From NCBI GenBank assembly GCA_002841995.1, contig PHBS01000007.1, positions 1 through 46,580 of the forward strand: 46,580 bases of DNA. Direction: 5' to 3'. The translations under genes and the position numbers were made by a program. This document shows positions 1-46,580 of this stretch, piece by piece. How positions within the stretch are numbered: position 1 is the first letter of the stretch; every line of letters begins with the position of its first letter. The notes beneath the pieces are model-generated. The model worked only from the letters and a program-made list of their open reading frames with translations. It was not told where the DNA came from and did not search any database. This DNA is from Chloroflexi bacterium HGW-Chloroflexi-8 (GTDB lineage: Bacteria > Chloroflexota > Anaerolineae > Anaerolineales > Anaerolineaceae).

Positions 1-3000
1 GCCTCATGCATATGATCCAAAATCCAATTCTCAATATAGTCTTTATCAAACTGTTTCAAGATTTGTGCTGCGTAATACACATAATTTAAACGCATATAAT
101 TTTGTCGCACTTGTCGATGAGTCTTTTTATCAAATCCTAGACGAAAACCTTGTAGGAGAGCAATCATCATCCGATAAATATTATCCTTTGAAACCTGATT
201 GCCATCCACTTGCTTTATCCAGGAATCGATATCCTGTGAGAATTGCCCAGTTTCACCCAGAAATTGTGATTTTTTCTGAGAAAATGCATCTTCTATCGCA
301 TCTAATATTAAATCGACAATTTCATTCCATTCTTTTCCTTGGAGTTCAGTTGATTTGATTTCGAAATTTTCAATCCTTAACGATAATGCTCCAACGACCC
401 TTATTATGTTTAACGAAGAAAGGAAGTTTTCTATTTGCTGTCGGATATTTTGTTCAACTTCTTCGTCTCTTTCGAGTAACTCGTTGACTTGAGCAGGAGA
501 AAGCCGGATAGGTGTCCTTAGCAGATTGGAAAGTTCCTGGACAATATTCTGAGGTTTTATTAGATCAGATTCTTGCCGTTCTTCTAATCCTTCGAGAAAT
601 GAATCAAAAGCATCCAGCCGATCTTGTTTCTGATTTTCAATCGATTCTTCGATTCGGTTCAAAGTAGATTGGGCACTGGTAATTAGATGTGAAAGTTCAG
701 CATCCAGGCTTGACTCTGCAATTTGAAGCAGGACATTTTTTACTTGGGCATAGGTCTGAGGGACATTCCCATCTTTGCAAATGACTTCATCCATTAATAA
801 CTTGAGGGTTAAGGATGGAAAAAATGTATTCTCATAATCAATCGGAGGTTGAACATCAGAAAGAAAAGCTAATAATTTCCATGGACCTTCCTCATCTTTC
901 ATCCCTGGATCAACCCGATTTTCGATGTCGGATTTAAGCATTTCCAGTACATCATCCGTCAAATCATCTTTGGTGAATACGCGATCCCTTTGTTCATAGA
1001 TGCGTTTCCTCTGCATATTTAGAACATCGTCATATTCCAGAAGATGCTTACGAACATCAAAATTCGATCCTTCTACTCTCTCCTGAGACTGCTCAACCAG
1101 TCTTCCAACAATTCCAGATTCAATTGGAATGTTTTCCTCAACATTCAAACGGCGCATTAAGCCTTCAACTTGCTGACCACCAAACAATCTCATTAATTCA
1201 TCTTCAAGCGATAAGTAAAAACGCGACGATCCTGGGTCACCCTGTCGCGAAGAACGTCCACGTAGCTGGTTATCAATTCGACGGGCTTCATGCCGCTCTG
1301 AACCTATAACGTGCAAACCACCTAACTCGCGCACTTTTTCACTTTCATCCATAGCCTGCAAAAAAGATTTTACAGATTCTTCATATATTCCAAATTGGTC
1401 CGGAGGTAATTTTAATAATGCCTGGCGTTTTTCTTCATTTTTCATTGCATACGGATCAAAATTATTCTTTTTTAAGACCCTGGCAATATCCGCATATAAC
1501 TCTTCGCTTATTTCTCCACCTAGTTTAATGTCCACACCACGACCAGCCATATTTGTTGCAATTGTAACGGCTCCAAAAGAGCCGGCATTATTTATGATCA
1601 TGGCTTCTTCGTCATGTTTTCGGGCATTCAATACGCGGTGCGGAACTCCGGATTGGATGATATCGTTAAGACGAGGTGCCAAATCCTGTTCAAGATCTAA
1701 TATTTCCAATAACTGCGCAAGATTTTCCGGGTCTTGAGGGCTTATTGACTCTAATCCAATCGTCCTTGCATATTTTCGCATTTCAGCAACATTGAGATCT
1801 CCTAAAGGTACATTTAAAAAGGCTAATTCTGGTACCCTTTGTTCAATCATCTCTTTATTGTTTTTTCGCATCCAGGTCTCACGAATTAATAAAGTCTGTA
1901 ACAATCTTCGGATCATTTCTGAGGACAATCGCTCTGACAAACGGTCGGAATGTTCCACTGAAGTCGTTCCCACCAATTGCGGACGGCCGATAAGATGTAA
2001 TTGAAGTATTTCTTTAACCAACGCTCGCAATTTCGCTTCTTCAGCGCGAAAAACAACGTCTGGATAATCTTTTCGCTGATAAAAAATCGGCTTTTTATTT
2101 TGATCTGATCGATAGGCATAATAAGTATATCGATAACCAGATTTATCTTTATCTTCAACCGGAACCATTATTGAATCTTTGCCAAAGGTTTGATATTCAA
2201 GATTGGTAGGAATTGGTAAGACTTCCAATTTGTAAATTTTGTTAAATTCTTCTGCTTCTGTCAATGCAGTTCCGGTCATTCCTGCAAGCTTTTCGTACAT
2301 ACGGAAATAGTTCTGAATGGTTATCGTCGCATAGGTCACATTTTCGGGTTCAACTTTTACACCTTCTTTTGCCTCAACAGATTGATGAAGGCCTTCTGAC
2401 CATCTTCGACCTGGCATTAACCTACCTGTAAACTCATCGACGATAACAACTTTTCCGCTCTGAACCAAATAATCCTTATTTCGTTTAAACAAGAATTGTG
2501 CTTTTAATGCCTGCTCCAAATAACCTAAAATTCGAGCTTGCTCTGGAGCAATATCTTCCGGCCTTTCAGGATCGCGAATCGGTAATTGGAGTAATTCCTC
2601 CACATGCGCCTCACCAATTTCTGTTAAGGCAACATATCGATCCTTTTCACTGATTTCATAGTCCTCAGGATTTAATTGGCGAACAATGGTAGCCATCTTC
2701 ACATACCATTCTGTATCATCCGACGCAGGACCAGAGATGATTAATGGGGTTCTTGCTTCATCGATCAGAATGTTGTCAACCTCATCAATGATCGAAAAAT
2801 AGTGTCCTCTTTGTACGCGCTCATCCAAACGATTAGTCAGATTATCTCGCAAATAGTCGAAACCAAATTCACTATTGGTTCCATAAACTATGTCGGCTTT
2901 ATATGCCTCAACTCGATCAACCAGGACCAATTGGTCCTGGTCTTCAAAGCTGCTGGTTTTTGATCGGTCTACCAGAAAAGCTTTTTTACCATTCTCAGTT

Positions 3001-3485
3001 CGACTTGCCATTTGCAAGACCCCAATCGAAAGTCCAAGCGCATTATATACTGGAGCCATCCAACGAGCATCTCGTCTTGCGAGATAATCGTTCACGGTTA
3101 CCAAATGAACACCCAAACCAGTCAGAGCATTTAGATAAACTGGTAAGGTTGCTACAAGCGTTTTCCCTTCACCCGTTCTCATTTCTGCAATTGTGCCTTT
3201 ATGAAGGGCAATGCCTCCAATCATTTGCACATCGTAATGTCGCAGCCCCAGATTTCGTTTGCTGACTTCACGAACTGTTGCGTAAGCCTCGACCAGCAAA
3301 TCATCGAGCGTTTCGCCATCTTCCAGTCGCTGTTTGAATTCATTTGTCTTTTGTGCTAATTCCACATCCGAAAGTTTTTCAAATTCAGGTTCGAACTCGT
3401 TAATCTGAATGACAATATCGGAATATTTTTCTATCTGTTTTTTATTGGGATCATACCCTAATGCTTTAGCAATTTTCTGAAACAT
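1..3485 (-). CDS. secA: Preprotein translocase ATPase SecA (3' end beyond window)
   Basis: SecA is the cytoplasmic ATPase that drives preproteins through SecYEG. The frame is open from an ATG at 3485 to the left edge, giving about 1161 codons with no stop. Visible motifs are Walker A MRTGEGKT (about residues 102-109), DEVD (about 234-237) followed by LIDEARTPLIISG, GMTGTA (about 402-407), NMAGRGVDIKLGG (about 645-657) and GSERHEARRIDNQLRGRSSR (about 728-747). Typical SecA is 840-900 residues in total, so this one is far longer. Extra sequence is visible near 430-480, at about 520-613 inside NBD2, and as a long charged, helical stretch after HLLEYDDVLNMQRKRIY. The helical-scaffold tryptophan region and C-terminus were not reached. 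No close SD is evident upstream, and a strong terminator separates it from the lpd gene. The family call is certain. Confidence 0.97.
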   Translation of the reverse strand, partial: MFQKIAKALGYDPNKKQIEKYSDIVIQINEFEPEFEKLSDVELAQKTNEFKQRLEDGETLDDLLVEAYATVREVSKRNLGLRHYDVQMIGGIALHKGTIAEMRTGEGKTLVATLPVYLNALTGLGVHLVTVNDYLARRDARWMAPVYNALGLSIGVLQMASRTENGKKAFLVDRSKTSSFEDQDQLVLVDRVEAYKADIVYGTNSEFGFDYLRDNLTNRLDERVQRGHYFSIIDEVDNILIDEARTPLIISGPASDDTEWYVKMATIVRQLNPEDYEISEKDRYVALTEIGEAHVEELLQLPIRDPERPEDIAPEQARILGYLEQALKAQFLFKRNKDYLVQSGKVVIVDEFTGRLMPGRRWSEGLHQSVEAKEGVKVEPENVTYATITIQNYFRMYEKLAGMTGTALTEAEEFNKIYKLEVLPIPTNLEYQTFGKDSIMVPVEDKDKSGYRYTYYAYRSDQNKKPIFYQRKDYPDVVFRAEEAKLRALVKEILQLHLIGRPQLVGTTSVEHSDRLSERLSSEMIRRLLQTLLIRETWMRKNNKEMIEQRVPELAFLNVPLGDLNVAEMRKYARTIGLESISPQDPENLAQLLEILDLEQDLAPRLNDIIQSGVPHRVLNARKHDEEAMIINNAGSFGAVTIATNMAGRGVDIKLGGEISEELYADIARVLKKNNFDPYAMKNEEKRQALLKLPPDQFGIYEESVKSFLQAMDESEKVRELGGLHVIGSERHEARRIDNQLRGRSSRQGDPGSSRFYLSLEDELMRLFGGQQVEGLMRRLNVEENIPIESGIVGRLVEQSQERVEGSNFDVRKHLLEYDDVLNMQRKRIYEQRDRVFTKDDLTDDVLEMLKSDIENRVDPGMKDEEGPWKLLAFLSDVQPPIDYENTFFPSLTLKLLMDEVICKDGNVPQTYAQVKNVLLQIAESSLDAELSHLITSAQSTLNRIEESIENQKQDRLDAFDSFLEGLEERQESDLIKPQNIVQELSNLLRTPIRLSPAQVNELLERDEEVEQNIRQQIENFLSSLNIIRVVGALSLRIENFEIKSTELQGKEWNEIVDLILDAIEDAFSQKKSQFLGETGQFSQDIDSWIKQVDGNQVSKDNIYRMMIALLQGFRLGFDKKTHRQVRQNYMRLNYVYYAAQILKQFDKDYIENWILDHMHE

Positions 3486-3543
3486 ATATTTTCTTTTATA
3501 TACCTTTCCGAAGGAAAATTATAGCACAAGCACTCAAAACATT

Positions 3544-3581
3544 AAAAAAAACACCTTGTAAATCAGGATATTTACAAGGTG
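3544..3581 (-). terminator. Rho-independent terminator after lpd
   Basis: A perfect 12-bp stem (3552-3563 with 3570-3581) closes a 6-nt loop. On the minus strand it is followed by eight T residues. It ends the 2-oxo acid dehydrogenase operon about 60 bases upstream of the secA start, so secA probably needs its own promoter or read-through. Confidence 0.9.
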
Positions 3582-3600
3582 CTTTTGAACTAGTAATTAG

Positions 3601-4998
3601 TTATATTTGAATTGAGTGACCTGCAGCGTCATGAGCTGCTTCCATGATCACTTCACTTAAAGTTGGGTGTGCATGAACATTTCGACTTATCTCTTCGACC
3701 GTCAATTCCATATTATGTGCCAAAGTCAATTCAGGTAAAAGCTCAGACACTTCTAATCCAATTAAATGAGCGCCGAGAATCTCTCCATATTTGGCATCCG
3801 TGATTAATTTAATGAAACCACCTGATTCCCCCATACCCAAAGATTTCCCATTTGCCTGAAACGGAAAGCGACCTACCTTAACATCGTAACCCTCTTCTTT
3901 TGCCTGGGCTTCCGTTAACCCAAATGAAGCAACTTGTGGATGACAATAGGTTGCTCTTGGCATCATTCGATAATCGAGAGTAGCCGTCTCAACATTGGCA
4001 ATGTTTTCCGCACAAATTACCGCCTGTGCAGAAGCCACGTGTGCTAATAACAATTTTCCGGTTACATCTCCAATTGCCCATATCCCGGAAACATTTGTAG
4101 CCATTTTGTCATCAATTTCAACAAACCCTCGAGCATCAACTTTTACCCCTATGTCTTCTAATCCAATGCCTTTTGTGTTCGGTTTGAAACCGATTGCCAT
4201 CAATACTTGTTGAGCCTCAATTATTCTTTCTCCATTTTCCCCACTTACTGTCACCCGCACTCCTGTATCTGTAGAATCAACTTTCTGGACTTTATGACCA
4301 GTGAGAATTTCGATTCCGGATTTCTTGAAAGCTTTTCCAAGTTCTGTTCCAATTTCTTCATCTTCTAAAGGAACGAGACGAGGTAACATTTCGACAATAG
4401 TGACTTTACTGCCATATCCATTCCATATCGTAGCAAATTCAACGCCAATTGCACCTGCACCAATTATCACAACTGATTCAGGTAAAGTTTCTTGCAGTAT
4501 GGCTTCTGTATAAGAAACGACTTTTTTTCCATCAACTTCAATGCCTGGTATTTGAATGGAATGTGCTCCAGTTGCAAGAATTATATTCCTGGAAATTAAT
4601 TCTTGAACGGTTCCATCTGCTGCTGCAATCGATATTTTGTTTTTCGAAAGTAATTTCCCCTCACCCATAAACACATCGATATTATTTTTCTTCATCAAAA
4701 AACCGACACCTTTTGTCAGGCGGTTCGAGACTTGCCGGCTTCGTTTGACAGCAACGCTGTAATCCATTTCCAATTTTTCAAAGGAAAATCCAAATTCTTT
4801 TGACTTGTTTCTGAGCATATATGCAACATCAGCATTTTTCAAAAGTGCTTTTGAAGGTATGCAACCTACATTTAAACAGACACCACCCAACCATTGTTTA
4901 TCAACGATCGCTGTTTTGAATCCCAATTGGGATGCGCGAATTGCTGCAACATAACCTCCCGGACCAGCACCTAAAACGACAACATCGTATTCACTCAT
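3601..4998 (-). CDS. lpdA: Dihydrolipoyl dehydrogenase (E3)
   Basis: This 465-residue FAD enzyme reoxidises the dihydrolipoyl arm of E2 and reduces NAD+. It has an N-terminal dinucleotide fold GAGPGG (10-15), the redox-active pair C41/C46 in GGVCLNVGCIPSK, a second nucleotide-binding motif GAGAIGVEFA, AIGDVTG for FAD binding, and the C-terminal base HAHPTLSE with H444 and E449 in the same spacing as in E. coli Lpd. The ATG at 4998 has GGAG upstream. It is the last gene of the E1alpha-E1beta-E2-E3 operon, 125 bases after E2, and a terminator follows. Length and motifs are complete. Confidence 0.97.
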   Translation of the reverse strand: MSEYDVVVLGAGPGGYVAAIRASQLGFKTAIVDKQWLGGVCLNVGCIPSKALLKNADVAYMLRNKSKEFGFSFEKLEMDYSVAVKRSRQVSNRLTKGVGFLMKKNNIDVFMGEGKLLSKNKISIAAADGTVQELISRNIILATGAHSIQIPGIEVDGKKVVSYTEAILQETLPESVVIIGAGAIGVEFATIWNGYGSKVTIVEMLPRLVPLEDEEIGTELGKAFKKSGIEILTGHKVQKVDSTDTGVRVTVSGENGERIIEAQQVLMAIGFKPNTKGIGLEDIGVKVDARGFVEIDDKMATNVSGIWAIGDVTGKLLLAHVASAQAVICAENIANVETATLDYRMMPRATYCHPQVASFGLTEAQAKEEGYDVKVGRFPFQANGKSLGMGESGGFIKLITDAKYGEILGAHLIGLEVSELLPELTLAHNMELTVEEISRNVHAHPTLSEVIMEAAHDAAGHSIQI

Positions 4999-5123
4999 TT
5001 TTTCTCCTACTGGATTACCTTAAATTTTTGGTCTCTCATCTTAATTTCGGAATGACATCTAATTATAACAAATCAGTTGGATGTCTTAATGCTTTTTTCT
5101 TATCATTCACACACAAAATCCAT

Positions 5124-6485
5124 TTATTGCCAATTTTCTAAGATTTCAACAATCTTTGCCAAAAAACCGTCAGCAGAGGCGCCATCTAAAATTCTATGGT
5201 CAAAAGTTAGCGAAAGATAAACCATCGGACGTATCGCAATAGCATCATTTATCACCTTTACACGCTTTTGAATTGCGCCAACGCCTAATATAGCACATTG
5301 AGGTTGATTGATTATAGGAGTCGCAAATAATGATCCTGAAGTTCCATGATTGGTAAGGGTGAAAGTACCACCCATAACCTCATCCGGCCTTAATTTTTGA
5401 TTTCTGGCACGGTCCGCCAGATCATTCACAATCTGTGCTAATCCTGTTAATGAGTAAGAATCTGCATTCTTGATCACAGGTACGATCAAACCTGATTCAC
5501 CTAAAGAAGTTGCCATTCCGACATTAATCGAAGACTTGACTACAATGCCTTCATCCGACCAGGAAGAATTTACTATCGGGAATTTTTGTAAAGCATGTGC
5601 TATCGCAGAAATAAAGTATGCCGTAAAAGTAAGTCGAATTCCTCGTTCTGAAGGATCAAATTTATTTTTGTCTCGGTGATTCACCACATTTTGCATATCA
5701 ACTTCCATGACAGTCGTAACATGTGGAGAAGTATGTTTGCTGAATACCATGTGTTCAGCAATTGTTTTTCGAATTTTCGTATGAGGAATAATCCGAAAAT
5801 TTTGATTATCAGGCTGTTGTTTACTTAATGTTTCTTCCTTTTTAATCACGTCTCCTTGATTGTATCTTCCAGGAAATTGAAGTTCAGCTGGTCGAAACAG
5901 ATCACCTTCTCCCGGGGTTTCCCAGGCTGCCTGTTCTGGTTCCACAAGTTTCGTTTGTTTGGATTCGATATAAGTACTCAAGTCTTTTTTTGTTATTCGA
6001 CCACCCTGCCCGGTACCTTTCACCAGGTCGAGTTTGATATTATGTTCTTGAGCCATTTTTGCCACGACTGGAGAAATAAAACCTATTTCATGGTCTCTGC
6101 CCACTATGTAGTTCGGTTGAGCTTGAGTGTCCTCCATATCAACTGGTAAGAATTCAATTTCATTTTTCCCAATTTGAACCTTACGATCATTTAATTCGTC
6201 AATTCGGACTTTCTTTGTCTCACCTTCAAGATCAGGGACCAATTCCCCAGAACTTCCGATCCACCCAATAATCGTGTCTGCAGAAACCGTCATGCCCGCA
6301 TCAACAAGAATCTTGATCAATACACCACTAGCCGGACTTGGAATTTCAGTGCTGACTTTGGCGGATTCAACTTCAAGCAAGGATTCAAACTCTTCGACTA
6401 AATCACCCTCTTTTTTCAACCAATTGACGACAGTCCCTTCTACTACAGACTCGCCAAGTTTTGGCATGATTATTTTTGTGGCCAT
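5124..6485 (-). CDS. bkdB: 2-oxo acid dehydrogenase E2, dihydrolipoamide acyltransferase
   Basis: This is the core acyltransferase of a 2-oxo acid dehydrogenase complex (453 residues). In order it has one lipoyl domain (about 1-78, lipoyl lysine K43 in VESAKVSTE), a charged linker, a peripheral-subunit-binding domain near 135-170 (ISPVVAKMAQEHNIKL, then GTGQGGRITKKDL), a Pro/Gln-rich linker, and the catalytic domain ending in the acyltransferase motif DHRILDG (H430, D434). GGAGG lies 6 bases before the ATG. It starts 19 bases after E1beta. The E1 partners are branched-chain-like, so acyl groups from Val, Leu and Ile keto acids are likely substrates, but pyruvate cannot be excluded. Confidence 0.93.
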   Translation of the reverse strand: MATKIIMPKLGESVVEGTVVNWLKKEGDLVEEFESLLEVESAKVSTEIPSPASGVLIKILVDAGMTVSADTIIGWIGSSGELVPDLEGETKKVRIDELNDRKVQIGKNEIEFLPVDMEDTQAQPNYIVGRDHEIGFISPVVAKMAQEHNIKLDLVKGTGQGGRITKKDLSTYIESKQTKLVEPEQAAWETPGEGDLFRPAELQFPGRYNQGDVIKKEETLSKQQPDNQNFRIIPHTKIRKTIAEHMVFSKHTSPHVTTVMEVDMQNVVNHRDKNKFDPSERGIRLTFTAYFISAIAHALQKFPIVNSSWSDEGIVVKSSINVGMATSLGESGLIVPVIKNADSYSLTGLAQIVNDLADRARNQKLRPDEVMGGTFTLTNHGTSGSLFATPIINQPQCAILGVGAIQKRVKVINDAIAIRPMVYLSLTFDHRILDGASADGFLAKIVEILENWQ

Positions 6486-6504
6486 GGGTATTCCTCCAAT
6501 ATCT

Positions 6505-7488
6505 CTAATAATTCGCCAGATCTCTAGCTGCGTTCGTGATTTTCTCTTCGTTGATCATATACCAATCCTGCATAGGGTGACTGAATGGCACTGCAGGTAC
6601 ATCCGGACCAGCCAGACGGCGAACAGGGGCATCCAAATCAGTGAAGGCATGTTCAGCAATGATTGCTGCAATTTCTCCACCATATCCACCCGTCAAATTA
6701 TCTTCATGGACAATCAATGCCTTTCCTGTTTTTTTGACTGAATTCAAAATAGTTTCTTTATCAATTGGTATTAATGTTCTCAAATCGATCACTTCTACAG
6801 AAATACCTTCTGAAGCTAATTTTTGTGCCGATTGGAGAGCATAGTAATGCATCATTCCATAGGCAAATAATGAAATATCCGTACCCTGTTGTGAAATATT
6901 TGCTGGGCCAATTGGTACACAATAATCGTCTTCTGGAACTTCTCCTTTTATCAATCGATATCCCTTTTTTGGTTCTAAGAACAAAACCGGATTGGGATCT
7001 CGAATCGCGGCTTTTAATAGCCCTTTGGCATCGTAAGGAGTGGATGGTACTACGACTTTTAATCCTGGAGCATGTGTAAAATAAGCCTCAATACTTTGGG
7101 AGTGATATAATCCTCCGCCAATACCCCCACCGTATGGTGCACGAATAACCATAGGTACTGTCCATTCACCATTAGATCGATAGACCATCTTTGTTGCTTC
7201 GCTGATAATTTGATTGAATGCCGGGAAGATAAAATCAGCAAATTGAATTTCGCACACAGGTTTAAGACCATACAAAGCTGCTCCAATTCCCACCCCAACG
7301 ATAGAAAGTTCAGCTAAAGGGGAATCGATAACACGATTTGATCCGTATTTATCAAATAAACCAACAGTTGCTCGGAAAACACCACCCCGTTGTCCCACAT
7401 CTTCACCTACGATGAAAACATTTTCATCTCTTTGCATTTCCTCATCCATTGCATCTCGAATAGCATCTACTAATGTTTTCTCAACCAT
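6505..7488 (-). CDS. bkdAB: 2-oxo acid dehydrogenase E1 beta, branched-chain type
   Basis: This is the beta subunit of the thiamine-diphosphate E1 component (327 residues), forming an alpha2beta2 heterotetramer with the preceding gene product. GEDVGQRGGVFRAT, DSPLAELSIVGVGIGAA and IGGGLYHSQSIEAYF are typical. The block STPYDAKGLLKAAIRDPNPV followed by RLIKGEVPEDD closely resembles BkdAB-type branched-chain E1beta as I recall it. I chose the ATG at 7488 because GGAGG lies 9 bases upstream; an in-frame ATG at 7497 directly abuts that SD. The start overlaps the E1alpha stop by 8 bases, indicating translational coupling. Confidence 0.94.
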   Translation of the reverse strand: MVEKTLVDAIRDAMDEEMQRDENVFIVGEDVGQRGGVFRATVGLFDKYGSNRVIDSPLAELSIVGVGIGAALYGLKPVCEIQFADFIFPAFNQIISEATKMVYRSNGEWTVPMVIRAPYGGGIGGGLYHSQSIEAYFTHAPGLKVVVPSTPYDAKGLLKAAIRDPNPVLFLEPKKGYRLIKGEVPEDDYCVPIGPANISQQGTDISLFAYGMMHYYALQSAQKLASEGISVEVIDLRTLIPIDKETILNSVKKTGKALIVHEDNLTGGYGGEIAAIIAEHAFTDLDAPVRRLAGPDVPAVPFSHPMQDWYMINEEKITNAARDLANY

Positions 7489-8464
7489 TGCGCACATCCT
7501 CCACAAAAACCGGATAGGAAGCTTCTTCGAAGGACGGATAAGGTGCTTCTTCGCCAAACTTCACTGCTTCTGTGACGATCTCTTTCGCGTTTGAATCCAT
7601 TTCTTGCAATTCTTTTTCTGAAACAACCAGTGTATCTAATAATTTTTGACGGATCAGTATAATAGGATCTTTCTTTTTATTTTCCTCAACCTCCTCACGA
7701 GATCGATACGTCCGATCATCATCATCGGATGAATGAGGGGTTATACGGTACATACGCGCTTCGATCAAAGTGGGTCCACCCCCTGTCCTTGCTCTTTCAA
7801 CCGCAGACGAAACTATATCAAAAACCTCAAATACATCCGTACCATCCACCGTAATACCCGGTAACCCTAAGCCACAAGCTTTATCTGCAGAGCTCTTGAC
7901 CGCCATTTGTAATTCCGGTGGAACGGATATGGCATATTGATTATTTTGAACTAAGAATATTACAGGTAATTGATGAACCGCTGCCCAATTGACGCCTTCA
8001 TACCATTCCCCTTGCGAAGTTGAACCTTCTCCGATGGTAGTTAATACCACTTTATCTTCTTTTTTCATTTTTATCGCCAGACCTATACCCGCCGCATGAA
8101 CTGTTTGAGTCGCAACAGGTGCTGAGTGACTGACAGCGTTGACGCGTCTCAAGCTAAAATGACTCGGCATTTGCCTCGCTCCTGAGGATGGATCACCGGA
8201 TTTACCCATCAAACTGAGAACAAACTCTCGCGGTGTAAGACCAAGGCAAAGCATTAAAGCCAAATCACGATAATATGGAGTCACCCAATCAAAACCTTTT
8301 TTCAAAGCGAAAGCAGCACCAACTTGTGCTGCCTCATGGCCAATACCAGAAATATGAAAAGCAATTTTCCCCTGCCTATGTAAAACCCAGGCTCTTTCGT
8401 CCAATCGCCGGGACAACAACATCATCCAGTACATTTCTTTCTTCAACTCACTGGATAATTCCAT
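7481..8464 (-). CDS. bkdAA: 2-oxo acid dehydrogenase E1 alpha, branched-chain type
   Basis: This is the alpha subunit of the ThDP-dependent E1 decarboxylase (327 residues). The ThDP/Mg motif reads GEGSTSQGEWYEGVNW and ends in QNNQYAIS. The first Asp of the classical GDG is Glu, as in branched-chain keto-acid dehydrogenases. The phosphorylation-loop region RITPHSSDDDDRTYRSREEV also resembles Thermus and branched-chain E1alpha. The ATG at 8464 has GGAGG five bases upstream; an upstream in-frame TTG at 8476 overlaps that SD and is rejected. It is the first gene of the four-gene operon. I did not find a convincing promoter in the 182 bases upstream. Confidence 0.94.
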   Translation of the reverse strand: MELSSELKKEMYWMMLLSRRLDERAWVLHRQGKIAFHISGIGHEAAQVGAAFALKKGFDWVTPYYRDLALMLCLGLTPREFVLSLMGKSGDPSSGARQMPSHFSLRRVNAVSHSAPVATQTVHAAGIGLAIKMKKEDKVVLTTIGEGSTSQGEWYEGVNWAAVHQLPVIFLVQNNQYAISVPPELQMAVKSSADKACGLGLPGITVDGTDVFEVFDIVSSAVERARTGGGPTLIEARMYRITPHSSDDDDRTYRSREEVEENKKKDPIILIRQKLLDTLVVSEKELQEMDSNAKEIVTEAVKFGEEAPYPSFEEASYPVFVEDVRNG

Positions 8465-8646
8465 TTTTTCCTCCAAGATTTTTCTTCTAATCCCCTATTG
8501 CTTAACTTTTTAAATGATTACCTTTAGTTTATCGAATCAATCAGCCTTAATCAACATAATCCTTTTACACGAAAAGGAATCAAAAAACATCACCAAACAA
8601 ATTTAAGCCTCAAGACCCAAAATAGGTAGTGAGCAAAACTAAATTT

Positions 8647-9993
8647 TTATGACTGGATTATTTTCTTTTGCTTAATTGCATAAAGCATTTCAGCATTGGT
8701 TAGAAATTTAAAATATTCCAATCCCATTGCTGAGGCGATTCTTTTTTCTTCATTTTCAAGATTGATGACATCTTCTTTTGTTACAAAATTCGGAACGGTA
8801 GTCCTTATGGCCTGGTCAACTTCTAAACAGCAATTTCGTGCATGTCCCTCTTTGGTAGAAAGAAACCTTAAGATTGCCTGAGAAGCATTAATTCCATCTT
8901 TACGGGCGATGCCAACCAATCCATTGCTGGCATTTCTAGCCCACCCAGCCAAAAATATATCCTCCATTGGAGCATTTTTGATTGGATCAAAACATTCATA
9001 GGAAATATCATCTACCGGAAACCTTGGATTTGAATTCTTAACAAATTCATTATTCTGAATCGGTAATCCAAATCCCGGGTCAACGCTATCTCCAATCGCA
9101 AAAATTACTATGTCACATTCGACAACTTTGCGATTGCCCAACCCTTTCGCAATTGTTTTTCCGCTTTCTAAAACAAGCAAATTTTCTTCCATCTCAATTC
9201 CAACTACTTTGTCATTTTCGTCCCCCAAAATACAACGGGGAGAAGACAGGAACTTCAAACGGAATTTTGTTTTTGATTTTGTCTCTGCATTGTTTTGTAA
9301 TGCATCCATTATGAAACTTAATGACTGTAAAGGATCCTGGCCAATTTCCACCATATTAGAAGATACTCGGTCTAATTCAGATTTATAAGCATCCAAATCA
9401 AAGTTGGAGCCGATATATTCAAATTCTTTTCGAGTGAATTTGACTTCCGCAGGCCCTCTACGAGCAAAAGCGGTAACTGTATTAACATGTCTATCGTGAA
9501 TCAAATATCTTGCCACGTCCATCATTACATTCCCCACACCAATAATGACGACATTTCTCCCAATTGCTAGATCTCTGGTACTAAATGGAGGTAACTTATT
9601 GAAATAATATACAATATCCTTCGCATGAAATACTCCAGTTAATTTTTCTCCTTTAAGATTTAGCCATTTTGTCCCCTGAGCACCCGTAGTGACCAAAATT
9701 GCGTCAAAGCCCATATTCCGGATATCTTCAATTTTAAAGTCACCATTTGAACCAATCGAAACGTTTCCATAATATGCCAACTCAGGAAGTTCCAAAATAG
9801 ACGCAAATTGTTTACGTAAACCCTCTTTCATTTTTATTTTGTCAGGATAAATTCCGTATTCAGCTAACCCACCTGGTTTAATATCTCGATTAAAAAGAAC
9901 AACTGAAACGCCATTATTTATCAATTCTCTGGCTGAGAAAATTCCTGCTGGACCTGCACCAATAATTGCCACATTAAAACTGGAACCATTCAT
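8647..9993 (-). CDS. FAD/NAD(P)-dependent oxidoreductase, FprA/adrenodoxin-reductase-like
   Basis: This 448-residue flavoprotein belongs to the adrenodoxin reductase / GltD-like group, which passes electrons between NAD(P)H and ferredoxin. Visible features are an N-terminal FAD fold IIGAGPAGIFSA (about 10-21), PGGLAEYGIYPDKIKMKEGL typical of the family, a second nucleotide fold VVIIGVGNVMMDVARYL, the FprA-like ARRGPAEVKFTRKEF, and the C-terminal FAD motif IFLAGWARNASNGLVGIARK. No iron-sulfur Cys cluster is visible, so it is a single-domain reductase and not a glutamate synthase small subunit with its ferredoxin domain. It stands alone between the bkd operon and divergent M16 genes. The physiological partner is unknown. 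AAGGAAAG precedes the ATG. Confidence 0.85.
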   Translation of the reverse strand: MNGSSFNVAIIGAGPAGIFSARELINNGVSVVLFNRDIKPGGLAEYGIYPDKIKMKEGLRKQFASILELPELAYYGNVSIGSNGDFKIEDIRNMGFDAILVTTGAQGTKWLNLKGEKLTGVFHAKDIVYYFNKLPPFSTRDLAIGRNVVIIGVGNVMMDVARYLIHDRHVNTVTAFARRGPAEVKFTRKEFEYIGSNFDLDAYKSELDRVSSNMVEIGQDPLQSLSFIMDALQNNAETKSKTKFRLKFLSSPRCILGDENDKVVGIEMEENLLVLESGKTIAKGLGNRKVVECDIVIFAIGDSVDPGFGLPIQNNEFVKNSNPRFPVDDISYECFDPIKNAPMEDIFLAGWARNASNGLVGIARKDGINASQAILRFLSTKEGHARNCCLEVDQAIRTTVPNFVTKEDVINLENEEKRIASAMGLEYFKFLTNAEMLYAIKQKKIIQS

Positions 9994-10037
9994 AGTTTAT
10001 CTTTCCTTGTAATCAGGTCATGAGGTTTATCAATTTA

Positions 10038-10043
10038 ATTATA
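10038..10043 (-). promoter_or_regulatory. Putative -10 element for the FprA-like gene
   Basis: TATAAT on the minus strand lies about 45 bases before the ATG at 9993. No good -35 hexamer was found at 16-18 bp, so this is a weak call. Confidence 0.35.
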
Positions 10044-10066
10044 TTACCAAATATCTGAACAATTTT

Positions 10067-10094
10067 TTGATGTATTTATTAGCTAGGTTATGCT
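10067..10094 (+). promoter_or_regulatory. Putative promoter of the M16 peptidase operon
   Basis: TTGATG (10067-10072) and TATGCT (10089-10094) are separated by 16 bp, about 55 bases upstream of the first M16 gene. An AGAGG SD precedes the ATG at 10149. Confidence 0.4.
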
Positions 10095-10148
10095 ATATTC
10101 AAAAAAAAATCACTGTTTCTTGTTGTATTTTTCGATTGCAGAGGTTAA

Positions 10149-11444
10149 ATGAGTTCATCTGTTTTTATGGAAAAACTTGATAATGGTTTGTCAATATTCT
10201 TAAAAGAGATTCACTCAGCCCCTATTATAAGTTGCTGGAATTGGTATCGGGTAGGAAGTCGGCTCGAAAAAAAAGGTTACACCGGGTTGTCCCATTGGGT
10301 AGAACATATGCAATTTAAAGGAACAAAGAAATTCTCTGGTGTTTATATGGATCGAATAATCGCCAGGGAGGGAGGATTGTGGAATGCATTTACTCATCTT
10401 GATTGGACAACTTATTATGAGACATTACCGGCAAATAAAATAGACATTGCTTTAGATTTTGAATCTGAAAGAATGCAAAACAGTACTTTTGACGAAATTG
10501 AATTTGAATCAGAAAGAACTGTGATTTTGTCTGAAAAAGAAGGAAAAGAAAACGATCCTTTATCCAGATTAAGTACTAACGTAACACGATCTGCTTTCGA
10601 ATATCATCCCTACCGGAATGAAGTAATAGGTGAAGAAGAAGATCTCAAACGGATAAAAAGGGATGATTTGTACGCCCATTATCGCAACCACTATCAACCT
10701 TCAAATGCACTCATCGCGCTAGCAGGGGATTTTGAAACAGATATCATCTTTGAAAAGATTCGTAAATTGTACGATCCGATTCCATCTAACTATATTCATA
10801 ATGAAAATATTCTGCCTGAACACACAATTCAAAGAAAGGAAGAGATTGAAATTCACGGGCCCGGAGATACTACTTTCATGCAAATTGCTTACAGGTCTCC
10901 AGCTGCCTCAGATCCTGATTTTTTTGCATATACCATTCTTGACAGCATTTTGACTGGGCCGGCCAGTCTCAATATGTTTGGAGGTGGAGGAACGTCGAAT
11001 AAAACCAGCAGACTTTATCAAAATCTGGTAGAAAAAGAATTTGCAGTAAGCGTTTATGGAGGATTACAGGCAACAATTGACCCACATTTATATGAAATTA
11101 CGGTCATTATTCATCCTGAAAAAAAGCCTGAGATTGTCCTGGATAGGATTGACATAGAAATCAATCGATTAATATCCAGCCGCGTAAAACGAAAAGAAGT
11201 AGAAAAGGCAATTAAACAAGCGACTGCATTATTCTCATATGGATTAGAAAATATAACAAACCAGGCTTTTTGGTTAGGGTATTCGGAGATGTTTGCGAAA
11301 TATGATTGGTTCATAAATTATATAGATCACTTGAAAGCCATCCGAATTGAAGATATTCAAAGAGTTGCCCAAAAGTATTTAAATCCTGACCATCGGGTGG
11401 TGGGATTATATATTCCGGAAAAAGACCAGGAAGTCCAAGTATGA
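10149..11444 (+). CDS. M16-family zinc peptidase, catalytic subunit
   Basis: This 431-residue protein is a member of the pitrilysin / mitochondrial-processing-peptidase family. It keeps the inverted zinc motif HWVEH (residues 49-53, HxxEH) and a Glu at about 129, the expected spacing of some 76 residues for the third zinc ligand, inside ESERTVILSEKE. Length fits a two-domain M16B/C subunit that pairs with a second subunit to form a closed chamber. The next gene is a paralogue without the zinc site and overlaps by 4 bases (ATGA), so the two are translationally coupled and probably form a heterodimer. No signal peptide is seen, suggesting cytoplasmic degradation of peptides or processing of small substrates. 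Confidence 0.93.
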   Translation: MSSSVFMEKLDNGLSIFLKEIHSAPIISCWNWYRVGSRLEKKGYTGLSHWVEHMQFKGTKKFSGVYMDRIIAREGGLWNAFTHLDWTTYYETLPANKIDIALDFESERMQNSTFDEIEFESERTVILSEKEGKENDPLSRLSTNVTRSAFEYHPYRNEVIGEEEDLKRIKRDDLYAHYRNHYQPSNALIALAGDFETDIIFEKIRKLYDPIPSNYIHNENILPEHTIQRKEEIEIHGPGDTTFMQIAYRSPAASDPDFFAYTILDSILTGPASLNMFGGGGTSNKTSRLYQNLVEKEFAVSVYGGLQATIDPHLYEITVIIHPEKKPEIVLDRIDIEINRLISSRVKRKEVEKAIKQATALFSYGLENITNQAFWLGYSEMFAKYDWFINYIDHLKAIRIEDIQRVAQKYLNPDHRVVGLYIPEKDQEVQV

Positions 11445-12739
11445 GTTCTGACACGATCAATTGGAAACACCTCCCAGGCGAAAACAATGTCAGCAGATTT
11501 GTCCTGCCGAATGGAATAATTGTCTTGTGTAAACCGGATTTCAATAGTCCTTCTATCGTGATCAGTGGTTTTTTGCATGGAGGGTCAATTCAGGACCCTG
11601 GAGATAAATTGGGGTTGGCGTCATTTACTTCTTACGCCTTAATGCGAGGCACCGTTTTTCGGAACGTTAAGCAAATTTATAATGATCTCGAATCAATCGG
11701 CGCTAGTTTTGGATTTGGGGCAAGCGTTCAAACTACAAGTTTTGGCGGCAAGTGTCTAAGCGAAGATCTTCCTTTATTAATGAAAACTCTTACTGAATCT
11801 TTACTTTATCCGGTATTTCCTGTTACACAGGTTAGAAAATTAAAAACCCAAATTATAAGTGGCCTACAACAAAGAGAACAAGATACAGGTGAAGTCGCAT
11901 CCTTACGATTTGATGAAATCTTGTTTCCAAATCATCCTTATGGCCGACCGGAAGATGGTTATGTGGAAACAGTTCAAAGAATTTCACAAAAAGATTTGAT
12001 TAACTTTCACAAACGCACTTACGGACCCAAAGGCATGGTTATCGTTTTCGCAGGATCTATTGAAATTCAGAGAGCAAACGATCTGGTTTACGAAGCCTTG
12101 GGAGGTTGGGAAAATATGGATTGGCAACCACCACCAGAAGTTCCTTATTATTCTCCCTTAAGTGAGACAGTAGAAGAATTTATCCCAGTTGAGGGAAAAT
12201 ATCAAATGGATCTCATCATGGGTTGTCATGGCCCCGCCCGATTATCGGATGATTACCTTGCAGCGTCTATTGGTAATAATATTTTAGGCCAATTTGGTAT
12301 GATGGGAAGAATTGGTAATGAAGTCAGAGAAAAATCCGGATTGGCATATTACGCATCAACAAGTCTTAATTCCTGGATGCAAGGTGGTTCCTGGGAAATT
12401 ACTGCTGGCATAAATCCAATAAATTATAAAAAGGCAACCGAGATTATTATCAATGAGTTAATCCGATTTGTTGATGAGCCAGTTAATGACGAGGAATTAG
12501 AAGATGCCAAATCTAGTTATATTGGATCACTACCCCTTTCGGTCGAATCCAATAATGGTGTTGCGAGTGCAATATTAAGAATGGAAAGATTTGGGCTTGG
12601 CTTAGATTATTTACAAAAATTCCCGGAAAATATTGAAAAAATCTCAAAACAAGATATCCAGAATACGGCACAAAAATATATAAATCCAAAAAAATTGGCG
12701 ATAATCAGCGCTGGTCCGCGCAGTTCAGAAAAGAACTGA
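11441..12739 (+). CDS. M16-family peptidase-like, non-catalytic subunit
   Basis: This is a 432-residue paralogue of the preceding gene. At the position of the zinc motif (about residues 61-65) the sequence is SFTSY, so HxxEH is gone and it cannot bind catalytic zinc. It keeps the Arg/Tyr-type substrate-binding stretch REKSGLAYYASTSL, which the catalytic partner lacks (there LVEKEFAVSVYG). This complementary split is the classic alpha/beta arrangement of two-subunit M16 enzymes. It starts inside the stop codon of the upstream gene, and acpS follows 22 bases downstream. Confidence 0.9.
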   Translation: MSSDTINWKHLPGENNVSRFVLPNGIIVLCKPDFNSPSIVISGFLHGGSIQDPGDKLGLASFTSYALMRGTVFRNVKQIYNDLESIGASFGFGASVQTTSFGGKCLSEDLPLLMKTLTESLLYPVFPVTQVRKLKTQIISGLQQREQDTGEVASLRFDEILFPNHPYGRPEDGYVETVQRISQKDLINFHKRTYGPKGMVIVFAGSIEIQRANDLVYEALGGWENMDWQPPPEVPYYSPLSETVEEFIPVEGKYQMDLIMGCHGPARLSDDYLAASIGNNILGQFGMMGRIGNEVREKSGLAYYASTSLNSWMQGGSWEITAGINPINYKKATEIIINELIRFVDEPVNDEELEDAKSSYIGSLPLSVESNNGVASAILRMERFGLGLDYLQKFPENIEKISKQDIQNTAQKYINPKKLAIISAGPRSSEKN

Positions 12740-12761
12740 AAAGTAAAAGGAAAGAAAGATT

Positions 12762-13127
12762 ATGATCCGCAATGGAGTTGATCTAGTTGAAATTAGCCGA
12801 TTTGAAAATCTAAACCCAAAAATTTTCGCCAGATTCATAGAACGAGTCTATACAGACGCAGAAAAAGAAATTTGTGAAAATCGATATATATGCCTTGCGG
12901 GTAGGTTTGCAGCTAAAGAAGCAGTCTCGAAGGCATTGGGGACTGGTATTGGAATTATACGTTGGAAAGATGTAGAAATTTTACGTGGTAATCTGGGTGA
13001 ACCAATTTTGATATTGCATAATAAAGCACTTGAAATTGCAGAAGAGTACCATCTTACAAATTGGTCAATCAGCATTAGTCATGGGAAAGAAATCGCTATT
13101 GCTTTTGTAATCGCATCCAGTCCTTAA
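12762..13127 (+). CDS. acpS: Holo-[acyl-carrier-protein] synthase
   Basis: AcpS (121 residues) transfers 4'-phosphopantetheine from CoA to a serine of apo-ACP, activating fatty-acid synthesis. Both Mg-binding signatures are present: GVDLVEI with D7, and GRFAAKEAVSKALGTG with E53. Length is normal for the trimeric bacterial enzyme. An AAAGGAAAG SD precedes the ATG, and it probably shares the M16 transcript. Confidence 0.95.
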   Translation: MIRNGVDLVEISRFENLNPKIFARFIERVYTDAEKEICENRYICLAGRFAAKEAVSKALGTGIGIIRWKDVEILRGNLGEPILILHNKALEIAEEYHLTNWSISISHGKEIAIAFVIASSP

Positions 13128-13179
13128 AGAAGGATCTAAAATTAATATCATCTTTCGATTAACCATTCGAAGGGTCGGG

Positions 13180-13185
13180 TACAAT
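13180..13185 (+). promoter_or_regulatory. Putative -10 element, near-leaderless start
   Basis: TACAAT ends 9 bases before the ATG at 13195, so transcription would begin about 3 bases before the start codon. There is no clear -35. GAGAAG between them could instead act as a poor SD on a longer transcript. Confidence 0.35.
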
Positions 13186-13194
13186 TAGAGAAGT

Positions 13195-13869
13195 ATGAAA
13201 ATCCTTGCGGTGAGTGATGTTGAATTAGGTTTCATTTATCAGCCTCAAATTCAAGAACGCTTCGAAGATGTTGACTTAATGATCGGGTGTGGCGATCTGC
13301 CAAGTTATTATCTTGAATTTATGGTCTCCACTTTGAATATACCAATGTATTACGTCAATGGAAACCATGTTTACCGATCAGAAACACTCACTGGTGAAGA
13401 AAAGAAATTTCCATGGGGAGCTACAAACATTCACCGTCGTTGTATAGTCGATGATACAGGTGTTTTGATTGCAGGCGTGGAAGGAAGCCTGCGATATAAT
13501 CTTTCTGACTACCAATACACTCAAACAGAAATGTGGAATCACGTTTATTCATTACTTCCACGTCTGCTCTTTAATAAAATCCGATACGGTAGATATCTGG
13601 ATATCTTCGTTTCCCATGCTCCCCCCTGGAAAATTCACGACCAAGATGATTTGCCCCATCAAGGAATAAAAGCATTTCGATGGTTCCTGGATGTTTTCAA
13701 ACCTGTTTATCATTTGCATGGACATGTTCATATTTACAGGAATGATTCGATTTCTAAAACCCGTTTCAACCAAACCGACGTCATTAATTGTTATGGATAT
13801 AAAGAGATTCTATTTGATATGGAACCGGTTATTTCAGGATTAAAGAGAAAACCTTTCAATAAGTACTAA
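13195..13869 (+). CDS. Calcineurin-like metallophosphoesterase
   Basis: This is a 224-residue binuclear-metal phosphoesterase. Family blocks appear in order: D8-x-E10 (SDVELGF) at the position normally DxH, GCGD (about 31-34), GNHV (usually GNHD), VSHAPP and LHGHVHIYR. The metal-binding His of the first motif is therefore replaced by Glu, and the Asp of GNHD by Val, while the remaining ligands are intact. It could be a phosphodiesterase or protein phosphatase of unknown substrate. Its 3' end overlaps the convergent small gene by 4 bases. Confidence 0.85.
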   Translation: MKILAVSDVELGFIYQPQIQERFEDVDLMIGCGDLPSYYLEFMVSTLNIPMYYVNGNHVYRSETLTGEEKKFPWGATNIHRRCIVDDTGVLIAGVEGSLRYNLSDYQYTQTEMWNHVYSLLPRLLFNKIRYGRYLDIFVSHAPPWKIHDQDDLPHQGIKAFRWFLDVFKPVYHLHGHVHIYRNDSISKTRFNQTDVINCYGYKEILFDMEPVISGLKRKPFNKY

Positions 13870-14093
13870 TATGTCCGAGTTCCGATCCAGATATGATCAG
13901 GTGATATCGCCAGGTTAAATTTCACTTCCATATTAATGCCGATTTCAAAGACAATGTCTTTAAGTTTAGGATGAACAAAACATAAAGTAGGCTGGCTTCC
14001 ATATTTTTGTTGGTAATAATCTGCCGCTTGATGAATTTTTTCAATGAGATTTCTTTGTGGGTCATTATCAAACCAAAGCATTCCAGTTTTCAT
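13866..14093 (-). CDS. Conserved small protein (75 aa), partner of the FtsK-like gene
   Basis: I do not recognise a named family. The 75-residue product begins MLWFDNDPQR after a short lead (MKTG), has an amphipathic helical stretch (LIEKIHQAADYYQQKYG) and a compact CFVHPKLKD segment. There is no signal peptide or membrane segment. GGAGG lies 5 bases before the ATG at 14093, and the gene begins 17 bases after the FtsK-like gene, so the two form an operon. My impression is that similar pairs occur in Chloroflexota genomes, which I cannot verify here. A good SD, operonic placement and plausible composition support a real gene. Confidence 0.75.
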   Translation of the reverse strand: MKTGMLWFDNDPQRNLIEKIHQAADYYQQKYGSQPTLCFVHPKLKDIVFEIGINMEVKFNLAISPDHIWIGTRTY

Positions 14094-14110
14094 TCATTCC
14101 TCCGTTGTCA

Positions 14111-14920
14111 TTAACATTGCAATTTTGGTGCCCAAAATCTGATCCATTCAGAACCTATTTTTGTGACGTAATGACGATTTGGGAAAAGTGTATCTAAAAT
14201 TGGGCTGGGAATATGTCCAGAGAGTTTCGGGTGAAGGTTTGATTCGATTTTCCCAAATATTTTTGTTGAAAATTGACCAAGCACTTGGTTTGTTCGATTG
14301 CATTTACTGATATCAAGACCTGATATCGTCCAAATATTTACTCTGGAACCATATTTAACCAGCCATTCAAAATTCATCCGGGTCTGGATATCCAATTGAT
14401 CGATAATGGAATAATCATCAAGAAACAAGATAATCGACGCTCCCCATTGTCTTCCATTTAATCGATGCTCCACTTTTTGGGCCAGATAAATAATCCAATC
14501 TTCTGCTTCTATTTCGTCACTTCCTACAACTCCACCACAAAAATCATAATTTGGATCTCCTTCTGCTATCAAATTCATCCAAAGGTCCGGATGATTCGAA
14601 ATCATGATGTATTGGATATCTTCATTGGAATTTACAAGGCATATCGATTTAATCATTGTCAACATGAGTTTTTGAATTGATGGGATATGATCATTAATCA
14701 ATAATAAAGAACCAATCTTTGAATCTTTCCAATCAAAATAAACTGGCAATTCATCACCTGCCAATCCCAAAAAAATCGAATGAGCAGGCATTTGTTCAAC
14801 TCTTTGAATGACTTGGTCAAAAGAGAACTCATTAACATATGGCCCATTATTTTCGGTATTGTTGATTATTTTTGGTAGTAATTGTCTAGATTGAAATTGT
14901 GAAAGTTGAAGAGCAGCCAT
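14111..14920 (-). CDS. FtsK/HerA-like ATPase-fold protein with degenerate P-loop
   Basis: This 269-residue protein looks like the C-terminal motor domain of FtsK/SpoIIIE. A strand GSLLLINDHIPSIQKLM (about 70-86) sits where FtsK has its GxxGxGKS/T loop, but the glycines and the GK(S/T) are missing. A Walker-B-like SIILFLDDY follows at about 162-170, then WLVKYGSRVNIWTISGLDIS, which parallels the FtsK stretch 'GRAAGIHLILATQRP', and a C-terminal LSGHIPSPILDTLFPNRHYV segment. It probably cannot hydrolyse ATP and may be a structural or regulatory RecA-fold protein. GGAGG precedes the ATG at 14920. It is first in a two-gene operon behind a near-consensus promoter with LexA-like boxes. Fold assignment is inference; function is unknown. 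Confidence 0.6.
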   Translation of the reverse strand: MAALQLSQFQSRQLLPKIINNTENNGPYVNEFSFDQVIQRVEQMPAHSIFLGLAGDELPVYFDWKDSKIGSLLLINDHIPSIQKLMLTMIKSICLVNSNEDIQYIMISNHPDLWMNLIAEGDPNYDFCGGVVGSDEIEAEDWIIYLAQKVEHRLNGRQWGASIILFLDDYSIIDQLDIQTRMNFEWLVKYGSRVNIWTISGLDISKCNRTNQVLGQFSTKIFGKIESNLHPKLSGHIPSPILDTLFPNRHYVTKIGSEWIRFWAPKLQC

Positions 14921-14932
14921 TTTTAAACCTCC

Positions 14933-14976
14933 AGAATATTTGTTCTATTATAGAACATTTATTCTTATTTCGTCAA
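14933..14976 (-). promoter_or_regulatory. Promoter with two LexA-like boxes
   Basis: On the minus strand, TTGACG (14976-14971) is followed after 18 bp by a perfect TATAAT (14952-14947). Two 14-bp boxes flank the -10: AGAATAAATGTTCT (14965-14952) and AGAACAAATATTCT (14946-14933). Each differs by one base from the Gram-positive LexA core GAAC-N4-GTTC, and their centres are 19 bp apart. Together they form a 33-bp near-palindrome. The second box abuts the GGAGG SD (14932-14928). A repressor bound here would block RNA polymerase. LexA itself is inferred; any dyad-binding repressor is possible. Confidence 0.7.
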
Positions 14977-15133
14977 GAGGCAATAAATTAGCAATTTATA
15001 TTAAAATAAGGTATGCTTAATCAAAATCTAAGAATAAAGCCCTATTCAAATCCCATCCAACTTACAAAATAAGTTAAAATTATTTGCAGATATGATTACA
15101 AATTAATTACCCTGGTCGCAAAAGGAGGTTGAC

Positions 15134-15691
15134 GTGATTAAAGAAACCATCAAAGATGCTGAATCACGCATGAAAGGTGCGGTTCATACTCTGGAAGAAG
15201 ATTTAGCTGGAATTCGAACAGGTCGGGCAAACCCTGCCCTGGTTGAAAGAATTGAAGTTGAATATTATGGTTCACCAGTACAATTAAATCAATTAGCGAC
15301 GATTAGCATCCCAGAACCCAGACAAATATTAATCCGGCCATTCGATGCAACTTCCATTAAGGTAATCGAACGAGCAATCATTGCATCAGACCTGGGGATT
15401 ATGCCAAATAATGATGGTAAAGTCATTCGATTAAATCTTCCCCCACTCAATGAAGAAAGACGAAGAGAACTGGTTAAAGTTACAAACACACGTCTGGAAG
15501 AAGCCCGGGTTGCTTGTAGAAATGTACGCAGGGATGTCATCAAAGACTTAAAAGAGTATGAAAAAGAAAAACTTATATCAGAAGATGACCTAAAACGCGC
15601 TGAAGAGGAGTTACAAAAAGTAATTGAATTTTTTATTGATGAAATAGAAAATGTTGGAGAACGTAAAAACGCAGAAATAATGGAAGTTTAG
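15134..15691 (+). CDS. frr: Ribosome recycling factor
   Basis: RRF (185 residues) splits post-termination ribosomes together with EF-G. The domain I helices with GIRTGRANPALVERIEVEYY, TISIPEPRQILIRPFD and the conserved LPPLNEERRRELVK are present, and length is standard. The start is a GTG at 15134 with GGAGG 5 bases upstream; no ATG lies closer. uppS and cdsA follow with tiny spacing. pyrH, the usual upstream neighbour, is about 11 kb away. Confidence 0.97.
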   Translation: MIKETIKDAESRMKGAVHTLEEDLAGIRTGRANPALVERIEVEYYGSPVQLNQLATISIPEPRQILIRPFDATSIKVIERAIIASDLGIMPNNDGKVIRLNLPPLNEERRRELVKVTNTRLEEARVACRNVRRDVIKDLKEYEKEKLISEDDLKRAEEELQKVIEFFIDEIENVGERKNAEIMEV

Positions 15692-15699
15692 CTCACCTT

Positions 15700-16458
15700 A
15701 TGGCATCAAATTCAACTCCTTCTGAAATTAAATTGGAAATTGTCCCTCAACATATTGCGATTATCATGGATGGTAATGGCAGGTGGGCAACAAAACGTGG
15801 CCTTCCACGTCTGGCCGGTCATCGAGCTGGTACCGAGAATTTAAGGCGTGTCATTCGTGCTTGTGTCGAATTTAATGTCAAGTACCTGACAATTTATGCA
15901 TTTTCGACCGAGAATTGGGCAAGACCAGTGGATGAAGTAGAAGGATTGATGCACATTCTGGAAGAAGTCATCGATAAAGAGTTGGATGAACTTGATAAAG
16001 AAGGTGTGCAATTAAAGCACATTGGAAGATTGGAACAGTTATCATCAACTTTACGAAAAAAGGTTGAAAGATCGATCGAAGTCACTAAAGACAATAATCG
16101 CTTAACTTTATGTATCGCCTGGAATTACGGTGGACGGGACGAAATTGTCCACGCAATTCAAAATATGATTAAGGATGGCATTAAACCGGATCAAGTAAAT
16201 GATGCTCTGGTCAGCAAATATCTATTTACCGCAGGAATTCCAGACCCGGATTTGATCATTCGCACTTCTGGAGAAATGCGAATTAGTAATTTTCTAATTT
16301 GGCAGGGATCGTATTCTGAATGGTATTTCACTCAGACATTATGGCCTGATTTTGACCGGGAAGAATTATTCAAAGCGTTGATCGTCTTCAACCAAAGAGA
16401 CCGCCGATATGGCCGCTTATCTGAATGTGCTGAAGAAGATGAAAACAATGCTGGTTAA
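15700..16458 (+). CDS. uppS: Undecaprenyl diphosphate synthase (isoprenyl transferase)
   Basis: UppS (252 residues) extends farnesyl diphosphate with eight cis isoprene units, giving the lipid carrier for peptidoglycan and surface glycans. It shows IIMDGNGRWA with catalytic D24, LTIYAFSTENWARP, and the C-terminal DLIIRTSGEMRISNFLIWQG with the YSEWYFTQTLWPDF block. It begins 8 bases after frr, and its end overlaps cdsA by 11 bases. Confidence 0.97.
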   Translation: MASNSTPSEIKLEIVPQHIAIIMDGNGRWATKRGLPRLAGHRAGTENLRRVIRACVEFNVKYLTIYAFSTENWARPVDEVEGLMHILEEVIDKELDELDKEGVQLKHIGRLEQLSSTLRKKVERSIEVTKDNNRLTLCIAWNYGGRDEIVHAIQNMIKDGIKPDQVNDALVSKYLFTAGIPDPDLIIRTSGEMRISNFLIWQGSYSEWYFTQTLWPDFDREELFKALIVFNQRDRRYGRLSECAEEDENNAG

Positions 16459-17257
16459 AAGAATTATTACTGCCCTGATAATCACGATTGTCGGCGTAAC
16501 ATTTATTTTTATTGGGGGATGGCCTTTTGTATTTTTTATTTCCATCATTTTGGCAGTTGCTTCATGGGAATATTGGAATATGTATCGAAAAGGTGGTTAT
16601 TCCCCAAATGCAGCTGTAATTTTCGCTGCAGTTGTTTTACTCGCAATCATGCGGTTTCAAAAAGGATTTGAAGGCGGGGATATTATTATCACTGGTGCGG
16701 TCCTGACTGCTATGGCATTTCATACAATAAGTTATGAATTAGGCCAACCCAATACGTCACTGGATTTTGGTATTACCTTGGGCGGCATTTTATATATTGG
16801 CTGGCTGGGAAGTTATTTAATCTCAATTCGATTTTTGCCAGATGGACTATGGTGGTTATTACTCACAATTCCTACGGTTGGAATTTCAGATGGAGGTGCA
16901 TTTCTAATTGGCACCCGTTGGGGAAAAAATAAAATTGCGCCCAGATTAAGCCCCAAAAAAACTTGGGAAGGATATCTTGGAGGAGTAATTTTCGGATTAA
17001 TCGGTGGAGCACTATTAGGTGCGCTTTGCCATCAAAATGCTCCTCAAATTACTATTTTTCATGGATTGATATTAGGAGCAATAGTAAGTTTCCTGACACC
17101 ATTGGGGGATTTAGGGGAAAGTATGTTAAAACGTCAGTTTGATTTGAAAGATTCAAGCAATTTATTGCCTGGGCATGGCGGGTTTATGGATCGAATCGAT
17201 TCATGGTTATGGGCAGCATGTTTGGGTTACTACACAATCGTTTGGTTTTTTATTTAA
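16448..17257 (+). CDS. cdsA: Phosphatidate cytidylyltransferase
   Basis: This is a membrane enzyme making CDP-diacylglycerol from phosphatidate and CTP. The product is 269 residues from the ATG at 16448 (MLVKRIITAL), with several hydrophobic helices. The CDS signature is clear near the C-terminus: RWGKNKIAPRLSPKKTWEG, then FLTPLGDLGESMLKR and DLKDSSNLLPGHGGFMDRID. An alternative ATG at 16439 (MKTMLVKR) is possible; neither has a strong SD, as expected for coupling with uppS, whose stop lies 11 bases inside. A terminator hairpin follows. Confidence 0.94.
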   Translation: MLVKRIITALIITIVGVTFIFIGGWPFVFFISIILAVASWEYWNMYRKGGYSPNAAVIFAAVVLLAIMRFQKGFEGGDIIITGAVLTAMAFHTISYELGQPNTSLDFGITLGGILYIGWLGSYLISIRFLPDGLWWLLLTIPTVGISDGGAFLIGTRWGKNKIAPRLSPKKTWEGYLGGVIFGLIGGALLGALCHQNAPQITIFHGLILGAIVSFLTPLGDLGESMLKRQFDLKDSSNLLPGHGGFMDRIDSWLWAACLGYYTIVWFFI

Positions 17258-17263
17258 AAAGAA

Positions 17264-17287
17264 ACCGGCGCGTTTTCTCGCGCCGGT
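17264..17287. terminator. Bidirectional terminator between cdsA and SIMPL gene
   Basis: A 9-bp G+C-rich stem (17264-17272 with 17279-17287) has a 6-base loop. On the minus strand it is followed by TTCTTTTT, a good tail for the SIMPL gene. On the plus strand the tail is poor, so it may only assist termination after cdsA. Confidence 0.8.
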
Positions 17288-17307
17288 ATTAGGAAAAGGA
17301 TTCTCTT

Positions 17308-18018
17308 TTACTTTATTCCGTAACTAAGAAATGCATCTGCAGTAATCAATAGTTGTCCTGAAGCAATTGGTGTTGAAGACATGTTGGCGGAATATCCACC
17401 ACCCTTGGCATCATACATCGGGGTTACAGTACCAGATGAATTGACGTTAATGTTCATTAATTCACCTAATTCCACACCTGCAGCATTTGCAATTTCAGTT
17501 GCTCTTTCTTTGGCATTTTCAATTGCCAAACGACGAGCTTCGGTTTCAGCGGTTTTTCGATCCTGTACGTCGAATGAAATTCCATTGATTTGATTTGCGC
17601 CGCCTTTTACCACAGCATCCAGCATTTCGCCCAACTTAGCCAAATCCCGAACTTTGACATATACCGTGTTTTCTACAACATACTGCATTTCTAAAGGTTG
17701 CCCATTCTGGTCATAATTCTGCATTGGATAAACATTAAATGCTATTGTTTGTATGTCTTTAGGATCCAGACCTAGCCCTGAAAGCACTGTTGAAATGGAT
17801 TGTGCTTGTTTATTATTGTCACTTAAGGCAGTTCCAACATCCGCAGCCTGACTTCGGGTACCGACATAGACGTATGCGATATCTGGGACTAAATAAACTT
17901 CGCCAGTTCCTGAAACACTAATTGTTCTTGTCATATCTCCCTTTGAACTTCCTGCTGAACATGCGCTCAAAATTCCAACGAGCATGACGAATATTAAGAC
18001 AATATTTATTTTTTTCAT
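17308..18018 (-). CDS. SIMPL-domain (DUF541) lipoprotein
   Basis: A 236-residue exported protein. The N-terminus is a lipoprotein signal (MKKINIVLIF... GILSAC, lipobox Cys20). The rest is a SIMPL/DUF541 domain: TISVSGTGEVYLVPDIAYV, a central FNVYPMQNYDQNGQPL segment, GISFDVQDRKTAETEARRLA, and a C-terminal strand. SIMPL proteins are periplasmic or surface proteins that form oligomeric barrels; their function is poorly defined. GGAGG precedes the ATG. An unusual long inverted repeat lies just upstream. Confidence 0.9.
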   Translation of the reverse strand: MKKINIVLIFVMLVGILSACSAGSSKGDMTRTISVSGTGEVYLVPDIAYVYVGTRSQAADVGTALSDNNKQAQSISTVLSGLGLDPKDIQTIAFNVYPMQNYDQNGQPLEMQYVVENTVYVKVRDLAKLGEMLDAVVKGGANQINGISFDVQDRKTAETEARRLAIENAKERATEIANAAGVELGELMNINVNSSGTVTPMYDAKGGGYSANMSSTPIASGQLLITADAFLSYGIK

Positions 18019-18081
18019 TTTACCTCCAAAAAGTATGAATTATTTGCACATAGGACGATGAACAATCAAAATTAGTTCCAA

Positions 18082-18135
18082 TGTTATCAAAAATTCGACT
18101 AATGCAAATTTGCAAAAATCGAATTTTTGATAACA
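18082..18135. repeat. 17-bp inverted repeat with a 12-bp palindrome in its loop
   Basis: Perfect 17-base arms (18082-18098 and 18119-18135) enclose 20 bases that contain the perfect palindrome TGCAAATTTGCA (18103-18114). It lies 14 bases beyond the stop of the LiaF-like gene and 64 bases before the SIMPL start. It could end the upstream transcript, but no T-tract follows on either strand, so an operator or cruciform is also possible. Confidence 0.85.
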
Positions 18136-18148
18136 ATAAAATACTGGA

Positions 18149-19225
18149 TTATTTAATGGATATTTTTAGTGACCCGATCGGATTATTTAGGCTTAGAACC
18201 CGTAAATCATTACTGGTTTTTGCGTTCGGAGAATATAACCAATCTCCTTCTTCGATATATCCATCTGGATATTCAGTTGACGTTATTCCAGAGTCTATTT
18301 TAATTTTTATTGGCATATCCCTGGGAATATTGACCACAAGCTCGCCAATTCCACAAGTAATTTCTCCTTCAAACACATCCTCTTCTGGTAAATTAATGAT
18401 TGCTTGACCTACACCTAGTTTTATTTCAAAACCGGAAATATTGAGTTTTGAAAGGTCCAGATTTTGCTGCCCAACTCCCTGGTGTATAGTCATATCCATT
18501 GAAACATCGTCATTCAAACTTAATAACCAGGGAAAACCACCTGTTGTTGTTCTTGAGGGGAAGAAAACTGTGCCTTCACTCTTAAGTTGTAACGTACCTG
18601 CTTTCCCATTAATAGAAAACTCATCAGATAAGTTCTCTTCTTTTGCAAGTGATATGTTTCCAACCAAAAGCTGAGCTGCTTGTGCATTTCCATCAATATC
18701 TAAGCTACCAATCGCAGGAGAAATCTCAATTTTTACCTTATCCAATCCACCCAATTCGAAATCAACTGGAGAAACGGTACCTTTCCCAACGATAGAACTG
18801 TTCAATGAAATCCAAATAATTCCCGCAATGATCAGGACGGAAATACTGACCCCTATCAATGAACCAAACATGGATCTTCCTTTGAAGACGATATCCAGCC
18901 CGATTGCAATGATGAAAATAGGCCAAATTTTCCATATCATTTGCCAGGCAGTCCAAGGGAAATATCCTAAATTTGCTAAAACCAAAATGACACCAATCCC
19001 AACATTAATTACTGCACCAACCCACCTGCCGTTAAAAAGGTCTTCCAACCCTCCAATTACGAAAAGAAGCGGCCAAAACCTGATAAAAAGGGATCCTGCA
19101 TCTCCTGGGATCATGTTGAGATTGGACATTAAGAAAAATACACCAATGATGATGAGCAAAAGAGGAAAAAATATATTAACCCTACGCTCATCTCTTCTTA
19201 CATTTTGAAAATTATTCTCAGACAT
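18149..19225 (-). CDS. LiaF-like membrane protein with C-terminal beta-roll domain
   Basis: A 358-residue membrane protein. Residues about 17-150 hold hydrophobic helices in the LiaF/DUF5668 pattern: FFPLLLIIIGVFFLMSNLN, then FWPLLFVIGGLEDLF and WKIWPIFIIAIGLDIVF, followed by a final helix near 125-145. The C-terminal half is extracytoplasmic-looking and repetitive in short strands (GIGELVVNIPRDMPIKIKI), matching the 'toast-rack' beta-roll found after LiaF-type membrane domains. Such proteins are linked to envelope-stress sensing in Firmicutes; no LiaRS genes are seen here. It lies 22 bases after the membrane gene upstream, so they share an operon. Confidence 0.8.
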   Translation of the reverse strand: MSENNFQNVRRDERRVNIFFPLLLIIIGVFFLMSNLNMIPGDAGSLFIRFWPLLFVIGGLEDLFNGRWVGAVINVGIGVILVLANLGYFPWTAWQMIWKIWPIFIIAIGLDIVFKGRSMFGSLIGVSISVLIIAGIIWISLNSSIVGKGTVSPVDFELGGLDKVKIEISPAIGSLDIDGNAQAAQLLVGNISLAKEENLSDEFSINGKAGTLQLKSEGTVFFPSRTTTGGFPWLLSLNDDVSMDMTIHQGVGQQNLDLSKLNISGFEIKLGVGQAIINLPEEDVFEGEITCGIGELVVNIPRDMPIKIKIDSGITSTEYPDGYIEEGDWLYSPNAKTSNDLRVLSLNNPIGSLKISIK

Positions 19226-19247
19226 TTTTAACCTTGCCTTCCCGAAA

Positions 19248-19880
19248 TCACTTTTTTAAGAAAGTTCGGATAATCAATACTGCTCCGACTGCAATTAACA
19301 TAATCGATAAAACATAATTCATCATATTTAAATTAGAAAAAAGGGTAAATGTACTTATCAGAAAGAGAATACCAGCTGGAATCCAGGGCCACGAACGATT
19401 GCCTGGTAAACCCGGCAAAATCGTAAGTAGAGCAAAAGTAAGCGCAAGTCCAAAAAGAAAGACGAAACCACCATCCAGTCGGGTAAATTCTTCTACAAAC
19501 GCAACAAGCGCTAATGAACTAAAGACTCCACCTGGAATAATAGCCCACCATAAATTCTTATTACGGAAATAGACTAACCAAAAAGCTAAACTTACACCGC
19601 CCAAAAAGATAATCCCACCTGCTTTATCAGCCCAATATGGAAAAATTGTGTCAGAAAAAATTAATAAACTCAGGCTTAGCAAGATGATGCCTGGGATAAT
19701 TGCCCACCAGGCTATTTTATTTTGGAAGGAATAAACAAGAAAACCTGCTCCTGCTGATGCAAACACAAATCCCCATAAGATTCCCCAAAATGGAAAATTA
19801 ATGATAATGTTCAAGAATGACATTACACCAACAAGAACTAACAACCCACCGATAATTACTCTCCAGTTTTTTGAATTCAT
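19248..19880 (-). CDS. DUF5668-like multi-pass membrane protein
   Basis: A 210-residue, almost entirely hydrophobic protein with about seven membrane segments arranged as repeated pairs. The repeats have a WWAIIPG motif at three places (about 57, 111 and, as WPWIPAG, 164), suggesting internal duplication of a two-helix unit. It resembles the membrane portion of the neighbouring LiaF-like protein without the beta-roll. GAGG precedes the ATG at 19880. No enzymatic motif is present. Confidence 0.7.
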   Translation of the reverse strand: MNSKNWRVIIGGLLVLVGVMSFLNIIINFPFWGILWGFVFASAGAGFLVYSFQNKIAWWAIIPGIILLSLSLLIFSDTIFPYWADKAGGIIFLGGVSLAFWLVYFRNKNLWWAIIPGGVFSSLALVAFVEEFTRLDGGFVFLFGLALTFALLTILPGLPGNRSWPWIPAGILFLISTFTLFSNLNMMNYVLSIMLIAVGAVLIIRTFLKK

Positions 19881-20151
19881 TTTTTCCTCACTGAACTAAA
19901 AAATTGATGCACTTAGTTTTATTACAAAAATTCTTTTATTAATTGATATATTTTTTTAAACTTAAATGGGCTTCAATTAATATGGATTTACGAAAACTTA
20001 GCAAAATAGTTGCATTTCATTAATTATGGATTATGTGATCTATTTAACAAACTCCCAAAAGATAGGACTTACCCGGTCAAAAGGATAGATCACAAATCAA
20101 TAATTTAAATCGAGCGTTAATTCGAGGACTTTTGAACATGATTACTCACAC

Positions 20152-20179
20152 TTGACATAAAATAATCTGTCCATATAAT
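20152..20179 (+). promoter_or_regulatory. Consensus sigma70 promoter of the cysK leader
   Basis: TTGACA (20152-20157) and TATAAT (20174-20179), both perfect, are separated by 16 bp. Transcription should start near 20186, giving a leader of about 215 bases before cysK. The 270 bases from 19881 to 20151 are A+T-rich, and I see no gene there. Confidence 0.85.
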
Positions 20180-20210
20180 TAGGCAAATAATATCTTGTTA
20201 CGGAGAATTT

Positions 20211-20252
20211 ATGAATCTAAATTGCTTGTGTCTTGGGCGGGGTTTAAGCTAA
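20211..20252 (+). CDS. Putative 13-residue Cys-containing leader peptide
   Basis: ATG at 20211 with GGAG 5 bases upstream opens a 13-codon frame, [13 protein letters not shown], ending in TAA at 20250-20252. Two of 13 residues are cysteine (codons 5 and 7) and the last is serine, the precursor of cysteine. It lies between a consensus promoter and cysK-cysE. By analogy with Cys-rich leader peptides reported in mycobacteria and other Actinobacteria, stalling at the Cys codons could report cysteinyl-tRNA supply. The frame is short and could arise by chance; the SD, position and codon content are the support. Confidence 0.55.
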
Positions 20253-20379
20253 CCAACGCCTGAAATCAAATATATATATCAACCATCAAATTCAGGCAGC
20301 GGAAAGCAGCCCCGCACGATTAAAAACAAGTTCTGTGCAGGCGCGGTCGAACCGCTGTTTTGTTTTTTTGATGGTTGAT
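20225..20379 (+). promoter_or_regulatory. Structured cysK leader RNA (candidate attenuator or riboswitch)
   Basis: Nested helices can form: 20225-20229 with 20326-20330, 20237-20242 (GCGGGG) with 20310-20315 (CCCCGC), 20248-20250 with 20298-20300, and 20258-20264 (GCCTGAA) with 20291-20297 (TTCAGGC). The 26-base loop of the last helix contains 20278-20290, which is perfectly complementary over 13 bases to 20367-20379, just 11 bases before the cysK SD. The first two helices overlap the leader-peptide codons, so translation would melt them. The long-range helix invades the T-tract of the hairpin at 20343-20369. No known riboswitch consensus was recognised. Confidence 0.55.
20343..20369 (+). terminator. 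Terminator-like hairpin in the cysK leader
   Basis: A short stem GCGGT/ACCGC (20343-20347 with 20351-20355) is followed by TGTTTTGTTTTTTT. CCGCTG (20352-20357) can instead pair with CAGCGG (20297-20302), which would disrupt the hairpin. It lies upstream of cysK, so it would act as an attenuator. Confidence 0.5.
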
Positions 20380-20400
20380 TATTTTAAATTGGAGAAATTA

Positions 20401-21333
20401 ATGAAAATCGCAAATAATGTTACTGAATTAATTGGAAATACACCTCTTGTCCGATTGAATAAATTGACGGAAGGATTACAAGGAGAAATAGTTGTAAAGC
20501 TGGAATACTACAATCCTGCGCACTCTGTCAAAGATCGCATTGGGGTTGCTATGATCGACGCAGCTGAAAATGCTGGATTACTCCGAAAAGACAGTGTCAT
20601 CGTAGAACCTACCAGTGGGAATACCGGTATTGCTTTAGCCTTTGTTGCTGCCGCCAGGGGATATAAATGTAAAATCGTTATGCCTGAAACTATGTCCAGA
20701 GAAAGAAAACTTCTTATCAAAGCGTTTGGAGCAGATTTAATTCTCACTCCTGGTGCAGAAGGAATGGAAGGCGCAATTCGAAAAGCAAACGAATTAGCAC
20801 GGGAAGACTCAAATGTCTTTATTCCCCAACAATTTGAAAATCCTGCCAATCCTGAGATCCATCGAAAAACAACTGCACAGGAAATATTACGGGACACGGA
20901 TAGCCATGTAGACTATTTCGTTTCCGGTGTGGGAACCGGTGGAACCATTACAGGAGTTGGTGAAGTACTACGGGAAGAAATCCCTGGCGTAAAAATTGTT
21001 GCTGTTGAACCTGCAGAATCACCTGTTTTATCCGGTGGAGTAAAAGGCAAGCACCCTATCATGGGTATTGGTGCGGGATTTATTCCCAAGGTTTTAAATA
21101 CACACATCTATGATGAAATAATACAGGTAAGCGGAGAAGATGCCTTCAAGACCGCTCGACTGATGGCGTCCAAAGAAGGGCTTTTAGTAGGAATTTCCTC
21201 TGGAGCGGCTACTTTTGCAGCATTGGAAATTGCTAAAAGACCAGAAGCAGCTGGAAAGAGAATCCTTGTAATTATTCCGTCGTTTGGAGAAAGATATTTA
21301 AGTACGCCACTCTTTGCTGATCTTGTGGATTAA
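20401..21333 (+). CDS. cysK: Cysteine synthase A (O-acetylserine sulfhydrylase)
   Basis: A 310-residue PLP enzyme making L-cysteine from O-acetylserine and sulfide. PLP lysine K44 sits in [11 protein letters not shown], the substrate loop is TSGNTG (71-76), and the phosphate-binding GTGGTITG is near 175-182. The start is the ATG at 20401 ([20 protein letters not shown]) with GGAG six bases upstream; upstream in-frame codons run through the leader hairpin and are not used. cysE follows 22 bases later. Expression is probably set by the leader described above. Confidence 0.96.
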
Positions 21334-21355
21334 TGATAGAAATTTGAGGATTTTT

Positions 21356-22099
21356 ATGAAGAATTGGTTCAATGTCTTGCGCAACGATGTCCAATCTGTT
21401 TTGGATAGGGATCCAGCAGCACGGGGATATCTTGAAATTATTCTGTTATATCCAGGTCTGCATGCGATATGGAGTCACCGCGTCGCACATTGGTTTTGGA
21501 AAAGGAAATTATTCCTTTTCGCTCGGGGGTTATCACAGCTCAGCCGATTCATAACTGGTATTGAAATTCATCCAGGCGCAAAAATTGGTTCAGGTTTCTT
21601 CATAGACCATGGAATGGGTGTAGTGATTGGTGAGACTTCCGAAATTGGAAAAAATGTGACCCTCTATCATGGAGTTACTCTGGGAGGTGTGAGTACCGAG
21701 AAAGGGAAAAGGCACCCCACAATCGAAGACAATGTGGTCGTCGGTGCTGGTGCAAAAATCTTAGGCGCAATCCTGATCGGGAAAGGAAGCCGGGTCGGTG
21801 CAAACGCTGTAGTTGTGTCAGCAGTTCCACCTAATTCCGTTGTGGTAGGTGTTCCAGGTCAGACCGTAAAACGCTCGGTTCCACAAATAAATAATTTACC
21901 CGACCTGCATCATGATCTTCTCCCCGATACAATCGGAAAAACTATTGCAAGTTTGATGGAACGAATGGATAGAATCGAACAAAGCCAATCATTCCCACTT
22001 ACAAACCATCCAAGATTTGTAGCTGGTGATAAGAAGAATGAGGATTTGATTCACATCCCAGTTGACGGAATATGGACAGGAAGTGATTTTAGCATTTAA
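21356..22099 (+). CDS. cysE: Serine O-acetyltransferase
   Basis: CysE (247 residues) acetylates serine with acetyl-CoA, supplying the substrate of CysK. Left-handed beta-helix hexapeptides begin at [19 protein letters not shown] and continue through [20 protein letters not shown] and [20 protein letters not shown]. The start at 21356 ([11 protein letters not shown]) has TGAGGA upstream. The C-terminal tail is about 50 residues longer than in short bacterial forms and ends in isoleucine (WTGSDFSI). In known CysE-CysK complexes the terminal Ile inserts into the CysK active site, so this pair may form a cysteine synthase complex. Confidence 0.95.
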
Positions 22100-22135
22100 A
22101 ATCGATCATCTAATTTAATGCTGTTGGAAAACTTC

Positions 22136-22173
22136 GAAAAAAGATATGTTCCAAATAGAACTTATCTTTTTTC
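22136..22173. terminator. Bidirectional terminator between cysE and CAP gene
   Basis: 16-base arms (22136-22151 and 22158-22173) pair with one mismatch around a 6-base loop. T-tracts follow on both strands. The right arm is also the last four codons and stop of the convergent CAP-domain gene, so terminator and coding sequence overlap. Confidence 0.85.
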
Positions 22174-23106
22174 TTTTTTAAAGAAACCAAATACGATTAC
22201 TGCCAGAAAACCAATCCCACAAATAGCAGTCATTGTAATTCCAATCCATCTTCGATTAGCCGGATCAATCATTTCTATCGAAAACAGGGGTTTTGGAGTA
22301 GGGGTGGAAGTAGGAGTAATGGTTGGTGTTACAGTGGGAGTTTTCGGGGTTACAGTTGGCGTTACCGTCCTGGTTGGAGGAATTGACGTCAATGTTACTG
22401 TGGGAGAAATCGTTGCAGTTGGAGCTAATTTTACTAACAAACGTTCTCCAGGAAATATAACAGGAGTCGGTTGCAAATTATTCCACGCAATAATCTCAGC
22501 AATTGTTATATTATAAGTCGTCGCAATACTCCAAAGAGATTGACCATCCAAAACCTCATGAATGATTGCACCATCCACTTGTGGTGTGTTTGTGGTTACG
22601 GCATTCACAACATTTGGATCCACAGTGGAATTGAAATCCGGTGTTGGCTGGCCTGCTAAGCCTGTCGCAATTCTTTTTACCTGCAAGACATAATAGATAT
22701 AACCATCTTTCTCTGCAACACCTGCTCCAACAACGCCATATGTAATCCCCACCATAGTGTTCCAATGGTCGGTATCAGTCCACATCGAATAGATAACCAC
22801 AGTAGGTGTCAGGTTAAATCCCCCAGCAATATTTTCGATGAACCCAAGCGTACTCGGTGTTGAACCATCTGCTCTTGTGTGTGTGATATTTCCAGTAGAC
22901 GCCATATATTCTGCAAATTCTTGCGCAGATCCCATCAGTCCGGAATCAATTTGATATGGTTGAAGACCATTGTCAGTTCGCAATGAATTGACTGTGCTTA
23001 TTAAGTCATAGGCACTACCAGATTGTCCATATACCGGACGTGAAAATGGAACTAAAAGTAAAAGGAAAATGAAAAAGGAAAATGATTTAATAAAAAATCG
23101 GTGCAT
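22162..23106 (-). CDS. Secreted CAP-domain protein with LysM and membrane anchor
   Basis: 314 residues from ATG 23106. Order: signal peptide (FFIFLLLLVPFSRPVYGQ), a CAP/SCP (YkwD-like) domain with ITHTRADGSTP and WNTMVGITYGVVGAGVAE, a LysM module (EVLDGQSLWSIATTYNITIA to PGERLLVK), a Thr/Pro stalk of repeated TPTVTP units, and a C-terminal transmembrane helix followed by KKEKR. LysM suggests peptidoglycan or glycan binding; the CAP function is unknown. An upstream in-frame ATG (23127) precedes the -10 element and is not expected on the mRNA. There is no SD: see the overlapping promoter and hairpin. Confidence 0.88.
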   Translation of the reverse strand: MHRFFIKSFSFFIFLLLLVPFSRPVYGQSGSAYDLISTVNSLRTDNGLQPYQIDSGLMGSAQEFAEYMASTGNITHTRADGSTPSTLGFIENIAGGFNLTPTVVIYSMWTDTDHWNTMVGITYGVVGAGVAEKDGYIYYVLQVKRIATGLAGQPTPDFNSTVDPNVVNAVTTNTPQVDGAIIHEVLDGQSLWSIATTYNITIAEIIAWNNLQPTPVIFPGERLLVKLAPTATISPTVTLTSIPPTRTVTPTVTPKTPTVTPTITPTSTPTPKPLFSIEMIDPANRRWIGITMTAICGIGFLAVIVFGFFKKEKR

Positions 23107-23144
23107 GATTTCGTTATTATAACGCATGCACCGATTTCATTCAA
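23095..23144 (-). promoter_or_regulatory. Promoter nested inside a terminator-like hairpin at the CAP gene start
   Basis: Perfect 13-base arms (23125-23137 and 23095-23107) enclose a 17-base loop. On the minus strand the hairpin is followed by TTTTTTA, so it can terminate CBS-gene transcripts. TTGAAT (23144-23139) and TATAAT (23121-23116), spaced 17 bp, place the -10 inside the loop and a start site 3-5 bases before the CAP ATG, which lies in the second arm. Transcripts from this promoter lack the first arm. Confidence 0.65.
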
Positions 23145-23156
23145 AAATCAGGAATT

Positions 23157-23582
23157 TTATGAGAGAGATCGTTCTTCGAAATTATTTCCCATTGCCTCAG
23201 CAATCAAAAGAAAATCACCTGCAGAGATCATTCCAACGATATTCCCGTTTTCATTAACAACTGGAATATGATGAATACGTTTTGTTTTCATAATATTTGC
23301 GCAATCCATCACAGAAGTCAATTGATCTACCGTAATCACGGGAGATGACATGACCTCCTTTACTAAAAGATCCTTGGGATTTCGATTGACTGCAACAATT
23401 TTGTCACTGATATCCCTGGTTGTTAAGATACCATAACTTGAGTCAGGACCTACTTTGTTTACAATTACACTATTAATGTACCTTCTTCTCATCAAACTGA
23501 TCGCTTCAATAACCGTTTGATCCGGTTCTACAAATACTACCAGATCCATCATCCAATCCCTTACGGTATGCCTTAAGTGCAT
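23157..23582 (-). CDS. CBS-pair protein
   Basis: A 141-residue protein made only of two CBS motifs forming one Bateman module (about 8-65 and 75-132: MSSPVITVDQLTSVMDCANI and RIHHIPVVNENGNIVGMISA). These bind adenine nucleotides and act as energy or redox sensors; no effector domain is fused. It lies downstream of adenosine deaminase on the same strand, but with its own promoter. The target is unknown. Confidence 0.9.
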   Translation of the reverse strand: MHLRHTVRDWMMDLVVFVEPDQTVIEAISLMRRRYINSVIVNKVGPDSSYGILTTRDISDKIVAVNRNPKDLLVKEVMSSPVITVDQLTSVMDCANIMKTKRIHHIPVVNENGNIVGMISAGDFLLIAEAMGNNFEERSLS

Positions 23583-23642
23583 TTTTCCCGGTCTCCTTTC
23601 CCGTCACTCAAATGATAAGACTTTAGGTATTACCATAAATAT

Positions 23643-23672
23643 AGTATATAGTATTGGCAAATCGTTTTGCAA
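23643..23672 (-). promoter_or_regulatory. Putative promoter of the CBS gene
   Basis: TTGCAA (23672-23667) and TATACT (23648-23643) are separated by 18 bp on the minus strand, about 60 bases before the ATG at 23582. Confidence 0.5.
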
Positions 23673-23727
23673 GCGCAAAGAAGAACGAGTAATTAGTTTT
23701 ATTTCTTAAAAATATATTACAAACGTA

Positions 23728-24795
23728 CTAGCGATCAGAAGAATACATTTTCTTTTGCCACAATGAAAAAGCAGACGAATAATGTTCATAAAGTCTTTGT
23801 TTCTCTAAACTACTTAAGAAACTTGCTTCAATGGCATTTTTAGAAATCAAAAAGATTTGTGGGATTGAGATTCCCAATTTATTGTTCAAATAAGCGAATT
23901 CATCAGTCAATCGAATATTGGATATGGCAGGATCGTCTGTATTTACAGTAACTTTTAGTTCAGAAGAAATCATCTTCTTTATTGGATGCTTAGAGACAAT
24001 ATCCGCAATTCCAGATTGAATATTTGAAGTAATGCAAACTTCAAATGGTATTTCTAATTTCCGGGCAATTTCAAGAACATGCATATCCTCCATCACACGA
24101 ATCCCGTGCCCAATTCGATCTGCTCCAAATTGTTCAATGGCTTGAAGTACATTGGATGCGGGACCCCACTCTCCGGCGTGGATTGTAATATAAAAATTCT
24201 CTTTTTTCGCTTTTTGAAAGAGATTTACAAATGGATCAGCCTGGAAATTTGCTTCATCACCCGAAAGGTCAAATCCCATCAACCCTTGTGATTTAAATTG
24301 TGAAGCTTCTCGGAATATCAATTCAGCTTTCCCAACCGGCTCATGACGGTTTATGCTCACAATTGTGCGGACAATTAGGTCAGAATTTGATACTTCCTCG
24401 GAGATCACTTCAATTATCCAACTTATCACATCTTCAAATTTGAAGTGGTTGCTACTGGTCAGAGCAGAAGGAGAGAAACGCAACTCCAAATACTTCAAAT
24501 TATCCTGAATTGCATCTTGAATGCATTCTTGAGATATCCTCTGAATGATCTCTTTCGATTGATAGAATTTGCGTAAAAAAGCAAATTTGGATAAAAAATT
24601 TTCTAAGTTATATGGTTGTGATGGGTGAATTTGAACTTTGGAGGACAAATCTGATTTTGAAGTGATATCAAGACCAATCTCTTTTGCCAATTGATATAAT
24701 GTATTAATGCGAATAGATCCTTCCAAATGACGATGCAAATCAATTTTTGGCATCAACAACAACGAATCTAATCCTGGTTTATTCATTTCTATCAT
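23728..24795 (-). CDS. add: Adenosine deaminase-family hydrolase
   Basis: A 355-residue zinc hydrolase converting adenosine (or possibly adenine or a related purine) to the 6-oxo form for purine salvage. Metal ligands H21 and H23 lie in KIDLHRHLEGS; HAGEWGP carries the third His and catalytic Glu; DRIGHGIRVM and VTVNTDDPAISN complete the active site. Length matches Add. Both ATG 24795 and ATG 24786 (MNKPGLDS) lack a clear SD, so the start is uncertain by three codons. Substrate specificity cannot be read from sequence alone. Confidence 0.88.
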   Translation of the reverse strand: MIEMNKPGLDSLLLMPKIDLHRHLEGSIRINTLYQLAKEIGLDITSKSDLSSKVQIHPSQPYNLENFLSKFAFLRKFYQSKEIIQRISQECIQDAIQDNLKYLELRFSPSALTSSNHFKFEDVISWIIEVISEEVSNSDLIVRTIVSINRHEPVGKAELIFREASQFKSQGLMGFDLSGDEANFQADPFVNLFQKAKKENFYITIHAGEWGPASNVLQAIEQFGADRIGHGIRVMEDMHVLEIARKLEIPFEVCITSNIQSGIADIVSKHPIKKMISSELKVTVNTDDPAISNIRLTDEFAYLNNKLGISIPQIFLISKNAIEASFLSSLEKQRLYEHYSSAFSLWQKKMYSSDR

Positions 24796-24952
24796 TTTAT
24801 TATTTCACCGAAAGTGAACTAAAAATCTAATTACTAAAGTAAGTTTACAGGAAGTTGGAGTAAATTAATTGAAATCAAAGAAATGAAAAATCTCAAATCC
24901 CTATTTTTTGCTGTCACAAGAAAAAATTAAAATGGAAAATATCTTGACTTTA

Positions 24953-25094
24953 TGTTATACTTGCCGCGCTATCAATTTGATAGCAACAACACACACGCTT
25001 TCTGACCGAACCTGCGTGCATTGAAAAATGTTCAGGACAATCGGGTTGACGATGGCGGAGGATTAACGAAAATTAAAAGGAGAAATACAATAAA
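24953..25094 (+). promoter_or_regulatory. Extended -10 promoter and structured leader of rpsB
   Basis: TG-T-TATACT (24953-24961) is an extended -10 with no good -35. The leader of about 125 bases begins with a hairpin (GCTATCA/TGATAGC) at 24968-24984 and is more G+C-rich than its surroundings. Leaders like this often mediate feedback by protein S2, but I did not recognise a defined rpsB-leader motif. The 145 bases from 24796 to 24940 show nothing else. Confidence 0.45.
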
Positions 25095-25985
25095 ATGGCA
25101 TCAGTAATTTCCATGAAAGCACTCTTGGAAAGTGGAGTTCATTTTGGTCATCGCACCAATAAATGGAACCCCGCAATGCGCCCGTTCATTTTTACCGAGC
25201 GCAATGGAATCCACATACTCGACCTTCAACAAACGGTCAAATCGATTTCGAATGCATACAATCTGGTAAGAGATACAGTCTCTGCAGGCGGATCGGTGTT
25301 ATTTGTTGGCACAAAACGCCAGGCGCAAGAGACAATTAAAGAAGAAGCAATTCGTTGCGGAATGCCTTATGTGACCGAAAGATGGCTCGGTGGCACTTTG
25401 ACAAATTGGTCGACAATCAGCCAACGAATTGGCGAGCTGGTTCGACTCGAAAAATTGTATGAAACCGGAGAAATTAAATCCTATACAAAAAAAGAAGCAC
25501 TCATGATAGAGCGCGAGATTAATCGCCTTCTCATTCGCTTGAGTGGTATTCGCAACATGAAGAAATTGCCGGAATTGATCTTCATTATTGATGTCAGCCG
25601 GGAAGAAACTGCTGTTCATGAAGCGAACTTGAAAAATATTCCGATTATTGCAATGGTTGATACAAATTGCGATCCCAGCAACATTGATTATGTCATTCCC
25701 TCCAACGATGATGCAATTCGCGCAATCAAACTCATGGTTTCAAAAATTGCGGACGCCGCGATTGAAGGAAAATCATTACGTAAAGACGATCTTTCAGATG
25801 AAGATCTCATGGCGGAAGCTGGTGAAGAAAAGACCACTACCCGCAGAAGAATGGATGAGGACGCAGAACTGGACGATGTTACCCTCTTAGGAGCCTCTAC
25901 TCTTGCAAAATTAGATGTGGATAAAGAAGATGTAGTAGAAGCAGAGGATCTGGACTTAAAAGAATCTACCGAAATTGAAGAATAA
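25095..25985 (+). CDS. rpsB: 30S ribosomal protein S2
   Basis: S2 (296 residues) is assembled late on the back of the small subunit. Signatures include LLESGVHFGHRTNKWNPAM, FVGTKRQAQETIKEEA, YVTERWLGGTLTNW and IIAMVDTNCDPSNIDYVIPS. Compared with typical S2 of about 230-250 residues, it carries a C-terminal acidic, low-complexity tail of about 55 residues rich in Asp and Glu. AAAGGAG precedes the ATG. tsf follows at 48 bases. Confidence 0.98.
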   Translation: MASVISMKALLESGVHFGHRTNKWNPAMRPFIFTERNGIHILDLQQTVKSISNAYNLVRDTVSAGGSVLFVGTKRQAQETIKEEAIRCGMPYVTERWLGGTLTNWSTISQRIGELVRLEKLYETGEIKSYTKKEALMIEREINRLLIRLSGIRNMKKLPELIFIIDVSREETAVHEANLKNIPIIAMVDTNCDPSNIDYVIPSNDDAIRAIKLMVSKIADAAIEGKSLRKDDLSDEDLMAEAGEEKTTTRRRMDEDAELDDVTLLGASTLAKLDVDKEDVVEAEDLDLKESTEIEE

Positions 25986-26032
25986 TTTCTAATCGAACTC
26001 ACGAACGATATTAATAGAAGGAAATATTAAAA

Positions 26033-27416
<1,384 letters not shown>

Positions 27417-27445
27417 CCCCAAACTAAAAAGGGCTGACAATTTTT

Positions 27446-27541
27446 TGAACTGACGCTCAAATAAAAGATAATAAAAAAGCACCCCCTGTGAGTGAACTGA
27501 CCCCAAAAAAATAGACACTAAAAGAAAGCGCCCCCTGTGAG
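27446..27541 (+). repeat. Imperfect tandem repeat, units of 47 and 49 bases
   Basis: Unit A (27446-27492) and unit B (27493-27541) both begin TGAACTGAC and end in AGC(A/G)CCCCCTGTGAG, with an A-rich middle that differs. Each unit carries a potential left arm for the downstream terminator. It may be a local duplication or the remnant of a mobile element end (the unit start resembles IS3-family termini, uncertain). Confidence 0.8.
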
Positions 27542-27568
27542 AAAATAAGTCAGGAGGTGCTTTTTTTT
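27527..27568. terminator. Terminator between pyrH and dnaK
   Basis: Left arm 27527-27537 pairs with right arm 27551-27561 (CAGGAGGTGCT) with one wobble and one mismatch, followed by eight T on the plus strand. An alternative left arm in repeat unit A (27478-27488) pairs slightly better. On the minus strand the tail is TTTCTTTT, so it can also serve dnaK. Confidence 0.8.
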
Positions 27569-27609
27569 GATTTTGCTCAATGGGTTGAGATCTATTTACC
27601 AACTCTTTT

Positions 27610-29487
27610 TTAAGCCTCGTGGAATTCTCCTTCCACAACCTCATCTCCAGGACGATCAGTAGACCCATTTTCTATGTGAGTATCATTTTCATTCGTCTGG
27701 GTTTGTTTTATATCGTTTATAGCATTTTCCAGTTCATAGATACCTTGACGAATCTTTGAAAGATCATTTGCCTTTAGAGTATCTTGGAATTCAACAACTA
27801 ATTTTGTCAAACGAGAATTATCTTTTTCTGTCAAAATCTGGTCAGATCCTTTTACCAACTTTTCTGCCTGATAAATTATCGAATCCGCCATATTTCTGGC
27901 TTCTGTGACCTCGCGTTTTTGATTGTCTTCTGATTCATGTTGTTTAGCTTCCTGAATCAATCTTTCAATCTCAGCTTTATTTATGTTCGTTGATGCGGTT
28001 ATCGTCACACTTTGTTCTTTTCCGGATGTTTTATCTTTTGCTGAAACGTTTAAAATACCATTCGCGTCGATATCAAAAGTTACCTCAATTTGAGGAACAC
28101 CTCTGGATGAACTCGGAATCCCATCTAAACGAAATCTTCCAAGGCTAATGTTGTCTTCCACCATTTGACGCTCTCCTTGCAAAACATGTATGTCAACCGC
28201 CGGCTGATTATCCACTGCGGTTGAAAATACCTGGGATTTTTTGACAGGTATCGTCGTATTCCTATCAATCAATTTCGTCATCACGTTTCCCAAAGTTTCC
28301 AAACCAAGAGATAAAGGTGTTACATCCAACAATAAAACATCCTGTACCTGTCCTGAAAGCACTCCGCCTTGAATTGCAGCCCCTATCGCTACAACTTCAT
28401 CGGGATTTACTGTTTTGTTCGGTTCTTTGCCTGTCAATTTCCGGACTATGTCCACTATCATCGGCATTCTTGTCGAGCCACCAACCAGAACAACTTCATC
28501 CAAATCGGACAAATTCAATTTTGCATCCAATAGCGCACTCTCAAATGGTTTCTTAATGCGATCCAAAAGAGCGGAACTTAGCTGTTCAAATTTTGAACGG
28601 GTAATTTTGAGGATTAAGTGTTTAGGACCATTGATATCAGCCGTGATGTAGGGTAAATTGATTTCTGTCTCCAACATGGTTGATAATTCAATTTTGGCTT
28701 TTTCTGCTGCTTCCCGTAAACGTTGCAATGCTTGTCGGTCTTCTTTTAAATCGATTTGATTATTCTTTTTAAATTCTTCGACAGCCCAATTGACAATTTT
28801 TTCATCCCAATCATCCCCACCTAAGTGAGTGTCACCTGTTGTGGATTTTACTTCAAAGACACCATCACCAACTTCAAGAATCGATACGTCAAATGTGCCC
28901 CCACCTAAATCAAAAATCAAGATTTTTTCATTGTTCTTCTTATCCAACCCATACGCAAGCGCTGAAGCCGTGGGTTCATTTATGATTCTTAATACATCCA
29001 ATCCCGCAATTTTTCCAGCATCTTTGGTTGCTTGTCTTTGGCTGTCATTGAAATAAGCGGGTACGGTAATAACAGCTTGTGAAACTTTTTCTCCTAAATA
29101 GGATTCTGCATCACTTTTTAGTTTAGCAAGGATCATCGCTGAAATCTCCTGGGGTGAATACTCTTTATTCGTTGCAGGAATGGCTACTCGTGCTTCAGCA
29201 GTTGGTCCTTTTACAACTTTATATGCCACCATCTTTCGTTCCTGATCGACTTCATCATACCTTCTACCCATAAATCGTTTGATCGAAGAGATTGTATTTT
29301 CAGAATTGACAATCGCCTGACGTTTTGCGGTTTGCCCAACCAGTCTCTCTTTGTTTTTGGTGAATGCGACGACAGATGGGCAAAGTCTTGAGCCTTCTGA
29401 AGTAGTAATTACAATAGGGTCTCCACCTTCCATGACAGCCAAAACACTATTTGTTGTGCCCAGATCTATACCAATAATTTTTGCCAT
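27610..29487 (-). CDS. dnaK: Chaperone DnaK (Hsp70)
   Basis: Hsp70 (625 residues), an ATP-driven folding chaperone working with DnaJ and Grp[18 protein letters not shown] at the N-terminus, [38 protein letters not shown] and the substrate-domain linker [18 protein letters not shown] are canonical; the C-terminal lid ends in a charged tail. The start is ATG 29487 ([10 protein letters not shown]) with GGAG upstream; longer in-frame starts precede the SD. dnaJ, grpE and hrcA are absent from the window, and no CIRCE element (TTAGCACTC-N9-GAGTGCTAA) was found upstream. Confidence 0.98.
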
Positions 29488-29626
29488 AGTAAATTTCTCC
29501 TTCAAAATAAAACATTTCAACTTACAGGATACATTTGAAATGCATGAGATCTGTTAACAAATTGTATGAAATAAATTAGATCATTTGGATAATCACAAAG
29601 CATAGGAAGCGCTACCTGGCCTTTCC

Positions 29627-29655
29627 TTGAATTCAAGAGCCACAATTCATATAAT
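29627..29655 (+). promoter_or_regulatory. Promoter of the NfeD-family gene
   Basis: TTGAAT (29627-29632) and TATAAT (29650-29655) are separated by 17 bp, 35 bases before the ATG at 29691. Confidence 0.75.
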
Positions 29656-29690
29656 GGATATATGGGTAGTGCTATCACTTGGAGGATTCG

Positions 29691-31004
29691 ATGCGATACA
29701 CAAAATTAATATTGGTAATTATTTTACTGGTTGGGGGTTTATTGGGAACGTATGGAGAAGGACTTTCCCAATCTCAAGAATCAAAAATCATAACCATTAA
29801 TCTAAGCGGTCCTTTGACACCGTCATGGTTAACTTATATTGATCGTGGAATGTCAACTGCTGAAAAACAAAACGCAAAACTTTTAATCTTACAAATCAAT
29901 ACACCTGGTGGAAGCATTGAGCTAATGAATCGGATTGTTCAGGAAATACGAAGCAGCCAGATACCGGTGATTGTTTATATTGCCCCGAATGGCGCAATGG
30001 CTGGCAGCGCTGGAACAATCATAACCCTGGCTGGTCATCTTTCTGCCATGGCACCAGAGACAACCATAGGTGCAGCGAGCCCGGTCGGTGGTCAAGGTGA
30101 AGATTTGGGTGAAACAATCGAAAAAAAAGAAAAAGAAATGTTGCGGGCAACTGTGCGATCCTTGGCTCAAAACCGAGGTGAAAAAGCCATTCAATTGGCG
30201 GAAGATACAATTGAAAATGCCAAAGCAGTTTCTGTACGAGAGGCTTTAGATTCAGGACTTGTTGATTTTTCAGCTAAGGACATTAATGATTTACTCAATC
30301 AAGCAAATGGACAACAAGTTTTGATTAATGGAGAATTAATAACATTAAGTACAAAGAATTTCATCGAAATCAATGTTGAAATGAGCTTTATTGAGCGACT
30401 CTTACAATTATTGACTAATCCCAATATCCTTTTCCTACTTCTTACAATCGGAATTCAGGCAATTTTTATTGAATTGTCCAATCCAGGTGGTTGGGTAGCG
30501 GGATTTATTGGTGCTACATGCTTAATCCTGGCAATTTACGGGATGGGTGTCTTACCGGTCAATTGGTTCGGTACTTTATTCCTCTTGGTAGCATTTATCT
30601 TGTTTATTCTGGAAATTAAGGCAGTTACACATGGAGCTCTTTCAATTGCAGGAGCACTTTCGTTTGTCATTGGCTCGCTTGTTCTTTTTAATTCAGTTGA
30701 TGCACCTGGTTTTCCAAGAGTATCTGTGCCATTGGTTATCACCACTGGTATCATTCTAGCGATTGGAATTATTACTGTCCTTTCATTTGCAATTCGAGCC
30801 ATGAGGGAACCAGTCCGAACAGGTATGGAAGCATTAATGGGTAAGCATGGCCATGTTGTGACAGCATTAACCCCACGCGGCATTATACAAGCCGCTGGTG
30901 AACAATGGAGTGCAATTTCAAGCGACGGTTCAAACATTTCCGAAGACGTTGCTGTGGAAGTTGTCGGCAAACAAGGTATCTTTTTAATTGTAAAAAAATC
31001 TTAA
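29691..31004 (+). CDS. NfeD-family membrane serine protease (ClpP-class)
   Basis: A 437-residue protein with a signal-like N-terminal helix, a ClpP/SPPA-like protease domain (about 30-230) with S106 in GAMAGSAGT and lysines at about 145-148 as candidate general base, four to six membrane helices (about 245-380), and a C-terminal OB-like NfeD domain (about 385-437). Full-length NfeD proteins of this kind are reported to cleave stomatin-type membrane proteins; no stomatin gene is adjacent here. GGAGG precedes the ATG. The upstream in-frame TTG at 29679 overlaps the SD and is rejected. Confidence 0.9.
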   Translation: MRYTKLILVIILLVGGLLGTYGEGLSQSQESKIITINLSGPLTPSWLTYIDRGMSTAEKQNAKLLILQINTPGGSIELMNRIVQEIRSSQIPVIVYIAPNGAMAGSAGTIITLAGHLSAMAPETTIGAASPVGGQGEDLGETIEKKEKEMLRATVRSLAQNRGEKAIQLAEDTIENAKAVSVREALDSGLVDFSAKDINDLLNQANGQQVLINGELITLSTKNFIEINVEMSFIERLLQLLTNPNILFLLLTIGIQAIFIELSNPGGWVAGFIGATCLILAIYGMGVLPVNWFGTLFLLVAFILFILEIKAVTHGALSIAGALSFVIGSLVLFNSVDAPGFPRVSVPLVITTGIILAIGIITVLSFAIRAMREPVRTGMEALMGKHGHVVTALTPRGIIQAAGEQWSAISSDGSNISEDVAVEVVGKQGIFLIVKKS

Positions 31005-31007
31005 ATT

Positions 31008-31047
31008 AAAACGTGGGGGTTTTCATATAACAAAACTCCCACGTTTT
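31008..31047. terminator. Bidirectional terminator between NfeD and glucan phosphorylase genes
   Basis: 16-base arms (31008-31023 and 31032-31047) pair with a single G-T wobble around an 8-base loop. T-rich tails exist on both sides. Confidence 0.9.
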
Positions 31048-31064
31048 TTTATAAGAAAAACAAT

Positions 31065-33224
31065 TTATTTATCTAAATTGTTTTCGATTGATTTAATATA
31101 CAAAGCCGACATATATTCTTTCACCATACGACGGGTTGAGAATAGTGGGGCATTGGAACGAATCGACTCTTTAACCCTGGCTATCCATTCATTCGGCAAA
31201 TTGTCAGCGGATCGTGATTCGTAATACAAAGGGATAATCTCGTTTTCAAGAGTGTCGTACAATTCCCGCGATTCAGCATCATCCTGTTGGTTATAATCCT
31301 GATAATCCAAATGATCTCCAATTGGCCAGCCATTTTTTCCGTTATATCCTTCTCTCCACCAGCCATCCAACACTGAAAAATTAAGCACACCATTTAATGC
31401 TGCTTTCATTCCAGATGTCCCGGAAGCCTCATTTGGTCTTCGGGGTGTATTCATCCAAACATCCACGCCCTGTACAAGTAAACGGGCAATATTCATGTCG
31501 TAGTCTTCCAGGAAAATTAGCCGTCCACCCATTTTGGCATCTTTTACTGCACGATAAATTTGCTGAATAATCAATTTACCTGGTTCATCGGCTGGATGAG
31601 CTTTGCCTGAAAAAATAATTTGAACAGGCATTCGATCATTATTAATAATTCGCATCAACCGTTCATAATCACGGAACACCAGGTTTGCTCTTTTATATGT
31701 GGCAAATCTACGTGCAAATCCAATTGTTAATGAATACGGCTCCATCATGACGCCGCTTGCTAAAACCTGAACAGGGTGAAAATTTCCGTTCAACCACATT
31801 TTTCGAGCTCTTTCATTACAATAGACAGTCAATTTCCTTTTCAAATGCTTTCGAACAGCCCAAAGTTCATGATCCGGTATTGAATCTATTTTTGTCCACA
31901 TTTCCGGATCATCTGCTTTATCCTGCCAATTCGGATCCAAATATTTTTGGAAAAGATTATTCATTTGTCTGGCGATCCAGGTCCCAGTATGGATACCATT
32001 CGTTATGTGGGTAATTGGAACTTCATTAACAGGCCGATCAAGCCACAACCAATGCCACATTTCTCTGGAAACCTCCCCATGCAACTCGGAAACTGCGTTA
32101 CGTTGTTCGGACAATTTTAATGCCAATACGGGCATGACAAACGAATCTCCCCATGATTGTGCTTGTCTTCCAAGATCAATAAATTGGTCTCTTGAGATGT
32201 TTAATTTTGGCCAGGTTTGCGCAAAATATTTATCGATTAACCAAATTGGAAACTGATCGTTTCCCGCAGGCACAGGAGTATGTGTTGTAAAGACATTATT
32301 TTTCTTGACAATTTCCAAAGCTTCTTGATAAGTCTTTCCCTTTTCAATTAATTCGATGATTCTTTCAAGTGCAAGGAAAGCAGAATGTCCTTCATTCATG
32401 TGCCAAACGCTTGGGGTTAGTCCGAGCTGACGCAATGCCTTTACCCCACCCATACCTAACAGTATTTCCTGGGAAACCCGCACATCTTGATCATTACTAT
32501 ATAAACGCGAAGTCAGCTGTCGATCATTTGGTGAGTTTTCTTCGAGATCAGAATCCAACAAATATAACTGCACCCGACCGACATTTACCTGCCAGATACG
32601 AGCATAAACTGTCCGCCCCGGCAATTCAACACCTACCATAACAGGTAATCCAGCTTCATCTTGTAACGGGATGATCGGAACTTCAGCAAAATTTAAATAA
32701 TAGCTTCGTGTTTCCTGCCAACCATCTTCTGAAACGGATTGAGTAAAATATCCCTGTTTATAAATGAAACCAACTCCTACCAATGGCAAACCGAGATCGC
32801 TGGCAGCTTTCAAATGGTCACCTGAAAGAATTCCCAAACCACCTGCATATACAGGAAGACTTTCATGCAAACCAAATTCAAAAGAAAAATAGGCAATTAA
32901 TTCATTGTCTAAATTTTTATAAGTATTTTTAAACCATGTTTTTTCAGATTTTAAGTAATTATCAAATTTTTCAATAACGGCATCAAACCGATCCAGGAAA
33001 AAAAGATCCTGAACTGCTTTATTTAGAAGCGGACGTTCAACTTGTTGCAAAAACAAAATTGGATTGTGGTTAATTCGATCCCAAAGAGCCTTATCAATAT
33101 ATTTAAATAAGCTTTGAGCATCATGGTTCCAAACCCACCAAAGATTGAATGCAAGATCCGTAAATCTTTGGATCCGTCGGGGAAGACTGAACGGCATCGG
33201 AATTTTTCTACGAATGGTATTCAT
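31065..33224 (-). CDS. glgP: Alpha-glucan phosphorylase
   Basis: A GT35 phosphorylase (719 residues) releasing glucose 1-phosphate from glycogen or maltodextrin. The N-terminal DUF3417-type block (RFTDLAFNLWWVWNHDAQSLF) marks the short bacterial/archaeal form. PYAGGLG-like VYAGGLGILSGDHLKAASDL, HMNEGHSAFLALERI, TNGIHTGTW and the PLP-lysine region NEASGTSGMKAALNG are intact. The start is ATG 33224 (MNTIRRKIPMPFSL); the SD is weak (GAAAGTG). A longer frame to 33272 would cover the promoter region. No other glycogen genes are adjacent. Confidence 0.95.
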   Translation of the reverse strand: MNTIRRKIPMPFSLPRRIQRFTDLAFNLWWVWNHDAQSLFKYIDKALWDRINHNPILFLQQVERPLLNKAVQDLFFLDRFDAVIEKFDNYLKSEKTWFKNTYKNLDNELIAYFSFEFGLHESLPVYAGGLGILSGDHLKAASDLGLPLVGVGFIYKQGYFTQSVSEDGWQETRSYYLNFAEVPIIPLQDEAGLPVMVGVELPGRTVYARIWQVNVGRVQLYLLDSDLEENSPNDRQLTSRLYSNDQDVRVSQEILLGMGGVKALRQLGLTPSVWHMNEGHSAFLALERIIELIEKGKTYQEALEIVKKNNVFTTHTPVPAGNDQFPIWLIDKYFAQTWPKLNISRDQFIDLGRQAQSWGDSFVMPVLALKLSEQRNAVSELHGEVSREMWHWLWLDRPVNEVPITHITNGIHTGTWIARQMNNLFQKYLDPNWQDKADDPEMWTKIDSIPDHELWAVRKHLKRKLTVYCNERARKMWLNGNFHPVQVLASGVMMEPYSLTIGFARRFATYKRANLVFRDYERLMRIINNDRMPVQIIFSGKAHPADEPGKLIIQQIYRAVKDAKMGGRLIFLEDYDMNIARLLVQGVDVWMNTPRRPNEASGTSGMKAALNGVLNFSVLDGWWREGYNGKNGWPIGDHLDYQDYNQQDDAESRELYDTLENEIIPLYYESRSADNLPNEWIARVKESIRSNAPLFSTRRMVKEYMSALYIKSIENNLDK

Positions 33225-33263
33225 AATTTCACTTTCTATATCAAAATATTGTCTATACAAGTA

Positions 33264-33281
33264 AACTAACACGCGTTAGTT
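33264..33281. promoter_or_regulatory. Inverted repeat, putative operator upstream of glgP
   Basis: Arms AACTAAC (33264-33270) and GTTAGTT (33275-33281) flank ACGC, about 40 bases before the glgP ATG. A possible -10 (TATAGA, 33257-33252) lies next to it, which would place the dyad near the -35. A repressor site is plausible but the regulator is unknown. Confidence 0.45.
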
Positions 33282-33414
33282 ATGTATTTTTTGAGAGTCG
33301 TCTAAATTTACCACCAAACAAGTAAAAATTGCAAGTTAATTAATTAAATAGTCCGGGTAAGCCAGGAAGTGGTTTGGAAGACATTAACGACGAATTTTTT
33401 ATTCTTTTTGGCAG

Positions 33415-33423
33415 TGTTATAAT
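33415..33423 (+). promoter_or_regulatory. Extended -10 promoter giving a leaderless mRNA
   Basis: TG-T-TATAAT (33415-33423) is followed by six bases and then the ATG at 33430, exactly where transcription should begin. No SD exists in front of the ATG. No clear -35; the extended -10 may suffice. Confidence 0.7.
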
Positions 33424-33429
33424 TTCTTT

Positions 33430-34716
33430 ATGTCAAAAAAAACAGGTGTAATTGTTCTTATTGTTGGACTAATTGGAATCATTCTATTAGTTCTGATTTC
33501 TATCCTTACACCTGGAATTCGAGAGAGAATAATATGGCGCGTGGATGAAATCAGAATGCGGTTAGATTACGCAATCAATCCTCCCGAACAATCTGTGTTT
33601 GTACCGATATCAACAATTGAAACAACACAAATGCCTAGCGCAACACCCAGCCCAAGCCCTACACTTACGCCCGAAATTCTAAGTGCTACAACAACTTTGG
33701 CTGCTCCGACACTGACTCCAACCATGCTGCCGACTAAAGTTTATTTAAAAGGAATCCGCTACCAGGACCAACATGGTTTGTGGAATTACTGTGCTCCCGC
33801 GAATTTGGCCATGCAATTATCATATTGGGGATGGGAAGGGACACGTACGGATACAGGAAAAATATTAAAACCATTTGAAAAAGATAAAAATGTAATGCTT
33901 TATGAAATGTCCGATTTTGTATTGGAAAATACTGAATATCAGGCGATAGTTCGTTCAGGCGGGAGTATCCCCCTTTTAAAGAATTTAATTTCAAATGGAT
34001 TCCCGGTATTGGTTGAAAAAGGTGTTTTTATAAAAGATATCAACGGAAAAGTCAGTTGGATGGGACATTATGCTGTCTTGAACGGTTATGATGACTTGAA
34101 GTCAGAATTTATCACTCAGGATTCTTATTTTAAACCAGACTATCCAATATCTTACGACGATTTAATTACCCAGTGGCGCTCGTTCAATTATGCATTTATT
34201 GTTGTTTATCCAATAGATCGGCAGGGAGAAATAGTTCAAATTCTTGGAAATTTGACCGATGATCTGCAAGCCGATCGTTTGGCTTATGAGAAAGCCAATG
34301 AAGAGATCAATAAAACAACTGGCAGTGATTTATATTTTTCCTGGTTCAATCGTGGTACAAGTATGGTGCAATTGCAAGATTATGCAGGAGCAGCTGAAGC
34401 CTATGATTTTGCCTTTCAGCTTTATTCACAACTTCCAGAAAATGTACGACCATGGCGCATGATGTGGTATCAAACAGGACCTTATTTTGCATACTATTAC
34501 TCTGGTCGTTATCAGGATGTAATCAATTTGGCCAGCCTGACCATTGATACTGCAACTGAGCCTTATTTAGAAGAGAGTTTTTATTGGCGAGCATTGGCTT
34601 ATGTTGCGATTGGAGATAATCAAAAAGCAATAGCGGACCTCAACACTTCGATTGAATACCATCCAGGTTTTCCACCCAGCCTTTTATTACTACAGCAATT
34701 AGGAATCACTCCATAA
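33430..34716 (+). CDS. Membrane-anchored C39-like cysteine peptidase with TPR repeats
   Basis: A 428-residue protein. Residues about 6-27 form a transmembrane anchor, followed by a Thr/Pro/Ser-rich linker (66-102) and a peptidase_C39-like domain with candidate catalytic C121 (NYCAPAN), H213 (MGHYAVLNGYD) and D231 (ITQDSY). The C-terminal third contains TPR-like helices (AGAAEAYDFAFQLYSQLPEN and NQKAIADLNTSIEYHPGFPP). The peptidase domain is probably outside the cell. Its substrate is unknown; unlike bacteriocin transporters there is no ABC module. The start coincides with the predicted transcription start. Confidence 0.82.
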   Translation: MSKKTGVIVLIVGLIGIILLVLISILTPGIRERIIWRVDEIRMRLDYAINPPEQSVFVPISTIETTQMPSATPSPSPTLTPEILSATTTLAAPTLTPTMLPTKVYLKGIRYQDQHGLWNYCAPANLAMQLSYWGWEGTRTDTGKILKPFEKDKNVMLYEMSDFVLENTEYQAIVRSGGSIPLLKNLISNGFPVLVEKGVFIKDINGKVSWMGHYAVLNGYDDLKSEFITQDSYFKPDYPISYDDLITQWRSFNYAFIVVYPIDRQGEIVQILGNLTDDLQADRLAYEKANEEINKTTGSDLYFSWFNRGTSMVQLQDYAGAAEAYDFAFQLYSQLPENVRPWRMMWYQTGPYFAYYYSGRYQDVINLASLTIDTATEPYLEESFYWRALAYVAIGDNQKAIADLNTSIEYHPGFPPSLLLLQQLGITP

Positions 34717-34722
34717 TCTACT

Positions 34723-36009
34723 ATGCTTCGAATTCTACATTTTTCTGATGCTCACATAGATATCGCCGCTCACGGGAAAAAAGACCCGTCTACAGGTTTA
34801 CCTTACCGTGTTCAGGATTTCTTGATCGCGTTGGATAAAATAGTTGACTATGCAATTAACTCACCAGTTGACCTGGTAATTTTCACTGGCGACGCCTATC
34901 GTGACCGAACACCCTCCCCGACATATCAACGAGAATGGGGTAAAAGAATAATTCGTCTTTCGAAAGCAGCCATCCCTACCATACTCATGATTGGAAATCA
35001 CGATTTATCACCAACATATGGTCGTGCACATGCCTTACAGGAATTTGATACCTTATCGATTCCTTATGTCCACGTTATTGATAAACCCATGATGCTTGGT
35101 CAAACTGAATTAGAAAATTTACCAGTTCAAATAATTGCATTTCCATGGTTATCTTCCAGCGCTATGGCAGCAATGATCAATGCAAACGCTGGCACAAAAC
35201 AAGAAATAAATAATAATATGGAATTTTTAATCAATAAGATTGTTGAAAATTGGATTAAAGAGTCAAATCCCGATCTTCCATTAATCTTCGCTGCACATGC
35301 ATCTGTTCAAGGAGCAGTATTTGGAGGAGAAAGAAATATTACGCTTGGAAACGATTACGTATTACCGGGAAGTTTAGTAAGGAACTCAAATTTTGATTAT
35401 GTTGCTTTAGGTCATATTCACAAAGCTCAAAATTTGAACGAAGATTCACATCCCCCAGTCATTTATGCTGGATCGATTGAGAGAGTAGATTTCGGCGAAA
35501 TTGAAGACCAAAAATATTTTGTTGTCACTGAATTAGTCAAGGGAAAAACCTCTGTAAATTGGATTGCATTGGAAGGTAGAAACTTCATCGATAATTCCAT
35601 TGACTTAAGAAAACTGGCAAATGACCTTGGTGAGGGCAAAATCCCTGACTCTTCTACAGTTATGGAATTTATTCGCAATGAATTGCCAGACATTGAAGAA
35701 ATCGCAGATTCAGTGGCCAGATTAACACTTACCTATCCTCTCGACTGGGAACCATTGATCGACAACCATGAAATACACCAATATTATAAAGACGCTATAG
35801 AATCACAAATCATACACAAACCCCAAGCGAATGTTCGCTTGCGGCTTGGAGATGATGAGTCAATTAGCAGCCTAAGTCCAATAAATTTATTAGAAAAATA
35901 TCTATTAAGTGAAAAAGTGGACCAAAGGGAAATCTCCACGCTACAAGAATTAGCCACAAAAATCATTTATAATCAAGATGATCCTTTTGATTTGGAAGCT
36001 GGTTCGTAG
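34723..36009 (+). CDS. sbcD: DNA repair exonuclease SbcD (Mre11-like)
   Basis: The nuclease subunit of the SbcCD complex (428 residues), which cleaves hairpins and blocked DNA ends. All Mre11 phosphoesterase motifs are present: FSDAHID, FTGDAYRD, MIGNHD, AAHASVQGAV and LGHIHKAQ. A capping domain and C-terminal helices follow. It starts 6 bases after the C39 gene with no close SD, so it is likely coupled. sbcC is not immediately next: a CNNM-type gene lies between. Confidence 0.93.
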   Translation: MLRILHFSDAHIDIAAHGKKDPSTGLPYRVQDFLIALDKIVDYAINSPVDLVIFTGDAYRDRTPSPTYQREWGKRIIRLSKAAIPTILMIGNHDLSPTYGRAHALQEFDTLSIPYVHVIDKPMMLGQTELENLPVQIIAFPWLSSSAMAAMINANAGTKQEINNNMEFLINKIVENWIKESNPDLPLIFAAHASVQGAVFGGERNITLGNDYVLPGSLVRNSNFDYVALGHIHKAQNLNEDSHPPVIYAGSIERVDFGEIEDQKYFVVTELVKGKTSVNWIALEGRNFIDNSIDLRKLANDLGEGKIPDSSTVMEFIRNELPDIEEIADSVARLTLTYPLDWEPLIDNHEIHQYYKDAIESQIIHKPQANVRLRLGDDESISSLSPINLLEKYLLSEKVDQREISTLQELATKIIYNQDDPFDLEAGS

Positions 36010-36017
36010 CTGGAGTT

Positions 36018-37355
36018 ATGGAAGATTCATTTATACAAATACTTTTAATCTTTTTTCTTTTGATATTAAATGGCATTTTTGCCATGTCCGAAATTGCATT
36101 GGTTTCTTCACGAAAAGTTCGCCTTCAACAAATGGCAAAAGAAGGAGATACAAGAGCACAAGTTGCACTCGATATCTCTGAAAAACCGAACCATTTTCTA
36201 TCAACTGTACAAATTGGGATAACACTCATAGGAATTCTCGCAGGTGCTTTGGGTGGCGCAAAACTATCAGATGATCTCGGCGCACTATTGTCAAACATCA
36301 ATTGGTTGAAACCCTATAGTGACGGTGTAGCATTCGCAATTATTGTTCTCATCACAACTTATTTTTCATTGGTGATAGGCGAACTTATTCCTAAAAGATT
36401 GGCAATGAATAGTCCTGAGAAAATCGCCACAATTGTGTCTTATCCAATGAAATTATTATCCTGGTTTACTGCGCCGGTAGTGCGCTTATTAAGCGCATCC
36501 ACGGATTTTGGTCTACGGATATTAGGAGTTGAACCTTCGAAAGATCCGATCATTACCGAAGAAGAGATCAAAGTGCTTATGAAACAGGGAACTCAATCCG
36601 GGATATTTGAAGAAGCTGAAGAGGATATGGTCAGTGGAATATTCCGTTTGGGCGATCGATATATTGATTCGATCATGACCCCCAGAACAGAAATTGAATG
36701 GATTGACTTCGGTGAACCTTTCGAATCAATTCTCGAACAAGTAACATCCTCAAAGCATAACCGATTTCCAGTCGCAACTGACGAATTAGATAATGTTCAT
36801 GGGATTCTGATTGCAAAAGATTTCTTAGCCCAAAGCTTAAATGGTAACAAACCGAATATTTCTGATCTTTTACAACCAGCGCTCTTTGTTCCGGACAGTA
36901 TGTCAGCATTGAAAGCACTGGCTTTGTTAAAAGAAGCAGGCGTTCATGCGGCCCTAGTCATTGATGAATTTAGTGGCGTCCTGGGAATGGTAACACTTTA
37001 TGATGTTCTTAAAGCAATTGTTGGATCCATTCCAATTGCAGGCGAGGATCAGGAAATTATGGCTGTACAACGAGAGGATGGTTCATGGCTGTTTGACGGT
37101 CTTATATCGATAGATGAAGTGAAAGAAATTCTGGGGATCGATTCGTTGCCTGATGAAGATCGAGTGGGATATCAAACATTGGGTGGATTTGTAATGACTA
37201 TGCTGGACAGCATACCGGAAACTGGGCAGGAATTCGTAATTATGAACCTGCGCTTTGAAGTTATCGATATGGATGGTAAACGTGTTGATAAGGTTCTGGT
37301 AACACCCAACACAGTCATTACGTCAAGTGATGTTGCTGACTATTTGGTGGAGTAA
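36018..37355 (+). CDS. CNNM/HlyC-CorC-type transporter with CBS domains
   Basis: A 445-residue membrane protein: DUF21/CNNM transmembrane region (about 1-190, with IALVSSRKVRLQQMA and VIGELIPKRLAMNSPEKIA), a CBS pair (about 210-330; SIMTPRTEIEWIDFGEPFE, FAGVL-like EFSGVLGMVTLYDVLKAI) and a C-terminal CorC_HlyC domain (about 345-430). Family members export Mg2+ or other divalent cations; the older 'hemolysin' name is not supported. It lies 8 bases after sbcD and overlaps the sbcC start by one base. Confidence 0.9.
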   Translation: MEDSFIQILLIFFLLILNGIFAMSEIALVSSRKVRLQQMAKEGDTRAQVALDISEKPNHFLSTVQIGITLIGILAGALGGAKLSDDLGALLSNINWLKPYSDGVAFAIIVLITTYFSLVIGELIPKRLAMNSPEKIATIVSYPMKLLSWFTAPVVRLLSASTDFGLRILGVEPSKDPIITEEEIKVLMKQGTQSGIFEEAEEDMVSGIFRLGDRYIDSIMTPRTEIEWIDFGEPFESILEQVTSSKHNRFPVATDELDNVHGILIAKDFLAQSLNGNKPNISDLLQPALFVPDSMSALKALALLKEAGVHAALVIDEFSGVLGMVTLYDVLKAIVGSIPIAGEDQEIMAVQREDGSWLFDGLISIDEVKEILGIDSLPDEDRVGYQTLGGFVMTMLDSIPETGQEFVIMNLRFEVIDMDGKRVDKVLVTPNTVITSSDVADYLVE

Positions 37356-39922
37356 TGATTCCAGTTCAAATCCAAATTGAGGGATTTTTATCATACCAGT
37401 CACCAGCCACAATTAATTTTGAATCCATTCATCTGGCTTGTATATCCGGATCAAATGGTGCTGGCAAGTCTTCAATTTTGGATGCTATTACATGGGTATT
37501 GTTCGGAATCGCAAGATCACGTAGCGATGATGTAATCAACCAAAATAGTAAATCAGCTTCAGTAAATTTGACTTTTAAATATGAAGCTCAGACCTACAAG
37601 GTTCAACGTATAAAAGAACGTGAAAAACCGGTCATTCTTGAATTGCTAGTTTTTGATGAAAACGGTGATCGCTGGAGAGTCTTAACAGAACATAACAGCA
37701 CTGAAACACAAAAAAAGATCGTATTAATTCTTCGGCTCGATTATGAGACATTCATCAATGCATCTTTTTTCTTACAAGGAAAAGCGGATCAATTCACGAT
37801 ACTCAAACCCTCCGAAAGAAAAGAAATCCTCGCCAGTATTCTGGGATTAGAAATTTGGGAGACTTATAGAAACATTGCAAGAGAAAAACATAAAAACCTG
37901 GATTTGGATCGAAAACGAATAATTGGAATTTTAGATGAAATTGAATTAGAAATTAATCAGGAAGAAGACGTCCAAAATCAATTGTCTCATCTCTTAGTTG
38001 AAGAAAAATCCAAAAATGAATCCATTTCAAGTTTAATTACGCTTGTTGACCAGGCTAAAAGAGTTGAACAATCCCTTAATAATCTTGAACAAACAATTAA
38101 GTTTCATGAAAACGAATTCCAAAAATCCCAACAGAAACTAGATCAAAAAAAGAAAAAAATTCTTGAAATTGAAGAACAAATTCAAAAGCTTCAAATTATC
38201 CTGAAAAATGATAACCAGATTCGATCTGACTACGAAAAATGGAAACTCGTGCGATTACAACTGGAAAAATGGGAAGAAAAAAGAGAAGAATATCAATATT
38301 TGGAAATCCAAAAACAAAATTACCAACAACAAATCGATTTACAAAGAAATCAGATTGACACCCAATTAAAAATGTTGAGTGATGAATTCTTAAAGGTCGA
38401 ACAAACTAAGATAAATCTTCCTCAGCTAAATGATGATTTGGCTAAAGTAAATGAGAAAATTTCTATTATTGAAAGTCAAATACTAAAAATACCAGATTTA
38501 AACAAGGATTTGGAACAAAAACAAGAATTGGTCATTCAAAAACGTGAAATGGTTAAACAACTTTCAACAAAGAATGATGAACTTCGAGAGCACCTGAAAG
38601 CATTCCAAAAAGCCGGCCCTGAATGTCCTTTTTGTAATCAACCCTTAACACAGGAACACCGAAAAAAGTACGAGGACAAGGTTACAACCGAAGGGGTTGA
38701 ACGAAAAAATCAAATTGTTAGTTTGGAAACAAATATTCGCGATCTATTAGTCCAAATTGAACAAGTAAAGAACATGATACTAGATATTCAAAAATTAGAT
38801 AAAAATAGACAGATACTTGAAAAAGAAAAAACACAAATTGAGACACAATTTCAAAATTTAGAAAACCAAATACTTGATTGGGATCTCAACAAATCAGAAA
38901 CCTATATGAAACTGGATATTCTGCATAGAGAAGATAATTTTGCTGTCGAAGAAAAAGAAAATTTACTTGAGACTTTAAAAGCGATCGAGACTATTGGATA
39001 CGATTCCCAAGCTCATCAACAATGCAAAATAGAAGAAAACAAATTAAGATCCAGTGAAAACCAACTGAGAGAATTGGATCATGCAAATTCTACTATTGGT
39101 CCTTTACGAAATCAAAAAATTGAGCTGGAACAAGAAATTATCGAAATAGAGATGGATTTTCACGAAAAGAGTGAGCAAGTAATTCGGCTGAAGGAGACTT
39201 ATGCATCTGAAATTAAAGATATGCTCGATCCAAACAAACTTCAAAAACAATTGGACCAGATGCAAATTGAATTGAACCAAATCCATCTAAAAATTGGTGG
39301 TGAAAATCAAAAACTTGATAATATCAGCAGAAAAAAAATTAATAAGAATAATTTTATTGAAACAAAAAATTCATTATCGCAGACAATTGCCCGTTACTCA
39401 AAACTGGAAGATGCCTTTGGAAAAAATGGAATTCCTGCACTCTTAATTGAACAAGCACTACCGCAGATCGAAGAACATGCTAACCAATTATTGGATAAGT
39501 TAACAGGTGGAGCAATGTCAATTCGGTTTGAAACTCAAAGTGACTATAAAGACAAAAAAAGAATAGATAAAAAAGAGACTCTAGATATTAAAATTAATGA
39601 TTTGGACGGAAATACACGATCATATGAAATGTTTTCTGGAGGAGAAGCCTTTCGGATAAATTTCGCTATTCGCATCGCATTATCTCAGGTTTTAGCAAAG
39701 CGGTCCGGAGCAAAATTACAGACCTTAATCATTGACGAAGGTTTTGGGAGTCAGGATAATGAAGGTCGTCATCGCCTAATCGATGTAATTGCCCAAATTA
39801 AGAATGATTTCGCTAAAATATTAATTATTACCCATCTGGATGAATTGAAGGAAATGTTTCCTGCTAGAATTGAAGTGGAAAAAACGAATCTGGGATCAAG
39901 GATTTTCGTTCAGGTATCTTAA
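37355..39922 (+). CDS. sbcC: DNA repair ATPase SbcC (Rad50-like)
   Basis: An 855-residue SMC-like ATPase partner of SbcD. Walker A GSNGAGKS (32-39), long coiled coils on both sides of a zinc-hook CPFC (about 424-427), a signature motif MFSGGEAFRINFAIRIALSQ and Walker B LIIDEGFGSQD near the C-terminus. The arms are Gln/Glu/Lys-rich. It is somewhat shorter than E. coli SbcC (about 1050). The start overlaps the CNNM stop (TAATG). SbcD and SbcC together process DNA hairpins. Confidence 0.95.
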   Translation: MIPVQIQIEGFLSYQSPATINFESIHLACISGSNGAGKSSILDAITWVLFGIARSRSDDVINQNSKSASVNLTFKYEAQTYKVQRIKEREKPVILELLVFDENGDRWRVLTEHNSTETQKKIVLILRLDYETFINASFFLQGKADQFTILKPSERKEILASILGLEIWETYRNIAREKHKNLDLDRKRIIGILDEIELEINQEEDVQNQLSHLLVEEKSKNESISSLITLVDQAKRVEQSLNNLEQTIKFHENEFQKSQQKLDQKKKKILEIEEQIQKLQIILKNDNQIRSDYEKWKLVRLQLEKWEEKREEYQYLEIQKQNYQQQIDLQRNQIDTQLKMLSDEFLKVEQTKINLPQLNDDLAKVNEKISIIESQILKIPDLNKDLEQKQELVIQKREMVKQLSTKNDELREHLKAFQKAGPECPFCNQPLTQEHRKKYEDKVTTEGVERKNQIVSLETNIRDLLVQIEQVKNMILDIQKLDKNRQILEKEKTQIETQFQNLENQILDWDLNKSETYMKLDILHREDNFAVEEKENLLETLKAIETIGYDSQAHQQCKIEENKLRSSENQLRELDHANSTIGPLRNQKIELEQEIIEIEMDFHEKSEQVIRLKETYASEIKDMLDPNKLQKQLDQMQIELNQIHLKIGGENQKLDNISRKKINKNNFIETKNSLSQTIARYSKLEDAFGKNGIPALLIEQALPQIEEHANQLLDKLTGGAMSIRFETQSDYKDKKRIDKKETLDIKINDLDGNTRSYEMFSGGEAFRINFAIRIALSQVLAKRSGAKLQTLIIDEGFGSQDNEGRHRLIDVIAQIKNDFAKILIITHLDELKEMFPARIEVEKTNLGSRIFVQVS

Positions 39923-41043
39923 TGGAAAAAATCAAGGTCGCTCTGCAACAACGTGTAATTCCAAATTATCGGGTGCCGTTTTTTGAAAAATTAGGACAAC
40001 GACCAGAAATTGAACTAAGTATTTTTTCTGGGCTACCCCGTCCTCAAGAAATGATTGAAATTGCTAAAAACATTTCAAATGTGAATTTTGTTAAAGGAAA
40101 AAACATTCACTTGTTTGACAAGCGTTTTTACATCTGTTTGCAACCCGGGATTCATCAATGGTTGAGAGAATATGATCCGGATGTTGTCATACTAGAGGCA
40201 AACCCACGCTATTTGAGCTCTAGAAAAGCAATTCAATGGATAAAAAAAGAGGGAAAAGGGCTTATTGGTTGGGGATTAGGCGTACCAAACCATAGCGGTA
40301 AACTCAGTAAAATTGTTTCGGAAACCAGATTTCAATTCTTAAGAAATTTTGATGAGATCATAGCCTATTCTAAACATGGTAAACAGCAATATGTAAAAGC
40401 TGGAATACCAGAAGAGATTATCCACATCGCACCTAACTCAACAGCCCCAAAACCGGACTTTCCTCCCCCAATTCGCGAACAGGTATTTCAAAATGGGCGA
40501 GCGATTCTTCTTTTTGTCGGAAGGTTGCAAACCAGGAAACGAGTAGACTCACTTATTCGTGCTTGTGCTCAAATATCAGAAGATCAACAACCAGATTTAT
40601 GGGTTGTTGGTGATGGGTTGATTCTAAATGATCTTAAAAGCTATGCGAATTTAAATTACCCTAGAACTAAATTCTGGGGAGCGGTTTATGGTAAAGAGTT
40701 AGAAGAAATTTTCAAAAGGGCTGATCTTTTTGTTTTGCCGGGTACAGGTGGACTCGCTATTCAACAAGCCATGTCTTATGCCCTACCCGTTATCGTAGCA
40801 GAAGGCGATGGTTCACAATCTAACATGGTTTTTCCTGAAAATGGTTGGATAATACCTGCAAATGATGAAAATGTTTTAGTTTCAACTATTAAAAAAGCCA
40901 TCAGCGATCCAGCGGAATTAAGAGAAATGGGAAATAACGCTTATGATATCATTGCAAATCACATTAACATCGATATTATGACCGAAGTTTTCATTACTTC
41001 CATTATTGAAACCTTCAAATTAAGAAACAAATATGGTCGATAA
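39922..41043 (+). CDS. GT4-type glycosyltransferase
   Basis: A 373-residue GT-B fold transferase. The N-terminal VALQQRVIPNYRVPFFEKLG is typical of a group of GT4 enzymes, and the C-terminal sugar-nucleotide half shows LFVGRLQTRKRVDSLIRA, WVVGDGL and FVLPGTGGLAIQQAMSYALP. The usual EGFGxxxxEA of GT4 is replaced by TGGLAIQQAMSYALP. Acceptor and sugar cannot be predicted. It begins in the sbcC stop codon (TAATG). Confidence 0.85.
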   Translation: MEKIKVALQQRVIPNYRVPFFEKLGQRPEIELSIFSGLPRPQEMIEIAKNISNVNFVKGKNIHLFDKRFYICLQPGIHQWLREYDPDVVILEANPRYLSSRKAIQWIKKEGKGLIGWGLGVPNHSGKLSKIVSETRFQFLRNFDEIIAYSKHGKQQYVKAGIPEEIIHIAPNSTAPKPDFPPPIREQVFQNGRAILLFVGRLQTRKRVDSLIRACAQISEDQQPDLWVVGDGLILNDLKSYANLNYPRTKFWGAVYGKELEEIFKRADLFVLPGTGGLAIQQAMSYALPVIVAEGDGSQSNMVFPENGWIIPANDENVLVSTIKKAISDPAELREMGNNAYDIIANHINIDIMTEVFITSIIETFKLRNKYGR

Positions 41044-42247
41044 ACACATACTTCTCATTTCAGATGGACGAAGCCCCACCTCAAAAAGGTGGATTGACGC
41101 TTTGCATAAATTGAAATTCAAGATTTCATTAGTGTCTACTTATCCTTTAACTATTGAACATGACGTTGATCAAACTTTTATTTTGCCAGTCGCATTCAGT
41201 AATGCTGGAAAAGAACAAACGCCCAATAATGGCAACATCAAAGGACAACCGAAAAAATCATTAACGAAACAATTGATTCAGCAATTCCGTCCAATTTTCA
41301 TGCTTGCAAGATACAACTTGGGTCCTTCAACTATACCCAAATATGGAAATATCTTAAAAATGATCATTGCTGAAATCCAACCAGACATTGTTCATGCACT
41401 GCGTATTCCTTTTGAAGGAATGCTGAGCAGATATACGCCTGCAGACATACCACTTTTGGTATCAATCTGGGGGAATGACTTTACACTCCATGCCAATGCA
41501 AATAAAAAAATGAGGGAATTAACAAAAGAAGTTGTGCAACGAGCGGATGGCATCATTGCTGACACTTTTCGAGATATCAATTTGGCACACCAATGGGGAT
41601 TCGAACCACAAAAACCTACACTTGTCGTCCCAGGAGGTGGGGGAATTTCACTGGGAGAAATTGAACAAGCACGTTTTGAAAAGTTTTTTCCAGAAGACCA
41701 GATGCAAAATGCGCCAATTATCGTCAATCCACGTGGAATTCGTGCTTATGCGCAGTCAGATATTTTTTTTCAGGCGATACCTCTGGTTTTAAGAAGGTTT
41801 CCAAATGCAAAATTTTTCTGTCCTGCCATGTCCGGAAAAATAGAAGCTGAAAGATGGGTTCATCGTTTAGGTCTCAAAAAATCTGTTACCCTATTACCTG
41901 AACTTTCCCAAAAACAACTTTGGTCACTTTTTCACCAATCTGATATTTCAGTCTCTCTAACCACCCATGATGGAACACCCAATACACTTCTGGAAGCGAT
42001 GGCCTGCGGATGTGTTCCCATTGCAGGAGACATCGATTCTTTAAGAGAATGGATTACCCCAGGAGTGAATGGGTTCTTAGTCGAAATTAACAAACCAAAT
42101 GCTCTGGCGAACGCAATTATTGATGTAATTTTAAATCCCAGTTTCAAATCCAGGGTCTCAATCGAAAACTTTGAACGCATAAAATCCCGTGCTGAAATTA
42201 GTAATGTTCTTGATCGATTAAACGATTTTTATTTGCAATTTTTATAA
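41033..42247 (+). CDS. GT4-type glycosyltransferase
   Basis: A 404-residue GT-B glycosyltransferase overlapping the previous gene by 11 bases. The C-terminal donor domain reads GTPNTLLEAMACGCVPIAGD (EAMACG matches the GT4 E-x7-E region) and WITPGVNGFLVE. The N-terminal half includes HALRIPFEGMLSRYT and VSIWGNDFTLHA, seen in transferases of surface-glycan clusters. With its neighbour it may add two successive sugars to a glycan or lipid. No polymerase or flippase lies nearby. Confidence 0.87.
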   Translation: MVDKHILLISDGRSPTSKRWIDALHKLKFKISLVSTYPLTIEHDVDQTFILPVAFSNAGKEQTPNNGNIKGQPKKSLTKQLIQQFRPIFMLARYNLGPSTIPKYGNILKMIIAEIQPDIVHALRIPFEGMLSRYTPADIPLLVSIWGNDFTLHANANKKMRELTKEVVQRADGIIADTFRDINLAHQWGFEPQKPTLVVPGGGGISLGEIEQARFEKFFPEDQMQNAPIIVNPRGIRAYAQSDIFFQAIPLVLRRFPNAKFFCPAMSGKIEAERWVHRLGLKKSVTLLPELSQKQLWSLFHQSDISVSLTTHDGTPNTLLEAMACGCVPIAGDIDSLREWITPGVNGFLVEINKPNALANAIIDVILNPSFKSRVSIENFERIKSRAEISNVLDRLNDFYLQFL

Positions 42248-42353
42248 ATCAAGAATTGAAAACCTTACAAAAAAATAACCAATAATTTTCTACCTTTGCA
42301 AGTTATTAACAATAAGATTCAACCTATTTCGATTGATGTTACAGTTGTTTTAT

Positions 42354-44258
42354 ATGAAAGATAGACAACCATTGAAGCATCATTTGAACTGGGTGCAGCA
42401 CAAATTTTTCAAGACTATTTGTGGTCTGCTAATAATTCTCTTTTTTTTGACGACATTTATTCCCGTTAATGCGGCTGACAATCCACCGCCCACCATTACG
42501 ACAATACAGGTACAAGGTAACAACTTATCCAACTCAGAAGAGCTCAAATTAGGAGTCAGTAAAGTCCAAACAATCCAATTGAACAAACCAGCACTGGACC
42601 AGATCGCTGAACAATATAAAATCAACTCTGATGCGGTCTACCCTGTCCGGTTTGATATATTTGAAAACCTGAATTACCTCGCAATGATTACCAAAAAAAA
42701 TAATACCCTGAATGGCGGATATATTTTGAGTGGTTATTTGGCAGATGGAAAAGAGGGAAGCATTACAATTGTCTCAAATAATGATGTTGTCTCAGGTATT
42801 TTGACCGATTTGGGTCAACAATATTACCTGACTCAAAACATCCATGGTCAGTATCAGTTTGAGGAGATTGACCAAAGCGCTTTTCCAGTTGAGTTAGAAC
42901 CACTCACACCCGAAACCTCCATTTTTGGGATGGAAAGTTTTGAATCTGATAATCCTATTGTTATGGATACAGGTGCAGTGATAGATGTTATGGTTGTCTA
43001 CACAGATGATGCTCGTTTGGATGCTGGTGGAACAACAAACATCATTAATCAAATTGATCTTGCTATTTCAGAAACAAATGCTGGATATGAAAGAAGTGGC
43101 ATTTATCAAAGGGTAAATTTGGTTCACTCGTCAGAAGTAAATTATAACGAAGATACTCCTTTCAATTGGGGAAATACATTAAATGCCCTCACTAGTTCTA
43201 CGGATGGCTCTTTAGATCAAGTTCATAACCTGCGAAACGAATATGGTGCAGACCTGGTGGTAATGCTTGTGAAAAATATGGAATATTGTGGAATTGGATG
43301 GCTGATGACACCAACATTTACGAGAGATTCAGTTGGTTTCAGCGTTGTTTCCCGTTCATGTTCAACCGGATATTATTCATTGGCACACGAAACAGGACAC
43401 AATATGGGTGCTCACCATGATCGTGCGACCGATTCCGGACCAGGTTACTACAATTATTCCCATGGATATCAAGCACCTAATTCCGCATTTCGCACCATCA
43501 TGTCGTACGCCTGCTCCAGGTACTGCCCACGCATCAACAACTGGGCTAATCCCGATGTGTTTTTTGGTGGACAACCTACCGGCATCATATCAACCGCATC
43601 AAATAGTGCAGATAATCGTCTTACATTAAATAACACAGCATCCATAATTGCAAATTTCCGTCAATCCAGATCCACACCGATTGCCCCAAGTAACCTGACT
43701 TTGTTGAATAGAAATATGACATCGATTGGTTTTCAATTTAGTGACAATAGCACGAACGAAGTTGGATTTAAAGTTGAACGATCAATAAATGGTGGGTCAT
43801 GGATTCAAATAGCTGCATTAGCAGCAAATCAAACATCTTATACGGATTTAGAATTACTTTGTAATACGAATTATGCTTATCGGGTAAAAGCGTATACATT
43901 ATCAGCCGATTCAAATTATAGTAATCTTCTTTCCACATCCACAACAGCCTGCACAGCTCCAGATATTCCTTCAACGATTGAGACAATTGTTTCCATTAAT
44001 GCAATTCGTATAAATTGGACTGATGTAGAAGGCGAAGAAGAATATGTCATTGAGCAATCAGTTGATGATGCAAAAAGCTGGTCACCTTTAGCATCACTTC
44101 CACAAAATGTTACGACCTACTCCATAACGAATTTGAATCCCGGTTCAGCTTATACGATCCGGTTGGTCGTTGAAAATCGGTACGGAACAAACGTGAGCAA
44201 CCCACTGACAATAACTACATATGATCATGCGATTTTCGTACCAGTTATAAATAAGTAA
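42354..44258 (+). CDS. Secreted M12-type metalloprotease with two fibronectin III domains
   Basis: 634 residues from ATG 42354 (MKDRQPLKHH); an in-frame ATG at 42336 is also possible, and neither has an SD. Order: signal sequence (GLLIILFFLTTFIPVNAA), propeptide-like region, a reprolysin-like zinc domain with HETGHNMGAHHD near residue 345 (HExGHxxGxxHD) and a Met-turn MSYAC, two fibronectin III domains (about 430-525 and 525-625), and a short C-terminal HAIFVPVINK. The motif is complete, so it should be active. It likely digests extracellular protein. Confidence 0.88.
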   Translation: MKDRQPLKHHLNWVQHKFFKTICGLLIILFFLTTFIPVNAADNPPPTITTIQVQGNNLSNSEELKLGVSKVQTIQLNKPALDQIAEQYKINSDAVYPVRFDIFENLNYLAMITKKNNTLNGGYILSGYLADGKEGSITIVSNNDVVSGILTDLGQQYYLTQNIHGQYQFEEIDQSAFPVELEPLTPETSIFGMESFESDNPIVMDTGAVIDVMVVYTDDARLDAGGTTNIINQIDLAISETNAGYERSGIYQRVNLVHSSEVNYNEDTPFNWGNTLNALTSSTDGSLDQVHNLRNEYGADLVVMLVKNMEYCGIGWLMTPTFTRDSVGFSVVSRSCSTGYYSLAHETGHNMGAHHDRATDSGPGYYNYSHGYQAPNSAFRTIMSYACSRYCPRINNWANPDVFFGGQPTGIISTASNSADNRLTLNNTASIIANFRQSRSTPIAPSNLTLLNRNMTSIGFQFSDNSTNEVGFKVERSINGGSWIQIAALAANQTSYTDLELLCNTNYAYRVKAYTLSADSNYSNLLSTSTTACTAPDIPSTIETIVSINAIRINWTDVEGEEEYVIEQSVDDAKSWSPLASLPQNVTTYSITNLNPGSAYTIRLVVENRYGTNVSNPLTITTYDHAIFVPVINK

Positions 44259-44327
44259 CCTGTGTCAATCTTTTAATTCCAATTTCGCGTGTGACCAAAA
44301 CACATCCTTTTTGATATGCGATGTCCT

Positions 44328-44356
44328 TTGAATCTTCTTTTTGAATGTACTATACT
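44328..44356 (+). promoter_or_regulatory. Promoter of the aldehyde dehydrogenase gene
   Basis: TTGAAT (44328-44333) and TATACT (44351-44356) are separated by 17 bp, giving a leader of about 55 bases with GGAGG at 44405-44409. Confidence 0.7.
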
Positions 44357-44418
44357 TAAAGGAGATCGTTTTGGATGTTTTGTTAACTTTAATGCCCCGT
44401 TGAAGGAGGTTAATTTTT

Positions 44419-46008
44419 ATGGGAGCGCAAACTAAATTTAAACTTACATATGGTACGATGTTCAATCCCCCGGAAGAATTTCACGAAAGATATGAAAGTG
44501 AATTAGCAAAATTGAAATCATCCTTCGGTAAAGAATATCCGATGATTATCAATGGCAAGGATGTAAAATCGAAGGAGAAATTCGAAAATCGATCCCCGAT
44601 TGATACGAACCTGGTCATAGGTTTGTTTCAAAAAGGAACAAATGAAGATGCCTTGGCTGCAGTTGCGGCAGCTAAGAATGCATTCAAACTATGGCGGTCA
44701 ACACCCTGGCAGGAAAGAATTAAGGTCTTACGAAAAGCAGCTGATTTAATCGAGGATCGTTGTTATTACATTGGTGCTGCGATGTCTTTGGAGGTTGGCA
44801 AAAACAGGATGGAAGGCATCGGAGACGCAGTTGAGACAGCTGATTTAATCCGGTACTCTTGCACCCAAATGGAAAACAATAAAGGATATGATACCCAAAT
44901 GGGGACTGATCCATTTGAAGGTTACTTATCTACAAACAAATCCGTTTTAAGACCTTATGGTGTCTGGTTAGTAATCAGCCCCTTTAATTTCCCTGGTGCT
45001 TTGACAGGCGGACCTGCCGGAGCTGCAATGGTAGCCGGAAATACTGTCATTATGAAGCCTGCAACCGATACGCCATTAACTCCCTATCTATTGGCTGAAG
45101 CATTCCGGGATGCTGGGGTTCCAGATGGCGTTTACAATTATGTTACGGGTCCAGGAAGCACTTTAGGTAATGCATTGGTGAGTCATCCAGACATTGCTGG
45201 TGTGACTTTCACAGGCTCTTTCGATGTTGGTATGGGTATTTTTCGGAAATTTGCCAATGAAGGCCCTTATGTGCGCCCAACCATTTTAGAATTAGGCGGA
45301 AAAAATGCTGCATTGGTATCACGTCATGCTGATATTGAAATGGCTGCATTGGGTATTGTGCGTTCATCGTTCGGATTACAAGGACAAAAATGTTCAGCTT
45401 GTTCCCGGGTAATAATCGAAGAACCCGTTTATGATGCTCTTGTAAAACGCATTGTCGAATTAACAAATAAACTCACAATAGGAGATCCCACCAACCGTGC
45501 CAATTTCATGGGACCAGTGATTAATAAAGGTGCATTAAAAGATTACACAGACTTTGTCAAAGAATTGGAAGCAGATGGGAACGTCCTCACTGGTGGAAAA
45601 GTGTTGACTGAAGGTGAATATGCAAACGGCTATTTTGCTTCTCCGACTATCGTAGCCGATCTTCCATATGAACACCGGCTCTGGAAACATGAGATGTTTC
45701 TGCCAATAACCACCATCGGAAAAGTCAAAAATTTGGAGGACGGTATCAAAATCTCCAATGATGTCCTTTATGGACTGACCTCGGGCTTTTATGGAACTGA
45801 TGAAGAAGCACAATGGTACTTTGATCATATTGAAGCGGGTGTAAATTATGCCAATCGACCACAAGGTGCAACGACTGGTGCCTGGCCAGGCTTCCAGCCT
45901 TTTGGCGGTTGGAAAGGATCTGGTGCATCCGGGAAAAATGCAGGCGGTGTGCATTACCTCCAGTTGTACATGAGGGAACAAATTTATAACCAGGTTAAAA
46001 AAGCATAA
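44419..46008 (+). CDS. rocA: Aldehyde dehydrogenase, L-glutamate gamma-semialdehyde (P5C) dehydrogenase type
   Basis: A 529-residue NAD(P)+-dependent enzyme that most resembles 1-pyrroline-5-carboxylate dehydrogenase, the second step of proline to glutamate catabolism. NAD fold VISPFNFPGALTGGPAGAAM, ELGGKNAALVS with general-base Glu (about 291), catalytic Cys at about 325 in QGQKCSACSR, and the C-terminal QPFGGWKGSGASGKNAGG are present. GGAGG lies 9 bases before the ATG. No proline dehydrogenase gene is visible nearby, so specificity is an inference from overall likeness. Confidence 0.88.
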   Translation: MGAQTKFKLTYGTMFNPPEEFHERYESELAKLKSSFGKEYPMIINGKDVKSKEKFENRSPIDTNLVIGLFQKGTNEDALAAVAAAKNAFKLWRSTPWQERIKVLRKAADLIEDRCYYIGAAMSLEVGKNRMEGIGDAVETADLIRYSCTQMENNKGYDTQMGTDPFEGYLSTNKSVLRPYGVWLVISPFNFPGALTGGPAGAAMVAGNTVIMKPATDTPLTPYLLAEAFRDAGVPDGVYNYVTGPGSTLGNALVSHPDIAGVTFTGSFDVGMGIFRKFANEGPYVRPTILELGGKNAALVSRHADIEMAALGIVRSSFGLQGQKCSACSRVIIEEPVYDALVKRIVELTNKLTIGDPTNRANFMGPVINKGALKDYTDFVKELEADGNVLTGGKVLTEGEYANGYFASPTIVADLPYEHRLWKHEMFLPITTIGKVKNLEDGIKISNDVLYGLTSGFYGTDEEAQWYFDHIEAGVNYANRPQGATTGAWPGFQPFGGWKGSGASGKNAGGVHYLQLYMREQIYNQVKKA

Positions 46009-46065
46009 GTGGAATTTAGGTCGGTCTAAAAAAAGGATCGACCTTAAACCAACTCTGGCAATCCC

Positions 46066-46362
46066 ATGCATCGATTCGGTATTTTTTTATTTTGGCTAGG
46101 TGGAATATTACTCCTCCTCTTTTTTGTTTCATCCCAATCCCAAACGCCAAACTATCAATTTCTTTTGTTTAGTTTAGCAGGACTTTTTCTAGGTACAATT
46201 CTCGTTTTGAAAACCAGGAAAGAACACATTCAAAAGAATAGCAGATTTCGAATTATTAAAGGATTCACAAAAAAGAACAATCACTCTGAAGAAACTAAAA
46301 ATGAACTGGATCAGAAATCAAGTTCACAAACACCTATCTCAACTCGCCGAAAACATTATTAA
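46066..46362 (+). CDS. Small two-helix membrane protein
   Basis: A 98-residue protein I do not recognise. Two hydrophobic helices (about 5-22 and 30-48) are followed by a Lys/Arg-rich, Ser-rich cytoplasmic-looking tail. No SD is seen. It lies 57 bases after the ALDH gene and 30 bases before the CoA-transferase gene in the same direction, so it may share their transcript. Confidence 0.6.
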   Translation: MHRFGIFLFWLGGILLLLFFVSSQSQTPNYQFLLFSLAGLFLGTILVLKTRKEHIQKNSRFRIIKGFTKKNNHSEETKNELDQKSSSQTPISTRRKHY

Positions 46363-46392
46363 TTTAATTTAATTTAAAAAAGTGAATTTTAT

Positions 46393-46580
46393 ATGACAAA
46401 ACTTTGTTCCTTAACTGAAGCAGTTCAATCTTTGGTAAAGAATGGACAGACCCTGTACGCAGCAGGTTTTACTCACTTAATTCCATTTGCAGCTGCCCAT
46501 GAAATCATCCGTCTGGGAATCAAAGATCTTACCGTAGCGAGAGCAACACCAGACCTGATTTATGATATGCTCGCCGGGGC
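46393..46580 (+). CDS. CoA-transferase subunit A (5' part only)
   Basis: ATG 46393 opens a frame to the window end: MTKLCSLTEAVQSLVKNGQT, then LYAAGFTHLIPFAAAHEIIR and RATPDLIYDMLAGA. This matches the start of glutaconate/3-oxoacid CoA-transferase alpha-like subunits, which move CoA between carboxylic acids. Only 62 codons are visible, so the substrate cannot be given. No clear SD precedes it. Confidence 0.75.
   Translation, partial: MTKLCSLTEAVQSLVKNGQTLYAAGFTHLIPFAAAHEIIRLGIKDLTVARATPDLIYDMLAG

Follow-up and report, generated by a model that had tools for sequence, protein, structure and literature searches.

The leader upstream of cysK-cysE in Chloroflexi bacterium HGW-Chloroflexi-8 very probably acts as a ribosome-mediated, cysteine-specific transcription attenuator, judging from comparison of its sequence with related leaders. 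The window, that is, the whole stretch of DNA that was analysed, comprises 46,580 nucleotides (contig PHBS01000007.1). Comparison shows that a short leader ORF, its Cys codons, the position of its stop codon, a promoter-like site and a predicted terminator helix with its U-tract are conserved among relatives, with cysteine or sulfur genes downstream. The cysteine attenuation put forward in the original prediction is supported by the ORF, the Cys codons, the covariation and the promoter.

The cysK leader of the window

All features given here lie on the forward (+) strand. A sigma-70-type promoter-like site with 12 of 12 consensus matches (20152-20179), made of TTGACA (20152-20157), a 16-nt spacer and TATAAT (20174-20179), is followed by a Shine-Dalgarno-like GGAG (20202-20205) and by a leader ORF of 13 codons with a C-x-C motif, which runs from the ATG at 20211 to the TAA at 20250-20252. 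Its Cys codons are codon 5 (TGC, 20223-20225) and codon 7 (TGT, 20229-20231), and codon 13 encodes Ser. Downstream come the Shine-Dalgarno region of cysK (20390-20396), cysK itself (cysteine synthase A, 20401-21333; TIGR01139, 465.9 bits, cut-off 350.95) and cysE/epsC (serine O-acetyltransferase, 21356-22099; NF041874, 251.9 against 150, and TIGR01172, 245.4 against 210.65), both genes exceeding the NCBIfam cut-offs.

Several arms of the leader RNA are predicted to pair in alternative combinations. Arm a (GGCGGGG, 20236-20242), within codons 9-11, is near-invariant in 19 aligned leaders and complementary both to arm b (CGCCTGAA, 20257-20264) and to the equally near-invariant arm e (GCCCCGC, 20309-20315). 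Arm b could pair with a or, as antiterminator, with arm d (TTCAGGCAGCGG, 20291-20302); d could instead form an inner terminator helix with arm g (CCGCTG, 20352-20357), behind which a U-rich run extends from 20358 to 20369. Arms c (20278-20290) and h (20367-20379), perfect complements over 13 nt, would be the 5' and 3' strands of a long-range terminator helix, which leaves the Shine-Dalgarno region of cysK outside; h is followed by TATTTTAA, a modest U-tract. The original prediction had named the perfect TTGACA-N16-TATAAT, the GGAG with its 13-codon ORF and the positions of Cys and Ser, a GC-rich arm within the ORF codons and the 13-bp pairing of 20278-20290 with 20367-20379, and all of these were recovered.

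The leader (20186-20400) was predicted to fold better than 200 of 200 dinucleotide shuffles (z −3.49). Folding of the piece 20186-20352, which does not contain the 3' arm, was unremarkable (z −1.82, 11 of 200 shuffles equally good), and the long-range helix therefore carries much of the folding signal. A local terminator-like hairpin, GCGGTCGAACCGC (20343-20355), followed by TGTTTTGTTT, was also found (one, against 0.2 expected in shuffles). The terminator-like hairpin with T-tract that had been predicted is thus present, but it is probably not the main terminator and was set aside as such: the conserved, covarying terminator stem is probably the long-range c:h helix enclosing d:g.

Distribution of the element

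By blastn, related leaders were found within the family, and cysK adjoins the match in 22 of the 30 loci retained, the window's included. Of 147 family genomes, 79, from 28 of 40 genera, matched a covariance model built from nine leaders (eight before cysK, one before cysE), and the other 68 gave no match. Across the phylum, 34 of 400 sampled genomes matched: 31 belong to the same order (the window's own included), two more to the same class, and one, L105 (genome G187, 28.2 bits), lies outside the class. This last match is likely a false positive, without ORF; it was left out of the helix, distance, U-tract, codon, promoter and footprint tests, and is included in the ORF, stop-codon and downstream-gene counts. 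Antisense matches of the model, which overlap sense matches and arise from the element's inverted symmetry, were disregarded.

A scan of 84,980 species genomes with an exact pattern, consisting of both fixed Cys codons and both GC-rich arms, returned 72 stretches, all from Chloroflexota. Their titles name Chloroflexi/Chloroflexota or Anaerolineae taxa, and the placement of Longilinea, Anaerolinea and Villigracilaceae was checked. In total, 178 elements were reduced to 137 unique ones by identical core. For the helix tests, the 132 elements with a recognisable arm e and sufficient 3' sequence were reduced by shared 8-mers to 90 representatives, 74 of them found by the model. Further pattern matches at G136:C2, G126:C40 and G139:C14 come from one genus and are alike over 80 bases; two of them are in one genome.

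Conservation of the leader ORF and of its Cys codons

Whether the ORF and its Cys codons recur in relatives had been named as a test of the original prediction, and they do: an ATG-started ORF with C-x-C is present in 105 of 106 covariance-model matches. Within 60 nt upstream, the closest ATG lies in frame in 102 of the 103 unique elements that the model found, although its distance varies. All three stop codons are used (TAG 65, TAA 55 and TGA 16 in 136 unique elements), and 64 of 73 leaders have the stop 18 or 21 nt from the second Cys codon. The codon between the two Cys codons varies in all three positions, encoding L, M, I, V, S, T or A. The C-x-C is mostly followed by x-x-Arg-Gly, with AGG, GGG, CGG, TGG and others as the codon before Arg; Arg-Gly is broken in a few leaders, for instance L022, L069, L091, L095 and L102.

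Choice of the Cys codons was counted in the 103 unique model-found elements, excluding the pattern-scan loci, where these codons were fixed beforehand. The first is TGC in 97 and TGT in 6, and the second is TGT in all 103. As a check on whether the model had imposed this, the family was searched with TGC as the second Cys codon. This version matched 0 of the 147 genomes and the TGT version matched 61, a count that includes G068, whose sole match (G068:C13) looks unrelated, as does the match G069:C14. Background usage in 130 downstream genes is 108 TGC to 24 TGT (70 to 14 in the 83 genes with at least 55% GC). The window itself is AT-richer and TGT is commoner there (44 against 23 TGC in 33 ORFs), so that the invariance of UGU is telling in the GC-richer relatives and not from the window's genome alone. 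The GCA anticodon reads TGT by wobble, and a GCA tRNA is the one tRNA-Cys among 41 tRNA matches in the window's genome, which is 93% complete. The invariant second TGT is likely the sensor codon. With this invariance, codon-level tuning of attenuators becomes directly testable.

Even lineages with a preference for TGC keep TGT as the second Cys codon; selection could act on the codon or on the RNA sequence.

Promoter and translation signals in relatives

A sigma-70-type site (at least 9 of 12 matches) was located no more than 90 nt upstream of the leader ATG in 95 of the 101 relatives with enough sequence. Of 101 pieces of downstream coding DNA, which served as a lenient control and differ in composition, 1 contained such a site. 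A transcription start beyond 20252, which the original prediction had listed as evidence against itself, is unlikely because in these 95 relatives the promoter precedes the leader ATG.

A Shine-Dalgarno-like site stands before the leader ORF in 52 of the 101 relatives. The -10 box ends at most 10 nt from the leader ATG in 10 of the 95 with a promoter, and these 10 leader mRNAs may be leaderless, to judge by this spacing. Such a box, about 10 nt or less from the ATG, is seen in L052, L057, L084, L115, L121, L122 and others, which suggests that the same element is leaderless or SD-led depending on lineage.

Comparative support for the helices

Unconstrained RNAalifold on 16 aligned leaders yielded the helices a:b and c:h together with a short hairpin of d with e; b:d and d:g were both absent from the prediction. 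Changes on both sides were found in 7 of 10 c:h pairs (alignment A5), which are the compensatory changes that the original prediction had named as its test. One b:d pair changed on both sides (U-A to A-U, in five sequences), as did one a:e pair and no a:b pair. In the covariation summary, four of five measures beat all 500 shuffles, and the fifth, further pair types, did no better than the shuffles (298 of 500).

An alignment-free test compared the fit of each leader's 5' strand to its own 3' strand with the fit to those of other leaders, as the mean longest Watson-Crick run, over 2000 permutations. For c:h the mean run was 8.66 in the 90 representatives against 5.69 when permuted (best permutation 6.14), and among the 74 found by the model it was 8.70 (5.69 when permuted, best permutation 6.20). 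For d:g, whose test region slightly overlaps that of c:h, it was 6.11 against 5.03 (best 5.40) and 5.91 against 5.01 (best 5.39), respectively. The putative antiterminator b:d gave 5.74 against 5.11 (best 5.52) in the 90 and 5.55 against 5.17 in the 74, the latter below the best permutation (5.58). A control helix in the 90 representatives gave 5.17 against 5.17; in another control, b against the 3' part of the leader, 4.58 was above the permutation mean of 4.32 and below the best permutation, 4.66. Arms a and b fitted barely better than cross pairs (5.32 against 5.04; with G-U pairs 6.70 against 6.55, p 0.16). Extension of a:e was near expectation (49% against 43%, 54% against 48%), and with its complement near-invariant the a:e helix was not accepted as a proven element.

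On these data the predicted long-range helix covaries strongly, and the putative antiterminator b:d is less well, only moderately, supported. An uninterrupted c:h run of 8 bp is absent in 27 of the 90 representatives (32 of 90 with d left out). Among the 63 leaders with a run of at least 8, 60 have at least four T in the first 8 nt past h, compared with 32% of 8-mers from the same region. The terminator strands in these 63 are about 73 nt apart (median), and h ends a median 32.5 nt before the homologous start of the downstream gene.

Ribosome position and proposed mechanism

Counted from the start of its A-site codon, a ribosome covers about 15 nt. In the window, arm b would accordingly be free with the second Cys codon in the A site and covered with the ribosome at the stop. 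An unrestricted search in 82 relatives placed the start of d's best partner past the Cys footprint in 62; a ribosome at the stop would cover half or more of that partner in 68, where random placement predicts 49.6. When the search was restricted to the region past the footprint, 65 of 76 leaders had half or more of their best b:d strand under the stop footprint, with 37.3 expected. These numbers derive from the 90 representatives, of which 73 have a b:d helix of at least six pairs, and 76 or 82 when arm e is placed slightly differently and the search is wider; that b is free in 73 of 73 is true by construction of the search region. The stalled-versus-finishing ribosome logic of the original prediction therefore fits the window and most relatives (62/82, 68/82).

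We infer ribosome stalling, termination, the role of the antiterminator and kinetic antitermination, as follows. With sufficient Cys-tRNA, the ribosome would reach the stop at 20250 and cover arm b, leaving d free for g; c would pair with h, and the resulting long-range intrinsic terminator with its U-rich tracts would end transcription before cysK-cysE. With Cys-tRNA in short supply, the ribosome would stall on the Cys codons, most likely on the invariant UGU, and mask arm a. Arm b would then pair with d, withholding d from g and closing a loop around c during the passage of RNA polymerase over the U-rich tracts, and cysK-cysE would be transcribed. The antiterminator would consist of 20258-20264 with 20291-20297, the weakest-supported part of the model.

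Folding of the growing window RNA was predicted to follow these two courses. With the RNA masked to 20243, b:d persists until the 3' end is at 20372; with the RNA masked to 20264, d:g has formed by 20358, and c:h follows. Once h is complete, c:h is predicted to be the more stable even with a masked (−42.2 against −31.3 kcal/mol for b:d); antitermination would therefore have to be kinetic or topological, perhaps through capture of c in the b:d loop. For the ribosome-free RNA, the predicted intermediate combines a:e with b:d and is ON-like. A more specific proposal is tentative and somewhat doubtful in our eyes: the element would define a phylum-specific cysteine regulon, its sensor would be the invariant, wobble-read UGU beside UGC, and antitermination would trap the 5' strand of the terminator topologically in the antiterminator loop, rather than act through base competition alone.

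Alternative explanations

Control of the same leader could be exerted on translation initiation of cysK, or through Rho, instead of an intrinsic terminator. The modest U-tract behind h in the window would agree with this, as would the mycobacterial Cys leaders, for which the available part of PMC1262725 reports no conserved terminator hairpins. However, the 3' arm, ending at 20379, stops short of the Shine-Dalgarno region (from 20390), h lies a median 32.5 nt from the gene start, and 60 of 63 leaders have a U-rich tract behind h, so we regard this explanation as unlikely. The original prediction had itself offered a metabolite riboswitch of unknown class; its ligand might be cysteine, O-acetylserine or sulfide, and the ORF would be contained in it by chance. 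Highly conserved arms (GGCGGGG and GCCCCGC), alternative helices with a terminator, and the predicted switching of the ribosome-free RNA itself are what such a riboswitch would have. But what is conserved on the 5' side is a reading frame, with its Cys codons and an in-frame ATG at variable distance (102/103), the stop position is kept while TAA, TAG and TGA exchange, and the middle codon varies at all positions; these observations, together with the lack of an Rfam match, disfavour a riboswitch and make it very unlikely.

The leader peptide itself might act, by arrest or by thiol or metal sensing through the nascent C-x-C, instead of Cys-tRNA supply. Two Cys one residue apart, mostly followed by x-x-Arg-Gly, could be read in this way, but the signal lies at the level of the codon, the second Cys being always UGU. 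The codon before Arg varies, so that conservation is confined to the bases of the RNA arm; a few leaders have no intact Arg-Gly, and seven different residues occupy the middle position. We hold action of the peptide to be the least probable of these explanations, and retain cysteine-specific attenuation by a translating ribosome.

Relation to known regulatory systems

T-box and SAM riboswitches control cysteine and methionine genes in other phyla. Unlike these and other known riboswitch classes, the element matches no Rfam model: Rfam covariance models gave no match at gathering scores in the whole window, and ranking by E-value gave for 20150-20420 only scores of 15.2 and 12.1 bits, on the minus strand, to unrelated families and at chance level.

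In trp-type attenuators, leader codons and alternative helices are combined with a U-tract terminator and with a stop placed so as to mask arm 2. All of these traits are predicted for the element, the mutually exclusive antiterminator helix with less support than the others. It differs in the distance of about 73 nt between the terminator strands, in the predicted placing of the 5' terminator strand inside the antiterminator loop, and in the ON-like intermediate predicted for the ribosome-free RNA, which is unlike the textbook case. Its predicted working is that of a trp-type attenuator, and by the features tested it is outside both published Cys families.

Cys leader peptides have reportedly been described in Actinobacteria by Canestrari et al. 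in 2020. The available part of PMC1262725 describes them in Mycobacterium, Propionibacterium and Bifidobacterium, along with actinobacterial cases of trp attenuators. As here, a short ORF with Cys codons lies ahead of cys operons or cbs; as far as that text goes, a run of Cys codons lies close to the stop and conserved terminator hairpins are not reported, whereas the present element has C-x-C and a covarying terminator helix with U-tract, and a few relatives also look leaderless. In Rhodobacterales, the uORFC-8-2 motif upstream of cysS is a predicted ribosome-mediated Cys attenuator, sharing with our element a short uORF that contains Cys codons, a structured RNA and a run of U at the 3' side (PMC8632094, available part). 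According to the same part of that paper, its Cys codons are in tandem at about positions 14-15 with UGC dominant, and it occurs before cysS only and in Rhodobacterales only; in contrast, C-x-C with an invariant second UGU, cysteine-synthesis and sulfur genes, and Chloroflexota are found here.

Cys attenuation is thus known from Actinobacteria and Rhodobacterales, and we did not find the present family, gene set or long-range terminator in print in the open-access literature. In particular, no report of the element in Chloroflexota was found in the available parts of that literature, including PMC1262725, PMC2965389, PMC8632094, PMC3766115, PMC9413887 and PMC13236596; the RNA regulon survey among these includes five Chloroflexi genomes, by the available part of its text (PMC3766115). 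If our reading is true, ribosome-mediated amino-acid attenuation extends to a deep, mostly uncultured phylum.

Genes downstream of the element

The best of seven tblastn query proteins assigned to the 137 unique elements cysK in 71 cases, a cysM-like gene in 36, a rhodanese-type sulfurtransferase in 12, cystathionine beta-synthase in 6, DUF4395 in 5, cysE in 3 and a nitrite/sulfite reductase in 1; these names rest on one representative each, those of the cysM-like, sulfurtransferase and reductase genes being below the NCBIfam equivalog cut-offs. Of the three elements without an assigned gene, two are at contig ends and the other is L105. Cysteine or sulfur genes or DUF4395 therefore follow 134 of 137 elements. 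The placement of the attenuator ahead of cysK-cysE, as originally predicted, holds in the window, but the gene set in relatives is wider. If true, our reading would define from sequence alone a cysteine regulon (cysK, cysM-like, cysE, cystathionine beta-synthase, sulfurtransferase, DUF4395 and reductase), and would tie DUF4395 to cysteine or sulfur supply.

In L087 and L089, a gene for a DUF4395 membrane protein (PF14340) stands under the element, hinting at a role of this protein in sulfur or cysteine supply. In L043 (G143:C46), from a genus mate, the element lies directly before cysE, and no cysK is present in the stretch examined, as if the operon had lost cysK but retained the switch.
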